DNA of 64,000 nt from Paraburkholderia sp. NMBU_R16. GTDB taxonomy: Bacteria > Pseudomonadota > Gammaproteobacteria > Burkholderiales > Burkholderiaceae. The stretch lies in NCBI RefSeq assembly GCF_013282575.1, contig NZ_JAAAYE010000001.1, positions 62,001 to 126,000 on the forward strand, in the 5' to 3' direction. The notes under the pieces are model-generated. The model worked only from the letters and a program-made list of their open reading frames with translations, was not told where the DNA came from and did not search any database. A program made the position numbers and the translations under genes. This document shows, piece by piece, positions 1 through 64,000 of the stretch; position 1 is the first letter of the stretch; each line of letters begins with the position of its first letter.

Positions 1-257
1 TAGACGAGATCGCCGGGCATCAGGTCGATCGTGCCTTCGACGCGCTCGAATGCGCCGCCGACGGCACGCGCGAAGGCGCGCAACACCGTGGTCTTGCCGA
101 CGCCCACCCCTCCTTCGAGCAGGACGTGGCCGCGCGCGAACAGCGCGACGTTGATCAAGCGAATGGTCTGCTGCTGGCCGATCACGACCTTGCCCACCTC
201 GTCTTCGAGGCGCAAGGCATCGCTACGCCAGTCTTGAAGCTCTTCCCCCAATGCCAT
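1..257 (-). CDS. MoxR-family AAA+ ATPase, N-terminal part (runs off the window)
   Basis: Only the first 85 codons are present; the gene continues past the left edge. The translation starts MALGEELQDWRSDALRLEDE and carries the Walker A motif GGVGVGKTT after the stretch VVIGQQQTIRLINVALFARG, which is the layout of MoxR ATPases. MoxR proteins are cytoplasmic chaperone-like ATPases, usually encoded beside DUF58 and von Willebrand A-domain genes that would lie to the left of this window. The start is the first ATG of the frame, and no strong ribosome site stands before it. The family call is firm; the exact subfamily cannot be judged from this fragment. Confidence 0.85.
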   Translation of the reverse strand, partial: MALGEELQDWRSDALRLEDEVGKVVIGQQQTIRLINVALFARGHVLLEGGVGVGKTTVLRAFARAVGGAFERVEGTIDLMPGDLV

Positions 258-540
258 CGATCGATCCCCCACCCGCCGCATAGCCGAGCGCCGCGCGCAC
301 GAAACGCGCGCTCGTCGCGCAGGGCCGCTTCCGCCGGCCCCGGGTCTAAGCAGAGTTCATGCCGAAGCGAGGGGGCGAATGCGCGCGTCGCGTCGGGCGT
401 GGCTGAGCGTCGACGGACGCACGCCTGCCGCGTGAGCAACGCTGTCTGTCACGGCACGCCGGGACAGACTGTCACCGAAAGGACAGAGGTCCCGCCCGCG
501 CAGACGTTGCGGGGCGGATCGAGACATTCGCCGCGGACGA
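258..540. other. Intergenic stretch with one inverted repeat
   Basis: No convincing gene is seen here. It holds the upstream region of the MoxR gene and the downstream region of the 28-residue peptide gene. The only structure noticed is an inverted repeat, GTCTGTC at 444-450 and GACAGAC at 463-469, about 70 bases past the stop of the small gene. It has no T-run on either strand, so it is a weak terminator candidate at best. Confidence 0.4.
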
Positions 541-627
541 TCAGCGGGCGATGCGATAAAAGAACAGCGCCGTGCTGCCGGCAAACATGCCGAACAGCGT
601 GAGCGCCATTGCCATGGCGAGATCCAT
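541..627 (-). CDS. 28-residue hydrophobic membrane peptide
   Basis: A 28-codon frame begins MDLAMAMALTLFGMFAGSTA and ends LFFYRIAR. It is preceded by CTGGAGAACGC, which places a GGAGA ribosome site six bases before the ATG. The peptide is almost entirely one hydrophobic segment with a short positive C-terminal tail, the shape of a single-pass small membrane protein such as the accessory subunits of larger membrane complexes. I do not recognise the family. It stands alone between the MoxR gene (same strand, 283 bases downstream) and the divergent epimerase gene. Support comes from the ribosome site and composition; no homologue was checked. Confidence 0.5.
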   Translation of the reverse strand: MDLAMAMALTLFGMFAGSTALFFYRIAR

Positions 628-831
628 GCGTTCTCCAGAGGGACGGGAGGGGCGGCAGCGGCAACCGTTTCGGGCGGCACGAAAGTCGCATTATGGGCAT
701 CCCCCTGTGTCGGACAAAGTCGAGATTTCCCGAGCAAGGGTTTTTCCCAAGCCGCGGCTGGCGCACAATATCGGCTTCGGCGCACACCGGCCCGGTGGTC
801 TGCGCCGCCTCTTCCCCGCTATCCACGGACC

Positions 832-1743
832 ATGATGACCCGCTTTCAAGATCACGACATCGTAGAACTGCGTCACGGCGACTCGCTCATACGCGTCGCA
901 CCTCAATTCGGCGGCCGCCTGCTGTCCTGGGACATCGGCGCCGAACCGGTCATCTACTGGCCCGATCAGGCGGATTGGAGTCAGCTCGCGCGCGTGCGCG
1001 GCGGCAATCCGCTGCTTTTCCCGTTTCTCGGCCGCCATCGCGTGGACGGCCGGCTCGGAGAATGGCGCGACAGCGCCGACGTCGTGCGGCCCATGCCGAT
1101 GCACGGCTTTGCGCGCGATTTGCCGTTCGCGGCCACGGTCGATGCCGACGGGCGCAGCATCCGCATGACGCTGACCGATACGGAGGAGACCCGCCAGGCC
1201 TACCCGTTCGCCTTCCGTTTCGAAGCCTGCTACCGGCTCATCGATAGCCAGACGCTCGAGGTGTCGCTGACCACGGCCAATACCGGCACTCAGCCGCTGC
1301 CGTCCTATCCCGGCCACCATTTTTATTTTGCACTGCCGCACAAGATGCGTCCGCACACCACGCTCGAGCTGCCCGCGACGGACCGGCGCCATCAGCTCGA
1401 GGACGGGGCCATCACCGCGCCGGTCCCGGGCGAGCCGCGCTACACGCTCGACGAGGCACGCATCCATGATCGCTTCCATTGCCTGCGTGCAATTCCGTCC
1501 GCGCCGATCAGCATCGTCTGCCCACCGCTTCGCAAGCGGATCGAGATCGATCTCGACCGGCCGGGTTCGGTGCCCTGGTATGCGGTGACGACGTGGACGG
1601 AGAAGGACACCTCCGACTTCTACTGCGTGGAACCCTGGCTCGGGCTCCCCGACGCGATCCATAACGGCTTCGGCTTGCGCTGGATCGCCCGGGGAGAGAG
1701 CCACACCGCCATCCTGCGTATTTCGGTCTCGAATATCGGCTAA
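832..1743 (+). CDS. Aldose 1-epimerase family protein (GalM/YeaD-like mutarotase)
   Basis: A 303-residue cytoplasmic sugar-ring mutarotase that interconverts alpha and beta anomers of an aldose or aldose phosphate. Family landmarks are FGGRLLSW near the N-terminus, PMPMHGFARDLPF with the first conserved histidine, YPGHHFYFALPH with the second, and VEPWLGLPDAIHNG near the C-terminus holding the usual catalytic glutamate. Length fits the family. Two adjacent ATG codons (832 and 835) could start it; 832 is used. It appears to be a single-gene unit, with no sugar operon beside it, so the substrate cannot be deduced. It could be a hexose-6-phosphate mutarotase rather than a galactose mutarotase. 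Confidence 0.85.
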   Translation: MMTRFQDHDIVELRHGDSLIRVAPQFGGRLLSWDIGAEPVIYWPDQADWSQLARVRGGNPLLFPFLGRHRVDGRLGEWRDSADVVRPMPMHGFARDLPFAATVDADGRSIRMTLTDTEETRQAYPFAFRFEACYRLIDSQTLEVSLTTANTGTQPLPSYPGHHFYFALPHKMRPHTTLELPATDRRHQLEDGAITAPVPGEPRYTLDEARIHDRFHCLRAIPSAPISIVCPPLRKRIEIDLDRPGSVPWYAVTTWTEKDTSDFYCVEPWLGLPDAIHNGFGLRWIARGESHTAILRISVSNIG

Positions 1744-1748
1744 GCGTC

Positions 1749-1792
1749 GGCTGACTGCGGGCTGACTGCCGGCTGACTGTGGGCTGACTGTG
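1749..1792. repeat. 11-bp tandem repeat, four copies
   Basis: Immediately after the epimerase stop codon the unit GGCTGACTGNG is repeated four times head to tail with period 11 (1749, 1760, 1771, 1782), followed by a degenerate fifth start (GGCCGACATCG). Copies differ only at the last two positions. Its function is unknown. Confidence 0.85.
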
Positions 1793-1898
1793 GGCCGACA
1801 TCGCCGCCGCGCGCTCGCCAGCCGGTAAAATCCGACGTTTCGAGCGCGCCGCCCGCCGGGGCTGCCGCGGCTCGCCGATGCCGTTCAAGCGAGGATCA

Positions 1899-2609
1899 AT
1901 GTCGAGAACAACGATGAGGCGGCTGGCCGCCGCCGCGATGGCGGCGACGCTGGTCGCATGCGGCACGCCCAGTGTCGCGCCGGGGTACTACCGCGTGGAG
2001 CGCGGAGACACGATATCGAAGATTGCGCGTGCACACCGCCAATCGGTACCGAGCATCGTGCGCTGGAACAATCTCACGAATCCCGATTCCATCGAGGTCG
2101 GACAAGTGCTGCGCGTGGCCCCGCCCGGCGCGGGCTCGACCCGTACCGCACCTGGCGACGTCCGCACGACACCGGGCACCGCGTCCGCTGGGGTGACTCC
2201 CCGCGCCGGTTCCGCCACGGAGGCCACGCCCGCGCCCTCCTCGCGCAACGCGCTCGTATGGCCCGCCCAAGGTACGACCGTGCGCACGTTCGATGGCGCC
2301 AGCTCGAAGGGCATCGATATCGCCAATGCGCTGGGTACACCCGTCGTCGCCGCGGCTGGCGGAACCGTCGTCTATGCGGGCAACGGCCTGCGCGGCTACG
2401 GTAATCTGCTCATCGTCAAACATAACGCGAACTATCTCACCGCCTATGCTCATAACAGTAAATTGCTGGTCCAGGAAGGGCAGACGGTTTCCCAAGGGCA
2501 GCAAATCGCCGCCATGGGCGACAGCGACAACGATCGTGTCGCGCTGCACTTCGAATTGCGGTACAAAGGACAGTCGATCGATCCTGCGCGCTACCTGCCG
2601 ACACGTTGA
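1899..2609 (+). CDS. nlpD: LysM plus degenerate LytM (M23) lipoprotein, NlpD-like amidase activator
   Basis: A 236-residue predicted outer-membrane lipoprotein. The signal peptide ends in LVAC (Cys21). A LysM domain follows (YYRVERGDTISKIARAH), then a low-complexity Pro/Thr/Ala linker and a C-terminal M23 domain (SKGIDIANALGTPVVAAAGG to PARYLPTR). The zinc site looks broken, as in E. coli NlpD: SKGIDIA replaces HxGxD and ALHFEL replaces HxHFE. NlpD proteins do not cut peptidoglycan themselves but activate the amidase AmiC at division, which is the likely role here. The start is the ATG after CGAGGATCA rather than the ATG at 1878, because it has a ribosome site and a proper signal peptide. The usual nlpD neighbours (rpoS, pcm) are absent, so it may be a paralogue. 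Confidence 0.8.
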   Translation: MSRTTMRRLAAAAMAATLVACGTPSVAPGYYRVERGDTISKIARAHRQSVPSIVRWNNLTNPDSIEVGQVLRVAPPGAGSTRTAPGDVRTTPGTASAGVTPRAGSATEATPAPSSRNALVWPAQGTTVRTFDGASSKGIDIANALGTPVVAAAGGTVVYAGNGLRGYGNLLIVKHNANYLTAYAHNSKLLVQEGQTVSQGQQIAAMGDSDNDRVALHFELRYKGQSIDPARYLPTR

Positions 2610-2964
2610 AAACGCAACGGTCAGCAGTCACGATGATTATTGCGCCCCTAGCATGAGGCTCACCACTCACGAAAAAAAGGCCCGGCAGTGCCGGGCCAAC
2701 GGGGGTTCGGCGCATTGAGGCAAAGGACCGGTTCGCCGTGCGCCGTGTAGAAATCTAGTCGTTCGGTGCAGCGCCCACAATCGCCGGGGAGCCGCAAGCG
2801 ATATAAATGTCCGGCAAAGCCGAAGTAATGTCAGGGAAACGATGATTCAATAAGGATTAAGCTGATTTAACGAAGAAAACTTTCTTCAGAAATTATTATG
2901 TAATTGCGGTCATTTAAAAATCAGTTCAATCAAGCGTCGGACGAATTGCTGGAGCGAGACAGAC
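2610..2964. other. 355-base intergenic region with a hairpin and an AT-rich promoter zone
   Basis: No gene is supported here. The left half carries a strong GC hairpin (2679-2697). The right half (about 2800-2930) is distinctly AT-rich compared with the surroundings and very likely holds the promoter of the acyl-CoA synthetase gene, though I could not single out one convincing -35/-10 pair. Confidence 0.5.
2679..2697. terminator. Hairpin terminator after the NlpD-like gene
   Basis: GGCCCGGCAGTGCCGGGCC is a perfect eight-base stem with a three-base loop. Seven A residues precede it on the plus strand, so the T-run is on the minus strand. On the plus strand it is followed by AACGGGGG. It may act in both directions; for the plus-strand gene upstream it would be a T-less terminator. 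Confidence 0.6.
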
Positions 2965-4605
2965 ATGCTGACGAAGACCGATACCTACGAATCGCTAGTG
3001 CGATCTTTTGCGTGGCACATTCCCGCCCGCTACAACATCGGCGTCGATACCTGCGACAAATGGGCCGATGGAAGCGGCCGCCTTGCCCTCGTATACGAAA
3101 GCAGCGACGGCACGATCGTGCGCTACAGCTTCGACGACCTGAAGGCGCTCTCGAACCGGCTTGCATCGAGCTTCGCGGCTCGCGGCATTACCCGCGGCGA
3201 GCGCATCGGCATCTTCCTGCCGCAGGCGCCCGAAACGGCGCTTGCCCATCTGGCAGCCTACAAGCTCGGGGCGGTTGCGGTGCCGCTCTTTGCGCTGTTC
3301 GGTCAGGAAGCGCTCGAATATCGCCTCGCCAACAGCGGTGCCGCGGCACTCGTCACGAACGCGGCAGGCCTCGCGAAAATCGCACCGATCCGCGCCTCGC
3401 TGCCCGAGTTGAAAGCGGTGTACTGCATCGATGGCGATGCCCCGTTCGCGGCGCTACCCGAGGCGCTCGCCTTCTGGCCCGAGCTCGAATCGCGCTCGCC
3501 CGAGTTCACGCCAGCCGATACGCACGCCGACGACCCCGCGGTCATCATCTATACCTCGGGCACGACCGGCAAACCGAAAGGTGCGTTGCATGGCCACCGC
3601 GTCCTACCCGGCCACCTGCCCGGCGTCGAGATGCCGCTGGCATTCTTCCCCGACCATGCGCGAATGATATGGACGCCGGCGGATTGGGCCTGGATCGGCG
3701 GACTGCTCGACGTTCTGCTGCCTGCCTGGCACCACGGCGTGCCGGTGCTCGCACGCCGCTTCGAGAAGTTCGAGCCCGAAGCCGCGTTCGATCTGATGGC
3801 GCGCCATGGCGTCACGCATGCGTTCTTGCCGCCCACGGCGCTCAAGATGCTGCGTACGGTCGGCTCGCCGCGCGAGCGCTACGCACTTTCGCTCGTCGCG
3901 GTTTCGAGCGGGGGCGAATCGCTCGGCGAAGAGTTGATCGAATGGGGACGCGCGGCGCTTGGAGTCACGCTCAACGAGTTCTACGGGCAAACCGAGTGCA
4001 ACGTCGTACTCAGTTCGTGCAGCACGCTGTTCGAGCCGCGCATCGGCTCGATCGGCAAAGCCGTGCCGGGCCATCGCGTCGCCATCGTCGACGACGAAGG
4101 GCGCGAACTGCCACCGGGCACCGAAGGCAACATCGGCATCCGTTCGCCCGACCCGGTGATGTTCCTCGGCTACTGGCGCAATGAGGAAGCGACCCGCGAG
4201 AAGTTCGCCGGCGATTATCTGCTGACGGGTGACCTCGGCGTGCTGGATGAGGATGGTTTTTTCCGCTTCGTCGGCCGCAACGACGATGTCATCACGAGCG
4301 CCGGGTACCGGATCGGCCCGGGGCCCATCGAGGACTGCCTGCTGGGCCACCCTGCCGTGCGGCTCGCGGCGGTCGTCGGCGTGCCCGACCCGACGCGAAC
4401 CGAGATCGTCAAGGCGTTCATCGTACTGAACCCGGGCTTTGCGCCGTCGCCCGCATTGGAGCGCGAAATTCAGGAGCATGTGAAGACGCGCCTTGCCGCG
4501 CACGAATATCCTCGGGCCGTCGCTTTCGTGACGAACCTGCCGATGACCGCGACCGGCAAGATCATTCGCCGTGCGCTGCGCGACAGCCCGCCCGACGCGG
4601 CTTAG
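2965..4605 (+). CDS. Acyl-CoA synthetase (AMP-forming, acetyl/propionyl/medium-chain type)
   Basis: A 546-residue ANL-superfamily ligase that activates a carboxylic acid with ATP and CoA. The signature loop is YTSGTTGKPKGALHGHR, the adenine-binding motif is LNEFYGQTECN, the hinge region holds LLTGDLGVLDEDGFFRFVGR, and the catalytic lysine loop is MTATGKIIRR near the C-terminus. Start and length match acetoacetyl/acetyl-CoA synthetase-like enzymes annotated as AMP-binding proteins in Burkholderiaceae. The gene stands alone behind an AT-rich upstream zone, so the acid it activates is open; acetate, propionate or a short or medium-chain fatty acid are all possible. Cytoplasmic. Confidence 0.85.
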   Translation: MLTKTDTYESLVRSFAWHIPARYNIGVDTCDKWADGSGRLALVYESSDGTIVRYSFDDLKALSNRLASSFAARGITRGERIGIFLPQAPETALAHLAAYKLGAVAVPLFALFGQEALEYRLANSGAAALVTNAAGLAKIAPIRASLPELKAVYCIDGDAPFAALPEALAFWPELESRSPEFTPADTHADDPAVIIYTSGTTGKPKGALHGHRVLPGHLPGVEMPLAFFPDHARMIWTPADWAWIGGLLDVLLPAWHHGVPVLARRFEKFEPEAAFDLMARHGVTHAFLPPTALKMLRTVGSPRERYALSLVAVSSGGESLGEELIEWGRAALGVTLNEFYGQTECNVVLSSCSTLFEPRIGSIGKAVPGHRVAIVDDEGRELPPGTEGNIGIRSPDPVMFLGYWRNEEATREKFAGDYLLTGDLGVLDEDGFFRFVGRNDDVITSAGYRIGPGPIEDCLLGHPAVRLAAVVGVPDPTRTEIVKAFIVLNPGFAPSPALEREIQEHVKTRLAAHEYPRAVAFVTNLPMTATGKIIRRALRDSPPDAA

Positions 4606-4627
4606 GCGCGGCCCGCGATGGCGGGCG

Positions 4628-5158
4628 TCAGGCCATGCGCCGAAGCACGCCGTCGCGCAAAATGAAGTGGTGATAAAGCGCACCGGCGAGATGCAGGCCG
4701 ATGAGGCCCAGCAACCCCCACGCGAGCACCTGATGAAGGTCGCCCATTTCATGGCCGAGCGGGGAGCCGGTGGCGGAAAGCGCCGGCAACGAAATCGTCC
4801 CGAATAGCGTGACGTGCCAGCCGCGCGATGAAGCGTTGATCCAGCCCATCACCGGCTGCACGATGAGAAGCAGATAAAGAAGGCCATGCGTGAGGCGCGC
4901 GACGAGGCGCATCGAGGGCGTCGTTTCGACGACATCGGGTTCGCGCCGCATCAGGCGCCAGACGATTCGGACGAACATGACCGCGATGATCACGGTGCCG
5001 ATCTCGAGATGCCAGGTAATCAAGCCGACCGGCTGGGTCCCTCGATGAATCTCGGGCATCGTCCATGCGACTACATATTGCACGACCAGCAGTGCAACGA
5101 TGAGCCAATGCAAAACGCGGGCAAATGGGTCGTAGCGCGAAATCGAAATCGCTGCCAT
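4628..5158 (-). CDS. Cytochrome b561 family membrane haem protein
   Basis: A 176-residue protein with four predicted membrane segments. Histidines suited to ligate b-type haems occur in each helix region: RVLHWLIVAL, TWHLEIGTVIIAV, RLTHGLLYLLL and LIGLHLAGALYHHF. This is the prokaryotic cytochrome b561 (CybB-like) pattern, which carries electrons in the inner membrane, in some members from quinol or superoxide. The ATG at 5158 is preferred because AAAGGACATCCGCTC precedes it and the protein then begins MAAISISRYDPFARVLHW; the open frame extends further upstream without a good ribosome site. It converges with the acyl-CoA synthetase gene with only 22 bases between them. Confidence 0.85.
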   Translation of the reverse strand: MAAISISRYDPFARVLHWLIVALLVVQYVVAWTMPEIHRGTQPVGLITWHLEIGTVIIAVMFVRIVWRLMRREPDVVETTPSMRLVARLTHGLLYLLLIVQPVMGWINASSRGWHVTLFGTISLPALSATGSPLGHEMGDLHQVLAWGLLGLIGLHLAGALYHHFILRDGVLRRMA

Positions 5159-5329
5159 GAGCGGATGTCCTTTGAAGTGAGTGATTCGATAGCCGTTTGA
5201 GCGACGACGGATTTTAGCGTGCCGGACAGTCCGCAACATCACCGCGCGTTACGGGATGTAATCGAGCATCGAAAACCGGCGATCAGTATCGGTTATAGTG
5301 ACGCCCGCCTTGAACCGCATATTCCCATC

Positions 5330-5653
5330 ATGAGTTCCGAACACCCCGACGCCGGCAACGGCCAGCACAGTCCGCTCTATCTGAAACTGCTCGGCGAAAC
5401 GGCAAAAATCGGCTGGAGCGAGCTCGAACGCTTTTTCGCGCGCGGCATGCTGCTGCTCGTCGCACGCGATCTCGACCTCGTGAGTGTGGCCGAAGCCATT
5501 GCCGCGGACGATTCGCAACAAGTGGCGCAATGGCTGTCGGCCGGGCTCGTCGAGCGGCTGCAAGCCGAAACGGCGGCCGAATTCGCCGAGCGCGACCCTG
5601 AACTCTGGGCTGTCGTCGTCTCACCGTGGGTCTGCGTGCAAGCGCGCGGCTGA
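5330..5653 (+). CDS. DUF2288 family protein
   Basis: A 107-residue acidic soluble protein. The core LGETAKIGWSELERFFARGM, then LDLVSVAEAIAADDSQQVAQ and WAVVVSPWVCVQ near the end, matches the small DUF2288 family of proteobacteria, whose function is unknown. The ATG at 5330 gives the usual length and removes an implausible 37-residue extension. It is divergent from the cytochrome b561 gene, with the promoter region between (about 5160-5330). Nothing in the sequence suggests an enzyme activity. Confidence 0.75.
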   Translation: MSSEHPDAGNGQHSPLYLKLLGETAKIGWSELERFFARGMLLLVARDLDLVSVAEAIAADDSQQVAQWLSAGLVERLQAETAAEFAERDPELWAVVVSPWVCVQARG

Positions 5654-5742
5654 CGCTCACCGCTTCGCGCCGCGCTCCCCCTCCGATTCGCCAAGAAGTG
5701 TCCTAATATGTACTCGTCGCTTTATGGCGAAAGGAGGCATCC

Positions 5743-5910
5743 ATGGACGCTGAATCGATCGCCGGCCTGGTCGGACTGGGAGTGGGCCTGCTGGTGCTGG
5801 TCGGGCTGACAATCTTCGAATCGCTCTCGTACAAGCGGGAACATGGCGAAGGCATCCTTCACCACTGGCTCTCGGCCCATCACATGCTCGACTGGCGACG
5901 CAAACATTGA
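5743..5910 (+). CDS. 55-residue single-pass membrane protein
   Basis: A short gene with a textbook ribosome site (AAAGGAGG, six bases before the ATG). The product starts MDAESIAGLVGLGVGLLVLV, forming one hydrophobic segment of about 20 residues, and ends in a basic, histidine-rich tail (HHWLSAHHMLDWRRKH). No family is recognised. It lies 89 bases after the DUF2288 gene on the same strand and ends 37 bases before the convergent LysR gene. The histidines in the tail could bind metal or haem, but that is only a composition remark. Confidence 0.65.
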   Translation: MDAESIAGLVGLGVGLLVLVGLTIFESLSYKREHGEGILHHWLSAHHMLDWRRKH

Positions 5911-5947
5911 TGGCGTCGTGCGTCACGTCCAGCCCGCGTGACGCCTT

Positions 5948-6886
5948 TCAGGTCGATGCGAATTGCCGAAGCGCGGCTTGCTCTGCAGCCAGCGTGGCGG
6001 GCAACTCTGCGCGCATGAAATCCACCCAGGTCCTGATCTTTGCATCGAGATATTCGCGTGACGAATAGAGCGCGTGGATGTTCATCGGCTGCGACGTATA
6101 GTCGGGCATGACCCAACGCAGATCGCCGCTTTTCAAACCCCGCATGACCGTATAAGTCGGCAATACGGCGATGCCCATGCCCTCGCGCACGGCCATTGCC
6201 ATTGCCTCCGCGCCGTTGACCTGAAACGGTGCGGGCGGCAGCACGAACGTTTCGGCGCCGTTGGGGCCGTCGAAATCCCATTTGTCGAATGTCGAGCCCG
6301 GCGTCACGAGCCGCAGACAGACGTGATCGGCCAGTTCGCCCGGCGTTTTGGGCACGCCGTGTCGTTCGAGATACGCGGGCGATGCGCACGCGATGCTGAA
6401 CGCGGTGCCGAGCCGCTGCGATATCAACCCCGAATCGGGCAGGTGGTAGCCGAGTACCAGCGAGACATCGTAGCCTTCGTCGAGCAGATCGGGGATGCGC
6501 TGCGCCAACGTGAGTTCGACCGACACGTCCGGGTAGCGCTGCCGGTAGCGGCCGATCGCGGGCACGACGTAGTGTCCGCCGAAGCTCGCCATCGCGTGCA
6601 TGCGCAGTTTGCCCGACGGGCGCGCGTGCGCATCGCTTGCTTCGGCCTCGGCCTCTTCCACGTAGGCGAGGATCTGCTGGCAGCGGCGCAAATAACGCTC
6701 GCCCGCCTCGGTGAGCGCAATGCGCCGCGTCGTGCGGTTCAAAAGACGCGTGTGCAGATGCGCTTCCAGATCCGATACCGCGCGCGACGCGTAAGCGGTC
6801 GTCGTATTCAAATGCTGCGCGGCCGCGGTGAAGCTGCCCGATTCAACGACGCGCGTGAAGACGCGCATGTTCTGAAGCGTGTCCAT
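5948..6886 (-). CDS. LysR-family transcriptional regulator of the efflux operon
   Basis: A 312-residue LysR regulator. The N-terminal winged helix-turn-helix starts MDTLQNMRVFTRVVESGSFT and continues through ASRAVSDLEAHLHTRLLNRT; a LysR substrate-binding domain follows from about residue 90. ATG 6886 is chosen over an upstream one since GAAGGGAAA precedes it and the HTH then begins at the normal place. It is divergent from the four-gene efflux operon, with a 159-base shared control region that contains a 17-bp palindrome. By analogy with AaeR, it probably senses an aromatic acid and controls that operon. Confidence 0.9.
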   Translation of the reverse strand: MDTLQNMRVFTRVVESGSFTAAAQHLNTTTAYASRAVSDLEAHLHTRLLNRTTRRIALTEAGERYLRRCQQILAYVEEAEAEASDAHARPSGKLRMHAMASFGGHYVVPAIGRYRQRYPDVSVELTLAQRIPDLLDEGYDVSLVLGYHLPDSGLISQRLGTAFSIACASPAYLERHGVPKTPGELADHVCLRLVTPGSTFDKWDFDGPNGAETFVLPPAPFQVNGAEAMAMAVREGMGIAVLPTYTVMRGLKSGDLRWVMPDYTSQPMNIHALYSSREYLDAKIRTWVDFMRAELPATLAAEQAALRQFAST

Positions 6887-6919
6887 AGCCGGTTTTCCCT
6901 TCAACGATGCGGCTCGATT

Positions 6920-6936
6920 GTTGCACGGCCTGCAAC
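6920..6936. promoter_or_regulatory. LysR-box palindrome between regulator and efflux operon
   Basis: GTTGCACGGCCTGCAAC is a perfect palindrome with a five-base centre (GTTGCA-N5-TGCAAC). It contains the T-N11-A signature of LysR binding sites and lies 34 bases upstream of the LysR start codon, inside the divergent promoter region. Confidence 0.65.
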
Positions 6937-6981
6937 GTCGATTATCTCAAAAGCTGTAAAGATCTCTTGCATCCTTACCGC

Positions 6982-7010
6982 TTATTCCACAATGACGCGA
7001 AAAATATAAT
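6982..7010 (+). promoter_or_regulatory. Sigma-70 promoter of the efflux operon
   Basis: A perfect -10 hexamer TATAAT (7005-7010) has TTATTC 17 bases upstream (6982-6987). The GTG start of the first efflux gene is 35 bases beyond. The poor -35 and the LysR box about 45 bases upstream fit an activator-dependent promoter. Confidence 0.6.
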
Positions 7011-7045
7011 CGATTCGGTCTATTACCGCTGTCGAGGAGAGAATC

Positions 7046-8581
7046 GTGCTACTGCGGATCGGGAAACGAGGTGTCGCGTTCTCGTTTCTTGCATTACTGA
7101 TGATAATGACCGGTTGCGCAAGCACGCATGGCATTACACCGCAGGCGCAAGTGCCCGACGCCGCGACGCTCGACGTCGGTCCCGCCATCGATGCGGCGAA
7201 CGCGAGCGCGCAGTGGCCGAAGACCGACTGGTGGCAAGCGTTCGGCGACCCCCAGCTCGATACCCTCGTGCAGACCGCAATCGAGTCGAACCCGACGCTC
7301 GCGGCCGCTTCGGCCCGGGTGCGCGAAGCGGCATCGATCGCAGGCGTTGTCGAGGCGGCCGAAGGTCCGCAGGTCGCCGGCAGCCTCGATATCACGCGAC
7401 AGCATTGGCCGCAGAACGTCTATTACGGTCCCGGGCCGCTCGCGGGGCGCACCACCTGGAACAACACGGGTGCCTTGCACCTGTCGTACCGCCTCGATCT
7501 GTGGGGACATGAAAAGAACGCGACCGAGCAAGCGCTCGATGTCGCCCATGCACGCGCGGCCGATGCGCGTGCCGCTCAGCTCGAAATCGAGGCCAACGTC
7601 GTACGCGCTTATCTCGATTTCGCTCAGCATTACGCGTTGCTCGATATCGCGACCGATGTGCTCGCGCGCCAGCGGCAATTGGCCGACCTGGCGCGGCGGC
7701 GCCTCGCCGGCGGCATCGGCACGCAGCTCGAACTCAGTCAGGCCGAGGCGCCGCTGCCCGAGTATGAACGTACCGTCGAGGCGCGCCGGGAGGCCATCGA
7801 GCTCGATCGAAACCAGCTTGCCGCACTGCTCGGCAAAGGTCCCGGTGCCGGTGCCACCCTGGCGCGCCCCGCACTTGCACTGAACGCGCCTGCAGACCTT
7901 CCCACTCACCTGCCGGCCGAGTTGATCGGCCATCGGCCCGATGTCGTCGCCGCGCGTTGGACCGTGGCGGGCGAGGCACGCGGCATCGACGTGGCGCACG
8001 CCGCGTTCTATCCGAACATCGACTTGGTGGCAACGCTCGGCGGCTACGCGGCGGCCGGTCCGCTATTCGGTTTCCTGCGCGCTGCGAGCGGCGGCTGGAC
8101 CGGTGGACCGGCGCTGTCGCTGCCAATCTTCGACAGTGGCGCCTTGCGTGCGCGCCTCGGCGCAGCCGCCGCTAGCTATGACGTGGCGGTCGCCCGCTAC
8201 GATCAATCGATCGTCGGCGCACTCAAGGAAATCGCCGATGCAACGGTGCGCCAGCGCTCGCTGGACATCCAGCAGCACGATGCCGAGCGCGCCGCCGATG
8301 CCGCCGAGCGCAGCTATCGCCTCGCCGATCGCGGCTTCCAGCGCGGGCTCACCGATTACGTCAATGTCATCGTCGAAGAGACGCGCTGGCTCGGCGCCCA
8401 AGAACGCGTCGCCGAAATTCGTGCCGCGCGGCTCGCGGCCTATGCCACGCTGATGACCGCGCTCGGCGGCGGATTGGCGACGCCCGCCGACGGGCCGGCC
8501 GACGAGCACCTGATACCAGCGCATGGCATGCAGGCCGCGCGTGCCGGGATGCAGTCGGTCAGACGAGGGAGCGAGCGATGA
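7046..8581 (+). CDS. NodT-family outer-membrane efflux lipoprotein
   Basis: A 511-residue TolC-like outer-membrane factor. The signal peptide ends MIMTGC (lipidated Cys24). The protein carries the two OEP repeats typical of the family; ARVREAASIAGVVEAAEGPQ and LIGHRPDVVAARW are recognisable family segments. The start codon is GTG, eight bases after GAGGAGAG. It is the first gene of an operon with a FUSC permease, a DUF1656 protein and a HlyD adaptor, and overlaps the next gene by four bases (ATGA). Together they would form a channel from cytoplasm to outside, most likely for aromatic acids or related toxic compounds. Confidence 0.9.
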   Translation: MLLRIGKRGVAFSFLALLMIMTGCASTHGITPQAQVPDAATLDVGPAIDAANASAQWPKTDWWQAFGDPQLDTLVQTAIESNPTLAAASARVREAASIAGVVEAAEGPQVAGSLDITRQHWPQNVYYGPGPLAGRTTWNNTGALHLSYRLDLWGHEKNATEQALDVAHARAADARAAQLEIEANVVRAYLDFAQHYALLDIATDVLARQRQLADLARRRLAGGIGTQLELSQAEAPLPEYERTVEARREAIELDRNQLAALLGKGPGAGATLARPALALNAPADLPTHLPAELIGHRPDVVAARWTVAGEARGIDVAHAAFYPNIDLVATLGGYAAAGPLFGFLRAASGGWTGGPALSLPIFDSGALRARLGAAAASYDVAVARYDQSIVGALKEIADATVRQRSLDIQQHDAERAADAAERSYRLADRGFQRGLTDYVNVIVEETRWLGAQERVAEIRAARLAAYATLMTALGGGLATPADGPADEHLIPAHGMQAARAGMQSVRRGSER

Positions 8582-10803
8582 TGTTGTCCGACAACGCGAA
8601 CGCTATCGTCTCCCGTGCCGCGGCTGGGCGTGCTGCGTTGAGCGATTGGTGGGACACCGAGGGGCGCACCTGGATACACGTAGCGAAGGCGCTGCTGGCG
8701 GCGTTCGCCGCGCTGGCCATCGCCCTGCGGCTCGATCTGCCGCAACCCCGTACGGCGATGACCACGGTTTTCATCGTCATGCAGCCGCAAAGCGGCGCCG
8801 TGCTCGCGAAGAGCTTTTATCGGATAGGCGGCACGCTCGTCGGCCTCGTCGCCACACTTGCGCTCGTTGCGCTGTTCTCGCAGCAGCCCGAGTTGTTTCT
8901 CGGCGCGCTCGCACTGTGGACCGGCATCTGCACGGCCGGTGCGGCGCGCAACCGCAATTTTCGCTCGTACGGGTTTCTGCTCGCGGGTTATACGGCCGCG
9001 CTGATCGGCATTCCCGCCGCGCAGCATCCCGACGGCGCGTTTCTCGCCGCGCTCACGCGTGCGGCCGAGGTTTCGCTCGGCGTCGTGTGTGCCGGCTTCG
9101 TGAGCGCGCTGGTTTGGCCGCAGCACGCCAGCGACCAGATGCGCAGCACCGTTCGCGCGCGCTTTTCGAAGTTCGTCGAGTACGTCGCATCGGCGCTCGC
9201 CGGCAACATGGCACGCGAGCAGATCGAGCGTACGAACGCGCGCTTTCTGGCGGAGATCGTCGGCTTCGAGGCCATGCGCAGCATCGCCGTGTTCGAGAGC
9301 CACGATGCCCGCTTGCGTAGCGGGCGCCTCGCTCGTTTGAACCGCGAGTTCATGACGGCCTCTACTCGCTTTCACAGTCTGCATCAGTTGATGAATCGCC
9401 TGCGCGCCGCGGGCGCGCGCGAGATCGTCAACGCGCTCGAACCGTATTTCGCCGAGCTGGCACCCATGCTCTATACGCCCGGCGAGCCGGTGCTCAGGGC
9501 ATCCGATGCGACACGCTCCGCCGATAGGCTTCAGCACTTCAAGCGTGAGCTGCCAAGCCGCATGCGCGCCACGCGCGAGCGGCTGAACACGCTATCCGAT
9601 TCGGCGCTGCTCGACTTCGATACCGCTTCCGAACTGCTCTACCGCTTCGTCGACGACATGCACGCTTATGCGCAAACCTATGCGTCGCTCGCAACGGCCA
9701 GCCATGCGCGCGAACGTTCGCCGGAGCGCTACGAGCCGAAAACGAGCGCCATCGTCACCGCCATCGCCGGTGTGCGGGGCGCCATCGTCATGGCCGCGCT
9801 GAGTGCGTTCTGGCTCGCCACCGCGTGGCCGAGCGGCGCCACACTCGTTTTGAATGCTGCCGCGGTTTGCGCGCTTGCGTCGTCGTCGCCACGCCCGACC
9901 CGCATGGCGCTGCAAATGAGCATCGGAACAATGCTAGCGGCAGCGGCCGGTGCGATCGTCGTGTTCGGCATCTACCCTCGTATCGATGGGCTTGCCCTCC
10001 TCTGCGCCGTGCTGGCGCCACCGCTCGCGTTCGGTGTGTTTCTTTCCACGCGCCCCAAGCTGGCCGGCATAGGCGCGGGCTTCTGCATTTTCTTTTGCGT
10101 CCTGGCGGGGCCCGACAACGTCATGCAGTACGATCCGGCCGGATTTGCCGACAACACGCTCGCGCTGATTTTGTCGATGGTTGCCTGTGCCGCCGCGTTC
10201 GCTGTGCTGCTGCCGCCCTCCACGCCCTGGCTCATCGGCCATCTCGTCGCCGACTTGCGGCGACAGGTGGCGCTCGCCTGCCGCGCGCCGCTCGCCAGCG
10301 TACGGGCCCGCTTCGAAAGCCGCGCCCGCGATATCGCGTTCCAGGCTTACGCGGTGGCCGAACGTACGCCGGCTGCGCGGCGCGACGCGCTGGCCTGGCT
10401 CGTCGCCGTCCTCGAAGTCGGGCACGCCGTGATCGACCTGCGCGGCGAGCTCGTCGGGCTGCCGCGCGATGCGCGTTATGCGCCGACGATGCCCTGGCGG
10501 CGCAGCATCGCAGCCGCGGAGCACGAGCTTGCGGCGCTGTTCGAACGTCCGCGGGGCAGGCGTCTCGATGCAGCGCTCGCGGCGAGTGTCGACGCCATCG
10601 CCGCCACTCGGCAGGTGCTCGTCGCCTTTGCGCCGCCACGCGAAGAGCGCCATTGCCTGCAGCGCATCCTGAGCCACTTGCACTTCGTGCGCACCGCGCT
10701 GATGGATCCGCAATCGCCGCTCGCGGCGTTCGCCTCGCACGGGCAGCGTGCGAACGAAGGCGGCGATGTACCGCCCAACCATGGAGCTCGTCATGCCACG
10801 TGA
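8578..10803 (+). CDS. FUSC-family inner-membrane efflux permease (AaeB-like)
   Basis: A 741-residue protein with two blocks of membrane helices (roughly residues 30-180 and 385-545) separated and followed by soluble helical regions, the FUSC/AaeB arrangement. LDLPQPRTAMTTVFIVMQPQ near the N-terminus is characteristic of this family (p-hydroxybenzoate and fusaric acid exporters). The start overlaps the previous stop (ATGATG; either ATG could be used). It would be the inner-membrane pump of the operon. The substrate is not shown by the sequence; aromatic carboxylic acids are the usual ones. Confidence 0.88.
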   Translation: MMLSDNANAIVSRAAAGRAALSDWWDTEGRTWIHVAKALLAAFAALAIALRLDLPQPRTAMTTVFIVMQPQSGAVLAKSFYRIGGTLVGLVATLALVALFSQQPELFLGALALWTGICTAGAARNRNFRSYGFLLAGYTAALIGIPAAQHPDGAFLAALTRAAEVSLGVVCAGFVSALVWPQHASDQMRSTVRARFSKFVEYVASALAGNMAREQIERTNARFLAEIVGFEAMRSIAVFESHDARLRSGRLARLNREFMTASTRFHSLHQLMNRLRAAGAREIVNALEPYFAELAPMLYTPGEPVLRASDATRSADRLQHFKRELPSRMRATRERLNTLSDSALLDFDTASELLYRFVDDMHAYAQTYASLATASHARERSPERYEPKTSAIVTAIAGVRGAIVMAALSAFWLATAWPSGATLVLNAAAVCALASSSPRPTRMALQMSIGTMLAAAAGAIVVFGIYPRIDGLALLCAVLAPPLAFGVFLSTRPKLAGIGAGFCIFFCVLAGPDNVMQYDPAGFADNTLALILSMVACAAAFAVLLPPSTPWLIGHLVADLRRQVALACRAPLASVRARFESRARDIAFQAYAVAERTPAARRDALAWLVAVLEVGHAVIDLRGELVGLPRDARYAPTMPWRRSIAAAEHELAALFERPRGRRLDAALAASVDAIAATRQVLVAFAPPREERHCLQRILSHLHFVRTALMDPQSPLAAFASHGQRANEGGDVPPNHGARHAT

Positions 10804-10993
10804 TCTCGCCATGTTCGGCGCCTACTTACCGGCCATGGTGCCGCTTTGCGTCGGCGGTGCCGCGCTCACCTGGCTGCTCGATCGCCTGTTTGCGGCCGTG
10901 GGGCTGTATCGCTTCGTCTGGCATCCGTCGCTGGTGCGCGCGAGCCTGCTCGTGATCGTATGCGGCGCGCTCGGCCTGGCCGTATATCGTTGA
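10793..10993 (+). CDS. DUF1656 small membrane protein (AaeX-like)
   Basis: A 66-residue protein, MPRDLAMFGAYLPAMVPLCV onward, with two membrane segments and the conserved GLYRFVWHPSLVR stretch between them. This is the DUF1656/AaeX family, which almost always accompanies FUSC plus HlyD efflux genes and is thought to help assemble the pump. The ATG at 10793 is chosen because GGAG stands seven bases before it; the gene then overlaps the permease gene by 11 bases. In-frame ATGs exist further upstream inside the permease gene and are less likely. Confidence 0.85.
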   Translation: MPRDLAMFGAYLPAMVPLCVGGAALTWLLDRLFAAVGLYRFVWHPSLVRASLLVIVCGALGLAVYR

Positions 10994-11012
10994 ATCACCG
11001 TTCGAACCCATC

Positions 11013-11897
11013 ATGAACACTTCCGCAGCTCACCATCCGGCATGGCGTTATTTGATCAGCTTCATTGCGACGGCCCTGGTGTTCGTCGCCGCGCTGGCGA
11101 TCGGCCGTACACTCTGGATTCACTATATGGACGAGCCCTGGACACGCGATGGCCGCGTGCGCGCCGAGATCGTCAATGTTGCGCCCGATGTCTCCGGTGC
11201 TGTCGTCGATCTGCCTGTCGTCGATAACGGGTTCGTCAAGAAAGGCCAGGTGCTGATGCGCATCGACCCGTCGCATTATCAGGTCGCGCTCGAGCAGGCG
11301 GAAGCGGCTGTCGCCGCACGCCGGGCCGAATGGCAGATGCGCCGCGCCGACGCGCAGCGGCGCGCCGATATGGACAGCCTCGTCGTGTCGAAGGAAAGCC
11401 GCGAGAACGCTGTGCAATCGGCCTCGGCGGCCGAAGCACAGTATCGGCAGGCGCTCGCAGCGCTCGACGCGGCGAAGCTCAACCTTGCGCGCACAACCGT
11501 CGTCTCGCCTGTGGACGGGTACGTCACCAACCTGTCGCTCTATCGCGGCGACTATGCGACGGCCGGCACGCCGAAGCTTGCGATCGTCGACAGCCGCTCG
11601 TTCTGGGTCTATGGGTATTTCGAGGAAACGAAGCTGCCGCGCGTGAAGATTGGCGACAAGGCCGAGATTCGCCTGATGAGCGGCGGTACGCTGACAGGCC
11701 ATGTCGAAAGCATTTCGCGCGGCATTTACGACCGCGACAATCCGCAAAGCCGTCAGCTCGTCGCCGATGTGAATCCGACGTTCAATTGGGTGCGTTTGGC
11801 TCAGCGCGTGCCGGTGCGCATCCATATCGACGAAGTGCCTGCGGGCGTCATGCTTGCCGCCGGCACGACTTGCACGGTTGTTGTTTCGCCGAGCTGA
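11013..11897 (+). CDS. HlyD-family periplasmic adaptor (AaeA-like)
   Basis: A 294-residue membrane fusion protein. It has one N-terminal membrane anchor (about residues 12-34), the biotinyl-lipoyl-like half motif RVRAEIVNVAPDVSGAVVDL, an alpha-hairpin rich in Ala, Gln and Glu (about 80-160) and the second lipoyl half VVSPVDGYVTNLSLYRGDYA. It would bridge the FUSC permease and the NodT-type outer-membrane factor. It is the last gene of the operon, 19 bases after the DUF1656 gene, and is followed by a long hairpin shared with the convergent gene. Confidence 0.9.
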   Translation: MNTSAAHHPAWRYLISFIATALVFVAALAIGRTLWIHYMDEPWTRDGRVRAEIVNVAPDVSGAVVDLPVVDNGFVKKGQVLMRIDPSHYQVALEQAEAAVAARRAEWQMRRADAQRRADMDSLVVSKESRENAVQSASAAEAQYRQALAALDAAKLNLARTTVVSPVDGYVTNLSLYRGDYATAGTPKLAIVDSRSFWVYGYFEETKLPRVKIGDKAEIRLMSGGTLTGHVESISRGIYDRDNPQSRQLVADVNPTFNWVRLAQRVPVRIHIDEVPAGVMLAAGTTCTVVVSPS

Positions 11898-11925
11898 TCG
11901 AGGCGGCTAACCGGACCCGGTCGGT

Positions 11926-11956
11926 TTGCGCGCGGGCATCACACGCCCGCGTGCAA
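11926..11956. terminator. Hairpin between the convergent adaptor and Glyoxalase_8-like genes
   Basis: A 12-base stem (11926-11937 with 11945-11956, one G-T pair) encloses the loop ATCACAC. The TGA stop of the minus-strand gene begins in the loop. There is no T-run on either strand, so it is a possible bidirectional terminator or mRNA-end stabiliser. Confidence 0.5.
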
Positions 11957-12382
11957 AATGGCTACCGTCTGCGTGCCGTAGCGCACGAGATAACCGCCGT
12001 GCACGCTTTGCCACGCGCGGGCCGTCGTATGGTCCGGAAACCAGTTGGTCGCGAAATCGGCGAAACACCCGGCATCGAAACGTAATGCATCGAGCTCGGC
12101 GCTCGCACGCGCATCCACGTCGCGCTTGCAGGCGGCCCAATCGGCGTAGCCGAGTTCGGTCGCCAGCATGTTGAGCACATGCTTGAGCCGTACCGACTCG
12201 CGTGCGGCGAAAAGCTCCGTGAGCGTATGCGCGGGAACGACCCCGGCGGCTTTGATTCTCCGCAACACGGGTAAGGCACGGCTCGCATCGGCATGCGCCG
12301 CGCGCAGCAATCGGCGAGCATGGCGACGCAGGAATTCGACGTGAGAAAGACTCGAACGGGTGGGATTGGCGGTGGACCACAT
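11939..12382 (-). CDS. Small Glyoxalase_8-like (glyoxalase-related) protein
   Basis: A 147-residue soluble, mostly helical protein. The middle, VRLKHVLNMLATELGYADWA and the preceding LRRIKAAGVVPAHTLTELFA, resembles the small domain that Pfam calls glyoxalase-related (Glyoxalase_8), whose function is unknown. That match is from memory and moderate. The start is ATG 12382, preceded by GGAGAGTGTTC; the open frame extends further upstream but without a better start. It is a single gene converging on the efflux operon. The C-terminal third (DAGCFADFATNWFPDHTTAR) shows no motif I recognise. Confidence 0.65.
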   Translation of the reverse strand: MWSTANPTRSSLSHVEFLRRHARRLLRAAHADASRALPVLRRIKAAGVVPAHTLTELFAARESVRLKHVLNMLATELGYADWAACKRDVDARASAELDALRFDAGCFADFATNWFPDHTTARAWQSVHGGYLVRYGTQTVAILHAGV

Positions 12383-12706
12383 GAACACTCTCCTTTCATT
12401 GCGCCGTTCTCGCTGCGGCTTGAAGGTTGAGGTTGCGATGCGTCCGGGAAGGATCGTTCGACTGCTAAGAGCAGGTGCGGGTGGCTTTCGCGAGAACGGG
12501 CGCCCTGCCGCGCCCGGTGCGTATTCTAACGCGGGATCTTGCGATGCGCACGCCGGCGAGTCTATTCGGAACTGACTTGTTCTGGCGTACGCAGAGGAGG
12601 CGGTAAACACTTGCCGGACGGCGTACTTTTCGACTTGGCCGCGAACGATCCGGCTCGAAGCCGATCCGAACGTTCATGTCACCGATTGCGATTCCATAGC
12701 TACCGC
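12383..12706. other. 324-base intergenic region
   Basis: It separates two minus-strand genes: the end of the beta-keto acid cleavage gene at 12707 and the start of the Glyoxalase_8-like gene at 12382. It must hold the latter's promoter. No clear hexamer pair, hairpin with T-run or small gene with a ribosome site was found. Confidence 0.4.
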
Positions 12707-13636
12707 CTACCGGCTACCTACTGAAAAGTACGGTCTCGCCGAGCTATCGTTGCGCGGCAGCCCCATGATCCGGCGGGCTTCCGCAGGCGTCGCGATGTCG
12801 TAGTCCATTTCACGCAGAATCCGCACGGTGCGCTCGACGAGTTCAACGTTTCGCGCGAGTTGGCCGCGGCGATAGTAGAGATTGTCTTCGAGGCCCACGC
12901 GAATGATCTGTCCGCCGAGCAGCAGCGAGTTGATACTTGCGGGTAGTTGCGCCGGCCCGATGCCGCTCACACAGAAGATGCTGTCCTTTGGCAATAGATC
13001 GACCATGAACTGCAAGGACTTCGGGTTATAAGGCATCGCATTCTGAAAACCTCGGTGCGCATTCATCACCAGGTTGAATACATACGGTGGCTCGTCGAGC
13101 CCCATCTGGATCAAGGTGGTGGCGTCCTGAACGATATGCGTCGGGCTGAAGACTTCCCACTCTGGCTTGATCCCGCGCTTCCTCATTTCCTCGGCCAAAA
13201 ACTGGCATCGCGACGGTGAGGTATTGAGCAGGACTTCATTGCCGTCAAAGCTCGCCACGAATGTGCAGGCGTCCAGCGTGCACATCTCGGCACCGGCTTC
13301 CATGCCCTTCAGACGCTCTGCCCAGACGGTATCCCACATCCCTCCGTCGATCTGCCGCACCATGTCGCCATGAACGCCACCGCCCGTCGAATTGTTAATC
13401 ACGATGTCGCATTTGGCGCGAATCAATTCGTTGATGTTGCGATAGATGTCGGCGTTGCACGTCGCCTCGTCGTCAGGCCGCCGCGCGTGCACGGCCACGA
13501 CGCTCGCGCCGGCGTTGTAGCAGTCAAACACGTCCCGTGCGATCTCGTCCGGCTGCGTAGGCAAGTATGGGTTCTGTGACTTGAATGCCATCCCCCCGGT
13601 GGGTGCGACGAGGACGATAACCTTATTCGTAGCCAT
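12707..13636 (-). CDS. Beta-keto acid cleavage enzyme (BKACE, DUF849)
   Basis: A 309-residue TIM-barrel enzyme. Family members condense a beta-keto acid with acetyl-CoA and split it into acetoacetate and a new acyl-CoA. Landmarks are VIVLVAPTGG at the N-terminus, DIVINNSTGGG, MCTLDACTFVASFDGNEVLL and IIRVGLEDNLYYRRGQLA near the end, which holds the usual glutamate ligand. The metal motif, HxH in characterised members (VHLHVRD), reads VAVHARRPDDE here, so the first histidine is alanine. The start at ATG 13636 has GGAGA upstream. It is the last gene of a four-gene operon with two aminotransferases and a thioesterase, which suggests it cleaves a beta-keto acid made by transamination of a beta-amino acid. 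Confidence 0.85.
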   Translation of the reverse strand: MATNKVIVLVAPTGGMAFKSQNPYLPTQPDEIARDVFDCYNAGASVVAVHARRPDDEATCNADIYRNINELIRAKCDIVINNSTGGGVHGDMVRQIDGGMWDTVWAERLKGMEAGAEMCTLDACTFVASFDGNEVLLNTSPSRCQFLAEEMRKRGIKPEWEVFSPTHIVQDATTLIQMGLDEPPYVFNLVMNAHRGFQNAMPYNPKSLQFMVDLLPKDSIFCVSGIGPAQLPASINSLLLGGQIIRVGLEDNLYYRRGQLARNVELVERTVRILREMDYDIATPAEARRIMGLPRNDSSARPYFSVGSR

Positions 13637-13702
13637 TTCAGTGTCTCCGTGAAAAATTGAATCGATTCGCGCCGCCATGAGCCGCCGGTCGAAGGAGTCG
13701 TG

Positions 13703-14137
13703 CTACTGCGTGGGCGCTTCGGCCAGAAACAGCGAGAGGCGCTGGCGAAGATGATCGGGAATCGCGACCGATTCGCGCCGCTCGAGCGAGAACAGGACGA
13801 TCGTCTGCTGAACCTTCACGCGTAGCGCGTCACCGGCGAACGCTGCGAGCGAAAGCACGATGGAGCGCGTGCCGATCCGCTTCACGGTCAACTGAAATTT
13901 CAGCGTGTCACCGATTTCGCTAGGCGCGACGAAGTCCACCTCGATGCGGACCGTCGGCACACCTAGCTTCTGAATAGCGATGAAATCCGCGTAATTCACG
14001 CGCAGTCCTTCGTTGAACCAGTCCTCGATCAGCTCGTGGAACAGCACGAAGTACTGCGGGTAGAAGACGATGCCAGCCGGATCGCAATGCTGAAAGCGAA
14101 CGAGCTTTTTCGTTTCGAATGAGCCTGCAATGGTCAT
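13703..14137 (-). CDS. Hotdog-fold acyl-CoA thioesterase (4-hydroxybenzoyl-CoA type)
   Basis: A 144-residue thioesterase. VRFQHCDPAGIVFYPQYF carries the catalytic aspartate of the 4-hydroxybenzoyl-CoA thioesterase group, and VDFVAPSEIGDTLKFQLTV the second strand block. It is third in the operon, 48 bases after the class III aminotransferase and 66 bases before the BKACE gene. BKACE produces an acyl-CoA, so this enzyme probably frees the acid from it. The same pair (BKACE plus hotdog thioesterase) is known from carnitine breakdown, where the product is betainyl-CoA. Here aminotransferases replace carnitine dehydrogenase, so a different substrate is inferred. Confidence 0.82.
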   Translation of the reverse strand: MTIAGSFETKKLVRFQHCDPAGIVFYPQYFVLFHELIEDWFNEGLRVNYADFIAIQKLGVPTVRIEVDFVAPSEIGDTLKFQLTVKRIGTRSIVLSLAAFAGDALRVKVQQTIVLFSLERRESVAIPDHLRQRLSLFLAEAPTQ

Positions 14138-14185
14138 GTTGCTTTTCCCATCCGGCGCCTCGACTCGTGAAGCGCCGGTTGTCCA

Positions 14186-15583
14186 TCAGTTAAGCGCGCC
14201 TTCACGCTCGAGATCGCGTTCGAAATCGATGAGCGCTCGCCCCAGCCGTTCGACGAGATCGTCGATTTCCGGCTCCGTGATGATCAGCGGCGGCGCAATC
14301 AGCTGGATATCGCCGAACTGCCCGCGGTTGGCACGCCGGTTGTAAAGCGCGATGCCGTGCGCGAGTCCGTAATTCGTCAGACGGGCCGGCGCATTCATCG
14401 CCGGCGGCAATTGACGCCGCGTCTGCTTGTCCGCGACGAGTTCGATCGCCATCAGCAAACCCTTGCCGCGCACGTCGCCGACGAGACGGCTTATCTGCTG
14501 CAGCTCATGAAGTCGCCGCTCGAGATACTGTCCCATCCTCGCGGCGCGTTCGACGAGACCCTGTTCCACTACTTCGTCGATAACGGCTTCGGCAACCGCG
14601 CACGAGAACGGGTTCGAAAAGTAAGTGTGGCCGTGAACAAAGCCGCCTTGCGCGCCGATCGTCTCGACGATCCAGTTCGGCGCGAGCAGCGCCCCAAAAG
14701 GCGTATAGCCCGCGGCAAGACCTTTCGCCAACGTCACGATGTCCGGACGTGAACCTTCCCAATGGTGCGAGGACAGGAATGCGCCCGTGCGCCCCGCACC
14801 ACACATGATCTCGTCGTGAATGAGCAGCACGCCGTGCCGGTCGCAGATCTCGCGGACCCGCCGGTAATACGACGGAGGCGACACGAGCGCGCCACTGGAC
14901 AGGCCGCCGATCGGTTCGAGGATGAATGCGAGCACGGTGTCGGGGCCCTCCTCGACGATTCGCCGTTCGAGCGCATCTGCGCAGGCTGCGACATGCGCTT
15001 CGGCTGTCACGCCGGGCGGCAACCGGTAGGTCAGCGGCGCGGGAATCTTGGGCATCTGCCGCATCATTGGGCCGTAGATCGACTCGGTAGACGAGTCGCC
15101 CGTGACGGCCATCGCGCCCAGCGTGGAACCGTGGTAGCTCGGATCGCGGGAGATCACCTTCCAGCGAGTGGGCTGTCCACAGGCGACCGCGAACTGCCTT
15201 GCGAGTTTCAGTGCCGCCTCGATAGCCTCCGAGCCGCCCGAGACGAAGAACGCACGATCGAACCCCTCGCCAGCCAGTTCAGTGAGCTTGCCGGCCAGGC
15301 GGACGTTCTGTTCGCTCTCAAAGAAGCGCGGATACGCAAAGGTGACGTGGTGGGCTTGCTCCGATATCGCAGCAACGACGCGCGGATTGGAGTGGCCAAG
15401 GTTGCTCACCACCGCGCCCGACGTTGCGTCGAGATACCGGTTGCCGTGCTCGTCGTACAGGTGAATACCTTCGCCGCGCGCAATGCGCGGCGGTCGCGCC
15501 GCGCCCTTCGGGAGGTAGAAACTCATGACGCTTCCGCCGCGCGGCGTGTCCCCGACGAGACGCTTTCCAACCGTATCTTCCAT
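14186..15583 (-). CDS. Class III aminotransferase (PLP, aspartate-aminotransferase-fold)
   Basis: A 465-residue PLP enzyme. FFVSGGSEAIEAALKLARQF holds the cofactor phosphate-binding region, LLIHDEIMCGAGRTGAF the pyridine-nitrogen aspartate, and DIVTLAKGLAAGYTPFGALL the Schiff-base lysine. It resembles omega-amino acid:pyruvate aminotransferases of Burkholderiales, but no substrate is evident. ATG 15583 is chosen because GAGGAG lies seven bases upstream. Second gene of the operon, 51 bases after the beta-amino-acid-type aminotransferase. Two class III aminotransferases in one operon may handle opposite enantiomers, or one may recycle the amino acceptor; the sequence does not say which. Confidence 0.88.
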   Translation of the reverse strand: MEDTVGKRLVGDTPRGGSVMSFYLPKGAARPPRIARGEGIHLYDEHGNRYLDATSGAVVSNLGHSNPRVVAAISEQAHHVTFAYPRFFESEQNVRLAGKLTELAGEGFDRAFFVSGGSEAIEAALKLARQFAVACGQPTRWKVISRDPSYHGSTLGAMAVTGDSSTESIYGPMMRQMPKIPAPLTYRLPPGVTAEAHVAACADALERRIVEEGPDTVLAFILEPIGGLSSGALVSPPSYYRRVREICDRHGVLLIHDEIMCGAGRTGAFLSSHHWEGSRPDIVTLAKGLAAGYTPFGALLAPNWIVETIGAQGGFVHGHTYFSNPFSCAVAEAVIDEVVEQGLVERAARMGQYLERRLHELQQISRLVGDVRGKGLLMAIELVADKQTRRQLPPAMNAPARLTNYGLAHGIALYNRRANRGQFGDIQLIAPPLIITEPEIDDLVERLGRALIDFERDLEREGALN

Positions 15584-15634
15584 TCCAATGCTCCTCACAA
15601 AAACGCACTGCCTCGTGCGGCGAAACAATTGTCT

Positions 15635-16951
15635 TCAGGCGAGGACGCTTGCGTAGCGCTCGACAAACTCATCGAACGCCGACAACAGTCGCCCGATTTC
15701 CTTCTCGGTAATGGGCATGCTCAAAACGATAAAGCCGCGGCGCGCGAGATAGATGCCGCGTTCAAGCATGTGAAAGAAGAAGAGATCCTTGACGCTATTG
15801 CCCTCGGGTAGCAGGTCTTTGATCGATCGTATTGCGTGCCTGCCGGTCTGAAGATTCATGAGGGACCCTCTTCCGGTGAACTGAAGAGGGACATTGCGCT
15901 GCACACAAATCGCGTTCAGTTGCTCGCGCAGGCGATCGCCGCAGGCATTCATTTCCCGCGCGACGTCCGCGGTGTACAGCCTGGATAGACCTGCTGCGCC
16001 GGCCGCCATACTCAGGACGTTGTTGTTGAACGTGCCGGCATGCGGCGTGGCGCCAGGCTTGCGCGGATCGAATTGATCCATGATGGATGTCCGACCACCG
16101 AACGCACCGAAAGACATGCCGCCTCCGATGTACTTGCCGAGCGTCGTGAGGTCCGGCTCGATTCCAAACGCTTCCTGGAGCCCACCGGGTGCCAGCCGCG
16201 AAGTCATGACCTCGTCAAAAATCAGCAGCGCACCGTGCTTCGACGCAAGCGCCCGCAGCCCGGCCAGAAATTCGCGTTCACCGCAGATGCAACCGGCCGC
16301 GCCCTGCATCGGCTCGACGACGACGGCAGCGACCTCGTCGGGATGTGATTCGAAGAGGCGCTGCGCGCTCGCCAGATCGTTGTAGTGGGCGATCAACAGG
16401 TCGTGCGGGACGTTGACCGGACTGTTGCCGTTCGCGAACGTCAGCACTCCGCCGTGGTACCCGCCAGCAAAAACGATGACCTTGTCACGGCGGGTATGGA
16501 CCCGTGCAGCCGCGATCGCCATCAGATTCGCTTCGGTACCCGAGTTCGTGAACCGCACCGCGTCGACCGTTGGAAAGCGATCGCAGATCAGACGCGCAAG
16601 CTCCGACTCCAGCAGGTTATGTCCGCTCAGATTGATGCCGGTATCGAGCGCACGATCGATGGCCTGCCGGATGACGGGGTTCGAGTGCCCGTAGAGACCC
16701 GCCGTGAACTCCGCGATGAAGTCGATGTATTCGTGACCGTCCGCATCCCAGAGGCGGCAACCGTCACCGCGGGCGATGGCGAGCGGAAATGGACTGTAAA
16801 AAAGCACCGACCGCGTGTTGCCGCCAGGCATGACCTGAACCGCCCGCTCGTACTGAAGTGCGCTTCGCGGATTGCGCTCGGTGAAACGCTCGACCGCGTG
16901 ATTGATCGCCTCGGCAAGCGGGGAAAAGGCTGAAGTATCGGAGCTTTCCAT
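15635..16951 (-). CDS. Beta-amino acid aminotransferase (beta-phenylalanine type, GSAM-like fold)
   Basis: A 438-residue class III PLP enzyme, superficially like glutamate-1-semialdehyde aminomutase. It much more closely resembles, from memory, the beta-phenylalanine aminotransferase of Variovorax paradoxus: GGNTRSVLFYSPFPLAIARG, INLSGHNLLESELARLICDR, VVVEPMQGAAGCICGE and HAGTFNNNVLSMAAG all align in order. The arginine of TRSVLFY and the one in LARRGFIVLSMP correspond to the two carboxylate-binding arginines of that enzyme. The PLP lysine is in LTTLGKYIGGGMSFGAFGG. It would convert a beta-amino acid to a beta-keto acid. First gene of the operon; ATG 16969 is an alternative start. A chromosomal hemL elsewhere is expected, so a haem role is unlikely. 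Confidence 0.85.
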   Translation of the reverse strand: MESSDTSAFSPLAEAINHAVERFTERNPRSALQYERAVQVMPGGNTRSVLFYSPFPLAIARGDGCRLWDADGHEYIDFIAEFTAGLYGHSNPVIRQAIDRALDTGINLSGHNLLESELARLICDRFPTVDAVRFTNSGTEANLMAIAAARVHTRRDKVIVFAGGYHGGVLTFANGNSPVNVPHDLLIAHYNDLASAQRLFESHPDEVAAVVVEPMQGAAGCICGEREFLAGLRALASKHGALLIFDEVMTSRLAPGGLQEAFGIEPDLTTLGKYIGGGMSFGAFGGRTSIMDQFDPRKPGATPHAGTFNNNVLSMAAGAAGLSRLYTADVAREMNACGDRLREQLNAICVQRNVPLQFTGRGSLMNLQTGRHAIRSIKDLLPEGNSVKDLFFFHMLERGIYLARRGFIVLSMPITEKEIGRLLSAFDEFVERYASVLA

Positions 16952-17029
16952 CGAGATGTCCCTGTGCATGGCATCGCGTCCCTCGGACCGAACCACTACA
17001 AATCCGGCCAGTACGATGAACTACTATTC

Positions 17030-17057
17030 ATTGTACACTGCACAAGCCAAGTTGCAA
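17030..17057 (-). promoter_or_regulatory. Promoter of the beta-amino acid operon
   Basis: Read on the minus strand, TTGCAA (17052-17057) and TACAAT (17030-17035) are separated by 16 bases, a good sigma-70 match, about 80 bases upstream of the aminotransferase start. Confidence 0.6.
17031..17045. promoter_or_regulatory. Palindromic operator candidate for the TetR regulator
   Basis: TTGTACACTGCACAA is palindromic at 12 of 15 positions and covers most of the -10 element and part of the spacer of the operon promoter. It lies about 140 bases upstream of the divergent TetR gene. A TetR dimer bound here would block the promoter; this is inferred from position and symmetry. Confidence 0.5.
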
Positions 17058-17186
17058 GATTCTCTGTGTCGCCGGAGAGGACAGAGCGACGGCGAGCCGC
17101 GCGCGGCAAAAGTCGGGGGGGCGATTGTCCGGTCTACAATGGGCGCTTGTTCACCACACAATCGCGTTTTGGCAACGAACCGACAA

Positions 17187-18008
17187 ATGACGACATCAGC
17201 TCGCAAGGCGACCCTCCCGGGAAAAACGGGCACCGTCAGGAAGGGCCGCGGCAGTGGCGAAGGTATGGATCGAGCTGGTGCCGGCGGGAATTCCCCGGCA
17301 TCACGTACGCGCACCAGGAAGGACGGGACTACCGGTTCCGGGCTCAGCAAGGAAAGGATCATTGCTGCAGCGATCGAGCAGATCGACCGCAACGGGCTCA
17401 TGGGATTCAGCTTGCGCGATGTCGCGCGATCGCTTGGCGTCTATCCGTCCGCGGTGTACTGGCACGTTGCGACGCGTGACGACCTGCTCGCGTCGGTTGT
17501 CGAAGCCACAATGGCCGACGTTGCGCCCGAACCCGGCAAGACGTCGTGGCAAGACTGGCTCAGGGAGTTGTTCTCCCGGTGCCGGGAGGTGATTCGCCGA
17601 CACCCGAATGTCGCGCAGCTCCTCGGCGGACACCTCGTCGCCAACGCAAGCTTGAACCCCGGCATGATCGACAGGATTCTTACTGTGCTTGTTGCGGCCG
17701 GGTTCAAGGATGATCAGATCGTTGACATGTATAACGTGGTTATCGCAACGATGGTCGGTTTTTCGACGCTTGAATTCGCATCCATGCCCACGGACGATCC
17801 CGCGAGATGGGCAGCGCAACTGCAGGAGAAGGTGAGTTCGATCCCGGCGCTCGAGTTTCCGACGCTGGCGCGGTACCTCCCTGCGATGGCCAACAGGTCG
17901 TTTATCGTTCGCTGGCAGAACGGCACGGACGCAGCCATGGACTCCAGCTTCAGCGCATACGTCGAAACCGCTATTGCTGGCATGGAGCGGGCGTTGGCGC
18001 GCGCCTGA
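17187..18008 (+). CDS. TetR/AcrR-family transcriptional regulator
   Basis: A 273-residue repressor-type regulator. After a basic, low-complexity N-terminal tail comes the TetR helix-turn-helix (KERIIAAAIEQIDRNGLMGF, then LRDVARSLGVYPSAVYWHVA), followed by a ligand-binding helical domain of the TetR_C type (from about residue 115). The start is uncertain: ATG 17187 gives a reasonable length but lacks a strong ribosome site, and a later ATG at 17265 is possible. It is divergent from the four-gene beta-amino acid operon and is the obvious candidate to control it, presumably with a pathway intermediate as inducer. Confidence 0.82.
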   Translation: MTTSARKATLPGKTGTVRKGRGSGEGMDRAGAGGNSPASRTRTRKDGTTGSGLSKERIIAAAIEQIDRNGLMGFSLRDVARSLGVYPSAVYWHVATRDDLLASVVEATMADVAPEPGKTSWQDWLRELFSRCREVIRRHPNVAQLLGGHLVANASLNPGMIDRILTVLVAAGFKDDQIVDMYNVVIATMVGFSTLEFASMPTDDPARWAAQLQEKVSSIPALEFPTLARYLPAMANRSFIVRWQNGTDAAMDSSFSAYVETAIAGMERALARA

Positions 18009-18197
18009 TGGCTGCCAACCCGGCAAAACCGCCTGAGACGTTGTCCAATCGCCGCGAGCCTTGGCGTCAGAGTTCCAGGATGTCCCCGATCGTTGCTCCA
18101 AGCGGCGCTTCGTCAGTGTCGCTTCAGCAATGAACCTGCAGCGGGCAGCAAAGGGCACACTACCCGCCACCATCAGCCACCACGCCCGCCCACCCCC

Positions 18198-19868
18198 TCA
18201 CGCGTGCAGCTTGAACTTCCCAACGAGCCGCTTGAGCGCTTTCGCCTGATCGTCGAGCGAGCGTGCAGCCGCGGTAGCCTCTTCTACGAGCGCCGCATTC
18301 TGCTGCGTACCGGCATCCATCTGCGTGACCGCACGGTTGATTTCCTCGATGCCTGAACTCTGCTCCGTGGACGCCGCGGAGATCTCGCCCATGATATCGG
18401 TGACTCGCTTGACCGCCTTCACCACCTCATCCATCGTGCGACCGGCGTCCTCCGCCAGCGTCGAACCGTTCTCCACGCGTTCGAGCGAGGTGTTGATCAG
18501 CGTCTTGATTTCCTTTGCCGCGGCGGCGCTGCGCTGCGCGAGCGAGCGCACCTCGCCCGCCACAACTGCAAACCCGCGCCCCTGTTCGCCCGCGCGCGCC
18601 GCTTCGACGGCCGCATTCAAAGCAAGGATGTTGGTCTGGAACGCGATGCCGTCGATCACCCCGATGATGTCGCCGATGTTTTTCGCGCTCGCATTGATTT
18701 CGCCCATCGTCGTGACGACACGCGAAACGACCGAACCGCACGTCGACGCGATCTCCGACGCATTGTTCGCCAGCGAACTCGCCTGCTTCGCGTTATCGGC
18801 GTTTTGGCGCACCGTCGAAGTCAGCTGCTCCATGCTCGACGCGGTGCGCTCGAGCGAGACGGCCTGCTGCTCGGTGCGCTGCGACAGATCGAGGTTGCCC
18901 ATCGAGATCTCACCGGCCGCCGATGCGATCGCCTCCGCACTCGCCGCGATTTCGCCGACCGTTCCGGCTAAACCGGTGCGCATTTCGGAAAGCGCGTAAA
19001 GCATGCTCGATGTGTCCTTTCTGCCGAGCGCGATCGGGTGCGATAGGTCGCCCGACGCAATCCGGCTCGCGATGTCCTTCGCATAGACCGGCTCGCCGCC
19101 GAGCTGGCGCGTCAAGCGCCGCACGACCCACTCGCTGACGACGATCGCCACCGCAATCAGCGCGGCCGTCATCGCTGCCATCATGACGAACGACGACTTG
19201 AAGATGAATGCCGATGCGTCGATCGTCGCTTTAGCCTGCGCGCCGCGGGCCGCGACGAGCGCGTCCACGAGCTTTTCGAGCTTGCCCGTCTCGACCAGCA
19301 GAGAAACGTCCTGCATGCCGACTTGCCAGTTCATTTGCGACAAGTCGAGCGGCTGCGCCTTCACGAGCGTGACGAAATCGCGCAGGTGGCTCGCCCACGC
19401 CGAGACGGCGGCGGCCAGCTTCGTTTGCTGATCGAGCGCTGCTTTGTCATTGACGTCGGTGTACTGTTTGAGCGTGCCGAGCTCGCCGTTGATCGCGGCA
19501 AGGCCCTTGTCGATTTCGGCTCCGAGCTCATCGCGTTCCTTGGCCGTCGTGGCGGTAAGCAGCATTTTTTGCGCACGGCTCGAACGCAGCATGTTGCCGC
19601 GCACTTCTTCCGCGGCTCGGCTCGCCACATGGCCCTGCTCGTAGATCGATCTGGACGAATCGTTCAAACGGCTGATCTGCGTGAGCGCGAATATGCCGAT
19701 CGCCAGCGTTCCGGCCAGCAATACCGCGAATGCCAGCCGCAGCGACATCTTGACCGACAGCCCATTGAGGCGCGCCTTCACGCCGGCACCACGCGACTGG
19801 CCGCCCGCCGCGGCACCCTCCGGCACAAACTCCGCCTCCGCACGCAACCTCCGTGAAACCATCTTCAT
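18198..19868 (-). CDS. Methyl-accepting chemotaxis protein
   Basis: A 556-residue chemoreceptor. It has an N-terminal cytoplasmic stretch, a membrane helix ([20 protein letters not shown]), a periplasmic four-helix-bundle sensor (about residues 60-190), a second membrane helix, HAMP ([19 protein letters not shown]) and a signalling hairpin tip with [20 protein letters not shown]. The ligand is not deducible. ATG 19868 is chosen because GGGGG stands five bases before it. It is a lone gene, far from any che cluster in the window, typical of the many scattered receptors of soil Burkholderiaceae. No C-terminal NWETF-type CheR tether is seen. Confidence 0.92.
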
Positions 19869-20291
19869 GCAACCCCCTTCTGATAAGCCCCGCCTCGTGG
19901 GCAGGTTGGACGGCAAATCCGACCGCTACCGCTGGTCAACGGCATCTTCGGCGGCCTTCTTGAGCCGGGAGATACGAGAGAAAACCCGTATCCGGCGTAC
20001 ATTTTTTGCCTCGATTTTTCGTATGCGGGAGCGGTTATACCTCGCCAAAAAGCGCCTCGATACGAAGCTTGGCAGCGCTTGTCACGTTGGCTCTGCGCCA
20101 TAAACCGGGCATTCGCGACGCCGACGCGCGACGAAAATGTCTCATGTACGACAAACAATGTCCGAGTCGTCTTTTTGAGACAAACTACACTTACGAAATC
20201 GAGGGGCACCGATTCGCTCATTGCTGAACCGCGCTCGTGCCCCAGGCCGCTCACTGAAGCGGCAAACGCTCACTCTTTCAGGATGCCTGGC
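19869..20291. other. 423-base divergent regulatory region (chemoreceptor / MFS exporter)
   Basis: No gene with a ribosome site is seen. The right half contains nested inverted repeats (20138-20182) upstream of the exporter gene. I looked for a sigma-28 type promoter in front of the chemoreceptor and found no convincing one. Confidence 0.45.
20138..20182. promoter_or_regulatory. Nested inverted repeats upstream of the MFS exporter
   Basis: TGTCTCA (20138-20144) pairs with TGAGACA (20176-20182), and inside it ACGAC (20148-20152) pairs with GTCGT (20166-20170); the two dyads share almost the same centre. The position, about 110 bases before the exporter start, fits an operator or an mRNA leader hairpin. 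Confidence 0.5.
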
Positions 20292-21539
20292 ATGCAGAAG
20301 AACGCTCTCGCGGCGAATGCCGCGCCTCAAATACCCCCCGCGCCTGCCGCCGGCGGTGTACAGCGCACGCTCTATTCCGTCCTTGGGGCCATCAGCTTCT
20401 CGCACTTGCTGAACGACATGATTCAGTCGCTCGTGCTGGCGATCTATCCGATGCTGAAAGCCAACTTTTCGCTGTCGTTCACGCAGGTCGGCCTCATCAC
20501 GCTGACTTACCAGATCACGGCGTCGCTGCTGCAACCGCTCGTCGGCATCTATACCGACAAGCGCCCGCAACCGTACTCGTTGCCGATCGGCATGGGCTTC
20601 ACGCTGAGCGGGCTGCTCCTGATGTCCATCGCGCCGAATTTCGGCGTATTGCTCGTCGCCGCGGCGCTCGTCGGATGCGGGTCCTCCGTCTTCCACCCCG
20701 AATCGTCCCGTGTCGCGCGCATGGCCTCGGGCGGCCGCTACGGGCTCGCGCAGTCGCTGTTTCAGGTCGGCGGCAACGCCGGTACCTCGCTGGGCCCGCT
20801 GCTCGCCGCGCTCGTCATCATTCCGCATGGTCAACGCAGCATCGCCTGGTTTTCGGTTGCGGCGCTCGTCGCCATCGTCGTGCTCGCGCAAGTCGGCCGC
20901 TGGTACAGCCGTCACCCGGCCACCAAGAAAAAGGCGCAGGCCCGCGCAGGCCACCCCGAACTCTCGAAGCAACGCGTCGCGCTCGCTATCGGCGTGCTGG
21001 TGCTGCTCGTGTTCTCGAAGTACTTCTACCTCGCGAGCATCAACAGCTACTTCACCTTTTACCTGATCGACAAGTTCCATCTGAGCGTGCAGGCCGCGCA
21101 GATCCACCTGTTCGTCTTCCTGGCGGCTGTTGCGGCGGGAACGATCGTGGGCGGCCCGATCGGTGATCGCGTCGGGCGCAAGTATGTGATCTGGGTGTCG
21201 ATCCTTGGCGTCGCCCCGTTCACGCTGCTGCTGCCGTATGCGAATTTGTTCTGGACCGGCGTGCTGACCGTCCTGATCGGTCTCGTGCTCGCCTCGGCGT
21301 TCTCGGCCATTCTGGTCTACGCGCAGGAGTTGATCCCGGGCAACGTCGGGATGGTGGCCGGCTTGTTCTTCGGGTTCGCGTTCGGCCTCGGCGGGATCGG
21401 CGCAGCGGTGCTCGGCAAACTGGCCGACGTGACGAGCATCGACTACGTCTACAAGGTCTGTTCGTTCCTGCCGCTGATCGGCATTCTCACCGTCTTGCTG
21501 CCGAACGTCGAACAAAAGCGGCAAGCTCGGGCCGGCTGA
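20292..21539 (+). CDS. fsr: MFS exporter of the fosmidomycin-resistance (Fsr) type
   Basis: A 415-residue inner-membrane protein with about 12 hydrophobic segments in two halves joined by a basic loop (RHPATKKKAQARAG). FSHLLNDMIQSLVLAIYPML near the N-terminus and GCGSSVFHPESSRVARMASG are hallmarks of the Fsr family, which exports fosmidomycin and similar compounds by proton antiport. The start at ATG 20292 has AGGA nine bases before; ATG 20283 is an alternative. The gene stands alone, behind a large dyad that may bind a regulator not encoded nearby. The natural substrate is unknown. Confidence 0.87.
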   Translation: MQKNALAANAAPQIPPAPAAGGVQRTLYSVLGAISFSHLLNDMIQSLVLAIYPMLKANFSLSFTQVGLITLTYQITASLLQPLVGIYTDKRPQPYSLPIGMGFTLSGLLLMSIAPNFGVLLVAAALVGCGSSVFHPESSRVARMASGGRYGLAQSLFQVGGNAGTSLGPLLAALVIIPHGQRSIAWFSVAALVAIVVLAQVGRWYSRHPATKKKAQARAGHPELSKQRVALAIGVLVLLVFSKYFYLASINSYFTFYLIDKFHLSVQAAQIHLFVFLAAVAAGTIVGGPIGDRVGRKYVIWVSILGVAPFTLLLPYANLFWTGVLTVLIGLVLASAFSAILVYAQELIPGNVGMVAGLFFGFAFGLGGIGAAVLGKLADVTSIDYVYKVCSFLPLIGILTVLLPNVEQKRQARAG

Positions 21540-21582
21540 TTCAAACACTTGCCCGCACATCGCGGGGCTCAATTCGTCCGAA

Positions 21583-21608
21583 TTCTCCCCCCGCGCCGGG
21601 GGCGAGAA
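21583..21608. terminator. Hairpin after the MFS exporter
   Basis: CCCCC (21588-21592) pairs with GGGGG (21598-21602) around a five-base loop, extended by TTCTC with GAGAA across one bulged C. There is no T-run; it is a possible factor-assisted terminator in the 124-base gap before the protease gene. Confidence 0.4.
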
Positions 21609-21663
21609 CTGAAAACGACTACTTTGCGCGATCAGGTCCACCGTTAGCGCAAAGGAGTCGTGA

Positions 21664-23370
21664 ATGACCGTTTTTCCGCGAGGCGGAAGCACTCGCCCTC
21701 TGGCGTTGCCGCCTCTCGCCGCATCGCGTGCCCTGCTCACCACCCTCCTTTCGAGCATGCTCGCAGCCTGCAGTGGCGGCGGCGACGCGCCCGCGGCCAC
21801 TGCCAGTCCCGCCCCCGTCAATGCGCAGCGGCTGCCCGCCGATCCTCTCTTCCAATACCAGTGGCATCTCGTCAATACCGGCCAGCTCGTGCGCCCCGAT
21901 CGCTGGTGGCGCGGGACGCCGGGTGTCGATATCAACGTTGCGCCCGTGTGGACGCAAGGCTTCGAGGGTCACGGCGTCACCGTTGCGGTGGTGGATGACG
22001 GTATCGAAATCGGGCACGAGGACTTGCGTGCCAACATTGCGCGCGGACTGAGCCGCAACTATGTGACGGGCGGTGCGGACCCGACTCCTTCCATCGAAGA
22101 GAGGGCTCACGGTACGTCCGTGGCGGGCGTCATCGCCGCCGCGCGCAACAGCGTCGGAGGCGTCGGCGTTGCGCCCGGCGCCAAACTCGCGGGCCTCAAC
22201 TTACTGTTGAGCAGAAACGAGTCCGACCTCGCGGACGCGCTGGGCCTCGGCATCGCCGATGGGCGCATCGCAGTCTCCAACAACAGTTGGGGCTCCGCCA
22301 ACGTTGCCATGCCCGGCATGCGGGACATCCTAGAAGAGGAGATCGTCCGCAAAGGCGTCGACGAAGGCCGCAACGGTAAAGGGATCGTCTACGTTTTCGC
22401 CGCCGGTAACGGCAACAAGGATTTCAACGAATCGACGCAACCCCGCCTACCTCACTACGGATGGAGCAACTTCGACCGCTACGTACCGACGCAAGCGCTA
22501 GCGGTATGCGCCGTCAATGCAAACGGCGTTGCGTCCGAGTATTCCTCGAACGGAACGAACCTTCTCGTCTGCGCGCCGAGCGATGACATGCCCGACGCGC
22601 ACGGCATGCCGCAGGGCCCCGCCATAACGACGACTAAGCCGTACAGCAAATACACGCATGAATCGGGCGGCACATCGTCCGCGGCGCCGATGGTCTCGGG
22701 CGTGGTCGCACTGATGCTGCAGGCGAACCCCGAACTGACGTGGCGCGACGTGCGCCTCGTTCTCGCGCGCACCGCTCGCGTCCTGCCTTCGATGGAAAAC
22801 GATCCGGGCGCCAATTGGATCGCCACTGGCGCGACAAACCCGTACACAGGGAATCCGTATCGCTACAGCAGCCGATACGGCTTTGGCCTCGTCGATGCGC
22901 AAGCCGCGGTCTCGTACGCGCAGCGCATGAAATCGGTCGGCGGCTCGAGTCAGGCGTTCTGGGCGCAGCCATGCGGGGGCTCCGTCAGTGGAGACGATCA
23001 GGCGGCAGCGGCCACGAGCTCCGTCGAGCGAACGTTCAAGATGGCCTGCGGTAACCGCACGGTTGAATTCCTTGAAGCCGACATCGCGCTCGAGCATCCG
23101 AATTTCCGCGCGTTGCGCGTGACGCTGGAATCCCCTCGCGGTACGAAGCTGCTGCTGAGCCCCGAGTACCCCCGCTGCGTGGCTTCATACGAGAACTACG
23201 GCATGCCCGCCGCGTCATGCCGCACCGAAATGTTCGACCACCGCTTCCGGACTCACGCCGTCACGGCCCTCGACGAACCCGTGAACGGCGACTGGACACT
23301 GCGGATCGAGGATGCGCTGAACACGGGCGAACCGATCCAGTTGCGCAGCGCCACGCTTAGCATCTACTGA
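21664..23370 (+). CDS. Kexin-like S8 serine protease, lipoprotein, without its own propeptide
   Basis: A 568-residue subtilase. The lipoprotein signal ends LAAC (Cys36). The mature catalytic domain begins almost at once (ADPLFQYQWHLVNTGQ, from about residue 59). The triad is Asp111 (VAVVDDGIEIGH), His149 (RAHGTSVAGV) and Ser338 (GGTSSAAPMVSGVV), with the oxyanion Asn in ISNNSWG-like AVSNNSWGSA. The C-terminal ~120 residues form a P/homoB domain (FLEADIALEHPNFRALRVTL; VNGDWTLRIEDALNTGEPI) as in kexin-type convertases. No N-terminal propeptide is present, unusual for this family; the next gene looks like that propeptide. Probably anchored at the cell surface or in the periplasm. Confidence 0.9.
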   Translation: MTVFPRGGSTRPLALPPLAASRALLTTLLSSMLAACSGGGDAPAATASPAPVNAQRLPADPLFQYQWHLVNTGQLVRPDRWWRGTPGVDINVAPVWTQGFEGHGVTVAVVDDGIEIGHEDLRANIARGLSRNYVTGGADPTPSIEERAHGTSVAGVIAAARNSVGGVGVAPGAKLAGLNLLLSRNESDLADALGLGIADGRIAVSNNSWGSANVAMPGMRDILEEEIVRKGVDEGRNGKGIVYVFAAGNGNKDFNESTQPRLPHYGWSNFDRYVPTQALAVCAVNANGVASEYSSNGTNLLVCAPSDDMPDAHGMPQGPAITTTKPYSKYTHESGGTSSAAPMVSGVVALMLQANPELTWRDVRLVLARTARVLPSMENDPGANWIATGATNPYTGNPYRYSSRYGFGLVDAQAAVSYAQRMKSVGGSSQAFWAQPCGGSVSGDDQAAAATSSVERTFKMACGNRTVEFLEADIALEHPNFRALRVTLESPRGTKLLLSPEYPRCVASYENYGMPAASCRTEMFDHRFRTHAVTALDEPVNGDWTLRIEDALNTGEPIQLRSATLSIY

Positions 23371-23382
23371 ACGAGGACCATT

Positions 23383-23925
23383 ATGTCAAGACCCGCTCTT
23401 TTCGCCGTGGGCGTTGCCACGCTGCTTTGCGCTACGGGACACGCTCCCGCCGTCGCCTCCGAGGCGCCGGCGCCCACTTACTGGTACAACGGCGATGCGA
23501 AAGTGCCGCTCTACCGCCAACCGCAATTGCAGGCCCCGGGCCATCGAGAGACAGCGCCGCGCGGCGCAGCGCGTATCGCGGCCGGACGGAATTTGCCCCC
23601 CATCTACGAACGCGCACCGCAGGAGTCGGCCGGGCGCCCGTCGGCACTCACCGTATATTCGACGCGCGCCGATTGGCGCCGCGGAAAACTCATGGTCCAA
23701 GCACCGGGCGTCGTGTTCACGGTCGCGGACGGCGAGCGCGCAAAACGCGCCGAGGCTTGGCTCGCTGAACGCGGAGTGCGCGCCGAACCCATTGCAGACG
23801 GCGCCGCATATAAGGTCGACGACGTCGCGGGCGTACAGGCACTCAACCTGGCAAACGCACTCTATGAGAGCAAGCTCGTGCGCCATGCGCAGCCGAATTG
23901 GATGATCGACATCGACCGGCAGTAG
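23383..23925 (+). CDS. Exported protein resembling a free-standing subtilase propeptide
   Basis: A 180-residue exported protein. The signal peptide ends about residue 25 (GHAPAVAS). A proline-rich spacer follows, then a compact C-terminal domain (about residues 85-180) whose end, VQALNLANALYESKLVRHAQ followed by PNWMID, is what one normally sees at the end of a subtilase prodomain just before the mature enzyme. The gene begins 12 bases after the protease stop, with GAGGA before the ATG. I infer that it folds and/or inhibits the protease in trans. The overall sequence similarity is weak and the call rests on the C-terminal pattern and the neighbour's missing prodomain. Confidence 0.7.
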   Translation: MSRPALFAVGVATLLCATGHAPAVASEAPAPTYWYNGDAKVPLYRQPQLQAPGHRETAPRGAARIAAGRNLPPIYERAPQESAGRPSALTVYSTRADWRRGKLMVQAPGVVFTVADGERAKRAEAWLAERGVRAEPIADGAAYKVDDVAGVQALNLANALYESKLVRHAQPNWMIDIDRQ

Positions 23926-23955
23926 ACACGCGATTAATCGCTCGTGGAACCGGCG

Positions 23956-24786
23956 CTAGCCGCCCGCGGGTGCGGCGGCGGCCGCATAGGTGCGCAAGAA
24001 GCGTTGCAGCACGCCCGAAGAATAAGCGCCGGCGATATCGCTCAAGAATGTGGTGAACAAGGCGGTTGCATGATCGTCGGCCGTGTCCGAAATCGTTCGC
24101 ACGATCGCGTGCTGTACGTCATGCTCATAGCAGACCTGCGCTATGGCCGCACCTTCCATCTCGACGGCCATCGCCTCGGGCAAGGCATGCGCCAGCGCGC
24201 GTACTTCCGTCGTGCTCGAGACGAATCGGTCACCGCTGACGATCAATCCCCGGTGCACTTGCGGCGCCGCAAACCCAAAGCGTTCGGCCAGCATTGCGCC
24301 TTCGTCGGCAAGGAACCGCTGGCAGGCGGTTGCAAGCAGCTCGGCCAGCGGCGCATAAGTGAGAAAGTGCGCGCGCTCGAGCAGCGGCACCTCATAGCGC
24401 GGGAAAAGCGGCGAAGCGTCGAGATCGTGCTGCAGCGAGGAATCGGCGACCACGATATCGCCCACTCGCACGCCGGGGCCAACGCCACCCGCGACGCCCG
24501 TAAAGATGATCGAATGGACACCGAAGACGTGAATCAGCGCGCTTGCGCTGGCAGCCGCCGCGACTTTGCCCACCCGCGCTAGCGTGGTCACGCAGGGCAC
24601 GCCGTACGCGGTGCCTACGTGATAGTCGCGCCGGCCGAGCGTCACCGTTTGCATCTCGCCTTCAGCGCGCATCGCTTCGACGAGATCTCCCAACTCTTGC
24701 GGCAGCGCCGCCAGCACGCCCAGGCGGCGCACGGCCTGCTCGCCGTGATTTACGGCGTCACTGCCGCTCACGTTGTATGTGCCCAT
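23956..24786 (-). CDS. mtnN: 5'-methylthioadenosine/S-adenosylhomocysteine nucleosidase family protein
   Basis: A 276-residue phosphorylase-superfamily enzyme. VRRLGVLAALPQELGDLVEA at the start, IIFTGVAGGVGPGVRVGDIV, MAVEMEGAAIAQVCYEHDVQ with the ribose-binding Met-Glu pair, and VRTISDTADDHA with the catalytic aspartate all match MTA/SAH nucleosidases, which cleave adenine from methylthioadenosine and S-adenosylhomocysteine. The start at ATG 24786, with GAGGG before it, is eight bases after the uvrD stop, so the two genes are probably co-transcribed. It is somewhat longer than E. coli MtnN (232) because of an N-terminal extension and a C-terminal Ala-rich tail. A futalosine-type nucleosidase is a less likely alternative. 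Confidence 0.83.
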   Translation of the reverse strand: MGTYNVSGSDAVNHGEQAVRRLGVLAALPQELGDLVEAMRAEGEMQTVTLGRRDYHVGTAYGVPCVTTLARVGKVAAAASASALIHVFGVHSIIFTGVAGGVGPGVRVGDIVVADSSLQHDLDASPLFPRYEVPLLERAHFLTYAPLAELLATACQRFLADEGAMLAERFGFAAPQVHRGLIVSGDRFVSSTTEVRALAHALPEAMAVEMEGAAIAQVCYEHDVQHAIVRTISDTADDHATALFTTFLSDIAGAYSSGVLQRFLRTYAAAAAPAGG

Positions 24787-24794
24787 CTGCACCC

Positions 24795-27167
24795 TCACTC
24801 GACCACCTGCAGTTTCGCGACGGCGAGTGCAAGCCACTTCTCCCCATGCCGCTTGAATCGGACGTGCGCGCGCGCATCGGCACCGCTGCCTTCGAGCGCG
24901 GTGATGGCGCCTTCGCCGAACTTCGTGTGAAACACCTGCTGGCCGACCCGGAAACCCGTATCGGCCGCGCGCTGCTCGTTCGCAAAGGCGGGCAGCGGCG
25001 CCGCGGGCGCCTCGGCGGCGGCATGACCGCCGTAGCGTTGTTGCTCGCGGCCGGGCCGCGCGAACCAATCGCGCCCCCAAGCCGCATTGTCGGATCGCCC
25101 GCCCCAGCGCGCGCCCGCTTCGGCTTTCGGCGTCAGCCACTTGAGCGTGGCCTGCGGCAACTCATCGAAAAATCGCGAGCGCACGTTGTAGCGCGTCTGG
25201 CCGTGCAACATGCGGCTTTGCGCAAACGAGAGGTAGAGGCGCTCCTTCGCACGCGTGATCGCCACATACATCAGGCGGCGCTCCTCCTCGAGCCCGTCCG
25301 GGTCGATCGCACTGTTCTCGTGCGGGAAAAGCCCTTCCTCGAGTCCCGAAATGAAGACAGCCGTGAATTCGAGTCCCTTCGCCGCGTGCACCGTCATCAG
25401 TTGCACGGCATCCTGGCCGGCTTGCGCCTGGGAATCGCCCGCTTCGAGCGACGCGTGCGAAAGAAACCCGGCAAGCGGGGTCATCGTGTCTGGGTTTTGC
25501 GCGGGCTCGCCCAGCCCCGGCGCGTCGAGTACGGTCACGCCCGCGTCGTCCGGATCGGACGCAATAGCCGGTGCGGCAGTCGCACCCGGTGCTAGCGGTA
25601 TCGAACGTGCGGGCGTATCGAGACCGTAGCCCTCCTCGCTCACGAACGCGGCAGCCGCGTTGACGAGCTCCTGCAAGTTCTCGAGCCTGTCCTGCCCCTC
25701 GCGCTCGCCCTCATAGAAAGCCGCGAGGCCGCTCCCGCGCACGACATGCTCGACCGTCTCGGGCAGGCTCATGCGCTCGGTTTCGGCGCGCATCTTCGCA
25801 ATGAGATTCGCGAACGCGGCAAGGCTCGAACCAGCCTTTCCGGTCACATAGGGAATGGCGGCTGCCATGGAACAGTTGTAAAGCCGCGCCGCGTCGGCCA
25901 ACTGTTCGATGGAGCGCGCGCCGATACCGCGTGTCGGAAAATTCACGACGCGTGCGAAGGCCGTATCGTCGTTTGGATTGTCGATGAGCCGCAGATACGC
26001 CAGAGCATGCTTGACCTCCTGCCGCTCGAAGAAGCGCAGCCCGCCGTAGACGCGGTACGCAATGCCGGCGTTGACGAGCGTATGTTCGATCGCGCGCGAT
26101 TGCGCGTTGCTGCGATAAAGGATGGCGATCTCGCTGCGCGCGAGCCCGTTGTTCATGAGTGCGCGGATTTCCTCGACGATCCAGGCGGCCTCCTGCGTGT
26201 CCGTGGCCGCCTCGTAGACTCGTACGGGCTCGCCGTGGCCCGCATCGGTGCGCAAATTCTTGCCGAGCCGCCGCGCGTTGTTCGCGATCAGTTCATTGGC
26301 GGCGTCGAGAATGTGCCCGTGCGAGCGGTAGTTCTGTTCGAGCTTGATCAGATGCCGCACGTTGAACTCGCGCTCGAAATCGCGCATGTTGCCGACGTTC
26401 GCCCCGCGAAACGCGTAGATGGACTGATCGTCGTCGCCGACCGCGAAGATGGCATTCGACTGCCCGGCGAGCATCTTGAGCCATGCGTACTGGAGCTTGT
26501 TCGTATCCTGGAATTCGTCGACGAGGATGTGGCGAAAGCGCGCCTGATAGTGCGCGCGCAGCGGCGCATTGTGCGCGAGCAACTCGTAGCAGCGCAGGAG
26601 CAGTTCGGGGAAATCGACGACGCCTTCGCGCTGGCATTGTTGCTCGTAGGCGCGGTAGAGCTCGACGAACTTCAGGTTGAAGTTGTCGGTGGCGTCCACC
26701 TGATCGGGCCGCAGTCCCTGCTCCTTCGCATTGTTGATGAAGTACTGCAGATTCTTCGGCGGATATTTCTCGTCGTCGACGTTCAAGCCCTTCATCAACC
26801 GCTTGATCGCCGACAACTGATCGGCCGTATCGAGAATCTGGAACGTGGCGGGCAGCGCCGCATCGCGATGATGGGCACGCAGCATTCGGTTGCACAGGCC
26901 GTGAAACGTGCCGATCCACATGCCGCGCGTATCGATCGGCAACAGCGCCGACAACCGCGCCATCATTTCGCGCGCCGCCTTGTTCGTGAACGTGACGGCG
27001 AGCACCGTCGCAGGCGACGCGAGCCCCTGCTGGATCAGCCATGCGATCCGCGTAATGAGCACGCGCGTTTTGCCGCTGCCGGCACCGGCCAGAATCAGTG
27101 CCGGTTCGTTCGGCAGCGTGACGGCCGCGAGTTGTTCGGGGTTCAGATTGACAAGCAGATCGGGCAT
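24795..27167 (-). CDS. uvrD: UvrD/Rep-type superfamily 1 DNA helicase
   Basis: A 790-residue 3'-5' helicase. Motif I is [20 protein letters not shown], motif Ia is [18 protein letters not shown], motif II is [20 protein letters not shown], motif III is [20 protein letters not shown], motif V is [20 protein letters not shown] and motif VI is [17 protein letters not shown]. The C-terminal domain holds the Tudor-like end [20 protein letters not shown] found in UvrD and PcrA. It would serve nucleotide excision and mismatch repair. ATG 27167 is chosen because the protein then begins [20 protein letters not shown] as in relatives; the upstream context has no good ribosome site. It is divergent from valS. 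Confidence 0.93.
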
Positions 27168-27292
27168 GGAGGAGGCGATAGACGAGGCACGGCGCCCATT
27201 ATAGCCAGCGGGAGTACGCCGGCGCTCGCCGACCGGCGCGTCCGGCAAAGCCGCGCAGCCCGCCGATGCGGCCGCCCGAACGTGCGACCCTT

Positions 27293-27298
27293 TATAAT
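27293..27298 (+). promoter_or_regulatory. -10 element of valS
   Basis: TATAAT stands 49 bases before the valS ATG in the divergent uvrD/valS region. No good -35 is present at 16-18 bases, so only the -10 hexamer is called. Confidence 0.4.
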
Positions 27299-27347
27299 TC
27301 AACGTTTCCTACGGTCTTTTCATGCATCTTTCGGCGGATTTCCAACC

Positions 27348-30215
27348 ATGAGCGACACCACGCTGGCCAAGAGTTTCGAGCCCCAGACGATCGAGGCCCA
27401 ATGGGGGCCCGAATGGGAAAGGCGCGGCTATGCCGCCCCGTCTTTCGAGCCGGGTCGCCCCAATTTCTCGATTCAGCTGCCGCCGCCGAACGTCACGGGC
27501 ACGCTGCATATGGGGCATGCGTTCAACCAGACCATCATGGACGGATTGACGCGCTATCACCGCATGCTTGGCGACAACACGCTTTGGCTGCCGGGTACGG
27601 ACCACGCGGGCATCGCCACGCAGATCGTCGTCGAGCGTCAGCTCGATCAGCAAGGCGTGTCGCGCCACGATCTCGGGCGCGAGCAGTTCGTCGAACGTGT
27701 CTGGGCGTGGAAGACGCAATCGGGCTCGACGATCACCCAGCAGGTGCGGCGCCTCGGCGCATCGATCGATTGGTCGCGCGAATATTTCACGATGGACGAG
27801 AAGATGTCCAAAGTGGTCTCCGACGTCTTCGTCCGGCTCTACGAGCAGGGGCTCATCTATCGCGGCAAGCGGCTCGTGAATTGGGATCCGGTGCTGATGA
27901 CGGCCGTTTCCGATCTCGAAGTGGCCAGCGAGGAGGAAAACGGCCATCTCTGGCACATCCGCTACCCGCTGGCCGACGGCAGCGGACACCTCACGGTGGC
28001 CACGACGCGTCCTGAAACGATGCTCGGCGATGTCGCAGTGATGGTCCATCCCGAAGATGAACGATACGCGGCGCTGATCGGCAAGAAGGTGAAACTGCCG
28101 CTCACGGATCGCGAGATTCCGATCATCGCGGACGATTACGTGGACCGCGAATTCGGCACCGGTGTCGTGAAGGTGACACCCGCGCACGATTTCAACGACT
28201 ACCAGGTCGGCCAGCGTCATGGTCTCGCGCCCATCGAAATCCTGACGCTCGACGCGAAGATCAACGACAACGCCCCGGCAGCCTATCGCGGCCTCGATCG
28301 TTTCGAAGCCAGAAAGCGCGTCGTCGCCGATCTCGATCGGGCGGGCCTGCTCGAGGCCACCAAGGCGCACAAGCTGATGGTGCCGCGCGGCGACCGCACC
28401 GGTGTCGTGCTCGAACCGATGCTGACCGATCAATGGTTCGTCGCGATGAGCAAGCCGGCACCCGCCGGGACGTTCAATCCCGGCAAGTCGATCGCCGAAA
28501 CGGCGCTCGACGTCGTGCGTCGCGGCGAGATCCGGTTCGTCCCCGAGAATTGGACGTCCACCTACTACCAATGGCTCGAAAACATTCAGGACTGGTGCAT
28601 CTCGCGCCAGCTCTGGTGGGGCCACCGGATTCCGGCCTGGTACGGCGAGAACGGCGAAGTGTTCGTCGCCCATAGCGAAGACGAGGCGCGCGCACAGGCC
28701 GCCGGACGCGGCTACACCGGGGCATTGAGGCGCGACGAAGATGTGCTCGACACCTGGTTCTCGTCGGCGCTCGTCCCGTTCTCCTCGCTCGGTTGGCCGA
28801 ACGAGACGAAAGAGCTGCAGTGCTTTCTGCCTTCCTCGGTACTCGTCACGGGCTTCGACATCATCTTCTTTTGGGTCGCGCGCATGATCATGATGACGAC
28901 CCACTTCACCGGGCGCGTTCCGTTCGAGGCCGTCTATGTCCACGGGCTCGTACGCGATCACGAAGGCCAGAAGATGTCGAAGAGCAAAGGCAACACGCTC
29001 GACCCGATCGATATCGTCGACGGTATCGATCTTGAAACGCTCGTTGCGAAGCGCACCACCGGCCTCATGAATCCGAAGCAGGCCGAATCGATCGAAAAAA
29101 AGACACGCAAGGAATTCCCGAACGGCATTGCCGCGTTCGGCACCGATGCGCTGCGCTTCACGATGGCTTCCATGGCGACGCTCGGGCGCAACGTCAACTT
29201 CGACCTCGCGCGCTGCGAGGGCTATCGCAATTTTTGTAACAAATTGTGGAACGCGACGCGCTTCGTCCTGATGAACTGCGAAGGCCACGATTGCGGTTTT
29301 TCGAAACCGAAGCCCTGCGCGCCGGGCGACTGCGCGGCCGGCGGCTACACCGATTTCTCGCAGGCCGACCGCTGGATCGTCTCGCTGCTGCAGCGAACCG
29401 AAGCCGAGGTGGAAAAGGGCTTTACCGATTACCGCTTCGACAACGTCGCGAACACGATCTACAAGTTCGTCTGGGACGAGTATTGCGACTGGTACCTCGA
29501 GCTGGCCAAGGTGCAGCTGCAAAACGGCACGCCGGCCCAGCAGCGGGCCACGCGTCGCACGCTGTTGCGTGTGCTCGAAACGGTGCTGCGGCTCGCGCAT
29601 CCGATCATCCCGTTCATTACCGAGGCGCTATGGCAAAAGGTCGCGCCGCTCACGGACAGCTACCCGCAGGACGCCGCACCCGGTGCGGCGTCCATCATGG
29701 TGCAGCCCTACCCGCGCGCGCGGGAGAGCAAGATCGATGAGGCGGCCGAGCGCTGGGCCGCCGATCTGAAGGCCGCCATCGACGCCTGCCGCAATCTGCG
29801 CGGGGAAATGAACCTGTCGCCCGCGACGAAGGTCCCGCTGCTCGTGCATGGCGACGCCACCCGTTGGACGAGCTTTGCGGCCTATGCGCAGGCGCTTGCG
29901 CGCCTTTCCGAGGTGCGCATCATCTCGGACGAGGCTACGCTGGATCGCGAGGCGCACGGCGCGCCCACCGCGATCGCGGGAGGCGACCGGCTCGTGCTGA
30001 AGGTCGAGATCGACGTCGCGGCAGAGCGGGAGCGCCTTGGCAAGGAAATTGCTCGGCTTGACGCGGAAATTACCAAGTGCGCTGCGAAACTTGGCAACGA
30101 ATCTTTTGTCGCAAAAGCACCGGCCGCGGTCGTGGAGCAGGAGCAAAAAAGGCTGTCACAATACCGGGATACCGTCGCCAAGCTGAGCGCGCAGCTGGCA
30201 CGGCTGCCTGTATGA
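27348..30215 (+). CDS. valS: Valyl-tRNA synthetase
   Basis: A 955-residue class I aminoacyl-tRNA synthetase that charges tRNA-Val. The HIGH motif is [18 protein letters not shown] (HMGH at residues 54-57) and the KMSKS motif is [10 protein letters not shown] (residues 542-546). Between them lies the editing domain ([20 protein letters not shown]). The anticodon-binding domain is followed by the C-terminal coiled coil ([20 protein letters not shown]). The reading frame stays open far upstream, across the end of uvrD, but ATG 27348 gives the canonical N-terminus [20 protein letters not shown]. galU follows 55 bases later on the same strand. Confidence 0.97.
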
Positions 30216-30270
30216 CGCGTGCCGGACGAGTCGTTTCGACGAAGCCAATCGATAAAATCAGGGTAATGCC

Positions 30271-31152
30271 ATGCTAAAAGTCACCAAGGCAGTCTTTCCC
30301 GTGGCCGGTCTCGGCACACGGTTTCTTCCCGCCACCAAGGCGAGCCCCAAGGAGATGCTGCCGATCGTCGACAAACCACTGATCCAGTATGCGGTGGAAG
30401 AAGCGATGTCAGCAGGCATCACCGAAATGATTTTCGTGACCGGGCGCAGCAAGCGCGCGATCGAAGACCACTTCGATAAGTCCTATGAGATCGAAGCGGA
30501 GCTCGAGGCACGCGGCAAGGAGCGGCTGCTCGAGCTCGTGCGCAGCATCAAGCCGAGCCATGTGGACTGCTTCTACGTGCGGCAGCCTGAGGCGCTCGGC
30601 TTGGGGCACGCGGTGCTGTGTGCCGAGAAGCTGGTCGGCGACAATCCGTTCGCCGTCATCCTCGCGGACGACCTGCTCTACGCTGTGCCGAGTGTCATGA
30701 AGCAGATGGTCGACGTGTTCGACCACTATCACAGCTCGGTCATCGGCGTGGAGGAGATTCCGCCGCAAGAGACGAAGTCTTACGGGATCGTCGATGGCAA
30801 GGAATGGGAAGACGCGATCATCAAGATGTCGGGCATCGTCGAGAAGCCGGCGCCTGAAGTTGCGCCGTCGAATCTCGGCGTGGTTGGCCGCTATGTCCTG
30901 AAGCCTCGCATTTTCGAGCATCTGCGTTCGATCAAGCCCGGTACCGGCGGCGAGATTCAGCTCACCGACGCGATTCAGTCGTTGCTCTCGGACGAGCAGG
31001 TGCTCGCTTACAAGTATCACGGCACACGTTTCGACTGCGGTAGCAAGCTCGGGTACCTGAAGGCAACGGTGGAGTTCGCGCTGCGCCATCCGGAAGTGGC
31101 CGAAGAGTTCGAGCATTACCTGCGCACGCGCTCGCCGGTAATGGATAGCTAG
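30271..31152 (+). CDS. galU: UTP-glucose-1-phosphate uridylyltransferase
   Basis: A 293-residue nucleotidyltransferase that makes UDP-glucose from UTP and glucose-1-phosphate for polysaccharide and LPS synthesis. The nucleotide-binding signature is [20 protein letters not shown], followed by [29 protein letters not shown] and [20 protein letters not shown]. Length and start fit GalU. The gap from valS is short, so it may be co-transcribed. A long-stem hairpin follows the stop codon. Confidence 0.95.
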
Positions 31153-31161
31153 GATTGGGGC

Positions 31162-31199
31162 TGCGGACGGCGCGAGTGATGCGGTCAGCGCCGTTCGCA
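31162..31199. terminator. Hairpin between convergent galU and cupin genes
   Basis: A 12-base stem (31162-31173 with 31188-31199, one G-T pair; ACGGCGC/GCGCCGT core) has a 14-base loop. There is no T-run. It lies in the 67-base gap between two convergent genes and probably ends both transcripts. Confidence 0.5.
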
Positions 31200-31219
31200 A
31201 CGGGTTGAGGGCGCGTCGT

Positions 31220-31666
31220 TCAGTGTGCTGGGGCCGCTGGCACGAGCCCGTACCTGGACATGACCTCGATAAGTTTCTCGCGGTCGGGCGGCCCGCCGGC
31301 ATTGACGATTGCTCCGACATCACGAAAATACTGAGCGCCAATGTCGGGAGTCAGAACGATCAGCGCGCGGGCAATGCCATCATGTGGATTGCTGAAGTGA
31401 TGGACCGAACCCCGTGCGGTGAACATCCATTCTCCGGGTGTCAGGTCTCGGACTGCTCCATCGACCGAGTACCGAAGCGTGCCTTCCAGCACATAGACGC
31501 ATTCTTCGTTACGTGTATGGCTGTGTGGCGGCGGAACCTGCGCGTTAGGGGGCACGGTCAACTCGAAAACACCCATCCCGCCTGTCGCAGTTCCATCTAT
31601 CAGGTATTGGATGCTCAATTGACCCACGTGGATTGATTCGCGTGTCGCCGCGCCGCTGAGAGTCAT
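31220..31666 (-). CDS. Cupin-domain protein
   Basis: A 148-residue single-domain cupin. The first metal motif lies in PPPHSHTRNEECVYVLEG (His, His and Glu ligands) and the second in PGEWMFTARGSVHHFSNP with the conserved histidine. Small cupins of this kind serve as dioxygenases, isomerases or sugar-binding proteins; nothing here points to one of them. The start at ATG 31666 is preceded by GAGGAG at seven bases. It appears monocistronic and faces galU. It could be a quercetin-dioxygenase-like protein, the usual automatic label for this type. Confidence 0.75.
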   Translation of the reverse strand: MTLSGAATRESIHVGQLSIQYLIDGTATGGMGVFELTVPPNAQVPPPHSHTRNEECVYVLEGTLRYSVDGAVRDLTPGEWMFTARGSVHHFSNPHDGIARALIVLTPDIGAQYFRDVGAIVNAGGPPDREKLIEVMSRYGLVPAAPAH

Positions 31667-31944
31667 TTTCAAACTCCTCGAGATTACGGATTCTCATGGA
31701 TCCGTCGACGTTGTAGGCGAGGGACGCAGCGCTTGCGGCGCGTCCGGCGACCTGTAGGGCACACTCCGTTTAACTCGGATTATGCGCCTCTCACATGCGC
31801 CCAAACATGGATTTGCAGCCGGCGGAAGCGAGGCGCCCCCCGTCGGCGTCGATGGGTACCGCGCGTTCATTTTCGCCTCGCGTTCAGGGGCCGTGAACGG
31901 CCAATCAATTTGAACGCTTCGCGAGGCATCGCGAGCCGCCCCGC

Positions 31945-32172
31945 TCAACGACGACGCATCAAAAACACAAACGTCTTATCCTGCGCCGAGCTTTCGACGA
32001 TCTCATTACCGGTCTGCTTGGCGAACGCCGCAAAATCGCGCTGCGAGCCCGGATCCGTCGCCAGCACCTTAAGAATCTGTCCGCTCTGCATGTCGGCCAG
32101 CGCCTTTTTCGCGCGCAGAATCGGCAGCGGACAATTGAGCCCGCGCGCGTCGACTTCCTTATGAATTTCCAT
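31945..32172 (-). CDS. TusA-family sulfur-carrier protein
   Basis: A 75-residue protein with the TusA core DARGLNCPLPILRAKKAL, including the reactive cysteine in the CPxP motif, and a C-terminal strand KTFVFLMRRR. TusA-like proteins carry persulfide sulfur for tRNA thiolation, molybdenum cofactor or sulfur oxidation. In Burkholderiales a gene like this often stands alone, as here, 78 bases after the Tla3-like gene. The cytoplasmic role in 2-thiouridine synthesis is the default guess; a paralogous role is possible. The 278 bases between this gene and the cupin gene show no gene or clear structure. Confidence 0.87.
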   Translation of the reverse strand: MEIHKEVDARGLNCPLPILRAKKALADMQSGQILKVLATDPGSQRDFAAFAKQTGNEIVESSAQDKTFVFLMRRR

Positions 32173-32250
32173 CGGTGATCGGCCTTCGTCGTGAACGGCT
32201 CGGCCACGTCAGCCGTGGCCAGTTGAATCGAGCAACGTAAACGTGGAATT

Positions 32251-33693
32251 TTACCGCAGCGCATCGCGCGACGCTTGCGTCTCGGCTTCTCCCCACCACG
32301 GCAGGTCGCCGCTGCTCCAACTGCGTGCACGGAACTGTACGGCGCCGAGAGCGCCACCATCAGGCCGCTCGGGAGGCACAACGACAACGGCGACCGGACG
32401 ATCGGAATCGGTCGTCCCCGCAACGAGCACCTTGTTGCCGACATGGTGTGCCCGGCCGATCGCCATCGCGATGTTGGTGAGCGCGCTACCCGCGCCCATG
32501 TCTCCCAGGCGCGCCGCCGTATTGAAGGTTTGCTTGCGGTAATCGAAGGCTGCAAGCATCTCGGTCAACGAACGGCCAAGCGTGCCAAGCCGCGCCGCAG
32601 CTACATCGCTCCCCGCTCCGGCGTCATGGATCACGTAATCGATATTTGCCACTTCGCTATGCGCATAGGCAGCCGCCATCGCTACGGTATCTCGCCATGC
32701 TTCGATCGGCCGCACCGCACCCGGCCTCGGAACGTAGTTCCCGATACTCCCAGTGACCGCCCTGCCGATCCATGCAAGCGGCTCGCACTGCGCCTCATAA
32801 CGTGGGCCCGCAAGCACCAGCAACGCCATATTCTCGCTGGACTGTTGGCCTTTCGACGGGCGATCCGGTGCGTCCCAGTTCATCACCCACACGCTCTTGT
32901 CCGGATTCTCCTGCAGATAGTCCAGCGCCGCATTCAGAGAGGCGAAGCCGGCGTTCGCGCCGCCGCGCGTCAAATTCACGTGCGGAGACACCTGAGCGCC
33001 GCGGCCGTCGTCCAACGGTGCACTCCCGCTAGCGAAGTCACGGGCGAGCAGCCTATGCACATACTCGTGGACTTCGACCGGATCGAGCCGATAAGCCGGG
33101 ATGGCATATTCGAGGCGTATATCGCGGATCTCTGCTCCTGGGCCGAAACCGTCAAAGCGCCCGCGGGCGAGCAGCCTGAACATTTCATCGATGTAGCTTT
33201 CATGGGTTCGATGGAACGTTTCGCCTTCGCGGTTGTGACGCGCGACCGTCAGCACAGGCCGCAAGGCGCCAGGTTTCGCGCCCGCTGCCGTCCAATCACG
33301 CCCCTGATCCTGCTTCATCAAGCCGAGTGTCCAAAGAATTCGCCATTCGGTCGGATAATCGGGTCGACACAGTGGATTGAGCCAAATAACACCGACCACC
33401 TGGGCCATATCCATCGCCCCGCGCTCCTCCCCTGCCGACGCGGGTTTGGATTTGTTACGCACCTCGGCTCGAGCGCTATCGAAACCCGTCAGCGCGAAGC
33501 AAGCCACGAAAACGTAAAAGCTCACCGTCAGCGGCAAAATCAACAATCTCCTTATCAGATCGTCTGTCGTCAAATACCCGATCTCGACGCCACTCATTCT
33601 CACGAGCGGAAATACAGAAATGCCGAACGAGAGCGCAGTCAATGCAGCCGCCCAACCAACCTTGTTGCCATTCACCAGGATCACTCGATTCAC
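32251..33693 (-). CDS. Orphan Tla3/DUF2875-type membrane protein with thiolase-like domain
   Basis: A 480-residue protein. Two membrane segments lie near the N-terminus (about residues 12-30 and 48-70), then a large soluble domain. The stretches VIWLNPLCRPDYPTEWRILW, SVWVMNWDAPDRPSKGQQSS, NMALLVLAGPRYEAQCEPLA and MGAGSALTNIAMAIGRAHHV match the family annotated as type VI lipase adaptor Tla3 (DUF2875), recalled from memory. Tla3 of Pseudomonas aeruginosa helps load the lipase effector Tle3 onto VgrG. The MGAGSALTN segment looks like a thiolase/ketosynthase-fold element. The start is GTG 33693, five bases after GGAGG. No vgrG, lipase or T6SS gene is in the window, so its partner is missing here. 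Confidence 0.7.
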   Translation of the reverse strand: MNRVILVNGNKVGWAAALTALSFGISVFPLVRMSGVEIGYLTTDDLIRRLLILPLTVSFYVFVACFALTGFDSARAEVRNKSKPASAGEERGAMDMAQVVGVIWLNPLCRPDYPTEWRILWTLGLMKQDQGRDWTAAGAKPGALRPVLTVARHNREGETFHRTHESYIDEMFRLLARGRFDGFGPGAEIRDIRLEYAIPAYRLDPVEVHEYVHRLLARDFASGSAPLDDGRGAQVSPHVNLTRGGANAGFASLNAALDYLQENPDKSVWVMNWDAPDRPSKGQQSSENMALLVLAGPRYEAQCEPLAWIGRAVTGSIGNYVPRPGAVRPIEAWRDTVAMAAAYAHSEVANIDYVIHDAGAGSDVAAARLGTLGRSLTEMLAAFDYRKQTFNTAARLGDMGAGSALTNIAMAIGRAHHVGNKVLVAGTTDSDRPVAVVVVPPERPDGGALGAVQFRARSWSSGDLPWWGEAETQASRDALR

Positions 33694-34054
33694 AGCAACC
33701 TCCGGTCTATAAAAAGATGCCCTTATCCGTTTATCTGGCTTTCGCGGGGCGATAAGCCGCGGCATGACCCACAGGCCACGCCATACGGTGGAATGTTCGC
33801 CGCACGAAAAAACGAGCGCGCCCCACCCTCGACAGAAGACGATTAGCAATCCTAATTATCGAGATGGAAAATGCTGTTTGATTCGGAAACAACTGCGGCA
33901 GAACTGAGCGATAAACTACCGACGGAAAAGACCGGCGAAATCGATGCTGGGGTTTCTCGGACGAACGCCCGAAAGAGCAAGACAGGCCTGCTAAACAGGC
34001 CCGTCGCAAGGGATCGGTTCCACGCAGGGGCGATGACGCGCTACTGCGCCACAG
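33694..34054. other. 361-base intergenic region
   Basis: It lies between the start of the Tla3-like gene and the end of the second IolG-type gene, both on the minus strand. It holds the former's promoter (the part around 33840-33900 is AT-rich) and a hairpin at 33985-34001. No gene with a ribosome site was found. Confidence 0.45.
33985..34001 (-). terminator. Hairpin downstream of the iolR-iolG operon
   Basis: GGCCTG-CTAAA-CAGGCC forms a six-base stem with a five-base loop, about 55 bases past the last dehydrogenase stop. Read on the minus strand it is followed by a moderately T-rich stretch (TGTCTTGCTCTTTC), so it may end the transcript. Confidence 0.45.
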
Positions 34055-35113
34055 CTATAGCGCGACAGGTTGTCCGCTTTCGAGCGCCCGACGCAGCGCC
34101 TGTCCGATACGCGTCGCTTCGAGCGCGTCGGCAAGCGAGGCTCCGGACGCCACACCGTCGCCCGGGCCACCGGACGCAACCGATGCGACCGACGCGACAA
34201 AAGCCTGCGCCTCGCATAAAAACGCCTCTTCGAAACGATCGAAGAACGTCGGCGTGCATTCGTTTCGCACACCGCGTTCATCGTAGATCTCGACGCGGTT
34301 GGCGCGCGGATTCTGACCGATGGCGAGCGCACCCGATGTACCGATCACCTCGCTGTGCGTATCGTTTCCATGCGCCATCGTTCGCGAAGCGTAAAAAACC
34401 GCAAGCCGGCCGCCCTCGAATTCGACGACCCCCACGCCGTTGTCCACATCGCCGCACTCGCGCAAGCCCTCGTGCAGCGCAATCGTCCCCGTCGCATAAG
34501 CGCGCGTGGCACGCGCGTTGCCGAAAAACCAGCGCGCGATATCGATATCGTGCACCGTGCAGTCGAGAAAAATGCCGCCCGATGTCGGCGCAAAGCGGAC
34601 GAAGAACCCTTCCGGATCGTTCTTGTCCGTCGTCTGCGATCGGACCATGAACGGCCGCCCTATCTGGCCTGCCGCCACTTTGTCGTACGCGTCGCGGTAG
34701 CTAGGATCGAAGCGACGCATGAAGCCGATCGTCGCAACGAGCGACGGGTGCTCGCGCGCCACGGCCAGCACCCGCTCGCACTCGGCCACATCGAGCGACA
34801 ACGGCTTCTCGCAGAACACATGCTTGCCCGCACGCAGCGCGGCCACGATCTGCTCGGCGTGCAGCGACGAAGGCGTCACGAGCCACACCGCATCGATCTC
34901 GCTGTCGGCAAGGAGCGCTGCGTAATCGGCATAAAGCCGCGGCCCCGGCAGCGCCTCGCGCGCCCAGGCGCGCTCCGCCTCGACGGGACTGCAAACGGCT
35001 GTCAGTATCGCGCCCGGCACCCGGTAGGCCAGGTTCATGGCATGCCGTGCGCCGAGGCGGCCAAGCCCTGCTACACCGATCCTGATCGGCGCGTGGTTGG
35101 CAATAGTCGTCAT
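34055..35113 (-). CDS. Gfo/Idh/MocA oxidoreductase, inositol 2-dehydrogenase-like (second copy)
   Basis: A 352-residue NAD(P)-dependent dehydrogenase. The Rossmann start is IRIGVAGLGRLGARHAMNLA, the catalytic EKP motif is GKHVFCEKPLSLD, and DCTVHDIDIARWFF carries the Asp-His pair of the family. It probably oxidises an inositol isomer or a related cyclitol. It follows the first IolG-type gene by 22 bases on the same strand and is about as diverged from it as family members usually are, so the two likely differ in substrate (for example myo- versus scyllo- or D-chiro-inositol). A low-complexity Val/Ala/Ser run lies near the C-terminus. ATG 35113 is preferred; GTG 35119 is an alternative. Confidence 0.82.
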   Translation of the reverse strand: MTTIANHAPIRIGVAGLGRLGARHAMNLAYRVPGAILTAVCSPVEAERAWAREALPGPRLYADYAALLADSEIDAVWLVTPSSLHAEQIVAALRAGKHVFCEKPLSLDVAECERVLAVAREHPSLVATIGFMRRFDPSYRDAYDKVAAGQIGRPFMVRSQTTDKNDPEGFFVRFAPTSGGIFLDCTVHDIDIARWFFGNARATRAYATGTIALHEGLRECGDVDNGVGVVEFEGGRLAVFYASRTMAHGNDTHSEVIGTSGALAIGQNPRANRVEIYDERGVRNECTPTFFDRFEEAFLCEAQAFVASVASVASGGPGDGVASGASLADALEATRIGQALRRALESGQPVAL

Positions 35114-35135
35114 CTCCACACTCCACCCGGATCGA

Positions 35136-36158
35136 TCAGGCCGCCGCTTCGTCGATGCACACCGCGCGCCCTTCGCGCCACGAGCGCGTCGCCGCCTCGG
35201 CCAGTTCGAGCGCCTTCACGCCGTCGGCAATCGTCGTGCGTACGGGTGTGCCGCGCGTCACCGCATCGAAAAAATGGGCAATTTCATTCGCGTACGCGGT
35301 ACGGTAGCGCTCGAGAAAAAACGCCTCGGGAACGTCTGTCGATACGGCCCGCGCGCTGAATGCCGTCACTTCCGTCGGCCGCACATTGCCCGCTTGCAGC
35401 ATGCCACCGCTGCCGAGCACTTCGAAGCGCTGGTCGTAGCCATAGGCTGCACGGCGCGTCGTATTGATCTGGCAGAGCCGCCCCTGCTTCGTGCGGATCG
35501 TGACAGCCGTGCAGTCCGCATCCCCCGCCTGCTCGATGGCGGGATCGGTCAGGCAGCTGCCCGTCGCATGCAGCGTCTGCGCTTCATCGCCGAGTATCCA
35601 GCGGAAAATGTCGAAGTCGTGAATGAGCATGTCCTTGAAAATGCCGCCCGAGCGCCGAATGTATTCGACGGGCGGCGCCCCCGGATCGCGGCTCGTCACG
35701 ACGAGCATCTCGGGCGTCCCGATCTCGCCGGCATCGAGCCGCGCCTTGACGGCCGCGAACGTCGGATCGAAACGGCGCTGGAACCCGATCATGCAAACCA
35801 CCCCGGCACGCTCGACCGCTTGCGCGCAGGCACGCGCGCGTTCGAGCGCGAGATCGACGGGTTTTTCGCAAAACACATGTTTGCCCTGCGCGGCCGAGCG
35901 CTCGATCAGATCGGCATGCGTGTCCGTGCTCGAGCAAATGACCGTCGCGCCGATCGAGCGGTCGCCGAGCGCGACATCGGCCTCGACGACTTCCGCGCCA
36001 TGCTCGCGCGCCAATGCCTCGGCCGCCTCCCGGTTGACATCGACTACATATTTGAGCCGCGCCCCCGGCTGCCGCGCGAGATTGCCTGCGTGAATGCGGC
36101 CAATGCGTCCGGCCCCGAACACGGCCACGTTCATCGCGCCGTGGGACTTGTCAGTCAT
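35136..36158 (-). CDS. iolG: Inositol 2-dehydrogenase
   Basis: A 340-residue Gfo/Idh/MocA dehydrogenase that oxidises myo-inositol to 2-keto-myo-inositol with NAD. The Rossmann motif is MNVAVFGAGRIGRIHAGNLA, the EKP motif is GKHVFCEKPVDLA, and KDMLIHDFDIFRWILGD holds the catalytic pair. Its first eight bases overlap the end of the RpiR regulator gene, and GGAGG stands five bases before the ATG, so translation is probably coupled. It supplies the first step for the IolE, IolD, IolB and IolC enzymes encoded on the other strand. Confidence 0.9.
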   Translation of the reverse strand: MTDKSHGAMNVAVFGAGRIGRIHAGNLARQPGARLKYVVDVNREAAEALAREHGAEVVEADVALGDRSIGATVICSSTDTHADLIERSAAQGKHVFCEKPVDLALERARACAQAVERAGVVCMIGFQRRFDPTFAAVKARLDAGEIGTPEMLVVTSRDPGAPPVEYIRRSGGIFKDMLIHDFDIFRWILGDEAQTLHATGSCLTDPAIEQAGDADCTAVTIRTKQGRLCQINTTRRAAYGYDQRFEVLGSGGMLQAGNVRPTEVTAFSARAVSTDVPEAFFLERYRTAYANEIAHFFDAVTRGTPVRTTIADGVKALELAEAATRSWREGRAVCIDEAAA

Positions 36159-37032
36159 CGTATCCTCCAGTGTCTTTGGATTCTTCAACTTTAAGTTCGA
36201 GCCTGTAGGCCAGCGCGACGAAAAGCGCCTGACACAGGCAGATCGTGCTTGTCAGCGCGCGAAATGCAAACGCGCTGCCTTCCTTCACAAACAGTTGCGC
36301 GCTCGCATAGCGCGCGAGCGGAGACAGGCGGCTATCCGTAATGACGAGCGTTTGCGCCTGGTGATGATGCGCGACGCGCAGGCAATACTGCGTTTCGCGG
36401 CCATAGGGTTCGAAGCTGATGGCGACGACGACATCGCCCTTTTTCACGCTGCGGATCTGCTCCCGGTACATACCGCCGAAGCCGGAAATCAGATGCACGC
36501 GCTTGGCCGTGTGCTGAAGCGCATAGACGATGTAACTCGCCACGGCGAACGAGCGGCGCACGCCCACCACGTAGATGTTTTCCGCGCGTTCGAGCATCGT
36601 CACTGCCGCGTCGAACTGCTCGTCGTCGAGCGAGGCATCGAGTTCGTCCAGTCCGTTGCGGCAGGCCGTGATGAATTCGCGCGCCATCGTCCGACCCGAC
36701 AGGCGTCCCGGCTTGTCGTCGATCAACTTGCGGATACGCTGCTTGTAGGTCTGCCCCGAAGGGTTCTGGCCCGTGTAGGCCTGCTTGAACACTTCCTGCA
36801 GATCGGAAAACCCGGAAAAACCGAAGCGCTGCGCGAAACGGACGACGGCCGACGGGTGCACGCCGCAACTCGCCGCGATGTCGCTCGTGCGGTCCACCAT
36901 GACACTCGAGCGGTGCTGCTCGAGATACGTGGCCACGCTTTTCAGTTGCCGCGGCAGCGAGTCGTACGCATCCGCGACACGCTGCATCAACTCTTCGACG
37001 CTCGGAAGCTGATCTGTGCTGTCTTCCTGCAT
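36151..37032 (-). CDS. iolR: RpiR/MurR-family regulator of inositol catabolism
   Basis: A 293-residue regulator. The N-terminal helix-turn-helix (DIAASCGVHPSAVVRFAQRF) is followed by a SIS sugar-phosphate-binding domain (about residues 125-260; NIYVVGVRRSFAVASYIVYA). It heads the minus-strand operon with two dehydrogenases and is divergent from the ABC importer and iolC-D-E-B genes. RpiR-type IolR proteins of proteobacteria repress the inositol genes until a phosphorylated intermediate (product of IolC) binds the SIS domain. A 15-bp perfect inverted repeat in the divergent region is the likely binding site. Start ATG 37032, with GGGGA upstream. Confidence 0.87.
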   Translation of the reverse strand: MQEDSTDQLPSVEELMQRVADAYDSLPRQLKSVATYLEQHRSSVMVDRTSDIAASCGVHPSAVVRFAQRFGFSGFSDLQEVFKQAYTGQNPSGQTYKQRIRKLIDDKPGRLSGRTMAREFITACRNGLDELDASLDDEQFDAAVTMLERAENIYVVGVRRSFAVASYIVYALQHTAKRVHLISGFGGMYREQIRSVKKGDVVVAISFEPYGRETQYCLRVAHHHQAQTLVITDSRLSPLARYASAQLFVKEGSAFAFRALTSTICLCQALFVALAYRLELKVEESKDTGGYDD

Positions 37033-37122
37033 GACTGATGTCCCCTCTGTTCTCCCGCACTGCACAACGCTTACCGCAGCAGGCGATGGATGCGGATTAT
37101 AGGCGTTGGGCCCTCGAAATGG

Positions 37123-37137
37123 AATGGATTTTCCATT
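37123..37137. promoter_or_regulatory. Inverted repeat, likely IolR (RpiR) operator
   Basis: AATGGA-TTT-TCCATT is a perfect inverted repeat in the 226-base gap between the regulator gene and the importer operon, 22 bases upstream of the importer promoter's -35 element. A further partial copy, TTTTCCAT, follows directly at 37137-37144. Confidence 0.6.
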
Positions 37138-37159
37138 TTCCATACGGATGAAATTTTCT

Positions 37160-37188
37160 TTGCAATCTCGCGCAAGTTCGCCTACTCT
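37160..37188 (+). promoter_or_regulatory. Promoter of the inositol importer operon
   Basis: TTGCAA (37160-37165) and TACTCT (37183-37188) are 17 bases apart, 70 bases before the start codon of the binding-protein gene. Confidence 0.55.
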
Positions 37189-37258
37189 TTTCCGTGAGCG
37201 ATATGGCCGGGTTGACCGCCGCGCTCGTCACAACATAACTTCGAACAGGTGGAGACAA

Positions 37259-38317
37259 ATGAGACAAAGCAACCGCAAGGCCGCTTTGAAGACGATCGCG
37301 GCAACGCTCGCATCGGGGCTCGCCATTGCATTCACGGCGTTCGCCGCGCCGGCCGCCCAGGCGGCCGATGCGAAATTCGTGCTGATCAGCCACGCGCCCG
37401 ATTCGGATTCCTGGTGGAACACGATCAAGAACGCGATCAAGCAGGCCGACGAGGACTTCAACGTTCAGACCGATTACCGCAATCCGCCCAACGGCGACTT
37501 GTCGGACATGGCGCGTCTCATCGAGCAGGCGGCGGCACGCAACTATGATGGCGTCATCGCGACGATCGCCGATTACGACGTGCTGAAGGGTTCGATCAAG
37601 AAGGTGACGGACAAGCACATCCCGCTCGTGACGATCAATTCCGGCACGGAACAGCAGAGTAAGGAACTCGGCGCGATCATGCATATCGGCCAGCCCGAAT
37701 ACGCGGCAGGTCATGCCGCCGGCCTGAAGGCGAAGGCGGCGGGCGTCAAGTCGTTCCTCTGTGTCAATCACTATGCAACGAACCCGGCGTCGTTCGAGCG
37801 CTGCCGCGGCTTCGCCGAGGCGCTCGGCGTCAATTTCAAGACCTCGACGCTCGATGCGGGCACCGATCCGACCGGCATTCAAACGAAGGTTCAGGCGTAT
37901 CTGCGTAACCATCCCGACACCGGCGGCGTGCTCGCACTCGGCCCCAATTCGGCGGAGCCGACGATCAAGGCACTGCAGCAAATGGGCAAGGCCGGCAAGA
38001 TCTGGTTCGCGACGTTCGACTTCTCGCAAGATATCGCGAACGGCATCAAGGACGGCACGATCCAGTTCGCGATCGACCAGCAGCCCTATTTGCAAGGCTA
38101 TATCCCGGTTGCCGTGCTGGCCATCGTGAAGAAGGACCACACGACCGATCCGCTCAAGATCGAGAAGATCCTGCAAAGCAACGAGAAGTTCAAGAAGCGT
38201 CTGGCCGACTACGGTCTGGACCCCGTCTATGAGGCGACCACGATCCGCTCCGGCCCCGGCTTCATCACCAAGGAGAACGTCGATAAGGTCGTCAAGTTCG
38301 CGGGCCAGTACCGCTGA
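37259..38317 (+). CDS. Sugar ABC transporter periplasmic binding protein (inositol)
   Basis: A 352-residue periplasmic protein of the ribose/inositol-binding type (Peripla_BP_4). The Sec signal peptide is cleaved after PAAQA (residue 35). The mature protein begins ADAKFVLISHAPDSDSWWN and shows IEQAAARNYDGVIATIADYD and TIQFAIDQQPYLQGYIPVAV, typical of the family. The ATG at 37259 has GGAG seven bases before. First gene of the plus-strand iol operon, so myo-inositol is the inferred ligand. A stem-loop lies in the 133-base gap to the permease gene. Confidence 0.9.
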   Translation: MRQSNRKAALKTIAATLASGLAIAFTAFAAPAAQAADAKFVLISHAPDSDSWWNTIKNAIKQADEDFNVQTDYRNPPNGDLSDMARLIEQAAARNYDGVIATIADYDVLKGSIKKVTDKHIPLVTINSGTEQQSKELGAIMHIGQPEYAAGHAAGLKAKAAGVKSFLCVNHYATNPASFERCRGFAEALGVNFKTSTLDAGTDPTGIQTKVQAYLRNHPDTGGVLALGPNSAEPTIKALQQMGKAGKIWFATFDFSQDIANGIKDGTIQFAIDQQPYLQGYIPVAVLAIVKKDHTTDPLKIEKILQSNEKFKKRLADYGLDPVYEATTIRSGPGFITKENVDKVVKFAGQYR

Positions 38318-38395
38318 ACGCAGCCGCGCTTAGCCCAGGCGCATAAGCGCGGCTCGACCTCCGATTCCACTTTTCTTGCGCGGCACGAACGGGCT

Positions 38396-38416
38396 GGGCC
38401 CGGGGATGCCCGGCCC
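38396..38416 (+). promoter_or_regulatory. Stem-loop between binding-protein and permease genes
   Basis: GGGCCCGGG-GATG-CCCGGCCC forms an eight-pair stem with one bulge. It has no T-run. Hairpins at this place in ABC operons often protect the upstream message and lower downstream expression, giving more binding protein than permease. This role is inferred. Confidence 0.45.
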
Positions 38417-38450
38417 GGTTCGCCCGCGCGATTCAGCTTGGAGACTTTCG

Positions 38451-39620
38451 ATGAGCGTCACCGATCAAATCCACGGCAACCCGAGCCACCCCGAGCAGCC
38501 GGGTTCCTCCCCAAGCGCCGCTTCCGCGGCGGCCGCCGACGAACGCGTGCGCAGCGAGTCGTGGTTCAAACATCTGCTCAATCGTCCCGAATTCGCCGCG
38601 CTCGCCGGCACGGTCATGGTGTTCCTCGTCTTCGCGCTCGGCGCGCGCGATTCGGGCATGTTCAACCTCGACGGCATCATGAACTGGTCGCAGGTTGCCG
38701 CCTATCTCGGCATCCTGTCCGTCGGCGCATGTCTGCTCATGATCGCCGGCGAGTTCGATCTGTCGATCGGTTCGATGATCGGCTTCGCGGGCATGATGGT
38801 CGCCCTGCCGACGATGTACTTCCATTGGCCGATCGAACTCTCGATTCTGTTCGCATTCGTGGGCTCGATGGCGCTCGGCGCGCTCAATGGCTATCTCGTC
38901 ATGCGCACGAGGCTGCCGTCGTTCATCGTCACGCTTGCTTTTCTCTTCATTTTGCGCGGCCTGACGCTCGCGCTGTCCGTCATGTTCGCGGATCGAACGA
39001 TCATCTCGGGCGTCGGTGACGTGGCCACCCACAGCGCATTCGCCCATATGCTCTTCCAGGGCGTCGCGTTCCACGATTTTTTCCGCTGGCTCGCGCATAT
39101 CGGCATCGTACGGCTGCTCGATAACGGCGAACCGCTAGTGCCCGGCGTGCCGAAGGTGATCGTCTGGTGGATCGCGCTCGCCGCCATCGGCGCCTTCACG
39201 CTTGCCAAGACTCGCTTCGGCAACTGGATCTTCGCCGTCGGCGGCGACGCCAACGCGGCCAAGAATGTCGGTGTGCCCGTGCGTCGCGTCAAGATCCGGC
39301 TTTTCGTGCTGACCGCATTTTGCTCGTGCCTCTTTGCTGTGCTGCAAGTCTGCGATATCGGTTCGGCCGCGGCCGACCGCGGCCTGCAAAAGGAATTCGA
39401 GGCCATCATCGCCGCGGTGATCGGCGGCACGCTGCTCACGGGCGGATATGGCTCCGTCGTCGGCGCGTCGTTCGGCGCGCTCATCTTCGGTGTCGTGCAG
39501 ATCGGCATCAGCTACACGAATATCGATTCGGACTGGTTCCGCGTCTTCCTCGGCCTGATGCTGCTTTTCGCCGTGCTCTTCAATCACTACGTCCGCAGCC
39601 GCGTCGCGACGTCGCGCTAA
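38451..39620 (+). CDS. Sugar ABC transporter permease (inositol)
   Basis: A 389-residue inner-membrane permease of the ribose-transporter type (BPD_transp_2) with about ten membrane segments. MIAGEFDLSIGSMIGFAGMM carries the EFDLSIG motif of the family and IIAAVIGGTLLTGGYGSVVG the GG motif contacting the ATPase. An unusually long, hydrophilic N-terminal tail of about 50 residues (Ser/Ala/Pro-rich) precedes the first helix. The start at ATG 38451 has TTGGAGA upstream. Partner of the binding protein and ATPase encoded on either side. Confidence 0.9.
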   Translation: MSVTDQIHGNPSHPEQPGSSPSAASAAAADERVRSESWFKHLLNRPEFAALAGTVMVFLVFALGARDSGMFNLDGIMNWSQVAAYLGILSVGACLLMIAGEFDLSIGSMIGFAGMMVALPTMYFHWPIELSILFAFVGSMALGALNGYLVMRTRLPSFIVTLAFLFILRGLTLALSVMFADRTIISGVGDVATHSAFAHMLFQGVAFHDFFRWLAHIGIVRLLDNGEPLVPGVPKVIVWWIALAAIGAFTLAKTRFGNWIFAVGGDANAAKNVGVPVRRVKIRLFVLTAFCSCLFAVLQVCDIGSAAADRGLQKEFEAIIAAVIGGTLLTGGYGSVVGASFGALIFGVVQIGISYTNIDSDWFRVFLGLMLLFAVLFNHYVRSRVATSR

Positions 39621-39651
39621 GCGCGAACTCCGAACGACAGGAGACTAAACG

Positions 39652-40467
39652 ATGTCTACCCTCGAACACACAACGACGAACGACGACGATTTCATCCTCG
39701 CGCTCGAAAACGTGAGCCGCTACTTCGGCAACGTCATTGCGCTCAAGGACGTCACGATCAAGCTGCGGCGTGGCGAAGTCCACTGCCTGCTCGGCGACAA
39801 CGGCGCCGGCAAGTCGACGCTCATCAAGACGCTGGCGGGCGTGCATGCGCCGAGCGAAGGCACTTATCGCGTCGATGGCAAACCCGTGCATTTCGCTTCG
39901 CCGAAAGACGCGCTCGATCTGGGCATCGCGACCGTCTATCAAGACCTCGCGCTCGTGCCGCTCATGTCCGTTGCGCGCAATTTCTTCATGGGCCGCGAGC
40001 CGCAGAAAAAGCTTTTCGGGCTCGTGAATGTCATGGATATCGAAACTGCGGCGAAGACGGCTCATGACAAACTGGCCGAGATGGGCATACACGTGCGCGA
40101 TGCGAACCAGCCGATCGGCACGATGTCGGGCGGCGAGCGCCAGTGCCTCGCCATCGCGCGCGCCATTCACTTCGGCGCGCGCGTCCTGATCCTCGACGAG
40201 CCGACCGCCGCACTCGGCGTCAAGCAAAGCTTCAATGTCCTCAAGCTGATTCACAAGGCACGCGAGCGCGGCATTTCCGTTATCTTCATCACTCACAATG
40301 TCCATCACGCCTATCCGATCGGCGACTCGTTCACGCTGCTCAATCGAGGCCGCTCGATGGGCACGTTCACGAAGGAAACGATCAGCAAGGAAGCCGTCCT
40401 CGACATGATGGCAGGCGGCGCCGAGATGCAAAAGATGATCGCCGAACTCGATGGCGCCACGATCTGA
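39652..40467 (+). CDS. Sugar ABC transporter ATP-binding protein, single domain (inositol)
   Basis: A 271-residue ATPase. Walker A is GDNGAGKST (Lys54), the ABC signature [15 protein letters not shown] and Walker [13 protein letters not shown]. Most ribose- and inositol-type importers use a protein of about 500 residues with two ABC domains; this one has a single domain, so it must work as a homodimer. The stop codon lies just past an ATG in the next frame, and iolC follows within 31 bases, so the importer and catabolic genes form one transcript. Confidence 0.9.
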
Positions 40468-40498
40468 CACGCCCTTTCACCACGATCCCGAACTTTCC

Positions 40499-42514
40499 AT
40501 GGCAGCGAACCAACCTACTCTCGCCACGGCCACGCCGAGTCGCTTCGCGCCGGGCCGCACACGCGACATCATCTGCCTCGGCCGGCTCGCCGTCGATCTC
40601 TACGCTCAACAGATCGGCGCGCGACTGGAAGACGTGTCGAGCTTCGCCAAATATCTTGGCGGCTCCTCGGCCAACATTGCCTTCGGCTGCGCACGGCTCG
40701 GCCTCGCCTCGGCGATGCTCGCACGCGTCGGCAACGACCATATGGGCCGTTTTCTGACCGAAACGCTCGCGCTCGAAGGCTGCGACGTCAGCCACACGCG
40801 CATCGACCTGGAGCGGCTCACCGCGCTCGTGCTGCTCGGCCTGAAGGACCGCGATACGTTCCCGCTCATCTTTTATCGCGAGAACTGCGCCGATATGGCG
40901 ATCGACGAAGGCGACTTCGACGAGGCATTCATCGCGTCGAGCAAAGCGCTCTTGATCACGGGCACGCATTTCTCGACCGAGCGAGTGAACCGCGCGAGCC
41001 GCCGCGCGCTCGATTACGCGCGCCGCAATCAAGTCCGCACGGTGCTCGATATCGACTATCGGCCGGTGCTTTGGGGCCTCACGGGCAAAGCGGACGGAGA
41101 AACGCGCTTCATCGCGAACGAGAGCGTGACCGCGCACTTGCAGCGCATCCTGCCGCTTTTCGATCTCGTCATCGGCACGGAGGAGGAGTTCCGCATCGCC
41201 GGGGGCAAGCATGAACTCGTCGATGCGCTGGCGATGGTGCGCGCGGTCACGAGCGCCACGCTGGTCGTCAAGCGCGGGCCGCTCGGCTGCACGATCGTCG
41301 ATGGCGCCGTGCCTGCATCGATCGACGATGCGCCGACTTATCGCGGTGTGGAAGTGGAAGTCCTCAACGTGCTCGGCGCGGGGGATGCGTTCGCCTCGGG
41401 ATTTCTGTCCGAGTGGCTGCGCGACGCGCCGTTCGAGCGCTGCGCGCAGACCGCCAACATCTGCGGTGCGCTCGTGGTGGCGCGCCACGCATGCGCCCCG
41501 GCGATGCCCACGCCAGCCGAGCTCGCCTACTTCCGCGAAGCCGCCGCGAAGGACCCGGCCCGCATGCGCCGGCCCGATCGCGATGCCGCCCTCTCGCGCC
41601 TGCATCGTGTCAGCGTCAAGCGCACGCCGCGCGATGAAGTGCTGGGCTTTGCCTTCGATCATCGGAATCAGTTCTTCGATCTGGCGCAGCAAACCGGTGC
41701 CGACGAGACGCGCATCGCCGCGCTCAAGCAGCTTTTCGTGCAAGCCGTCGCGCTCACCGAGAAAAGCCTCGCGCTCGAGGGACGCATCGGCGTGCTCGTC
41801 GACGACCGCTACGGGCAGGATGCGCTGAACGCCGCAACGGGCCGCGGCTGGTGGATCGGTCGCCCGGTCGAGCTGCCGGGGTCCCTTCCGCTCGTCTTCG
41901 AGCACGGCCGTTCCATCGGCACGACGCTCGCAAGCTGGCCGCGCGAGCACGTCGTCAAGTGCCTCGTGCAGTACCACCCCGACGCGCCGATCGACGAACG
42001 CATCGAGCAGGAAGCGCAGTTGCGCGCGCTTTATGACGCGGTTCAAGCCAGCGGACACGAGTTGTTGCTCGAAGTCATCCCGCCGAAGCGCGCCGCGTCC
42101 CCCGAGGCGCCCGACACGGTCTACCGCGCGCTCAAGCGTCTTTACAACCTCGGCATTCAGCCCGAGTGGTGGAAGCTCGCGCCCATGACGGCCGTGCAAT
42201 GGCAAGCGATCGACGCGCTCATCGCCGAGCGCGATCCTTACTGCCGCGGTGTCGTGCTACTCGGTTTGTCGGCTGGCGTCGAGCAACTGGCCGAGGGCTT
42301 TCGCGCCGCCGCCGCGTCGACGACCTGCAAAGGCTTCACGGTCGGGCGCACGATTTTCCACGAGCCGAGTCGTGCCTGGCTCGCAGGGGAGATCGGCGAC
42401 GACGCCTTGATCGCAAACGTACGCGAAAGATTCGAAACATTGATCGGCGCATGGCGCGCGGCGCGCACGAATGCCACGCCGCATGCGTCGAGCGCAAACT
42501 CGGAGGCCGCGTGA
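40499..42514 (+). CDS. iolC: Bifunctional 5-dehydro-2-deoxygluconokinase / DUF2090 aldolase-like protein
   Basis: A 671-residue fusion. The N-terminal half (about residues 20-345) is a PfkB-type kinase, DIICLGRLAVDLYAQQIGAR with GGSSANIAFGCARLG and the anion-hole motif LGAGDAFASGF; it phosphorylates 2-deoxy-5-keto-gluconate. The C-terminal half (about 375-660) is DUF2090, an aldolase-like TIM barrel (VLGFAFDHRNQFFDLAQQTG; FTVGRTIFHEPSRAWLAGEI) thought to cleave the product (IolJ-like step). ATG 40499 is used; ATG 40451 would overlap the ATPase gene. No strong ribosome site is seen before either. No separate iolJ is in the window, consistent with the fusion covering both steps. Confidence 0.9.
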   Translation: MAANQPTLATATPSRFAPGRTRDIICLGRLAVDLYAQQIGARLEDVSSFAKYLGGSSANIAFGCARLGLASAMLARVGNDHMGRFLTETLALEGCDVSHTRIDLERLTALVLLGLKDRDTFPLIFYRENCADMAIDEGDFDEAFIASSKALLITGTHFSTERVNRASRRALDYARRNQVRTVLDIDYRPVLWGLTGKADGETRFIANESVTAHLQRILPLFDLVIGTEEEFRIAGGKHELVDALAMVRAVTSATLVVKRGPLGCTIVDGAVPASIDDAPTYRGVEVEVLNVLGAGDAFASGFLSEWLRDAPFERCAQTANICGALVVARHACAPAMPTPAELAYFREAAAKDPARMRRPDRDAALSRLHRVSVKRTPRDEVLGFAFDHRNQFFDLAQQTGADETRIAALKQLFVQAVALTEKSLALEGRIGVLVDDRYGQDALNAATGRGWWIGRPVELPGSLPLVFEHGRSIGTTLASWPREHVVKCLVQYHPDAPIDERIEQEAQLRALYDAVQASGHELLLEVIPPKRAASPEAPDTVYRALKRLYNLGIQPEWWKLAPMTAVQWQAIDALIAERDPYCRGVVLLGLSAGVEQLAEGFRAAAASTTCKGFTVGRTIFHEPSRAWLAGEIGDDALIANVRERFETLIGAWRAARTNATPHASSANSEAA

Positions 42515-44445
42515 TGAATGCACCCGAAAACGCTCCCGACCCGAACCTCGCTCGGCACGCCGGCACGGGCGCCACCGTCCGTCTGACCGCCGCGCAGGCA
42601 CTCGTCAGGTTTCTCGCAGCGCAGCGCGTATCGATCGATACCGACGACGGCCAGACCGAGAGCGTGCCGCTTTTCGGCGGCGTATTCGCCATCTTCGGCC
42701 ACGGCAATGTAGCCGGCATCGGCGAGGCGCTCTATCAGCACCGCGAAGTACTGCCCACCTATCGCGCGCACAACGAGCAAGCGATGGCGCATGCGGCCAT
42801 AGCCTATGCGAAAGCGCATTTTCGCCGACGCATGATGGCCGTGACGACCTCGATCGGACCGGGCGCGACGAATCTCGTCACGGCAGCGGCGCTCGCCCAT
42901 GTGAATCGATTGCCGGTCCTGCTGCTGCCCGGCGATATCTTCGTCTCGCGCGCACCGGACCCGGTGCTGCAGCAGGTCGAGGATTTCCACGACGGCGGCG
43001 TCTCCGCCAATGACACGCTCAAACCGGTATCGCGATACTTCGATCGCATCGTCCATCCGGCGCAACTGCTGAGCGCGCTGCCACGTGCGCTGCGCGTGCT
43101 GACCGACGCCGCGCTCTGCGGCCCGGTCACGCTCGCGATGCCGCAAGACGTCCAGGCGATGGCATACGATTTCCCGGTCGATTTCTTCGCGACGCGGCTG
43201 GTCACGTTCCACTCGCCGGCCCCGAGCGCCGCGGAACTGGATGCCGCGCTCGCAGCCTTGCAACGCGCCACGAACCCGATGATCGTCGCCGGCGGCGGCG
43301 TGCTCTACAGCCGCGGTGCCGCCGCCGCGTTGGCGGCGCTGGCCGAACGCCACGGCATCCCGGTTGCGGAGACGCAAGCCGGCAAAAGCACGCTGCCTTG
43401 GGATCATCCACTCAATGTCGGTGCGATCGGCGTCACGGGCTCGAGCGCCGCCAACGCGCTCGCGCACGAAGCCGATTGCGTGCTGGCCATCGGCACGCGC
43501 TTGCAGGACTTCACGACGGGCTCGAACACGCTGTTCACGCAAGCCGAAGTGGTCTGTGTCAATGCGAATATGTTCGATGGGATCAAGCATCGCGCGGTGC
43601 CTGTCGTTGCCGACGCCTGCGCGGCAATCGACGCGCTCGCGGCTTGTCTCGGGTCATGGCGGGCAAGCACGGCCTGGACCGAACGCGCACGCACACGGGC
43701 CAGCCAATGGCGCGACACGGTTACACAGCGCACCCATGCGGAGCCCGTACCGGGCAAACTGCCGTACGACGCCGACGTCATCGGCGCCGTTCAGCGCTCG
43801 TCGGCCCGTTCCGCAGCCGAGGATATCGCAGTATGCGCGGCGGGGACGCTGCCGGCCGAGTTGCATAAGCTTTGGCGGGCGGCACGCCCGGGCGGCTATC
43901 ACGTCGAATATGGCTACTCGTGCATGGGCTACGAAATCGCCGGTGGCCTCGGGGTTAAGCTGGCCAGGCCGCAACGCGAAGTGATCGTTCTCGTCGGCGA
44001 TGGCAGCTATCTGATGATGAACAGCGAGATCGCCACGTCCGTGATGCTGGGAGCCAAGCTCATCGTCGTCGTGCTCGACAATCGCGGCTACGGCTGCATC
44101 AACCGGCTGCAGCAAGCCTGCGGCGGCGCGCCGTTCAACAACCTGCTCGACGATTGCCTGCAAGGGCCGCTGGGCGCACCGGCGATCGACTTCGCCGCTC
44201 ACGCGCGTTCACTGGGCGCACACGCCGAACACGTGGCCGACGTGGCTGGCCTCGAGGCGGCGCTCGCGCGCGCGCGTGCGGCCGATCGGACGACGGTGCT
44301 CGTCATCGACACCGACCCGGCCCGCACGACCGAAGATGGCGGTTGGTGGTGGGAAGTCGCCGTGCCGGCCGTATCGGAGCGCGAGGCGGTACGCACAGCG
44401 CGCGCCGACTACGAAGCGCAGCTCGCGGCACGCGGCACGCGCTAA
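42514..44445 (+). CDS. iolD: 3D-(3,5/4)-trihydroxycyclohexane-1,2-dione acylhydrolase
   Basis: A 643-residue thiamine-diphosphate enzyme that opens the ring of the diketone made by IolE. The catalytic glutamate lies in YRAHNEQAMAHAAIAYAKA, the central domain around NPMIVAGGGVLYSRGA, and the ThDP/Mg motif is VLVGDGSYLMMNSEIATSVM followed by VVVLDNRGYGCINRLQ. The ATG overlaps the iolC stop by one base, and GGAGG stands seven bases before it. Length fits IolD. Cytoplasmic. Confidence 0.94.
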   Translation: MNAPENAPDPNLARHAGTGATVRLTAAQALVRFLAAQRVSIDTDDGQTESVPLFGGVFAIFGHGNVAGIGEALYQHREVLPTYRAHNEQAMAHAAIAYAKAHFRRRMMAVTTSIGPGATNLVTAAALAHVNRLPVLLLPGDIFVSRAPDPVLQQVEDFHDGGVSANDTLKPVSRYFDRIVHPAQLLSALPRALRVLTDAALCGPVTLAMPQDVQAMAYDFPVDFFATRLVTFHSPAPSAAELDAALAALQRATNPMIVAGGGVLYSRGAAAALAALAERHGIPVAETQAGKSTLPWDHPLNVGAIGVTGSSAANALAHEADCVLAIGTRLQDFTTGSNTLFTQAEVVCVNANMFDGIKHRAVPVVADACAAIDALAACLGSWRASTAWTERARTRASQWRDTVTQRTHAEPVPGKLPYDADVIGAVQRSSARSAAEDIAVCAAGTLPAELHKLWRAARPGGYHVEYGYSCMGYEIAGGLGVKLARPQREVIVLVGDGSYLMMNSEIATSVMLGAKLIVVVLDNRGYGCINRLQQACGGAPFNNLLDDCLQGPLGAPAIDFAAHARSLGAHAEHVADVAGLEAALARARAADRTTVLVIDTDPARTTEDGGWWWEVAVPAVSEREAVRTARADYEAQLAARGTR

Positions 44446-44505
44446 AAGTTGATTTGCGACTGGCGGCAGCCAGGCGCAAAGACAGATTACACATCGAGGA
44501 TCAGC

Positions 44506-45435
44506 ATGAGTGCTTTCGAAGTCCGCATCGGCATCAATCCGCTGTCGTGGATGAACGACGACCTCCCCTCGCTGGGGGGCGAAACCCCGCTCGAAGTCGC
44601 CCTGACGGAAGGCCGGCAAATCGGCTACGAGGGGTTCGAACTCGGCAACAAATTTCCGCGCGAACCGCAGGCCCTGAAGGCACTGCTCGCGCAATACGAC
44701 CTCTCGCTCGTCTCGGGCTGGTATTCGGGCCGGCTCGCGCAACGCAGCGCGGAAGAGGAAATTGCCGCGGTCGGACCGCACCTCGAGCTACTCGCGAAAA
44801 ACGGTGCGACGGTAATGGTCTATGGCGAAGTCGCCGACACGATCCAAGGCTCGCCACTACCGCTCTTTCAGCGGCCGCGGTTCTTCACCGAGGCGCAATG
44901 GAGCACATACGCCGAGCGGCTCGAGCGCTTCGCGCGTTACACCCTTTCGCAAGGCGTGCGCGTCGCTTATCACCATCACATGGGGGCCTATGTCGAAACG
45001 CCGGCCGATGTCGACGAACTGATGACGCGCACGACCGATGCCGTCGGCTTGCTGCTCGACACGGGCCATATCACGTTCGCGGGAGGCGACCCGCTCGCGC
45101 TCCTGGAACGGTACGCCGCCCGCGTTTGCCACGTGCACTGCAAGGATGTTCGGCCCGACGTCGTCAAGCTCGCCCGCAACCGCGATTGGAGCTTCCTCGA
45201 AGCGGTCATCAATGGCGCGTTCACGGTGCCGGGAGATGGTGCGGTCGATTTCGCCGCGGTGATCGGCAAGCTCAAGGAGATCGGCTATCGCGGCTGGCTC
45301 GTCGTCGAAGCCGAGCAGGATCCCGTCATCGCGCCCAGCTATGCGTACGCTGAAAAAGGGTACCGGACGCTGCGCGCGCTCGTCGATGCGCCATCGATCG
45401 CGCCGAACGCCGCCACTGCCAAGGAGATCGCCTGA
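44506..45435 (+). CDS. iolE: Myo-inosose-2 dehydratase
   Basis: A 309-residue xylose-isomerase-like TIM barrel that dehydrates 2-keto-myo-inositol. It begins VRIGINPLSWMNDDLPSLGG, typical of IolE, with VAYHHHMGAYVETPADVDEL and LLDTGHITFAGGDP holding metal-binding His/Asp residues and CHVHCKDVRPDV a further pair. GAGGATCAGC gives a ribosome site for ATG 44506. Its stop overlaps the start of iolB. Confidence 0.94.
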   Translation: MSAFEVRIGINPLSWMNDDLPSLGGETPLEVALTEGRQIGYEGFELGNKFPREPQALKALLAQYDLSLVSGWYSGRLAQRSAEEEIAAVGPHLELLAKNGATVMVYGEVADTIQGSPLPLFQRPRFFTEAQWSTYAERLERFARYTLSQGVRVAYHHHMGAYVETPADVDELMTRTTDAVGLLLDTGHITFAGGDPLALLERYAARVCHVHCKDVRPDVVKLARNRDWSFLEAVINGAFTVPGDGAVDFAAVIGKLKEIGYRGWLVVEAEQDPVIAPSYAYAEKGYRTLRALVDAPSIAPNAATAKEIA

Positions 45436-46235
45436 TGAGCCTGCTCGTGAAAGCCCAACGCGAGGGCTCGACGATCGCACGCGTAACACCCGAATCGGCC
45501 GGCTGGCGTTATGTCGGCTTTGCCGCCCACAGATTGAGCGAGGGCGAGGCACTCGACGTTCATGAAGTGGCGCGCGAAGTCTGCATCGTCGTGCTGACCG
45601 GCACCGTAACGATCGAGGCAGACGGTCAGCGGTTCTCGAGCATCGGTACGCGCGCCAGTGTGTTCGAGGACACGTCCCCCTACGCGCTGTACCTGCCGCC
45701 CGGCAAACGCGCGACGGTGCGCGCCGAACGCAGCGCGGAAATCGGCGTCGCAAGCGCGCCGGGTACGGGCCGTTACCCGATGCGTTTGATCGAGCCCTCG
45801 CAGATGAAGCGTTCCGTTCGCGGCAAAGGACTCAATACGCGCTATGTTTGCGACATCCTGCCGCAAACCGAGCCCGCCGAATCACTGCTCGTCGTCGAAG
45901 TGCGCACGCCGGGCGGGCACGCATCGAGCTATCCGCCGCACAAGCATGATGCCGACGACATTCCGCTCGAAAGTGCGCTCGAAGAGACGTACTACCATCG
46001 GCTCGATCCGCCGCAAGGGTTCGCGTTCCAGCGCGTCTATACGGACAGCCGCGATATCGACGAATCGATGGCAGTCGAAAACCACGATGTCGTGATGGTG
46101 CCGCGCGGCTATCATCCTGTCGTCGTGCCGTACGGATACGACTCCTACTATCTGAACGTCATGGCCGGGCCGCAGCGCGTCTGGCACTTCAAGAACGATC
46201 CCGCGCACGAGTGGATCATCACGCGCGACGTTTGA
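45435..46235 (+). CDS. iolB: 5-deoxy-glucuronate isomerase
   Basis: A 266-residue double-cupin isomerase that turns 5-deoxy-glucuronate into 2-deoxy-5-keto-gluconate, the substrate of IolC. ASSYPPHKHDADDIPLESAL holds the metal-binding His cluster, YYHRLDPPQGFAFQRVYTD the glutamate/histidine region, and VMVPRGYHPVVVPYGYDSYY the C-terminal cupin motif. ATG overlaps the iolE stop (TGATG). Last gene of the operon; a perfect 11-base stem hairpin follows. iolA, for the final semialdehyde step, is not present in this window. Confidence 0.94.
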   Translation: MSLLVKAQREGSTIARVTPESAGWRYVGFAAHRLSEGEALDVHEVAREVCIVVLTGTVTIEADGQRFSSIGTRASVFEDTSPYALYLPPGKRATVRAERSAEIGVASAPGTGRYPMRLIEPSQMKRSVRGKGLNTRYVCDILPQTEPAESLLVVEVRTPGGHASSYPPHKHDADDIPLESALEETYYHRLDPPQGFAFQRVYTDSRDIDESMAVENHDVVMVPRGYHPVVVPYGYDSYYLNVMAGPQRVWHFKNDPAHEWIITRDV

Positions 46236-46289
46236 GAAGCTCCGGCATTGTTCGAGTGCCGAGTGCACACGCTGATGCCTCGCCAGACG

Positions 46290-46323
46290 ATCGCCGCGCC
46301 GATACATCTGACGGCGCGGCGAT
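46290..46323. terminator. Perfect 11-bp stem hairpin between iolB and the convergent gene
   Basis: ATCGCCGCGCC (46290-46300) pairs perfectly with GGCGCGGCGAT (46313-46323), loop of 12. It lies in the 107-base gap between convergent genes and probably ends both transcripts. No T-run. Confidence 0.6.
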
Positions 46324-46342
46324 ACGCGCGACGGGTGGAGGT

Positions 46343-46768
46343 TCAAAACACCCGCGAGCGATCTGCCGCGGATGCCTGCGGCTCGACGTCGACGAATTCC
46401 ATCTTCATCGAAAGCGGTCCTTCGCTCGTGGCCGAATAGCGGACCGCGGGCGCGTTGAGCACGCTCTCGTCCGTTACGCCGAGCCATCCCGTTTCCTGCT
46501 CGCGCCCGATAGTGGTCTGGTAGCCGCCGGCCGAGCCATAGTCGACGTCCAGCCCGTCGGCAACGATCAGCCCCACCGCATGGGCGTCGATCTCGCCGCT
46601 GTCTTCGGCCGGCACGAAAAGCTCGGCCGAGCCCCCCGGCGGCAACCGGTAAGGCTTCGCCTTCGGGCGACCGTCGAGTATCAGAATCTGGTCGTCCCAG
46701 TTGGGGTCGCCGGAAATGAAAATATCGCGGCTCGATTGGTTGCTGACTTGAACGATGGCATCGCTCAT
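46343..46768 (-). CDS. Uncharacterised 141-residue protein, second gene of a two-gene operon
   Basis: An acidic soluble protein without signal peptide or membrane segment. It begins MSDAIVQVSNQSSRDIFISG and alternates hydrophobic and polar residues in a way suggesting a beta-sandwich (YRLPPGGSAELFVPAEDS; GPLSMKMEFVDVEP). I recognise no family and see no catalytic motif or cysteine. GGAGAGTCGAACC before the ATG is a good ribosome site. It starts 30 bases after the 62-residue gene, so the two are almost certainly made together. Confidence 0.75.
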   Translation of the reverse strand: MSDAIVQVSNQSSRDIFISGDPNWDDQILILDGRPKAKPYRLPPGGSAELFVPAEDSGEIDAHAVGLIVADGLDVDYGSAGGYQTTIGREQETGWLGVTDESVLNAPAVRYSATSEGPLSMKMEFVDVEPQASAADRSRVF

Positions 46769-46798
46769 GGTTCGACTCTCCTTTGAAAGCGCCGAACG

Positions 46799-46987
46799 TC
46801 AGAACGAGAACGGCGGAGCTTCGCTACGAAACAGCGCGGATTGATTGGCCGTCTGTGCAAATCCGTTCATCGGCGGCGGATAAGGTTCGCCTGCCACGAA
46901 CCTGCTACCGCTTTGCGCGATCGATTCATAAACGAGCGTCGGCTCTGGAAACTCGGGACTACTGACCGTATTGATTGGATAAGCCAT
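46799..46987 (-). CDS. Uncharacterised 62-residue protein, first gene of a two-gene operon
   Basis: A short Pro/Ser-rich protein starting MAYPINTVSSPEFPEPTLVY and ending EAPPFSF, with no cysteine, membrane segment or signal peptide. GAGGAGAGCACGC before the ATG supports translation. No family is recognised. The composition is that of a disordered or peptide-like protein. It precedes the 141-residue gene in the same operon, with no other gene nearby on this strand until livF. Confidence 0.65.
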   Translation of the reverse strand: MAYPINTVSSPEFPEPTLVYESIAQSGSRFVAGEPYPPPMNGFAQTANQSALFRSEAPPFSF

Positions 46988-47192
46988 TGCGTGCTCTCCT
47001 CAGACTGGACTGCCGCCACTGCGCGCGTGCTCCGGGCTGAAGCCGCATCTGCAGAAGCGGGACGATCCTATCCGCGCCGGTATCGGACCGGGCGAGCCGC
47101 GCACCGACTATCGGACGTTCGGAAGCACGAGGCGCGTCATCGCAATCGAGACAGGTTATCTCGAAGCAAAAGCACGGAAAGCGGCCGTCGAC

Positions 47193-47903
47193 TCACTGTC
47201 CGACCGCAATCCATTCATCGACGATATCCGAGCCGAGCGCTTGCATCGGGCCGTCGAATACGAGGCGCCCATGCCCCATGACCGCAACGCGTCGGGCAAT
47301 GTCGCGCGCGATGGTGAAGCGCTGTTCGATCAGCAGCACCGCGCCGCCCTCCTCGCCAAGTTCGCGCAGGCAGCGCAGGACCTCGGCCACTGCCTGCGGC
47401 GCCAGGCCTTCGGTAGGTTCGTCTACGATCATGAGCCGCGGCTCGCCAAGCCATGCCCGCGCCAACGCCAGCATCTGCTGCTCGCCGCCCGACAGGCTGC
47501 CCGCTTGCGTGCGGCGCCGGGCCGCGAGCATCGGGAACCGGTCATAGGCGCGCTCGAGTGCGGCGCGTATGGCCTGTCGCCGCTTGCCGGGTTTGACGCC
47601 GAGCTGCAGATTCTCATCGACGGAGAGTTCGGCAAAAACATCGCGCCGTTCGGCCACATAACCGATCCCGCGCCGGGCGATCTCGAAGGTCGGTTGCGCG
47701 ATCAGTTCGTCACCGTCGAAGCGAACCGATCCCTCGCGCGCGACCAGCCCGACCAGCGCTTTCGCGAATGTCGATCGGCCCGCGCCGTTGCGTCCGACGA
47801 GCGCCACGATTTCACCGGCGTCGATGGACAGATCGACGTCGCGAAGCACCTGCATTTCGCCGTAAAAAGCGCGCAACCCGCGCACGGTGAGCAACGTACT
47901 CAT
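47193..47903 (-). CDS. livF: Branched-chain amino acid ABC transporter ATPase, LivF type, with Walker A Lys replaced by Arg
   Basis: A 236-residue ABC ATPase in LivF position. The Walker A loop reads LVGRNGAGRSTFA: the invariant lysine is arginine (Arg43, codon CGA at 47775-47777). The signature LSGGEQQMLALARA, Walker B RLMIVDEPTEGLAPQ and switch His region (AVLLIEQRF, where LivF often has LVEQN) are otherwise present. Last gene of a livH-M-G-F operon, overlapping livG by four bases. LivF and LivG normally pair as the two ATPases of the HAAT importer. The substitution would be expected to slow ATP hydrolysis strongly. Confidence 0.88.
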   Translation of the reverse strand: MSTLLTVRGLRAFYGEMQVLRDVDLSIDAGEIVALVGRNGAGRSTFAKALVGLVAREGSVRFDGDELIAQPTFEIARRGIGYVAERRDVFAELSVDENLQLGVKPGKRRQAIRAALERAYDRFPMLAARRRTQAGSLSGGEQQMLALARAWLGEPRLMIVDEPTEGLAPQAVAEVLRCLRELGEEGGAVLLIEQRFTIARDIARRVAVMGHGRLVFDGPMQALGSDIVDEWIAVGQ

Positions 47904-48655
47904 GAGAGTGGCCTGTCGCCGAGATAAGCGGCACGCACGCTCGCATCGGCGCGAATCTCGTCCGGCGTACCGGTCGCCACGATGCGCCCCTGCACGAGTA
48001 CCGAGATGCGATCGGCCAAGCCGAACACGGCCTCCATATCGTGCTCGATCATGAGGAGGGTTTTGCCTGCGCTCGCCGTGCGCAACAGCGCAATGGCTCG
48101 GCGCGCTTCCTCGCGGTTCAAGCCGGCAGTCGGCTCGTCGACGAGCAGCGTCGTCGCGCCGCTCGCCAGCGCGATACCGAGATCGAGCGCGCGCGCGTCG
48201 CCATAGCTGAGGGCCGCCGCAGGTGCATCGGCATGGCCGCTCAACGCGAGCGCGTCGAGCACTTCCCACGCACGCCGGTCGACCTCGCGCGAGCCGGCAA
48301 GATGGCGCCGCCAACCCAGCGAGCGGGCGCTGCCGCAGCGCACCGCGCAGCGCAGGTTCTCGAGCACGCTCATCCGCTCGAACACGCTCGTCGTCTGAAA
48401 GCTGCGCGCAAGACCCCGTCGCGCGATTGCGTGCGCCGCGCGCCCGGTGATATCGGTACCGTCGAGCACGACGCGCCCTCTGCGCGGACGGCGGATGCCG
48501 GCAATGACGTCGAATAGCGTCGACTTGCCCGCGCCGTTCGGCCCGATCAGCGCGTGGCGCTCCCCGGCCTCGATCGAAAGATCGATACCGCGCAGCACCT
48601 CGGTCGCGCCGAAGCGCTGCTCGATGCCTGTCAGGGCGAGCGCTGCGCGCATCAT
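47900..48655 (-). CDS. livG: Branched-chain amino acid ABC transporter ATPase, LivG type
   Basis: A 251-residue ATPase with an intact Walker A ([14 protein letters not shown]), signature ALSYGDARALDLGIALA (the LSYG variant usual in LivG) and Walker B TTLLVDEPTAGLN, plus switch histidine in MIEHDMEAVF. FQTTSVFERMSVLENL is a LivG hallmark. It overlaps livM by four bases at its start and livF by four at its end. It could carry the hydrolytic work if LivF is impaired. Confidence 0.9.
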   Translation of the reverse strand: MMRAALALTGIEQRFGATEVLRGIDLSIEAGERHALIGPNGAGKSTLFDVIAGIRRPRRGRVVLDGTDITGRAAHAIARRGLARSFQTTSVFERMSVLENLRCAVRCGSARSLGWRRHLAGSREVDRRAWEVLDALALSGHADAPAAALSYGDARALDLGIALASGATTLLVDEPTAGLNREEARRAIALLRTASAGKTLLMIEHDMEAVFGLADRISVLVQGRIVATGTPDEIRADASVRAAYLGDRPLS

Positions 48656-49941
48656 GACCGCGCTCCCCGATGTACCGCCCTGCCGTGCCCGCTCGTTCTC
48701 GCGCGCCGCGCATGAAGCGCCGCGATCGCACCGACGCACGCGAGCGCGGCCACGACCGCCCAGGTCATCGGCGAGGCCGCATCGAACCGGTACGCGCCGA
48801 AGTGCCATTGCCCTCCGGCATCGGCTGCGAATTGACGTGCATAGAGCGTCTCGATACCGAGTACGCAAGCTGCGAGCGCAGCCAGCCACGCCACGGCACT
48901 CGAGAACGCCGCACGCACCATGGCGAGCCGTTCGGATCGGCCGAGCGTGCCGAGCCGCCCGATCGCCGCGAAGCCATGGCCGACGATACCGACGATACCG
49001 TTGGGTGCGCGCATCACGATCGCCACGAAAATGAGCCCGAGATAGAGCGGCCATGCGCGCGTCACCGAAGCCAGCCCGACGCTGAAGCCGGTCAGCATGG
49101 CAGCGCCGAGCACGGGTCCAAAAAACGACGCGCTGCCGCCCATCACCGTAGCGATCAGCACGTCGCCCGAGCGGGCCATACTCAGGCCTTCGGACGATGC
49201 GACTTCGATGTCGATGAGCGTCAGTGTTCCCGCCACGCCCGCAAAAAACGCGGAGACGACGACCATCGCATAGCGAACCCGGCGCGGGTCGGTACCGAGT
49301 GCGGACACGCGCCGTTCGTTGTCCCGCACCGCGTTGGCCAGCCGCGCGAACGGCGTGCGCGCCAGCGCTGCCATCGCCGCGCAAGCCAGCATGCACCATG
49401 TCGCTACCACCGCATAGGCTTCGCGCGCCGGTCCGAACGTCCAGTGACCCCAGGCCGGTCCGGCCGCACGATCGATGACGACGCCGGCCGCATCGCCGAA
49501 ACCGGCCGGCGCCGCCCAGACGACAGCGAGCGCCAGCTCGCCGATCCCGAGCGTGATCATGGCAAACGCGGTGCCGGCCCGGCGTGTTGCGATAAAGCCG
49601 AATGCGACGGCCAGTGCGGCACCGGCCATGCCGCCGACGAGCGGCAGGTACGGCAAGGCGATCCCGTAACGGTTGAAGGCCTGCGCGGCCACGAATGCCG
49701 CGAGCCCTGAATAGGCCGCGTGGCCAAACGAGAGCAAGCCCGTCTCACCGAGCAGCAGGTTGTAGGACAGCGCGAGCACGATCATCGCCGCGGTTTGCGC
49801 GAGATAGGCAAGAAGCCCTCGATACTCCGCCGTCAGCGCCAGTGGCGCGGCGAAAATCGCGACCAGCACGACCCATGGAGTGAGAACGCGTAGGGCGCGC
49901 GATGCGCGACGCTGCGATGCACTCATCGGCTCATGCGGCAT
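48652..49941 (-). CDS. livM: Branched-chain amino acid ABC transporter permease, LivM type
   Basis: A 429-residue permease with about ten membrane segments. LALSYNLLLGETGLLSFGHA is the LivM motif and TVMGGSASFFGPVLGAAML the coupling region. The C-terminal ~80 residues add two more hydrophobic segments beyond the usual LivM end. ATG 49941 overlaps livH; ATG 49926, just after the livH stop, is an alternative. Works with LivH, LivG and LivF; the substrate may be a branched-chain amino acid, an amide, urea or a related compound. Confidence 0.87.
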   Translation of the reverse strand: MPHEPMSASQRRASRALRVLTPWVVLVAIFAAPLALTAEYRGLLAYLAQTAAMIVLALSYNLLLGETGLLSFGHAAYSGLAAFVAAQAFNRYGIALPYLPLVGGMAGAALAVAFGFIATRRAGTAFAMITLGIGELALAVVWAAPAGFGDAAGVVIDRAAGPAWGHWTFGPAREAYAVVATWCMLACAAMAALARTPFARLANAVRDNERRVSALGTDPRRVRYAMVVVSAFFAGVAGTLTLIDIEVASSEGLSMARSGDVLIATVMGGSASFFGPVLGAAMLTGFSVGLASVTRAWPLYLGLIFVAIVMRAPNGIVGIVGHGFAAIGRLGTLGRSERLAMVRAAFSSAVAWLAALAACVLGIETLYARQFAADAGGQWHFGAYRFDAASPMTWAVVAALACVGAIAALHARRARTSGHGRAVHRGARS

Positions 49942-50869
49942 CGCCGCGCGTTCCGGCGATCCCTCGCGGGCGGCATACGAGCATCGCCACGAGCAGCAGG
50001 TACGGCACGAGCGGCGCAAGCTGGGCGAGCGTCAGCGCCCCCCACCGTGAAGGCAAAGCGAGCCCGGCCGCGTCGGCGAGCGCGGCGAGCCGCCACGGGC
50101 TGGCAGCCGCGAAAGTCTGAAGACAACCGATCAGCAGAGAGGCCGCGAGGGCGCCGCCGATAGAGCCGAGCCCCCCAACGATGACGACGACGAAGACGAT
50201 CGATCCCATCGACTCGGCCATCCCCGGCTCGACGACGAAAAGCGGTGCACCGACGACGCCGGCCAGCGCCGCGAGGCCCGTGCCCAGTGCAAAAACGAGC
50301 GTGCCGATACGCGGCACATCGTGGCCCAGTGCTTCCACGGCCTGCCGCGCGCCGAGCGCGGCACGCAGTACGAGGCCGGTCCGCGAAAGATGCAGGACGG
50401 CGTAAAGCAGCGCGAGCATGACGAGCGCCGTCGCCATCACGAATGCGCGATAGCGCGGGAAAGCGGCCGAGTCGAACACGAACAACGGCGCATCGAGTAC
50501 CGCGGGCACCGGGGCCGCCAGCGTGCCGGGTCCCCAAACGAATTTGACCGCTTCGCCGAGGAGATAGGCGAGCCCGAATGTCAGCAGCAATTCGTGCAAC
50601 GCGCCTTGCGCGCGCACGTGACGCAGCGCTAGCCGCTCGACGAGCGCACCGGCCGCGCCCACGACGGCGGGTGCCGCAACGATCGCAACCCAGAAGCTCC
50701 AATGGGCACCGATTGCCGTGCCGACATACGCGCCGAGCATGTAAAAGCTTGCATGCGCGACATTGAGGACGCCGAGAAAACTGAAGATCAGCGTCAAGCC
50801 CGACGAAAGCATGAAAAGCAGCAGCCCGTAGCTGATGCCGTTCATGGCATCGACGATGAATGTGCTCAT
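49931..50869 (-). CDS. livH: Branched-chain amino acid ABC transporter permease, LivH type
   Basis: A 312-residue permease with about eight membrane segments. It begins MSTFIVDAMNGISYGLLLFM and has TLIFSFLGVLNVAHASFYML, the LivH signature, and IVGGLGSIGGALAASLLIGC near the end. First gene of the liv-type operon. No periplasmic binding-protein gene stands in front of it: the next gene upstream, ending 13 bases before, is a NUDIX hydrolase on the same strand. The binding protein must be encoded elsewhere. Confidence 0.9.
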   Translation of the reverse strand: MSTFIVDAMNGISYGLLLFMLSSGLTLIFSFLGVLNVAHASFYMLGAYVGTAIGAHWSFWVAIVAAPAVVGAAGALVERLALRHVRAQGALHELLLTFGLAYLLGEAVKFVWGPGTLAAPVPAVLDAPLFVFDSAAFPRYRAFVMATALVMLALLYAVLHLSRTGLVLRAALGARQAVEALGHDVPRIGTLVFALGTGLAALAGVVGAPLFVVEPGMAESMGSIVFVVVIVGGLGSIGGALAASLLIGCLQTFAAASPWRLAALADAAGLALPSRWGALTLAQLAPLVPYLLLVAMLVCRPRGIAGTRGDAA

Positions 50870-50882
50870 GATGCTGCGGGCG

Positions 50883-51422
50883 TTACTGCCCCGGCCTGTC
50901 CACGAACTCGAACGGCAGGCCCCGCCGGCGCATCCATTCGGCCAGGGCCTGACCGGTCCCCGCACGCCATGGACGCAGCTTCGCCGGCTCGACGAGCCGA
51001 TATTCGAGCAGCTCCGGCGACAGCGAAATCGTGCCGTGGGCCTGCACGTGATACGCGATGATGAGCTCGTTCTTTCGAATGAATTCATAGACGCCGATCA
51101 GTTCGGTCGTCTCGGCATGCAGCGACGTTTCTTCGCGCACTTCCCGCGCAATTCCGGCTTCAGGCGTCTCGCCGTTTTCGAGAAAACCGGTGATCAGGGC
51201 AAACACGCCCTCCGCCCAGGCGGCATTGCGGGCGAGCAGAATTTTGCCTTCGTACTCGACGATTGCCGCGACGACAGGCACCGGGTTATGCCAGTGAACG
51301 AACCCACAGTCCCCATCGGGACAGACGCGGCGCGTGCGGCCACCCTCCTCGGCAGCATCGTCGCGCTCGACGAGCGGCTTCGTGCAATGCGGGCAGTATC
51401 GATAATCGCTGGAAACGTTCAT
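50883..51422 (-). CDS. NUDIX hydrolase with N-terminal zinc ribbon
   Basis: A 179-residue hydrolase. A CxxC...CxxxxC zinc ribbon (YCPHCTKPL and VCPDGDC) precedes the NUDIX box GFLENGETPEAGIAREVREE. Proteins with this layout resemble NADH pyrophosphatase NudC and related cap- or nucleotide-cleaving enzymes, but are shorter; the substrate is open. It starts 48 bases after the MFS gene and ends 13 bases before livH, so it may be part of a longer transcript. Confidence 0.87.
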   Translation of the reverse strand: MNVSSDYRYCPHCTKPLVERDDAAEEGGRTRRVCPDGDCGFVHWHNPVPVVAAIVEYEGKILLARNAAWAEGVFALITGFLENGETPEAGIAREVREETSLHAETTELIGVYEFIRKNELIIAYHVQAHGTISLSPELLEYRLVEPAKLRPWRAGTGQALAEWMRRRGLPFEFVDRPGQ

Positions 51423-51470
51423 GGGTGGCGCGGAATGTGGCTGGCCGGCCAGGGCCGGAACGCGCACATT

Positions 51471-52724
51471 CTAACGGCTTTGCTTTTCGCGCGCGGCGCA
51501 CGTGCTCCACATCGCCAATACCGCGAGTCCCACGGCGCCGGCAACGAGCAGGCCGGCAGCCAGCCAAAGCGCCGGCGAGAACGAGCCGACGCGCGCCGCA
51601 ATCGGCGCGGCCACGAGCGGCCCGACGATCTGCCCGAGGCCGTAGGCCGCCGTCGCATAACCCATCAGTCCCGCGGCACGCTCCCCCTTCAGCCGGCGCG
51701 CCTCGCGCATCGCAAAAAGCGTGATGGCGGTGAACGGGAATCCGATCAGGATGCTGCCGAGCGCAAAGCCCGCGACATTCGGAAACACGATGCCAAGCGC
51801 GATACCGGCCGCTTGCAGCAGATAACAGACGGCGAGCAGGCTCCGGTTGTCCCACGCGGGCGGCACCCGCGCGGCGAGCAGCGCGCCCGGAATCAACGCC
51901 GCGCCGAACATCGGCCAGAACAGGTCGGGCCACGAGGAGCCCGGCAACGCGTGACGGGCGATAACGGGCAAAAACGTCGCGGTGATGATGTAGCCGAAGC
52001 CCGGCAACCCATAGAGCAGCACGAGCCACGCGCCTTGCGCACCGGCGCGTGGCTCGGATGAAACATGCCCGTCGGCCGGCCCACTCGCAGCGGGTGCCGC
52101 GCCTGCCGCCGCCGACGAGGCGTGGGCCGCGCCGTCGTCGGCAAACGTGCGCCAGATCGGAACCGCGCACACGGCGCAGAGCACCCCGAAGCCGATCCAC
52201 CCGGCCGCCGCCCCATAGCGGGCAAGGAGGCCCGCAAAAAGCCCCGTGACGACAATGCCGATGCCCGGCCCCGTATAGATCAGCCCGCCCCACGCATGCG
52301 CACCGCGCCGCGCCAGACGCGCCAGCCCCCACTGGGAGGCGAACACGAACGTCCAGGCGCTCACCGCCCCCGCCGCGAAACGAATCGCTGCCCAGACCCA
52401 GAACGCGTCGACGAGGCCCATGGCACACGTGAGCACGACGGTCGCCGCGAGCCCCGCGCGGACCACCCGCCCCGGCTCGACGCGCAGCGCCGCGCAAGTG
52501 AGGGCGCCAACGAAATAGCCGGCGTAATTCGCCGATGCCAACCAGCCGCCTCCGCGCAGATCGAGCGCGCCGCCGTGCAGCATCAGCGGTAAAAGCGGCG
52601 TGAAAGCGAAGCGTCCCACCCCCAACGCGACAGCCAGGACGACCATGCAGGCGAGCGCCACCCGCGCCGGGCTGGGCTGAGCGGCAAACGACGGAGCGTA
52701 GTTTCGTAGCACGGAATGGCGCAT
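51471..52724 (-). CDS. YbfB/YjiJ-family MFS transporter
   Basis: A 417-residue membrane protein with about 12 segments in two halves linked by an Ala/Ser-rich loop (around residues 195-220). LGVGRFAFTPLLPLM near the N-terminus and GWLASANYAGYFVGALTCA are characteristic of the YbfB/YjiJ group of MFS proteins, whose substrates are mostly unknown. It is divergent from a LysR regulator that is likely to control it, with an inverted repeat between them. No ribosome site is evident before ATG 52724. Confidence 0.87.
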   Translation of the reverse strand: MRHSVLRNYAPSFAAQPSPARVALACMVVLAVALGVGRFAFTPLLPLMLHGGALDLRGGGWLASANYAGYFVGALTCAALRVEPGRVVRAGLAATVVLTCAMGLVDAFWVWAAIRFAAGAVSAWTFVFASQWGLARLARRGAHAWGGLIYTGPGIGIVVTGLFAGLLARYGAAAGWIGFGVLCAVCAVPIWRTFADDGAAHASSAAAGAAPAASGPADGHVSSEPRAGAQGAWLVLLYGLPGFGYIITATFLPVIARHALPGSSWPDLFWPMFGAALIPGALLAARVPPAWDNRSLLAVCYLLQAAGIALGIVFPNVAGFALGSILIGFPFTAITLFAMREARRLKGERAAGLMGYATAAYGLGQIVGPLVAAPIAARVGSFSPALWLAAGLLVAGAVGLAVLAMWSTCAAREKQSR

Positions 52725-52771
52725 GGCGACGGCTGGCGCGCGGCGGTTCGGACAGGGAAATCATAGCTTGA

Positions 52772-52806
52772 CCGTTCGTTCTCGAAAAATGAATAATTTC
52801 GAACGG
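52772..52806. promoter_or_regulatory. Inverted repeat between MFS and LysR genes
   Basis: CCGTTCG (52772-52778) and CGAACGG (52800-52806) flank an AT-rich centre in the 103-base divergent gap. Position fits a LysR binding region covering both promoters. Confidence 0.5.
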
Positions 52807-52827
52807 AATCATCTTTGAGAGAGAACC

Positions 52828-53724
52828 ATGGATCTCGCTGCGCTGACCGTCTTTCGCGCGGTCGTTCGGGAAAATGGCGTCACGCGCGCCGCGATGAAGC
52901 TCAACCGCGTCCAATCGAACGTCACGACGCGGGTCAAGCAATTGGAGGCGGAGCTCGGCACGCCGCTGTTCGTGCGCGATGGGCGCAGGCTCGTGCTGAC
53001 GCCGGCAGGGGAAACGCTGCTGCCGTATGCCGAACGGTTGCTCGCGCTGGCCGACGAAGCGCGTCAGGCGCTCGTCGACGATGAGCCCCGCGGGCGATTG
53101 GCACTGGGTACGATGGAAAGCACCGCGGCAACGCGGCTGCCGAGCTTGCTCGCCAGCTATCACCAGCGGTGGCCCGACGTAGCGCTCGAGCTGACGACGG
53201 CCACGACGGGCTGTCTGCACGAACGGCTCATGAAATTCGAAATCGATGCGGCATTGATGGCGCGGCCACCCGAGCCGGGCATGCTCGACGAGTCGCTCGA
53301 CAGCGTCCCCGTCTTTCAGGAGTCGCTCGTCATGCTGACGCCGCGCGGCCATCGGCCGATTCGGCAAGCATCCGATATCGCGCTGTCGACACTCGTCGCA
53401 TTCGAGCGCGGCTGCTCGTATCGAGAATATATCGAGCGATGGTACGCCGGGCATGGTATTCGCCCGGCCCGCGTGCTCGAGCTCGGCTCATATCATGCGA
53501 TCGTGGCCTGCGTGGCCGCGGGCGCGGGCGTGGCCGTCGCCCCACGCTCGGTTCTCGAGCTGCTGCCGCGCGGTGCGGACGACGTGGCGGTCCACGCGCT
53601 CGACGAACTGGACGCGATCGACACGCTGCTCGTCTGGCGCCGAGGGCAATGCTCGGCGGCGCTCAAGGCGCTGCGCGAGCTGCTGCTCGCCGCGCGATCG
53701 AGCGCCGCCGCGTTTCAAAGCTGA
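52828..53724 (+). CDS. LysR-family transcriptional regulator
   Basis: A 298-residue LysR regulator. The N-terminal helix-turn-helix runs from [20 protein letters not shown] through [20 protein letters not shown], then a substrate-binding domain (about residues 88-290). GAGAGAACC precedes the ATG. It is divergent from the YbfB-type MFS gene and probably regulates it; the effector is unknown. It converges with alaS, overlapping its end by ten bases. Confidence 0.92.
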
Positions 53725-56339
53725 GCGCGCACCCACCCGGTAACGGCAGCCAGTGCGGCGGGCAGCGCAGCGGGCTCGGTACCGCCGGCCTGCGCCATGT
53801 CGGGGCGACCGCCGCCCTTGCCGCCGACTTGCTGGGCAACGAAGTTGACGAGCTCGCCGGCCTTGACCTTCTTGCTCGCGTCCGGCGTCACGCCTGCGAT
53901 GAGGCTGACCTTGCCGCCGTCGACGGCCGCGAGCACGATGGCCGCGTGCTTGAGCTTGTCCTTGAGCTTGTCCACGGTCTCGCGAAGCGTTTTGACGTCG
54001 GCGCCGTCGAGCGTCGCGGCGAGAACCTGCACGCCGTCGACATCGACGGCCTTGGCCACCAATTCGTCGCCCTGGCTCGACGCGAGCTTGGACTTCAGCG
54101 CCGCGAGTTCCTTCTCGAGCGATTTGACCTGTTCCTGCACTTGCCCGATGCGCTGCGTGAGCTCGGAAGGCTGCGCCTTGAGCGCCGCGGCCGCGGCAGC
54201 CAACTGCGCCTCGAGCGTCTGCGTGTAGCGCACGGCGTTATCGCCCGTCAGCGCCTCGACGCGGCGAACGCCCGCGGCGACGCCGGTCTCCGCGACGATC
54301 TTGAAGAAACCGATATCGCCTGTGCGATGCACATGCGTGCCGCCGCAAAGCTCGCGCGAAAAACCGAGATCGAGCACCCGTACCTCGTCGCCGTATTTTT
54401 CGCCGAAAAGCGCCATGGCGCCGGCCTTCACCGCTTCGTCGAATGGCATGACGCGTACGACGCCGGGCGCGTTGGCGAAAATTTCCGCGTTGACGATGTC
54501 TTCGACACGGCGGATCTGGTCGTCCGTCATCGGCGCGTTATGAACGAAGTCGAAACGCGTTTTGTCGGGATCGACGAGCGAGCCTTTTTGCTGCACGTGC
54601 GCGCCGAGCACTTCACGCAACGCCTTGTGCATCAGGTGCGTCGCCGAATGGTTGCGCGCGGTGCGCGCGCGGCGGATCGCGTCGATCTCGGCCTTCACGA
54701 CGTCGCCCACCTTCAGCGTGCCCTGCTCGAGCGTGCCATGATGGCCGATCACGTCGGCCTGGACCTTGAGCGTATCGAGCACCGCGAAACGCACGCTGGC
54801 GTTGGCAATGACGCCCGTATCGCCCACCTGACCGCCCGATTCCGCATAAAACGGCGTGTGATCGAGCACGACGACGGCCTGCTGCCCAGGCGCAACCTGG
54901 TTGACGGCCGAGCCGTCGACATACAGTGCGACGATTTTGGCGTCGTCGAAGATCTGTTCCTCGTAGCCGTGGAACGTCGTCTTGGCGCCCGAGTATTCGA
55001 GGCCTTGCGCCATCTTGAACTTGCCGGCCGCTCGAGCCTGCTCGCGCTGGCGCGACATCGCTTCGTCGAACGCGGGTTCGTCCACCGTCACGTCGCGCTC
55101 GCGGCAGACATCGGCCGTCAGATCGAGCGGAAAGCCATAGGTATCGTGGAGCTTGAAAGCGACTTCGCCATCGAGCGTCTTGCCGCCCTTGGATGCGAGA
55201 TCGGTCAGCGCCGATTCGAGGATCGACATGCCGTGCTCGATCGTCTCGAAAAAGCGCTCTTCTTCCTGGCGCAGGACGTCCGTCACCCGTGCTTGCGCAT
55301 CGGCAAGCTCGGGATAGGCGGCGCCCATCTCTTTGACGAGATCGGCCACGAGCTCGTGGAAGAACGGCCGCTTACAGCCCAGCTTGTAGCCGTGACGGAT
55401 GGCGCGGCGCACGATCCGGCGTAGCACGTAGCCGCGGCCCTCGTTGCCCGGAATCACGCCGTCGACGATCAAGAACGAACACGCGCGGATATGGTCGGCG
55501 ATGACTTTCAGCGAATTGTTGCCGAGGTCGCTCACGCCGGTTTCGCGCGCGGCGGCCTTGATCAGCGCCTCGAAGAGGTCGATCTCGTAGTTGCTGTGGA
55601 CGTGCTGCAGCACGGCCGCGATGCGTTCGAGGCCCATGCCCGTATCGACACAGGGCTTGGGCAGCGGCGTCATGTTGCCCTGGGCGTCCCGGTTGAACTG
55701 CATGAACACGAGGTTCCAGATCTCGATGTAGCGGTCGCCGTCTTCCTCGGGCGATCCGGGCGGGCCGCCCCAGACTTCGGGACCATGATCGTAGAAGATC
55801 TCCGAGCAGGGGCCGCACGGGCCCGTATCCGCCATTTGCCAGAAATTGTCCGACGCATAGCGGGCGCCCTTGTTGTCGCCGATGCGGATGATGCGCTCGC
55901 GCGGCACGCCGACTTCGTCGGCCCAGATGCCGTACGCCTCGTCGTCTTCCTGATAGACCGTGACCCAGAGCTTGTCCTTCGGCAATCCATAGACGCCTGT
56001 CAAAAGCTCCCAGGCGTAACGAATCGCGTCGCGCTTGAAGTAGTCGCCGAACGAGAAGTTGCCGAGCATCTCGAAGAACGTATGATGCCGTGCCGTATAG
56101 CCGACGTTCTCGAGATCGTTGTGCTTGCCGCCCGCGCGGACGCTGCGCTGGGCCGTGGTGGCGCGCGTATACGGCCGCGATTCGGCGCCGAGAAACACGT
56201 CTTTGAACTGCACCATGCCCGAGTTGGTGAAGAGCAGTGTCGGGTCGTTGCCCGGCACGAGGCTCGACGAGCGGACGATCGTATGGCCCTTCGATTCGAA
56301 GAACCTGAGGAATTTCTCGCGGATTTCGGCGGCTTTCAT
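53715..56339 (-). CDS. alaS: Alanyl-tRNA synthetase
   Basis: An 874-residue class II synthetase that charges tRNA-Ala. It begins [20 protein letters not shown]; class II motifs lie in the first 250 residues ([15 protein letters not shown]). The editing domain holds the zinc ligands in [14 protein letters not shown] and [11 protein letters not shown], and the C-terminal DHHA1 domain ends [14 protein letters not shown] 56339 gives the standard N-terminus. A TATAAT box on this strand at 56415-56420 may be part of its promoter. Confidence 0.97.
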
Positions 56340-56534
56340 AAAGGACGGGGGACGGTCTCGATTGGAACCCGGCGTCCGCCTCACGCGGGCGGCCGGCTTC
56401 GCCTAAACGACCAATTATACGGAAATGTCGCCCGATTGCCCCTACCGGGCAAGGCGGCTTGGGGTGCGCATCGAAAACCGCTTAAGATGCTCGCGACGCC
56501 GGACGTTCGCTCCGGCGGCCGATTCGAGGAGCCA

Positions 56535-57764
56535 ATGACAGACATGGGAGCGCTCAGCCACATTCGCGTACTCGATCTCACCCGCGTGCTCGCGGGCCCC
56601 TGGTGCGCGCAGACGCTCGCCGATCTGGGCGCCGACGTGATCAAGATCGAGCGGCCCGGAACAGGCGACGACACTCGCCACTGGGGCCCGCCGTACCTGA
56701 AGGCGGCCGACGGCACCGATACACGCGAGGCCGCTTACTACCTCTGCGCGAATCGCAACAAGCGCTCGGTCACCGTGGATATCGCATCGCCCGACGGACA
56801 GCGGATCGTTCGCGAACTCGCCGCGCAAAGCGATGTCGTGCTCGAAAACTACAAGGTCGGACAGCTCGCCAAGTATGGACTCGACCACGCATCCCTTACG
56901 CAGGTGAAACCCGACCTGATCTATTGCTCGGTGACCGGCTTCGGTCAAACGGGGCCGCTCGCCGAACGCGCGGGCTACGACTTCATCGTGCAAGGCATGG
57001 GCGGCTTCATGAGCGTGACGGGCGAACGGGACGGCCAGCCCGGCGGCGGACCGCAAAAAGCGGGGGTGGCGATCGCCGATCTGATGACGGGAATGTACGC
57101 GACGGTGGCGGTGCTCGCCGCCCTCGCCCATCGAGAGCGTACCGGCGTCGGCCAGTACATCGACATGGCGCTGCTCGACGTGCAGGTTGCCATGCTCGCC
57201 AACATGGGCTCGAACTATCTGACGAGCGGCCGGCCTCCGCAGCGCTGGGGCAATGCGCACCAGAACATCGTGCCCTACCAGGCGTTTCAGGCGAGCGATG
57301 GCTGGATCATCCTTGCCATCGGCAACGACGCTCAATTCCGCAAGTTCGCGCAGGTGGGTGGGCGCCCGGAGCTCGCCGACGACCCGCGCTTTGCGACGAA
57401 CCCCGAGCGGGTCCGGCATCGCGAGACGCTCGTGCCGATCGTCGCCGAGATCGTGAAGACGCGCGGCAAGCGCGAGTGGATCGCGTTGCTCGAAGCGGCC
57501 GGCGTGCCGTGCGGGCCGATCAACGATGTCGCCGAGGTGTTCGACAACGAGCAGGTGCAGGCGCGCCGCATGCGCGTGACGGTGCCGCATCCGAGCGGAG
57601 CCGAGGCGGCACTGGTACGCAACCCCATCGTCATGAGCGAGACGCCGCCGGAAGTGCACAGCGCCCCCCCGATGCTGGGCGAGCATACCGACGAGGTGCT
57701 GCGCAGTCTCCTGGGCTACGACGATGCGACGATCGCCGATTTGCGCGCACGCGCGGTCATCTGA
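56535..57764 (+). CDS. CaiB/BaiF family CoA transferase
   Basis: A 409-residue class III CoA transferase that moves CoA from an acyl-CoA to another acid. IRVLDLTRVLAGPWCAQTLA at the start, ADVIKIERPGTGDDTRHWGP, DLIYCSVTGFGQTGPLAERA and AGYDFIVQGMGGFMSVTGE with the aspartate that forms the anhydride are family hallmarks. The start is ATG 56535, after CGAGGAGCCA. It is placed between alaS and glnS, a position conserved in Burkholderiales, without a catabolic partner. Its CoA donor and acceptor are not known from sequence; a succinyl-CoA-dependent transferase is one option. Confidence 0.9.
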   Translation: MTDMGALSHIRVLDLTRVLAGPWCAQTLADLGADVIKIERPGTGDDTRHWGPPYLKAADGTDTREAAYYLCANRNKRSVTVDIASPDGQRIVRELAAQSDVVLENYKVGQLAKYGLDHASLTQVKPDLIYCSVTGFGQTGPLAERAGYDFIVQGMGGFMSVTGERDGQPGGGPQKAGVAIADLMTGMYATVAVLAALAHRERTGVGQYIDMALLDVQVAMLANMGSNYLTSGRPPQRWGNAHQNIVPYQAFQASDGWIILAIGNDAQFRKFAQVGGRPELADDPRFATNPERVRHRETLVPIVAEIVKTRGKREWIALLEAAGVPCGPINDVAEVFDNEQVQARRMRVTVPHPSGAEAALVRNPIVMSETPPEVHSAPPMLGEHTDEVLRSLLGYDDATIADLRARAVI

Positions 57765-57877
57765 AAGAGCCTCGCGACATCGTTGCGGCCGCGGGCTCGC
57801 TGAAGCCCGCTCAGGTAGAATGACCGGAAACGCCGCGCGGGCGCGGCCCGCCTACTTAGCCGATCCTCATTTTTCGC

Positions 57878-59593
<1,716 letters not shown>

Positions 59594-59686
59594 ACAGACG
59601 AGCCCCAGGGCGCACAGGGGCCTGCTGCACGCACCGACCGGACGGGGCCGCTCAAGCTGACAGCCGCATCGGCTGCCGGATGCGAA

Positions 59687-60136
59687 TCACAACGTCTTAT
59701 GCAGTTCGGTCAGTGAAAGCGCCGTTTCGAAGAGCCGCGTGAGGCTGCGGCTCGCGAAGCGGCCCACCTCCATCGGCGCCACCCAACGGAACGCATCCAT
59801 CTCCGGAATCATCGAGCCGTCCTTGCGGCTGGGAAAAAGCGACGTGCAGTTGCAGCGCGCAAGATCGATTTCTCCCCCTTCAGCGCGCACCGCAAAAAGA
59901 TGCAGATCCTTGTCCCGCCGATAAACAAAGCGCCCGAGGTCCTTCAGACGCTCGGGCGCAAACTCGATGCTGGTCTCCTCGCGCAATTCGCGCAGCGCCG
60001 TATCGATCGGCGCCTCCCCCGTTTCGCCTTGTCCTTTTGGAATGTCCCAATGCGTCGTATCCGTCGCATGGGCAAGCAATACATATCCACGCCGGTCGAG
60101 CACAACGACACCGCACGATACGCTGCGTTCGCTCAT
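59687..60136 (-). CDS. NUDIX hydrolase (bis(5'-nucleosyl)-tetraphosphatase-like)
   Basis: A 149-residue NUDIX protein. The NUDIX box is PKGQGETGEAPIDTALRELR followed by EETSIEF. HWDIPKGQGE and the late aromatic-rich MDAFRWVAPMEVG resemble bacterial diadenosine-tetraphosphate hydrolases, a possible substrate along with other nucleoside polyphosphates. It converges with glnS; 34 bases separate it from the aqpZ stop upstream on its strand. Confidence 0.87.
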   Translation of the reverse strand: MSERSVSCGVVVLDRRGYVLLAHATDTTHWDIPKGQGETGEAPIDTALRELREETSIEFAPERLKDLGRFVYRRDKDLHLFAVRAEGGEIDLARCNCTSLFPSRKDGSMIPEMDAFRWVAPMEVGRFASRSLTRLFETALSLTELHKTL

Positions 60137-60170
60137 CGGCTAGTGGCCTGCCAACTCCAGCCGGCCCGAC

Positions 60171-60893
60171 TCACGTCGTCGCAGCCTGACCGACGGCCGC
60201 CTTCGGCGCAGGCTCGAGCACGAGCCGATAGATCGCGCCGCCCACCGCCCCGCCAACGAGCGGCACGACCCAGAAAAACCAAAGCTGACCGAGCGCCCAA
60301 CCACCCTCGAACACGGCCACGCCGGTACTGCGGGCCGGATTGACCGATGTGTTGGTCACGGGAATGCTGATCAGGTGGATCAACGTCAACGCAAGGCCGA
60401 TCGCGATCGGCGCAAAACCGGCGGGGGCCCGCTTGTCCGTTGCGCCGAGGATGATCAGCACAAAAAACGCCGTCAGCACGAACTCGGTCATTGCCGCCGC
60501 CGCCACGGAATAGCCGCCGGGCGAATGTGCTCCGTAGCCGTTGGACGCGAATCCGCCTGCCATGTCGAACCCCGGCTTGCCGGTCGCAATGCAATAAAGC
60601 ACGCCCGCCGCGGCAATCGCGCCGAGCACCTGCGCGACGATATAAGGTCCCACCTCGTATGCGGGAAAGCGCCCGCCGGCGTACAGTCCCACCGTCACGG
60701 CCGGATTGAAATGGGCACCCGAGATATGGCCTACAGCGTAAGCCATCGTCAGCACGGTGAGTCCGAACGCCAACGCCACGCCGGCAAAACCGATCCCCAA
60801 CTGCGGGTACGCGGCAGCGAGAACGGCGCTGCCGCAGCCGCCCAACACCAGCCAGAACGTACCTAGGAATTCCGCCGCAAGCCGCTTCGTCAT
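60171..60893 (-). CDS. aqpZ: Aquaporin Z
   Basis: A 240-residue water channel of the inner membrane with six membrane segments and two half-helices carrying NPA motifs: [19 protein letters not shown] and [14 protein letters not shown]. The selectivity-filter residues Phe (ALAFGLTVL), His (LIHLISIPV) and Arg (after the second NPA) fit a water-specific AqpZ rather than a glycerol channel. It begins [23 protein letters not shown] 60893 is preceded by GAGAGCGACAC. Confidence 0.95.
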
Positions 60894-61048
60894 GTGTCGC
60901 TCTCGATAGGTCATGAGGTATGACGATGCTAGGCCAGGCACTGCAACAACTCAAGCCGTATGAGGCCGCCGACAGCCGATTTGACGAAATTTCATAATTT
61001 GTGGGATTTGGCCACGGGTAAGCGCGTTACGCGACTCGATGTACACGC

Positions 61049-62398
61049 TCATTCGGCCGGCATCGCTTCGTAGCCGTCGGTCAACGTCCGCAAGAACGCG
61101 ATGACATCGCGAATCTCCCGCTCGTCGAGCGCCGGTTTGCCGCCGCGCCGACGATCGAAAGGGGGCTCGGTATTGATGTTGGCCCAGTACCGCTTCGGCA
61201 GATCGTCGAATTTGCCGAAGCGACCGCCAACGACCGGATAGAACCGCTCGGGATGCGTGTCGCGCTCGGCATAAAAGCGCAAGACCTCCTCGAGCGACCG
61301 ATAGATGCCGTTATGAAAAAAGGTCTGCCGCGTGGCGACGTTGCGCAGCGTCGGCGTGCGAAACAGTCCACAGAATTCGTCGCGCCCGGCCAAGTCCGTG
61401 CGCCAAGGCCCGCATGCGCCCAGATCGAAGAACCGAGGGTCGCGATTCGCCGCGAGTGCGCGGTTGCGCGGCACGCCGAGTGCGATCAGGCCAAAGTCGG
61501 TAAAGAGGGGCGGCGAGCCATCTTTGGCTCGCTCGCTCGGATGGCAGCTAGCGCAGTTGCCTTTGCGTTCGTCGTTGAATAGTTGCAGGCCGCGCAACTC
61601 CGCCTCGCTCAACGCGGCACGGCCGGCAAGATAGGCGTCGTACTTGCTCGTGTAGGGAGAGAACACCGACGGCTTTTCCTCGAATACGGCGAGCGCGTCC
61701 AACACCGCATCGAACGTAGCCTGATCGTCGTCGAGCACGTGCGCGCCGAATGCCGCGCGAAATGTCCGGGCGTAAGGTGCCGCACGCACGGCCGCGGCGA
61801 CATGTGCCGGCGCGCTGCCCATCTCGAATGGCGATAGCAGCGGAACGGCAGCCTGCGCGCGATGGGTGTCGACACGGCCATCCCATGTCAAACCGCCCGT
61901 CGGGCCCGCGTCGACGCTTTCGTCGCCTTCGTCATCGGAGTCGTGATAGTGCTCGCTGAAAGCGGGTACCCATTGCGAGTACATCAATGTCGGCACCGCG
62001 CGATAGCCGGGTTGGCGCAGATCCGTCCCGCCGAGTTGAACAGATAAAGCATTGGGCGGCCCGAACGCGTGCGCGGGGCTATGGCACGACGCGCAGGCGA
62101 GCTTGCCCGAGCCCGATAGCGACGGGTCGAAAAAAAGCTTCTCGCCCAGTGCCGTCTTCATGCGAACCGACGCATACACGTTCGCACGCGTCGCACCGCT
62201 TCCGATGCCGATGCCGAGTTCAGCCGCTTCGCCCGGCCGCGGCGCCTGCGCGGGGCGCGTACAGGCGGCAAGCGACGCGATCGCGCAAACCGCGCTTGCA
62301 ATGGCCACGGCGCTCCGCAGGCGCCGCTCCATGCCGGACACGCGTTCGCCGGCCACACGCGTCACCGCGCTCGCGCACGCGCGTGCGTTGAGCTCCAC
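61049..62398 (-). CDS. Di-haem cytochrome c peroxidase-like lipoprotein
   Basis: A 449-residue exported protein of the bacterial di-haem cytochrome c peroxidase/MauG family. Two haem-binding motifs are present, LACASCHSPAH and NCASCHPSERA, with axial Met/His candidates in MGSAPAHV and RQTFFHNGIY. The lipoprotein signal ends SLAAC. The start is uncertain: GTG 62398 has GGGAGG at six bases, whereas ATG 62332 gives a standard 23-residue lipoprotein signal (MERRLRSAVAIASAVCAIAS). It probably reduces peroxide or oxidises another periplasmic substrate at the membrane surface. It is divergent from the AcpA-type phosphoesterase gene. The central acidic run HYHDSDDEGDESVDAG is unusual. Confidence 0.85.
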   Translation of the reverse strand: MELNARACASAVTRVAGERVSGMERRLRSAVAIASAVCAIASLAACTRPAQAPRPGEAAELGIGIGSGATRANVYASVRMKTALGEKLFFDPSLSGSGKLACASCHSPAHAFGPPNALSVQLGGTDLRQPGYRAVPTLMYSQWVPAFSEHYHDSDDEGDESVDAGPTGGLTWDGRVDTHRAQAAVPLLSPFEMGSAPAHVAAAVRAAPYARTFRAAFGAHVLDDDQATFDAVLDALAVFEEKPSVFSPYTSKYDAYLAGRAALSEAELRGLQLFNDERKGNCASCHPSERAKDGSPPLFTDFGLIALGVPRNRALAANRDPRFFDLGACGPWRTDLAGRDEFCGLFRTPTLRNVATRQTFFHNGIYRSLEEVLRFYAERDTHPERFYPVVGGRFGKFDDLPKRYWANINTEPPFDRRRGGKPALDEREIRDVIAFLRTLTDGYEAMPAE

Positions 62399-62531
62399 GT
62401 CCAACCTCCCCGTTTCGACGTCGGGAAAAAGACACGTTATCGCGATAAACTGCCGCGACCCGCGCGAGCTGCACCGGCGCACCGATAGATGCCACACGGC
62501 ACGAAACGCTCGACCCAACGGAGAATAAGCG

Positions 62532-64000
62532 ATGCGCAAGAATACGAGAAAACGCCTTGCTGTGCCTATCATTGCGGCCGTCGTTGCATTGGGCGGTTGC
62601 GCCAATGGCACGCTGAGCGGCCGGCAAGACTTGTCGAGCGTGCGCAATGTCGTCGTCATCTATGCGGAAAACCGCAGCTTCGACAACCTTTACGGCAGCT
62701 TCCCGGGCGCCGACGGTCTGCAAAACATCTCGGCCGCCAGCGCCCGCCAGCTCGATCGCGACGGCAAGCCGTTACCGACCTTGCCGCCCATCTGGAACGG
62801 CCTCACCCAACGCGGTGTCACACCGGCGGTGACGCAAGCGGCAACGCGCGACCTGCCGAACTCGCCGTTCGCCATCGACGACCCGAGCGGCTTCAACACG
62901 TCGCGCCAAGTCGCCACGCGCGATCTCTGGCATCGTTTCTATGAAAACCAGATGCAGATCGACGGCGGCAAGAACGACATGTTTGCCGCCTGGGCCGATT
63001 CCGGCGGCCTCACGATGGGCCACTACGCGGCCGATACCTCCACACTGCCGCTCTGGAAGATTGCCCGGCAATACACGCTCGCCGATCATTTCTTCATGAG
63101 CGCATTCGGCGGCTCATTCCTGAATCACCAATGGCTCGCCTGTGCTTGCACGCCGGTGTACCCGAACGCCGACAAGAGTCCGGCGGCGCGCCTCATTTCG
63201 GCGGTCGAGCCCAACGGCGTCACACTCAAGGTGGCCGCCAACTCGCCCAGCTCGGCGCTGGCCGGGCCTCCGAAGTTCGTCAACTCGAGCAACCTGACGC
63301 CGGACTTCTACGCCGTGAACACGATGCAGCCGCCCTACCAGCCGAGCGGCAATGCAGCGGCGGCCGGCGGCGATCCGCGCTTCGCCGATCCAGCCAACCC
63401 GACGACGCTGCCGCCGCAAACGCAACGTCATATCGGCGATGCACTCAACGACGCGGGCGTATCCTGGGCGTGGTACGGCGGTGCCTGGAATGCCGCGCTC
63501 GAAGCGACGAATCGGCGCGACGTCATTTACGGCCCGGACCGGTCGGCCCCCAACTTTCAGCCGCATCATCAACCGTTCAACTATTTTGCCGATATGGCGC
63601 CCGGCACGGAAAATCGCGCGCGACATCTGCTCGACGGTGGCGTCAATGGAAGCAAGTTCATCCAGGCGATCGACAACGGCAGCTTGCCGCAAGTGGCGTT
63701 CTACAAGCCGCAAGGCAACCTCAACGAGCACCCCGGCTATGCGGACGTCGAATCGGGCGATCGTCATATTGCCGATGTCATCGCGCATCTGCAAAAGAGT
63801 CCGCAGTGGCAGCACATGGTCGTGATCGTGACGTATGACGAGAACGGCGGCTTCTGGGATCACGCGGCCCCGCCGAAAGGCGACCGCTTCGGCCCCGCGA
63901 CCCGGATTCCCGCGATCATCGTTTCGCCGTTCGCGAAAAAGCACTACGTCGATCACACGCAATACGATACGACCTCGATCCTGCGCTTCATCACGCGCCG
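62532..64000 (+). CDS. AcpA/phospholipase C-type phosphoesterase, lipoprotein (incomplete at right edge)
   Basis: The first 489 codons of a phosphoesterase-family protein (PF04185) continue past the window. The lipoprotein signal is MRKNTRKRLAVPIIAAVVAL with GGC (Cys23). Metal-binding elements are VVVIYAENRSFDNLYGSFPG near the N-terminus, FNEHP-like GNLNEHPGYADVESGD and VVIVTYDENGGFWDHAAPPK further on. Members hydrolyse phosphate monoesters (acid phosphatase AcpA) or phospholipids; the layout without the extra C-terminal domains visible yet leaves this open. GGAG stands before the ATG at nine bases. Confidence 0.88.
   Translation, partial: MRKNTRKRLAVPIIAAVVALGGCANGTLSGRQDLSSVRNVVVIYAENRSFDNLYGSFPGADGLQNISAASARQLDRDGKPLPTLPPIWNGLTQRGVTPAVTQAATRDLPNSPFAIDDPSGFNTSRQVATRDLWHRFYENQMQIDGGKNDMFAAWADSGGLTMGHYAADTSTLPLWKIARQYTLADHFFMSAFGGSFLNHQWLACACTPVYPNADKSPAARLISAVEPNGVTLKVAANSPSSALAGPPKFVNSSNLTPDFYAVNTMQPPYQPSGNAAAAGGDPRFADPANPTTLPPQTQRHIGDALNDAGVSWAWYGGAWNAALEATNRRDVIYGPDRSAPNFQPHHQPFNYFADMAPGTENRARHLLDGGVNGSKFIQAIDNGSLPQVAFYKPQGNLNEHPGYADVESGDRHIADVIAHLQKSPQWQHMVVIVTYDENGGFWDHAAPPKGDRFGPATRIPAIIVSPFAKKHYVDHTQYDTTSILRFITR

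Follow-up and report, generated by a model that had tools for sequence, protein, structure and literature searches.

Gene content of the locus

The window analysed here, a 64,000-nt stretch of Paraburkholderia sp. NMBU_R16 DNA (NZ_JAAAYE010000001.1, 62,001-126,000, forward strand; GCF_013282575.1), contains a genuine set of four genes together with a divergent TetR gene:

12707..13678, minus strand: KCE, BKACE-family, proposed aroylacetate:acetyl-CoA cleavage enzyme (ORF 323 aa; likely start ATG at 13636)
13703..14137, minus strand: TE, 4HBT-like hotdog thioesterase, proposed aroyl-CoA hydrolase (ORF 144 aa; 4HBT_2 and motif)
14186..15628, minus strand: AT2, second class III aminotransferase (ORF 480 aa; Aminotran_3)
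15635..16996, minus strand: BAT, β-phenylalanine-type aminotransferase (ORF 453 aa; 55.8% identity to 4AO9)
16902..18008, plus strand: TetR-family regulator ORF, divergent from the BAT operon (368 aa; TetR_N, TetR_C_1)
17030..17046, plus strand: candidate second operator, one mismatch (matching place exact in L033 and L125)
17124..17140, plus strand: candidate TetR operator ATTGT-N7-ACAAT, exact
17146..17162, plus strand: weaker operator-like match, one mismatch, which may be due to chance

ORFs and family profiles bear out what the first-pass annotation described, namely two aminotransferases, a hotdog thioesterase and a BKACE on the minus strand and a divergent TetR gene. The gaps of 48-66 bases that it gave fit downstream starts, KCE read from 13636 leaving 66 bases and TE being separated from AT2 by 48. 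The TetR ORF matches TetR_N (31.3 bits, cut-off 24) and TetR_C_1 (42.8 bits, cut-off 21); the matches begin near residue 150, so translation probably starts well downstream of the first codon of the ORF.

A TetR homologue is divergent from the BAT operon also in L033 (Paraburkholderia franconis), L125 (a same-genus genome), L034, L036 and L132. ATTGT-N7-ACAAT, a candidate operator of this regulator, occurs exactly in 11 of 154 loci, from six genomes, and all 11 hold BAT. Since the motif was derived from the aligned window, L033 and L125 (the alignment further included L132, which lacks an exact copy), independent support comes only from L036/L131/L115, L039 and L118/L126; the exact motif was not found in the other BAT loci L034, L035, L071, L128-L130 and L132.

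The aminotransferases and the thioesterase

BAT matches Aminotran_3 with 208 bits (cut-off 30.5), and its best solved relative is the β-phenylalanine aminotransferase 4AO9 (E 4.9e-155; 237 of 425 aligned columns identical). A further closely related known enzyme is the β-transaminase 2YKU, which we take to come from Mesorhizobium. The source organism of 4AO9 is presumably Variovorax paradoxus, an assumption of ours that fits PMC9850050. In the alignment R62, V64, E96, F97 and K288 of BAT stand opposite R41, V43, E75, Y76 and K267 of VpAT. The published motif of β-phenylalanine aminotransferases comprises R41, V43, E75 and Y76 (PMC9850050); BAT keeps the Arg, Val and Glu as well as the catalytic Lys, and has Phe in place of the Tyr. 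Among the 25 BAT matches that show all positions (27 in all, loci overlapping), position 76 is Phe in 21 and Tyr in four. A BAT encoded on a Skermanella plasmid has no KCE annotated nearby, while a P. graminis plasmid carries porin-MFS-BAT-amidase with KCE ~5-6 kb from BAT and no annotated TE.

AT2 matches Aminotran_3 with 325.4 bits (cut-off 30.5); in NCBIfam the best 25 of its 69 matches all fall under their cut-offs. P. guartelaensis combines AT2 with TE-KCE, and BAT is not nearby. AT2 is probably another transaminase that feeds the keto acid pool of KCE, from the other enantiomer or a substituted substrate. In relatives, amidase or DMFA-like genes adjoin BAT or AT2, a hint that an amide or N-acyl compound may be what is degraded in nature; this counts against the plain β-amino acid route proposed below.

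TE scores 53.1 bits with 4HBT_2 (cut-off 25.5) and shares the CDPAGIVxYP motif, including its Asp, with 4-hydroxybenzoyl-CoA thioesterase 1bvq (E 2.9e-5), so that both the hotdog profile and the motif place it among 4HBT-type enzymes. The role of this Asp we take over from 4HBT-type thioesterases.

KCE, a BKACE-family protein with an altered metal site

KCE matches the BKACE profile PF05853 with 260.2 bits (cut-off 24.8) and is predicted to have the TIM-barrel fold of the solved members (AlphaFold, 24 rows; five models of mean pLDDT 62.6 to 85.1, the best one used). Its identity to solved BKACEs (Kce 2Y7D, BKACE15 8RIP) is 25-32% in structural alignments. The first His of the zinc motif HxH is replaced by Ala62, with His64 and Glu264 retained; the ligand roles of HxH and Glu we take from the Kce structure. 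Because of Ala62, KCE is filed here under a sequence and fold family and not as a proven zinc BKACE.

Ala occupies the position of the first His in 124 of 126 KCE matches, a set rich in duplicates and close relatives, while all five solved relatives shown have HxH. This would suit a subfamily that does not cleave its keto acid but carries out a different reaction on it, a proposal that we hold to be improbable, since 122 of the 126 matches retain every other active-site residue that was compared (second His, S, T, E, R, E and D) and the gene contexts described below demand a conversion of aroylacetate to aroate. A His near residue 207-208, which might stand in for the lost zinc ligand, is invariant in the 24-row alignment but is replaced by Asp in the Sphingobium homologue.

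With the lysine-fermentation Kce profile NF052387 KCE scores 237.7 bits, where more than 382 are required, and its Met30 occupies the place of Kce Glu14, which binds the amino group of the substrate (PMC10470551). KCE as a lysine-fermentation Kce was thus rejected, as was a deoxyribonate-type BKACE (PMC6365646), since the operon encodes neither an SDR nor a lactonase. No thioesterase is annotated in the flanks of two plasmid-borne KCE relatives, one on the MBES04 plasmid and one on a Rhizorhabdus plasmid.

Degradation of carnitine or of another aliphatic β-keto acid is most improbable. The TE-KCE pair of P. fungorum adjoins a dehydrogenase whose best match is L-carnitine dehydrogenase, below the cut-off (352 versus 414 bits), and BKACEs of another type act in deoxyribonate use (PMC6365646). 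The window genome, however, has a second BKACE, of the HxH type, beside an L-carnitine dehydrogenase (623.8 bits, cut-off 414), and in the window operon ORFs and family profiles reveal neither a dehydrogenase nor a lactonase. As the carnitine-linked BKACE lies elsewhere in the genome (L154), carnitine was rejected as the main explanation.

Conservation of the gene set

The expectation that the four genes are conserved together held in part: the complete set is rare, and what recurs is TE and KCE accompanied by BAT, by AT2 or by the two together. The window and P. franconis have an identical gene order (TetR 94%, BAT 90%, AT2 90%, KCE 95% and TE 86% identity), and because P. franconis shares it, this order is not due to chance. 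In a quick tree of 94 KCE rows the window KCE belongs to a nine-row clade (SH-aLRT 97), where BAT is linked in 7/9, AT2 in 4/9, either of them in 8/9 and TE in 7/9 rows. Among 299 genomes searched, BAT lies within 10 kb of KCE in five of the seven that have both, against ~0.02 expected by random placement in a flat 8 Mb genome (start-to-start distances, kinship ignored).

Several loci weigh against the catabolic route proposed below. L038, a member of the clade, has KCE with neither aminotransferase nor TE nearby; in a four-row sister clade MFS-TE-KCE occurs without an aminotransferase; the Sphingobium TE-KCE pair has a TE only 27% identical to that of the window; and the P. franconis TE has a frame change near residue 117 of 144. 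L125 keeps open BAT and AT2 frames and only remnants of TE and KCE, as might be expected if the operon served chiefly to recover nitrogen, TE-KCE being a keto acid clean-up that yields no carbon. P. phytofirmans PsJN and strain BS115 indeed take nitrogen from (S)-β-phenylalanine and form acetophenone (PMC6150868). We nevertheless think such a limited role unlikely, since TE adjoins KCE in seven of the nine clade rows, its frame is unbroken in six of these seven (window, L034, L035, L036, L037 and L132), and the product acids are probably usable as carbon by the window genome.

Links to benzoate and hydroxybenzoate pathways

Gene contexts point to an aroylacetate as the substrate of KCE. In P. 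aspalathi TetR and porin-MFS-BAT-TE-KCE are followed by BenD, BenC, BenA, CatA and a BenM-like gene, and in P. franconis CatA lies ~4 kb beyond KCE, with no other ben/cat gene in the flank and a BenA-like gene (62%) on another contig. Of 42 KCE genomes, 18 also have benA, which lies within 15 kb of KCE in seven (0.083 expected by random placement, computed with the same simplifications as for BAT); six of these seven belong to a more distant KCE clade that is linked to a dehydrogenase instead of BAT. On pBAR1 of Sphingomonas bisphenolicum a KCE (60% identical) and a thioesterase stand beside biotin-carboxylase genes and pobA, a context that would fit carboxylation of 4-hydroxyacetophenone.

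The window genome has BenD, BenC, BenA and CatA homologues on a contig (C102) apart from that of the operon, and boxB was not found in it; with ben/cat present and boxB absent, a thioesterase would be needed. Against the benzoate route stand the boxB genes of all nine other genomes searched, where TE would be less needed, the presence of ben/cat genes in the fetched flank of only two of the nine KCE-clade rows, P. fungorum, which has TE-bearing modules and no benA at E<=1e-150, and the placement of ben in the window genome, and of the BenA-like gene in P. franconis, on another contig. C. basilensis speaks for the route: it shows no TE by KCE, has no close benA and has boxB.

The same route may tentatively be drawn for hydroxylated aromatic β-amino acids of the β-tyrosine type; it would then yield 4-hydroxybenzoate, which PobA would process further. 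The window genome holds two PobA genes over the cut-off, TE resembles, distantly, 4-hydroxybenzoyl-CoA thioesterase, pobA adjoins the related TE-KCE pair on pBAR1, and the substrates of VceA/VceB are hydroxyphenyl-β-ketopropionates (PMC9618137). In contrast, the P. aspalathi cluster adjoins ben/cat and that of P. franconis CatA (pob linkage having been searched within the fetched flanks), while G248 and C. basilensis have BAT-KCE and no PobA at E<=1e-100.

Proposed route

The gene set, the families, the BAT motif, the linkage, the presence of ben/cat and the absence of boxB are read from the sequence; for reactions, substrate and regulation we infer that this is likely a TetR-controlled operon for aromatic β-amino acid catabolism, β-phenylalanine being the most likely substrate. 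BAT would transfer the amino group of the (S)-β-amino acid to a keto acid, leaving an aroylacetate (benzoylacetate), which KCE would cleave with acetyl-CoA to aroyl-CoA and acetoacetate ahead of decarboxylation to the ketone. TE would release the free aromatic acid (benzoate), the ben/cat pathway encoded elsewhere in the genome would complete its breakdown, and AT2, as a second transaminase, would supply the same keto acid pool. The Met at the Kce Glu14 position, the CDPAGIVxYP motif and the match of BAT to 4AO9 all favour this route. The first-pass annotation had drawn the sequence aminotransferase, BKACE and thioesterase through benzoylacetate, benzoyl-CoA and benzoate; the genomic context supports this core route. 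A fuller version, which we judge rather unlikely as a whole, has one operon serving both enantiomers, with BAT acting on the (S) form, AT2 on the (R) or an amide-derived form, an aroylacetate-specific KCE with a rebuilt metal site, and both carbon and nitrogen recovered.

β-Phenylalanine breakdown is described as a transamination, after which the keto acid decays to acetophenone, and what then becomes of the deaminated compound is called uncertain (PMC6150868). In strain BS115 acetophenone declines again once the (S) form is exhausted (PMC6150868), so other carbon fates exist, which counts against the route preferred here. With the degradation known mainly for its first step, the operon would show where the carbon goes, offer the missing enzymes and allow a prediction of whether a given strain retains the carbon or loses the ketone. 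The BKACE subfamily with the altered metal site may be dedicated to aroylacetates and common to benzoate-linked, acetophenone and β-amino acid routes.

Comparison with known systems

Carnitine degradation pairs a BKACE with a thioesterase, as does the window operon, but the bacterial pathway is dehydrogenase-based. The earlier view that it is the nearest pathway does not hold, VceA/VceB of Sphingobium lignivorans SYK-6 being nearer in described chemistry. Strain GD02, which we take to be a Rhodococcus, has the Hpe pathway (HpeE/HpeF). In this proposed pathway carboxylated acetophenones yield vanillate or 4-hydroxybenzoate (PMC9618137). BAT differs from 4AO9, besides the Phe, in sitting in an operon with downstream enzymes; neither "gene cluster" nor "operon" appears in PMC6150868 and PMC9850050. 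No complete route of the kind proposed above was found for a β-aryl β-amino acid in the open-licence papers searched.

Judged by chemistry, the closest described route would be that of VceA/VceB. It converts hydroxyphenyl-β-ketopropionates to hydroxybenzoates and vanilloyl acetic acid to vanillate, so that here too a free aromatic acid arises from an aroylacetate; a thioesterase for vanilloyl-CoA/syringoyl-CoA takes part (PMC9618137, PMC11837543), and the step also takes a further enzyme, unidentified there (PMC11837543). SYK-6 obtains its aroylacetate from lignin dimers or acetovanillone, whereas the window operon would form one from a β-amino acid by transamination.

The operon and its aminotransferases

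Profile searches bore out the family assignments made in the first-pass annotation for the four operon genes and the TetR gene. The features of the region are:

12707-18008: minus-strand genes for KCE (BKACE family), TE (hotdog thioesterase), AT2 (class III aminotransferase) and BAT (beta-phenylalanine-type aminotransferase), in coordinate order, with a divergent TetR gene (ORF calls)
18198-19916: chemoreceptor gene (4HB_MCP and MCPsignal; profile search), directly beyond the TetR gene
7046-11897: efflux-like set of outer membrane factor, FUSC-like and HlyD-like genes, adjoining the operon (by eye from ORFs)

Transcription of the operon runs from BAT to KCE. Alignment of BAT with the beta-phenylalanine aminotransferase 4AO9 gives 55.8% identity (237/425 columns); of the R41/V43/E75/Y76 motif, taken from PMC9850050, the first three positions are kept, as is K267, and Y76 is replaced by Phe. 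AT2 is a further class III aminotransferase; of its 69 NCBIfam matches, the 25 best all fall short of their cut-offs.

KCE active site and phylogeny

The position of Glu14 of the lysine Kce, which according to PMC10470551 holds the substrate amino group, is occupied by Met in KCE. KCE and its AxH homologues form a BKACE subfamily in which the first His of the zinc site is replaced by Ala (residue 62 of KCE) and the remaining active-site positions are conserved. The second BKACE of the same genome retains HxH and adjoins an L-carnitine dehydrogenase gene (623.8 bits; cut-off 414). At locus L096 (Burkholderia sp. OK233) the KCE reading frame has a stop at the Glu264 position.

The KCE tree was built from 94 rows: the window, the 80 named loci in full and 13 further ones. 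Second copies from genomes already represented, and the short loci L001-L032, were left out. KCE falls in a nine-row clade (SH-aLRT 97), whose members neighbour BAT in 7/9, AT2 in 4/9, either aminotransferase in 8/9 and TE in 7/9 rows; beyond it, BAT is nearby in 2/85 rows. Its four-row sister clade has the arrangement MFS-TE-KCE, and a dehydrogenase is nearby in 46 of the 81 rows outside both clades.

Conservation of the gene order

Among 299 family genomes, the window's own included, relatives of KCE (E<=1e-60), BAT (E<=1e-100) and AT2 (E<=1e-130) occur in 42, 9 and 3, respectively. BAT lies within 10 kb of KCE in five of the seven genomes with both (the window's own, G269, G248, G264 and G068, the last with a KCE of only 66% identity), and on a separate contig in G286 and G261; in G078 and G200, BAT is present and KCE was not found at E<=1e-60.

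In the named-genome scan (best 80 of 325 loci), the order of the window, TetR, BAT-AT2-TE-KCE, recurs in P. franconis (L033), where TE (7510-7943) has a frame change near residue 117/144, either true or a draft-assembly error. P. tropica (L034) has TetR, porin-MFS-BAT-amidase-TE-KCE, P. aspalathi TetR, porin-MFS-BAT-TE-KCE, G248 TetR, BAT-TE-KCE, P. guartelaensis (L037) DMFA-AT2-MFS-porin-TE-KCE, and Cupriavidus basilensis amidase-BAT-KCE, with no TE seen at its KCE locus. P. fungorum has both module kinds and a carnitine-dehydrogenase-like gene, and the KCE of Paraburkholderia sp. BCC1884 stands without any of these neighbours. Locus L125 comes from a genome in the same genus as the window; its BAT and AT2 frames are open, and of TE and KCE only short remnants are left (12590-12850).

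Directly before TE in P. tropica lies a short decayed stretch (L034 7172-7315) with a 61% match to the AT2 end and two stops, hinting that BAT, AT2, TE and KCE may formerly have stood together there too. An N,N-dimethylformamidase-like protein adjoins AT2 in P. guartelaensis (L037 835-3117) and an amidase adjoins BAT in P. tropica (L034 5456-7105); these neighbours hint that the upstream substrates are amides or N-acyl compounds.

Regulation

The stretch from BAT to the TetR domain holds three ATTGT-N7-ACAAT-like sites, of which one is exact; the TetR gene itself contains a fourth. These are the four matches (<=1 mismatch) in 64 kb, against 0.51 expected; four were reached in 0/100 shuffles. 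The exact site occurs in 11 of 154 loci scanned, from six genomes and all with BAT; several BAT loci in this set are without it.

Genomic context of KCE and predicted fate of the aromatic acid

In P. aspalathi, BenD, BenC and CatA, each above its curated cut-off, are encoded past KCE on the opposite strand, together with a BenA (734.5 bits, under the cut-off of 781) and a BenM-like regulator, also under its cut-off; in P. franconis, CatA lies about 4 kb beyond KCE, at the contig end. BenA (E<=1e-150) is present in 18 of the 42 KCE genomes and within 15 kb of KCE in seven of these 18 (0.083 expected from random placement), namely G269 (P. aspalathi type) and six others that have an MFS-KCE clade at 63-65% identity. 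The six loci (L144, L145, L146, L147, L149 and L150) include a dehydrogenase in five cases, and such clusters near ben-cat possibly serve the entry of beta-hydroxy aryl acids to benzoate.

A 60%-identical KCE is paired with a thioesterase on Sphingomonas bisphenolicum pBAR1 and a Sphingobium yanoikuyae plasmid (L159, L156), among carotenoid-oxygenase, aldehyde dehydrogenase and biotin carboxylase genes, with pobA on pBAR1. By inference, such surroundings would suit a carboxylation that turns 4-hydroxyacetophenone into an aroylacetate, and the pair in the carboxylase cluster possibly belongs to an acetophenone side-chain route. TE and the plasmid thioesterase have only 27% identity, but the CDPAGIV-YPQY motif is present in both.

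The window genome encodes BenD, BenC, BenA and CatA homologues (82-85% identity, contig C102) and two PobA above cut-off; BoxB was not found in it, and is present in all nine other genomes of one comparison and in 13/21 of another. In C. basilensis, BoxB is present and BenA was not found at E<=1e-150, which fits the absence of TE beside its KCE; P. fungorum, with TE and no BenA at the same threshold, does not fit the expected pattern. The L125 genome has BoxB and no close BenA was found there.

Proposed pathway and comparison with known systems

We propose that an aromatic beta-amino acid would be transaminated to an aroylacetate, as close homology suggests; that cleavage with acetyl-CoA, predicted from family and context, would give aroyl-CoA and acetoacetate; that hydrolysis would presumably release the aromatic acid; and that ring cleavage could proceed via ben/cat, whose genes are present. 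(S)-beta-phenylalanine is converted to acetophenone in BS115 and PsJN, its later metabolism being called uncertain in PMC6150868; the TE-KCE pair would stop this loss. In searches of open-licence papers, no report of this enzyme combination was found. In SYK-6, VceA and VceB, the latter an aroyl-CoA thioesterase, convert hydroxyphenyl-beta-ketopropionates to hydroxybenzoates (PMC9618137 and PMC11837543). The operon combines known enzyme families and would be a variant of the aroylacetate route, not a new kind of system.
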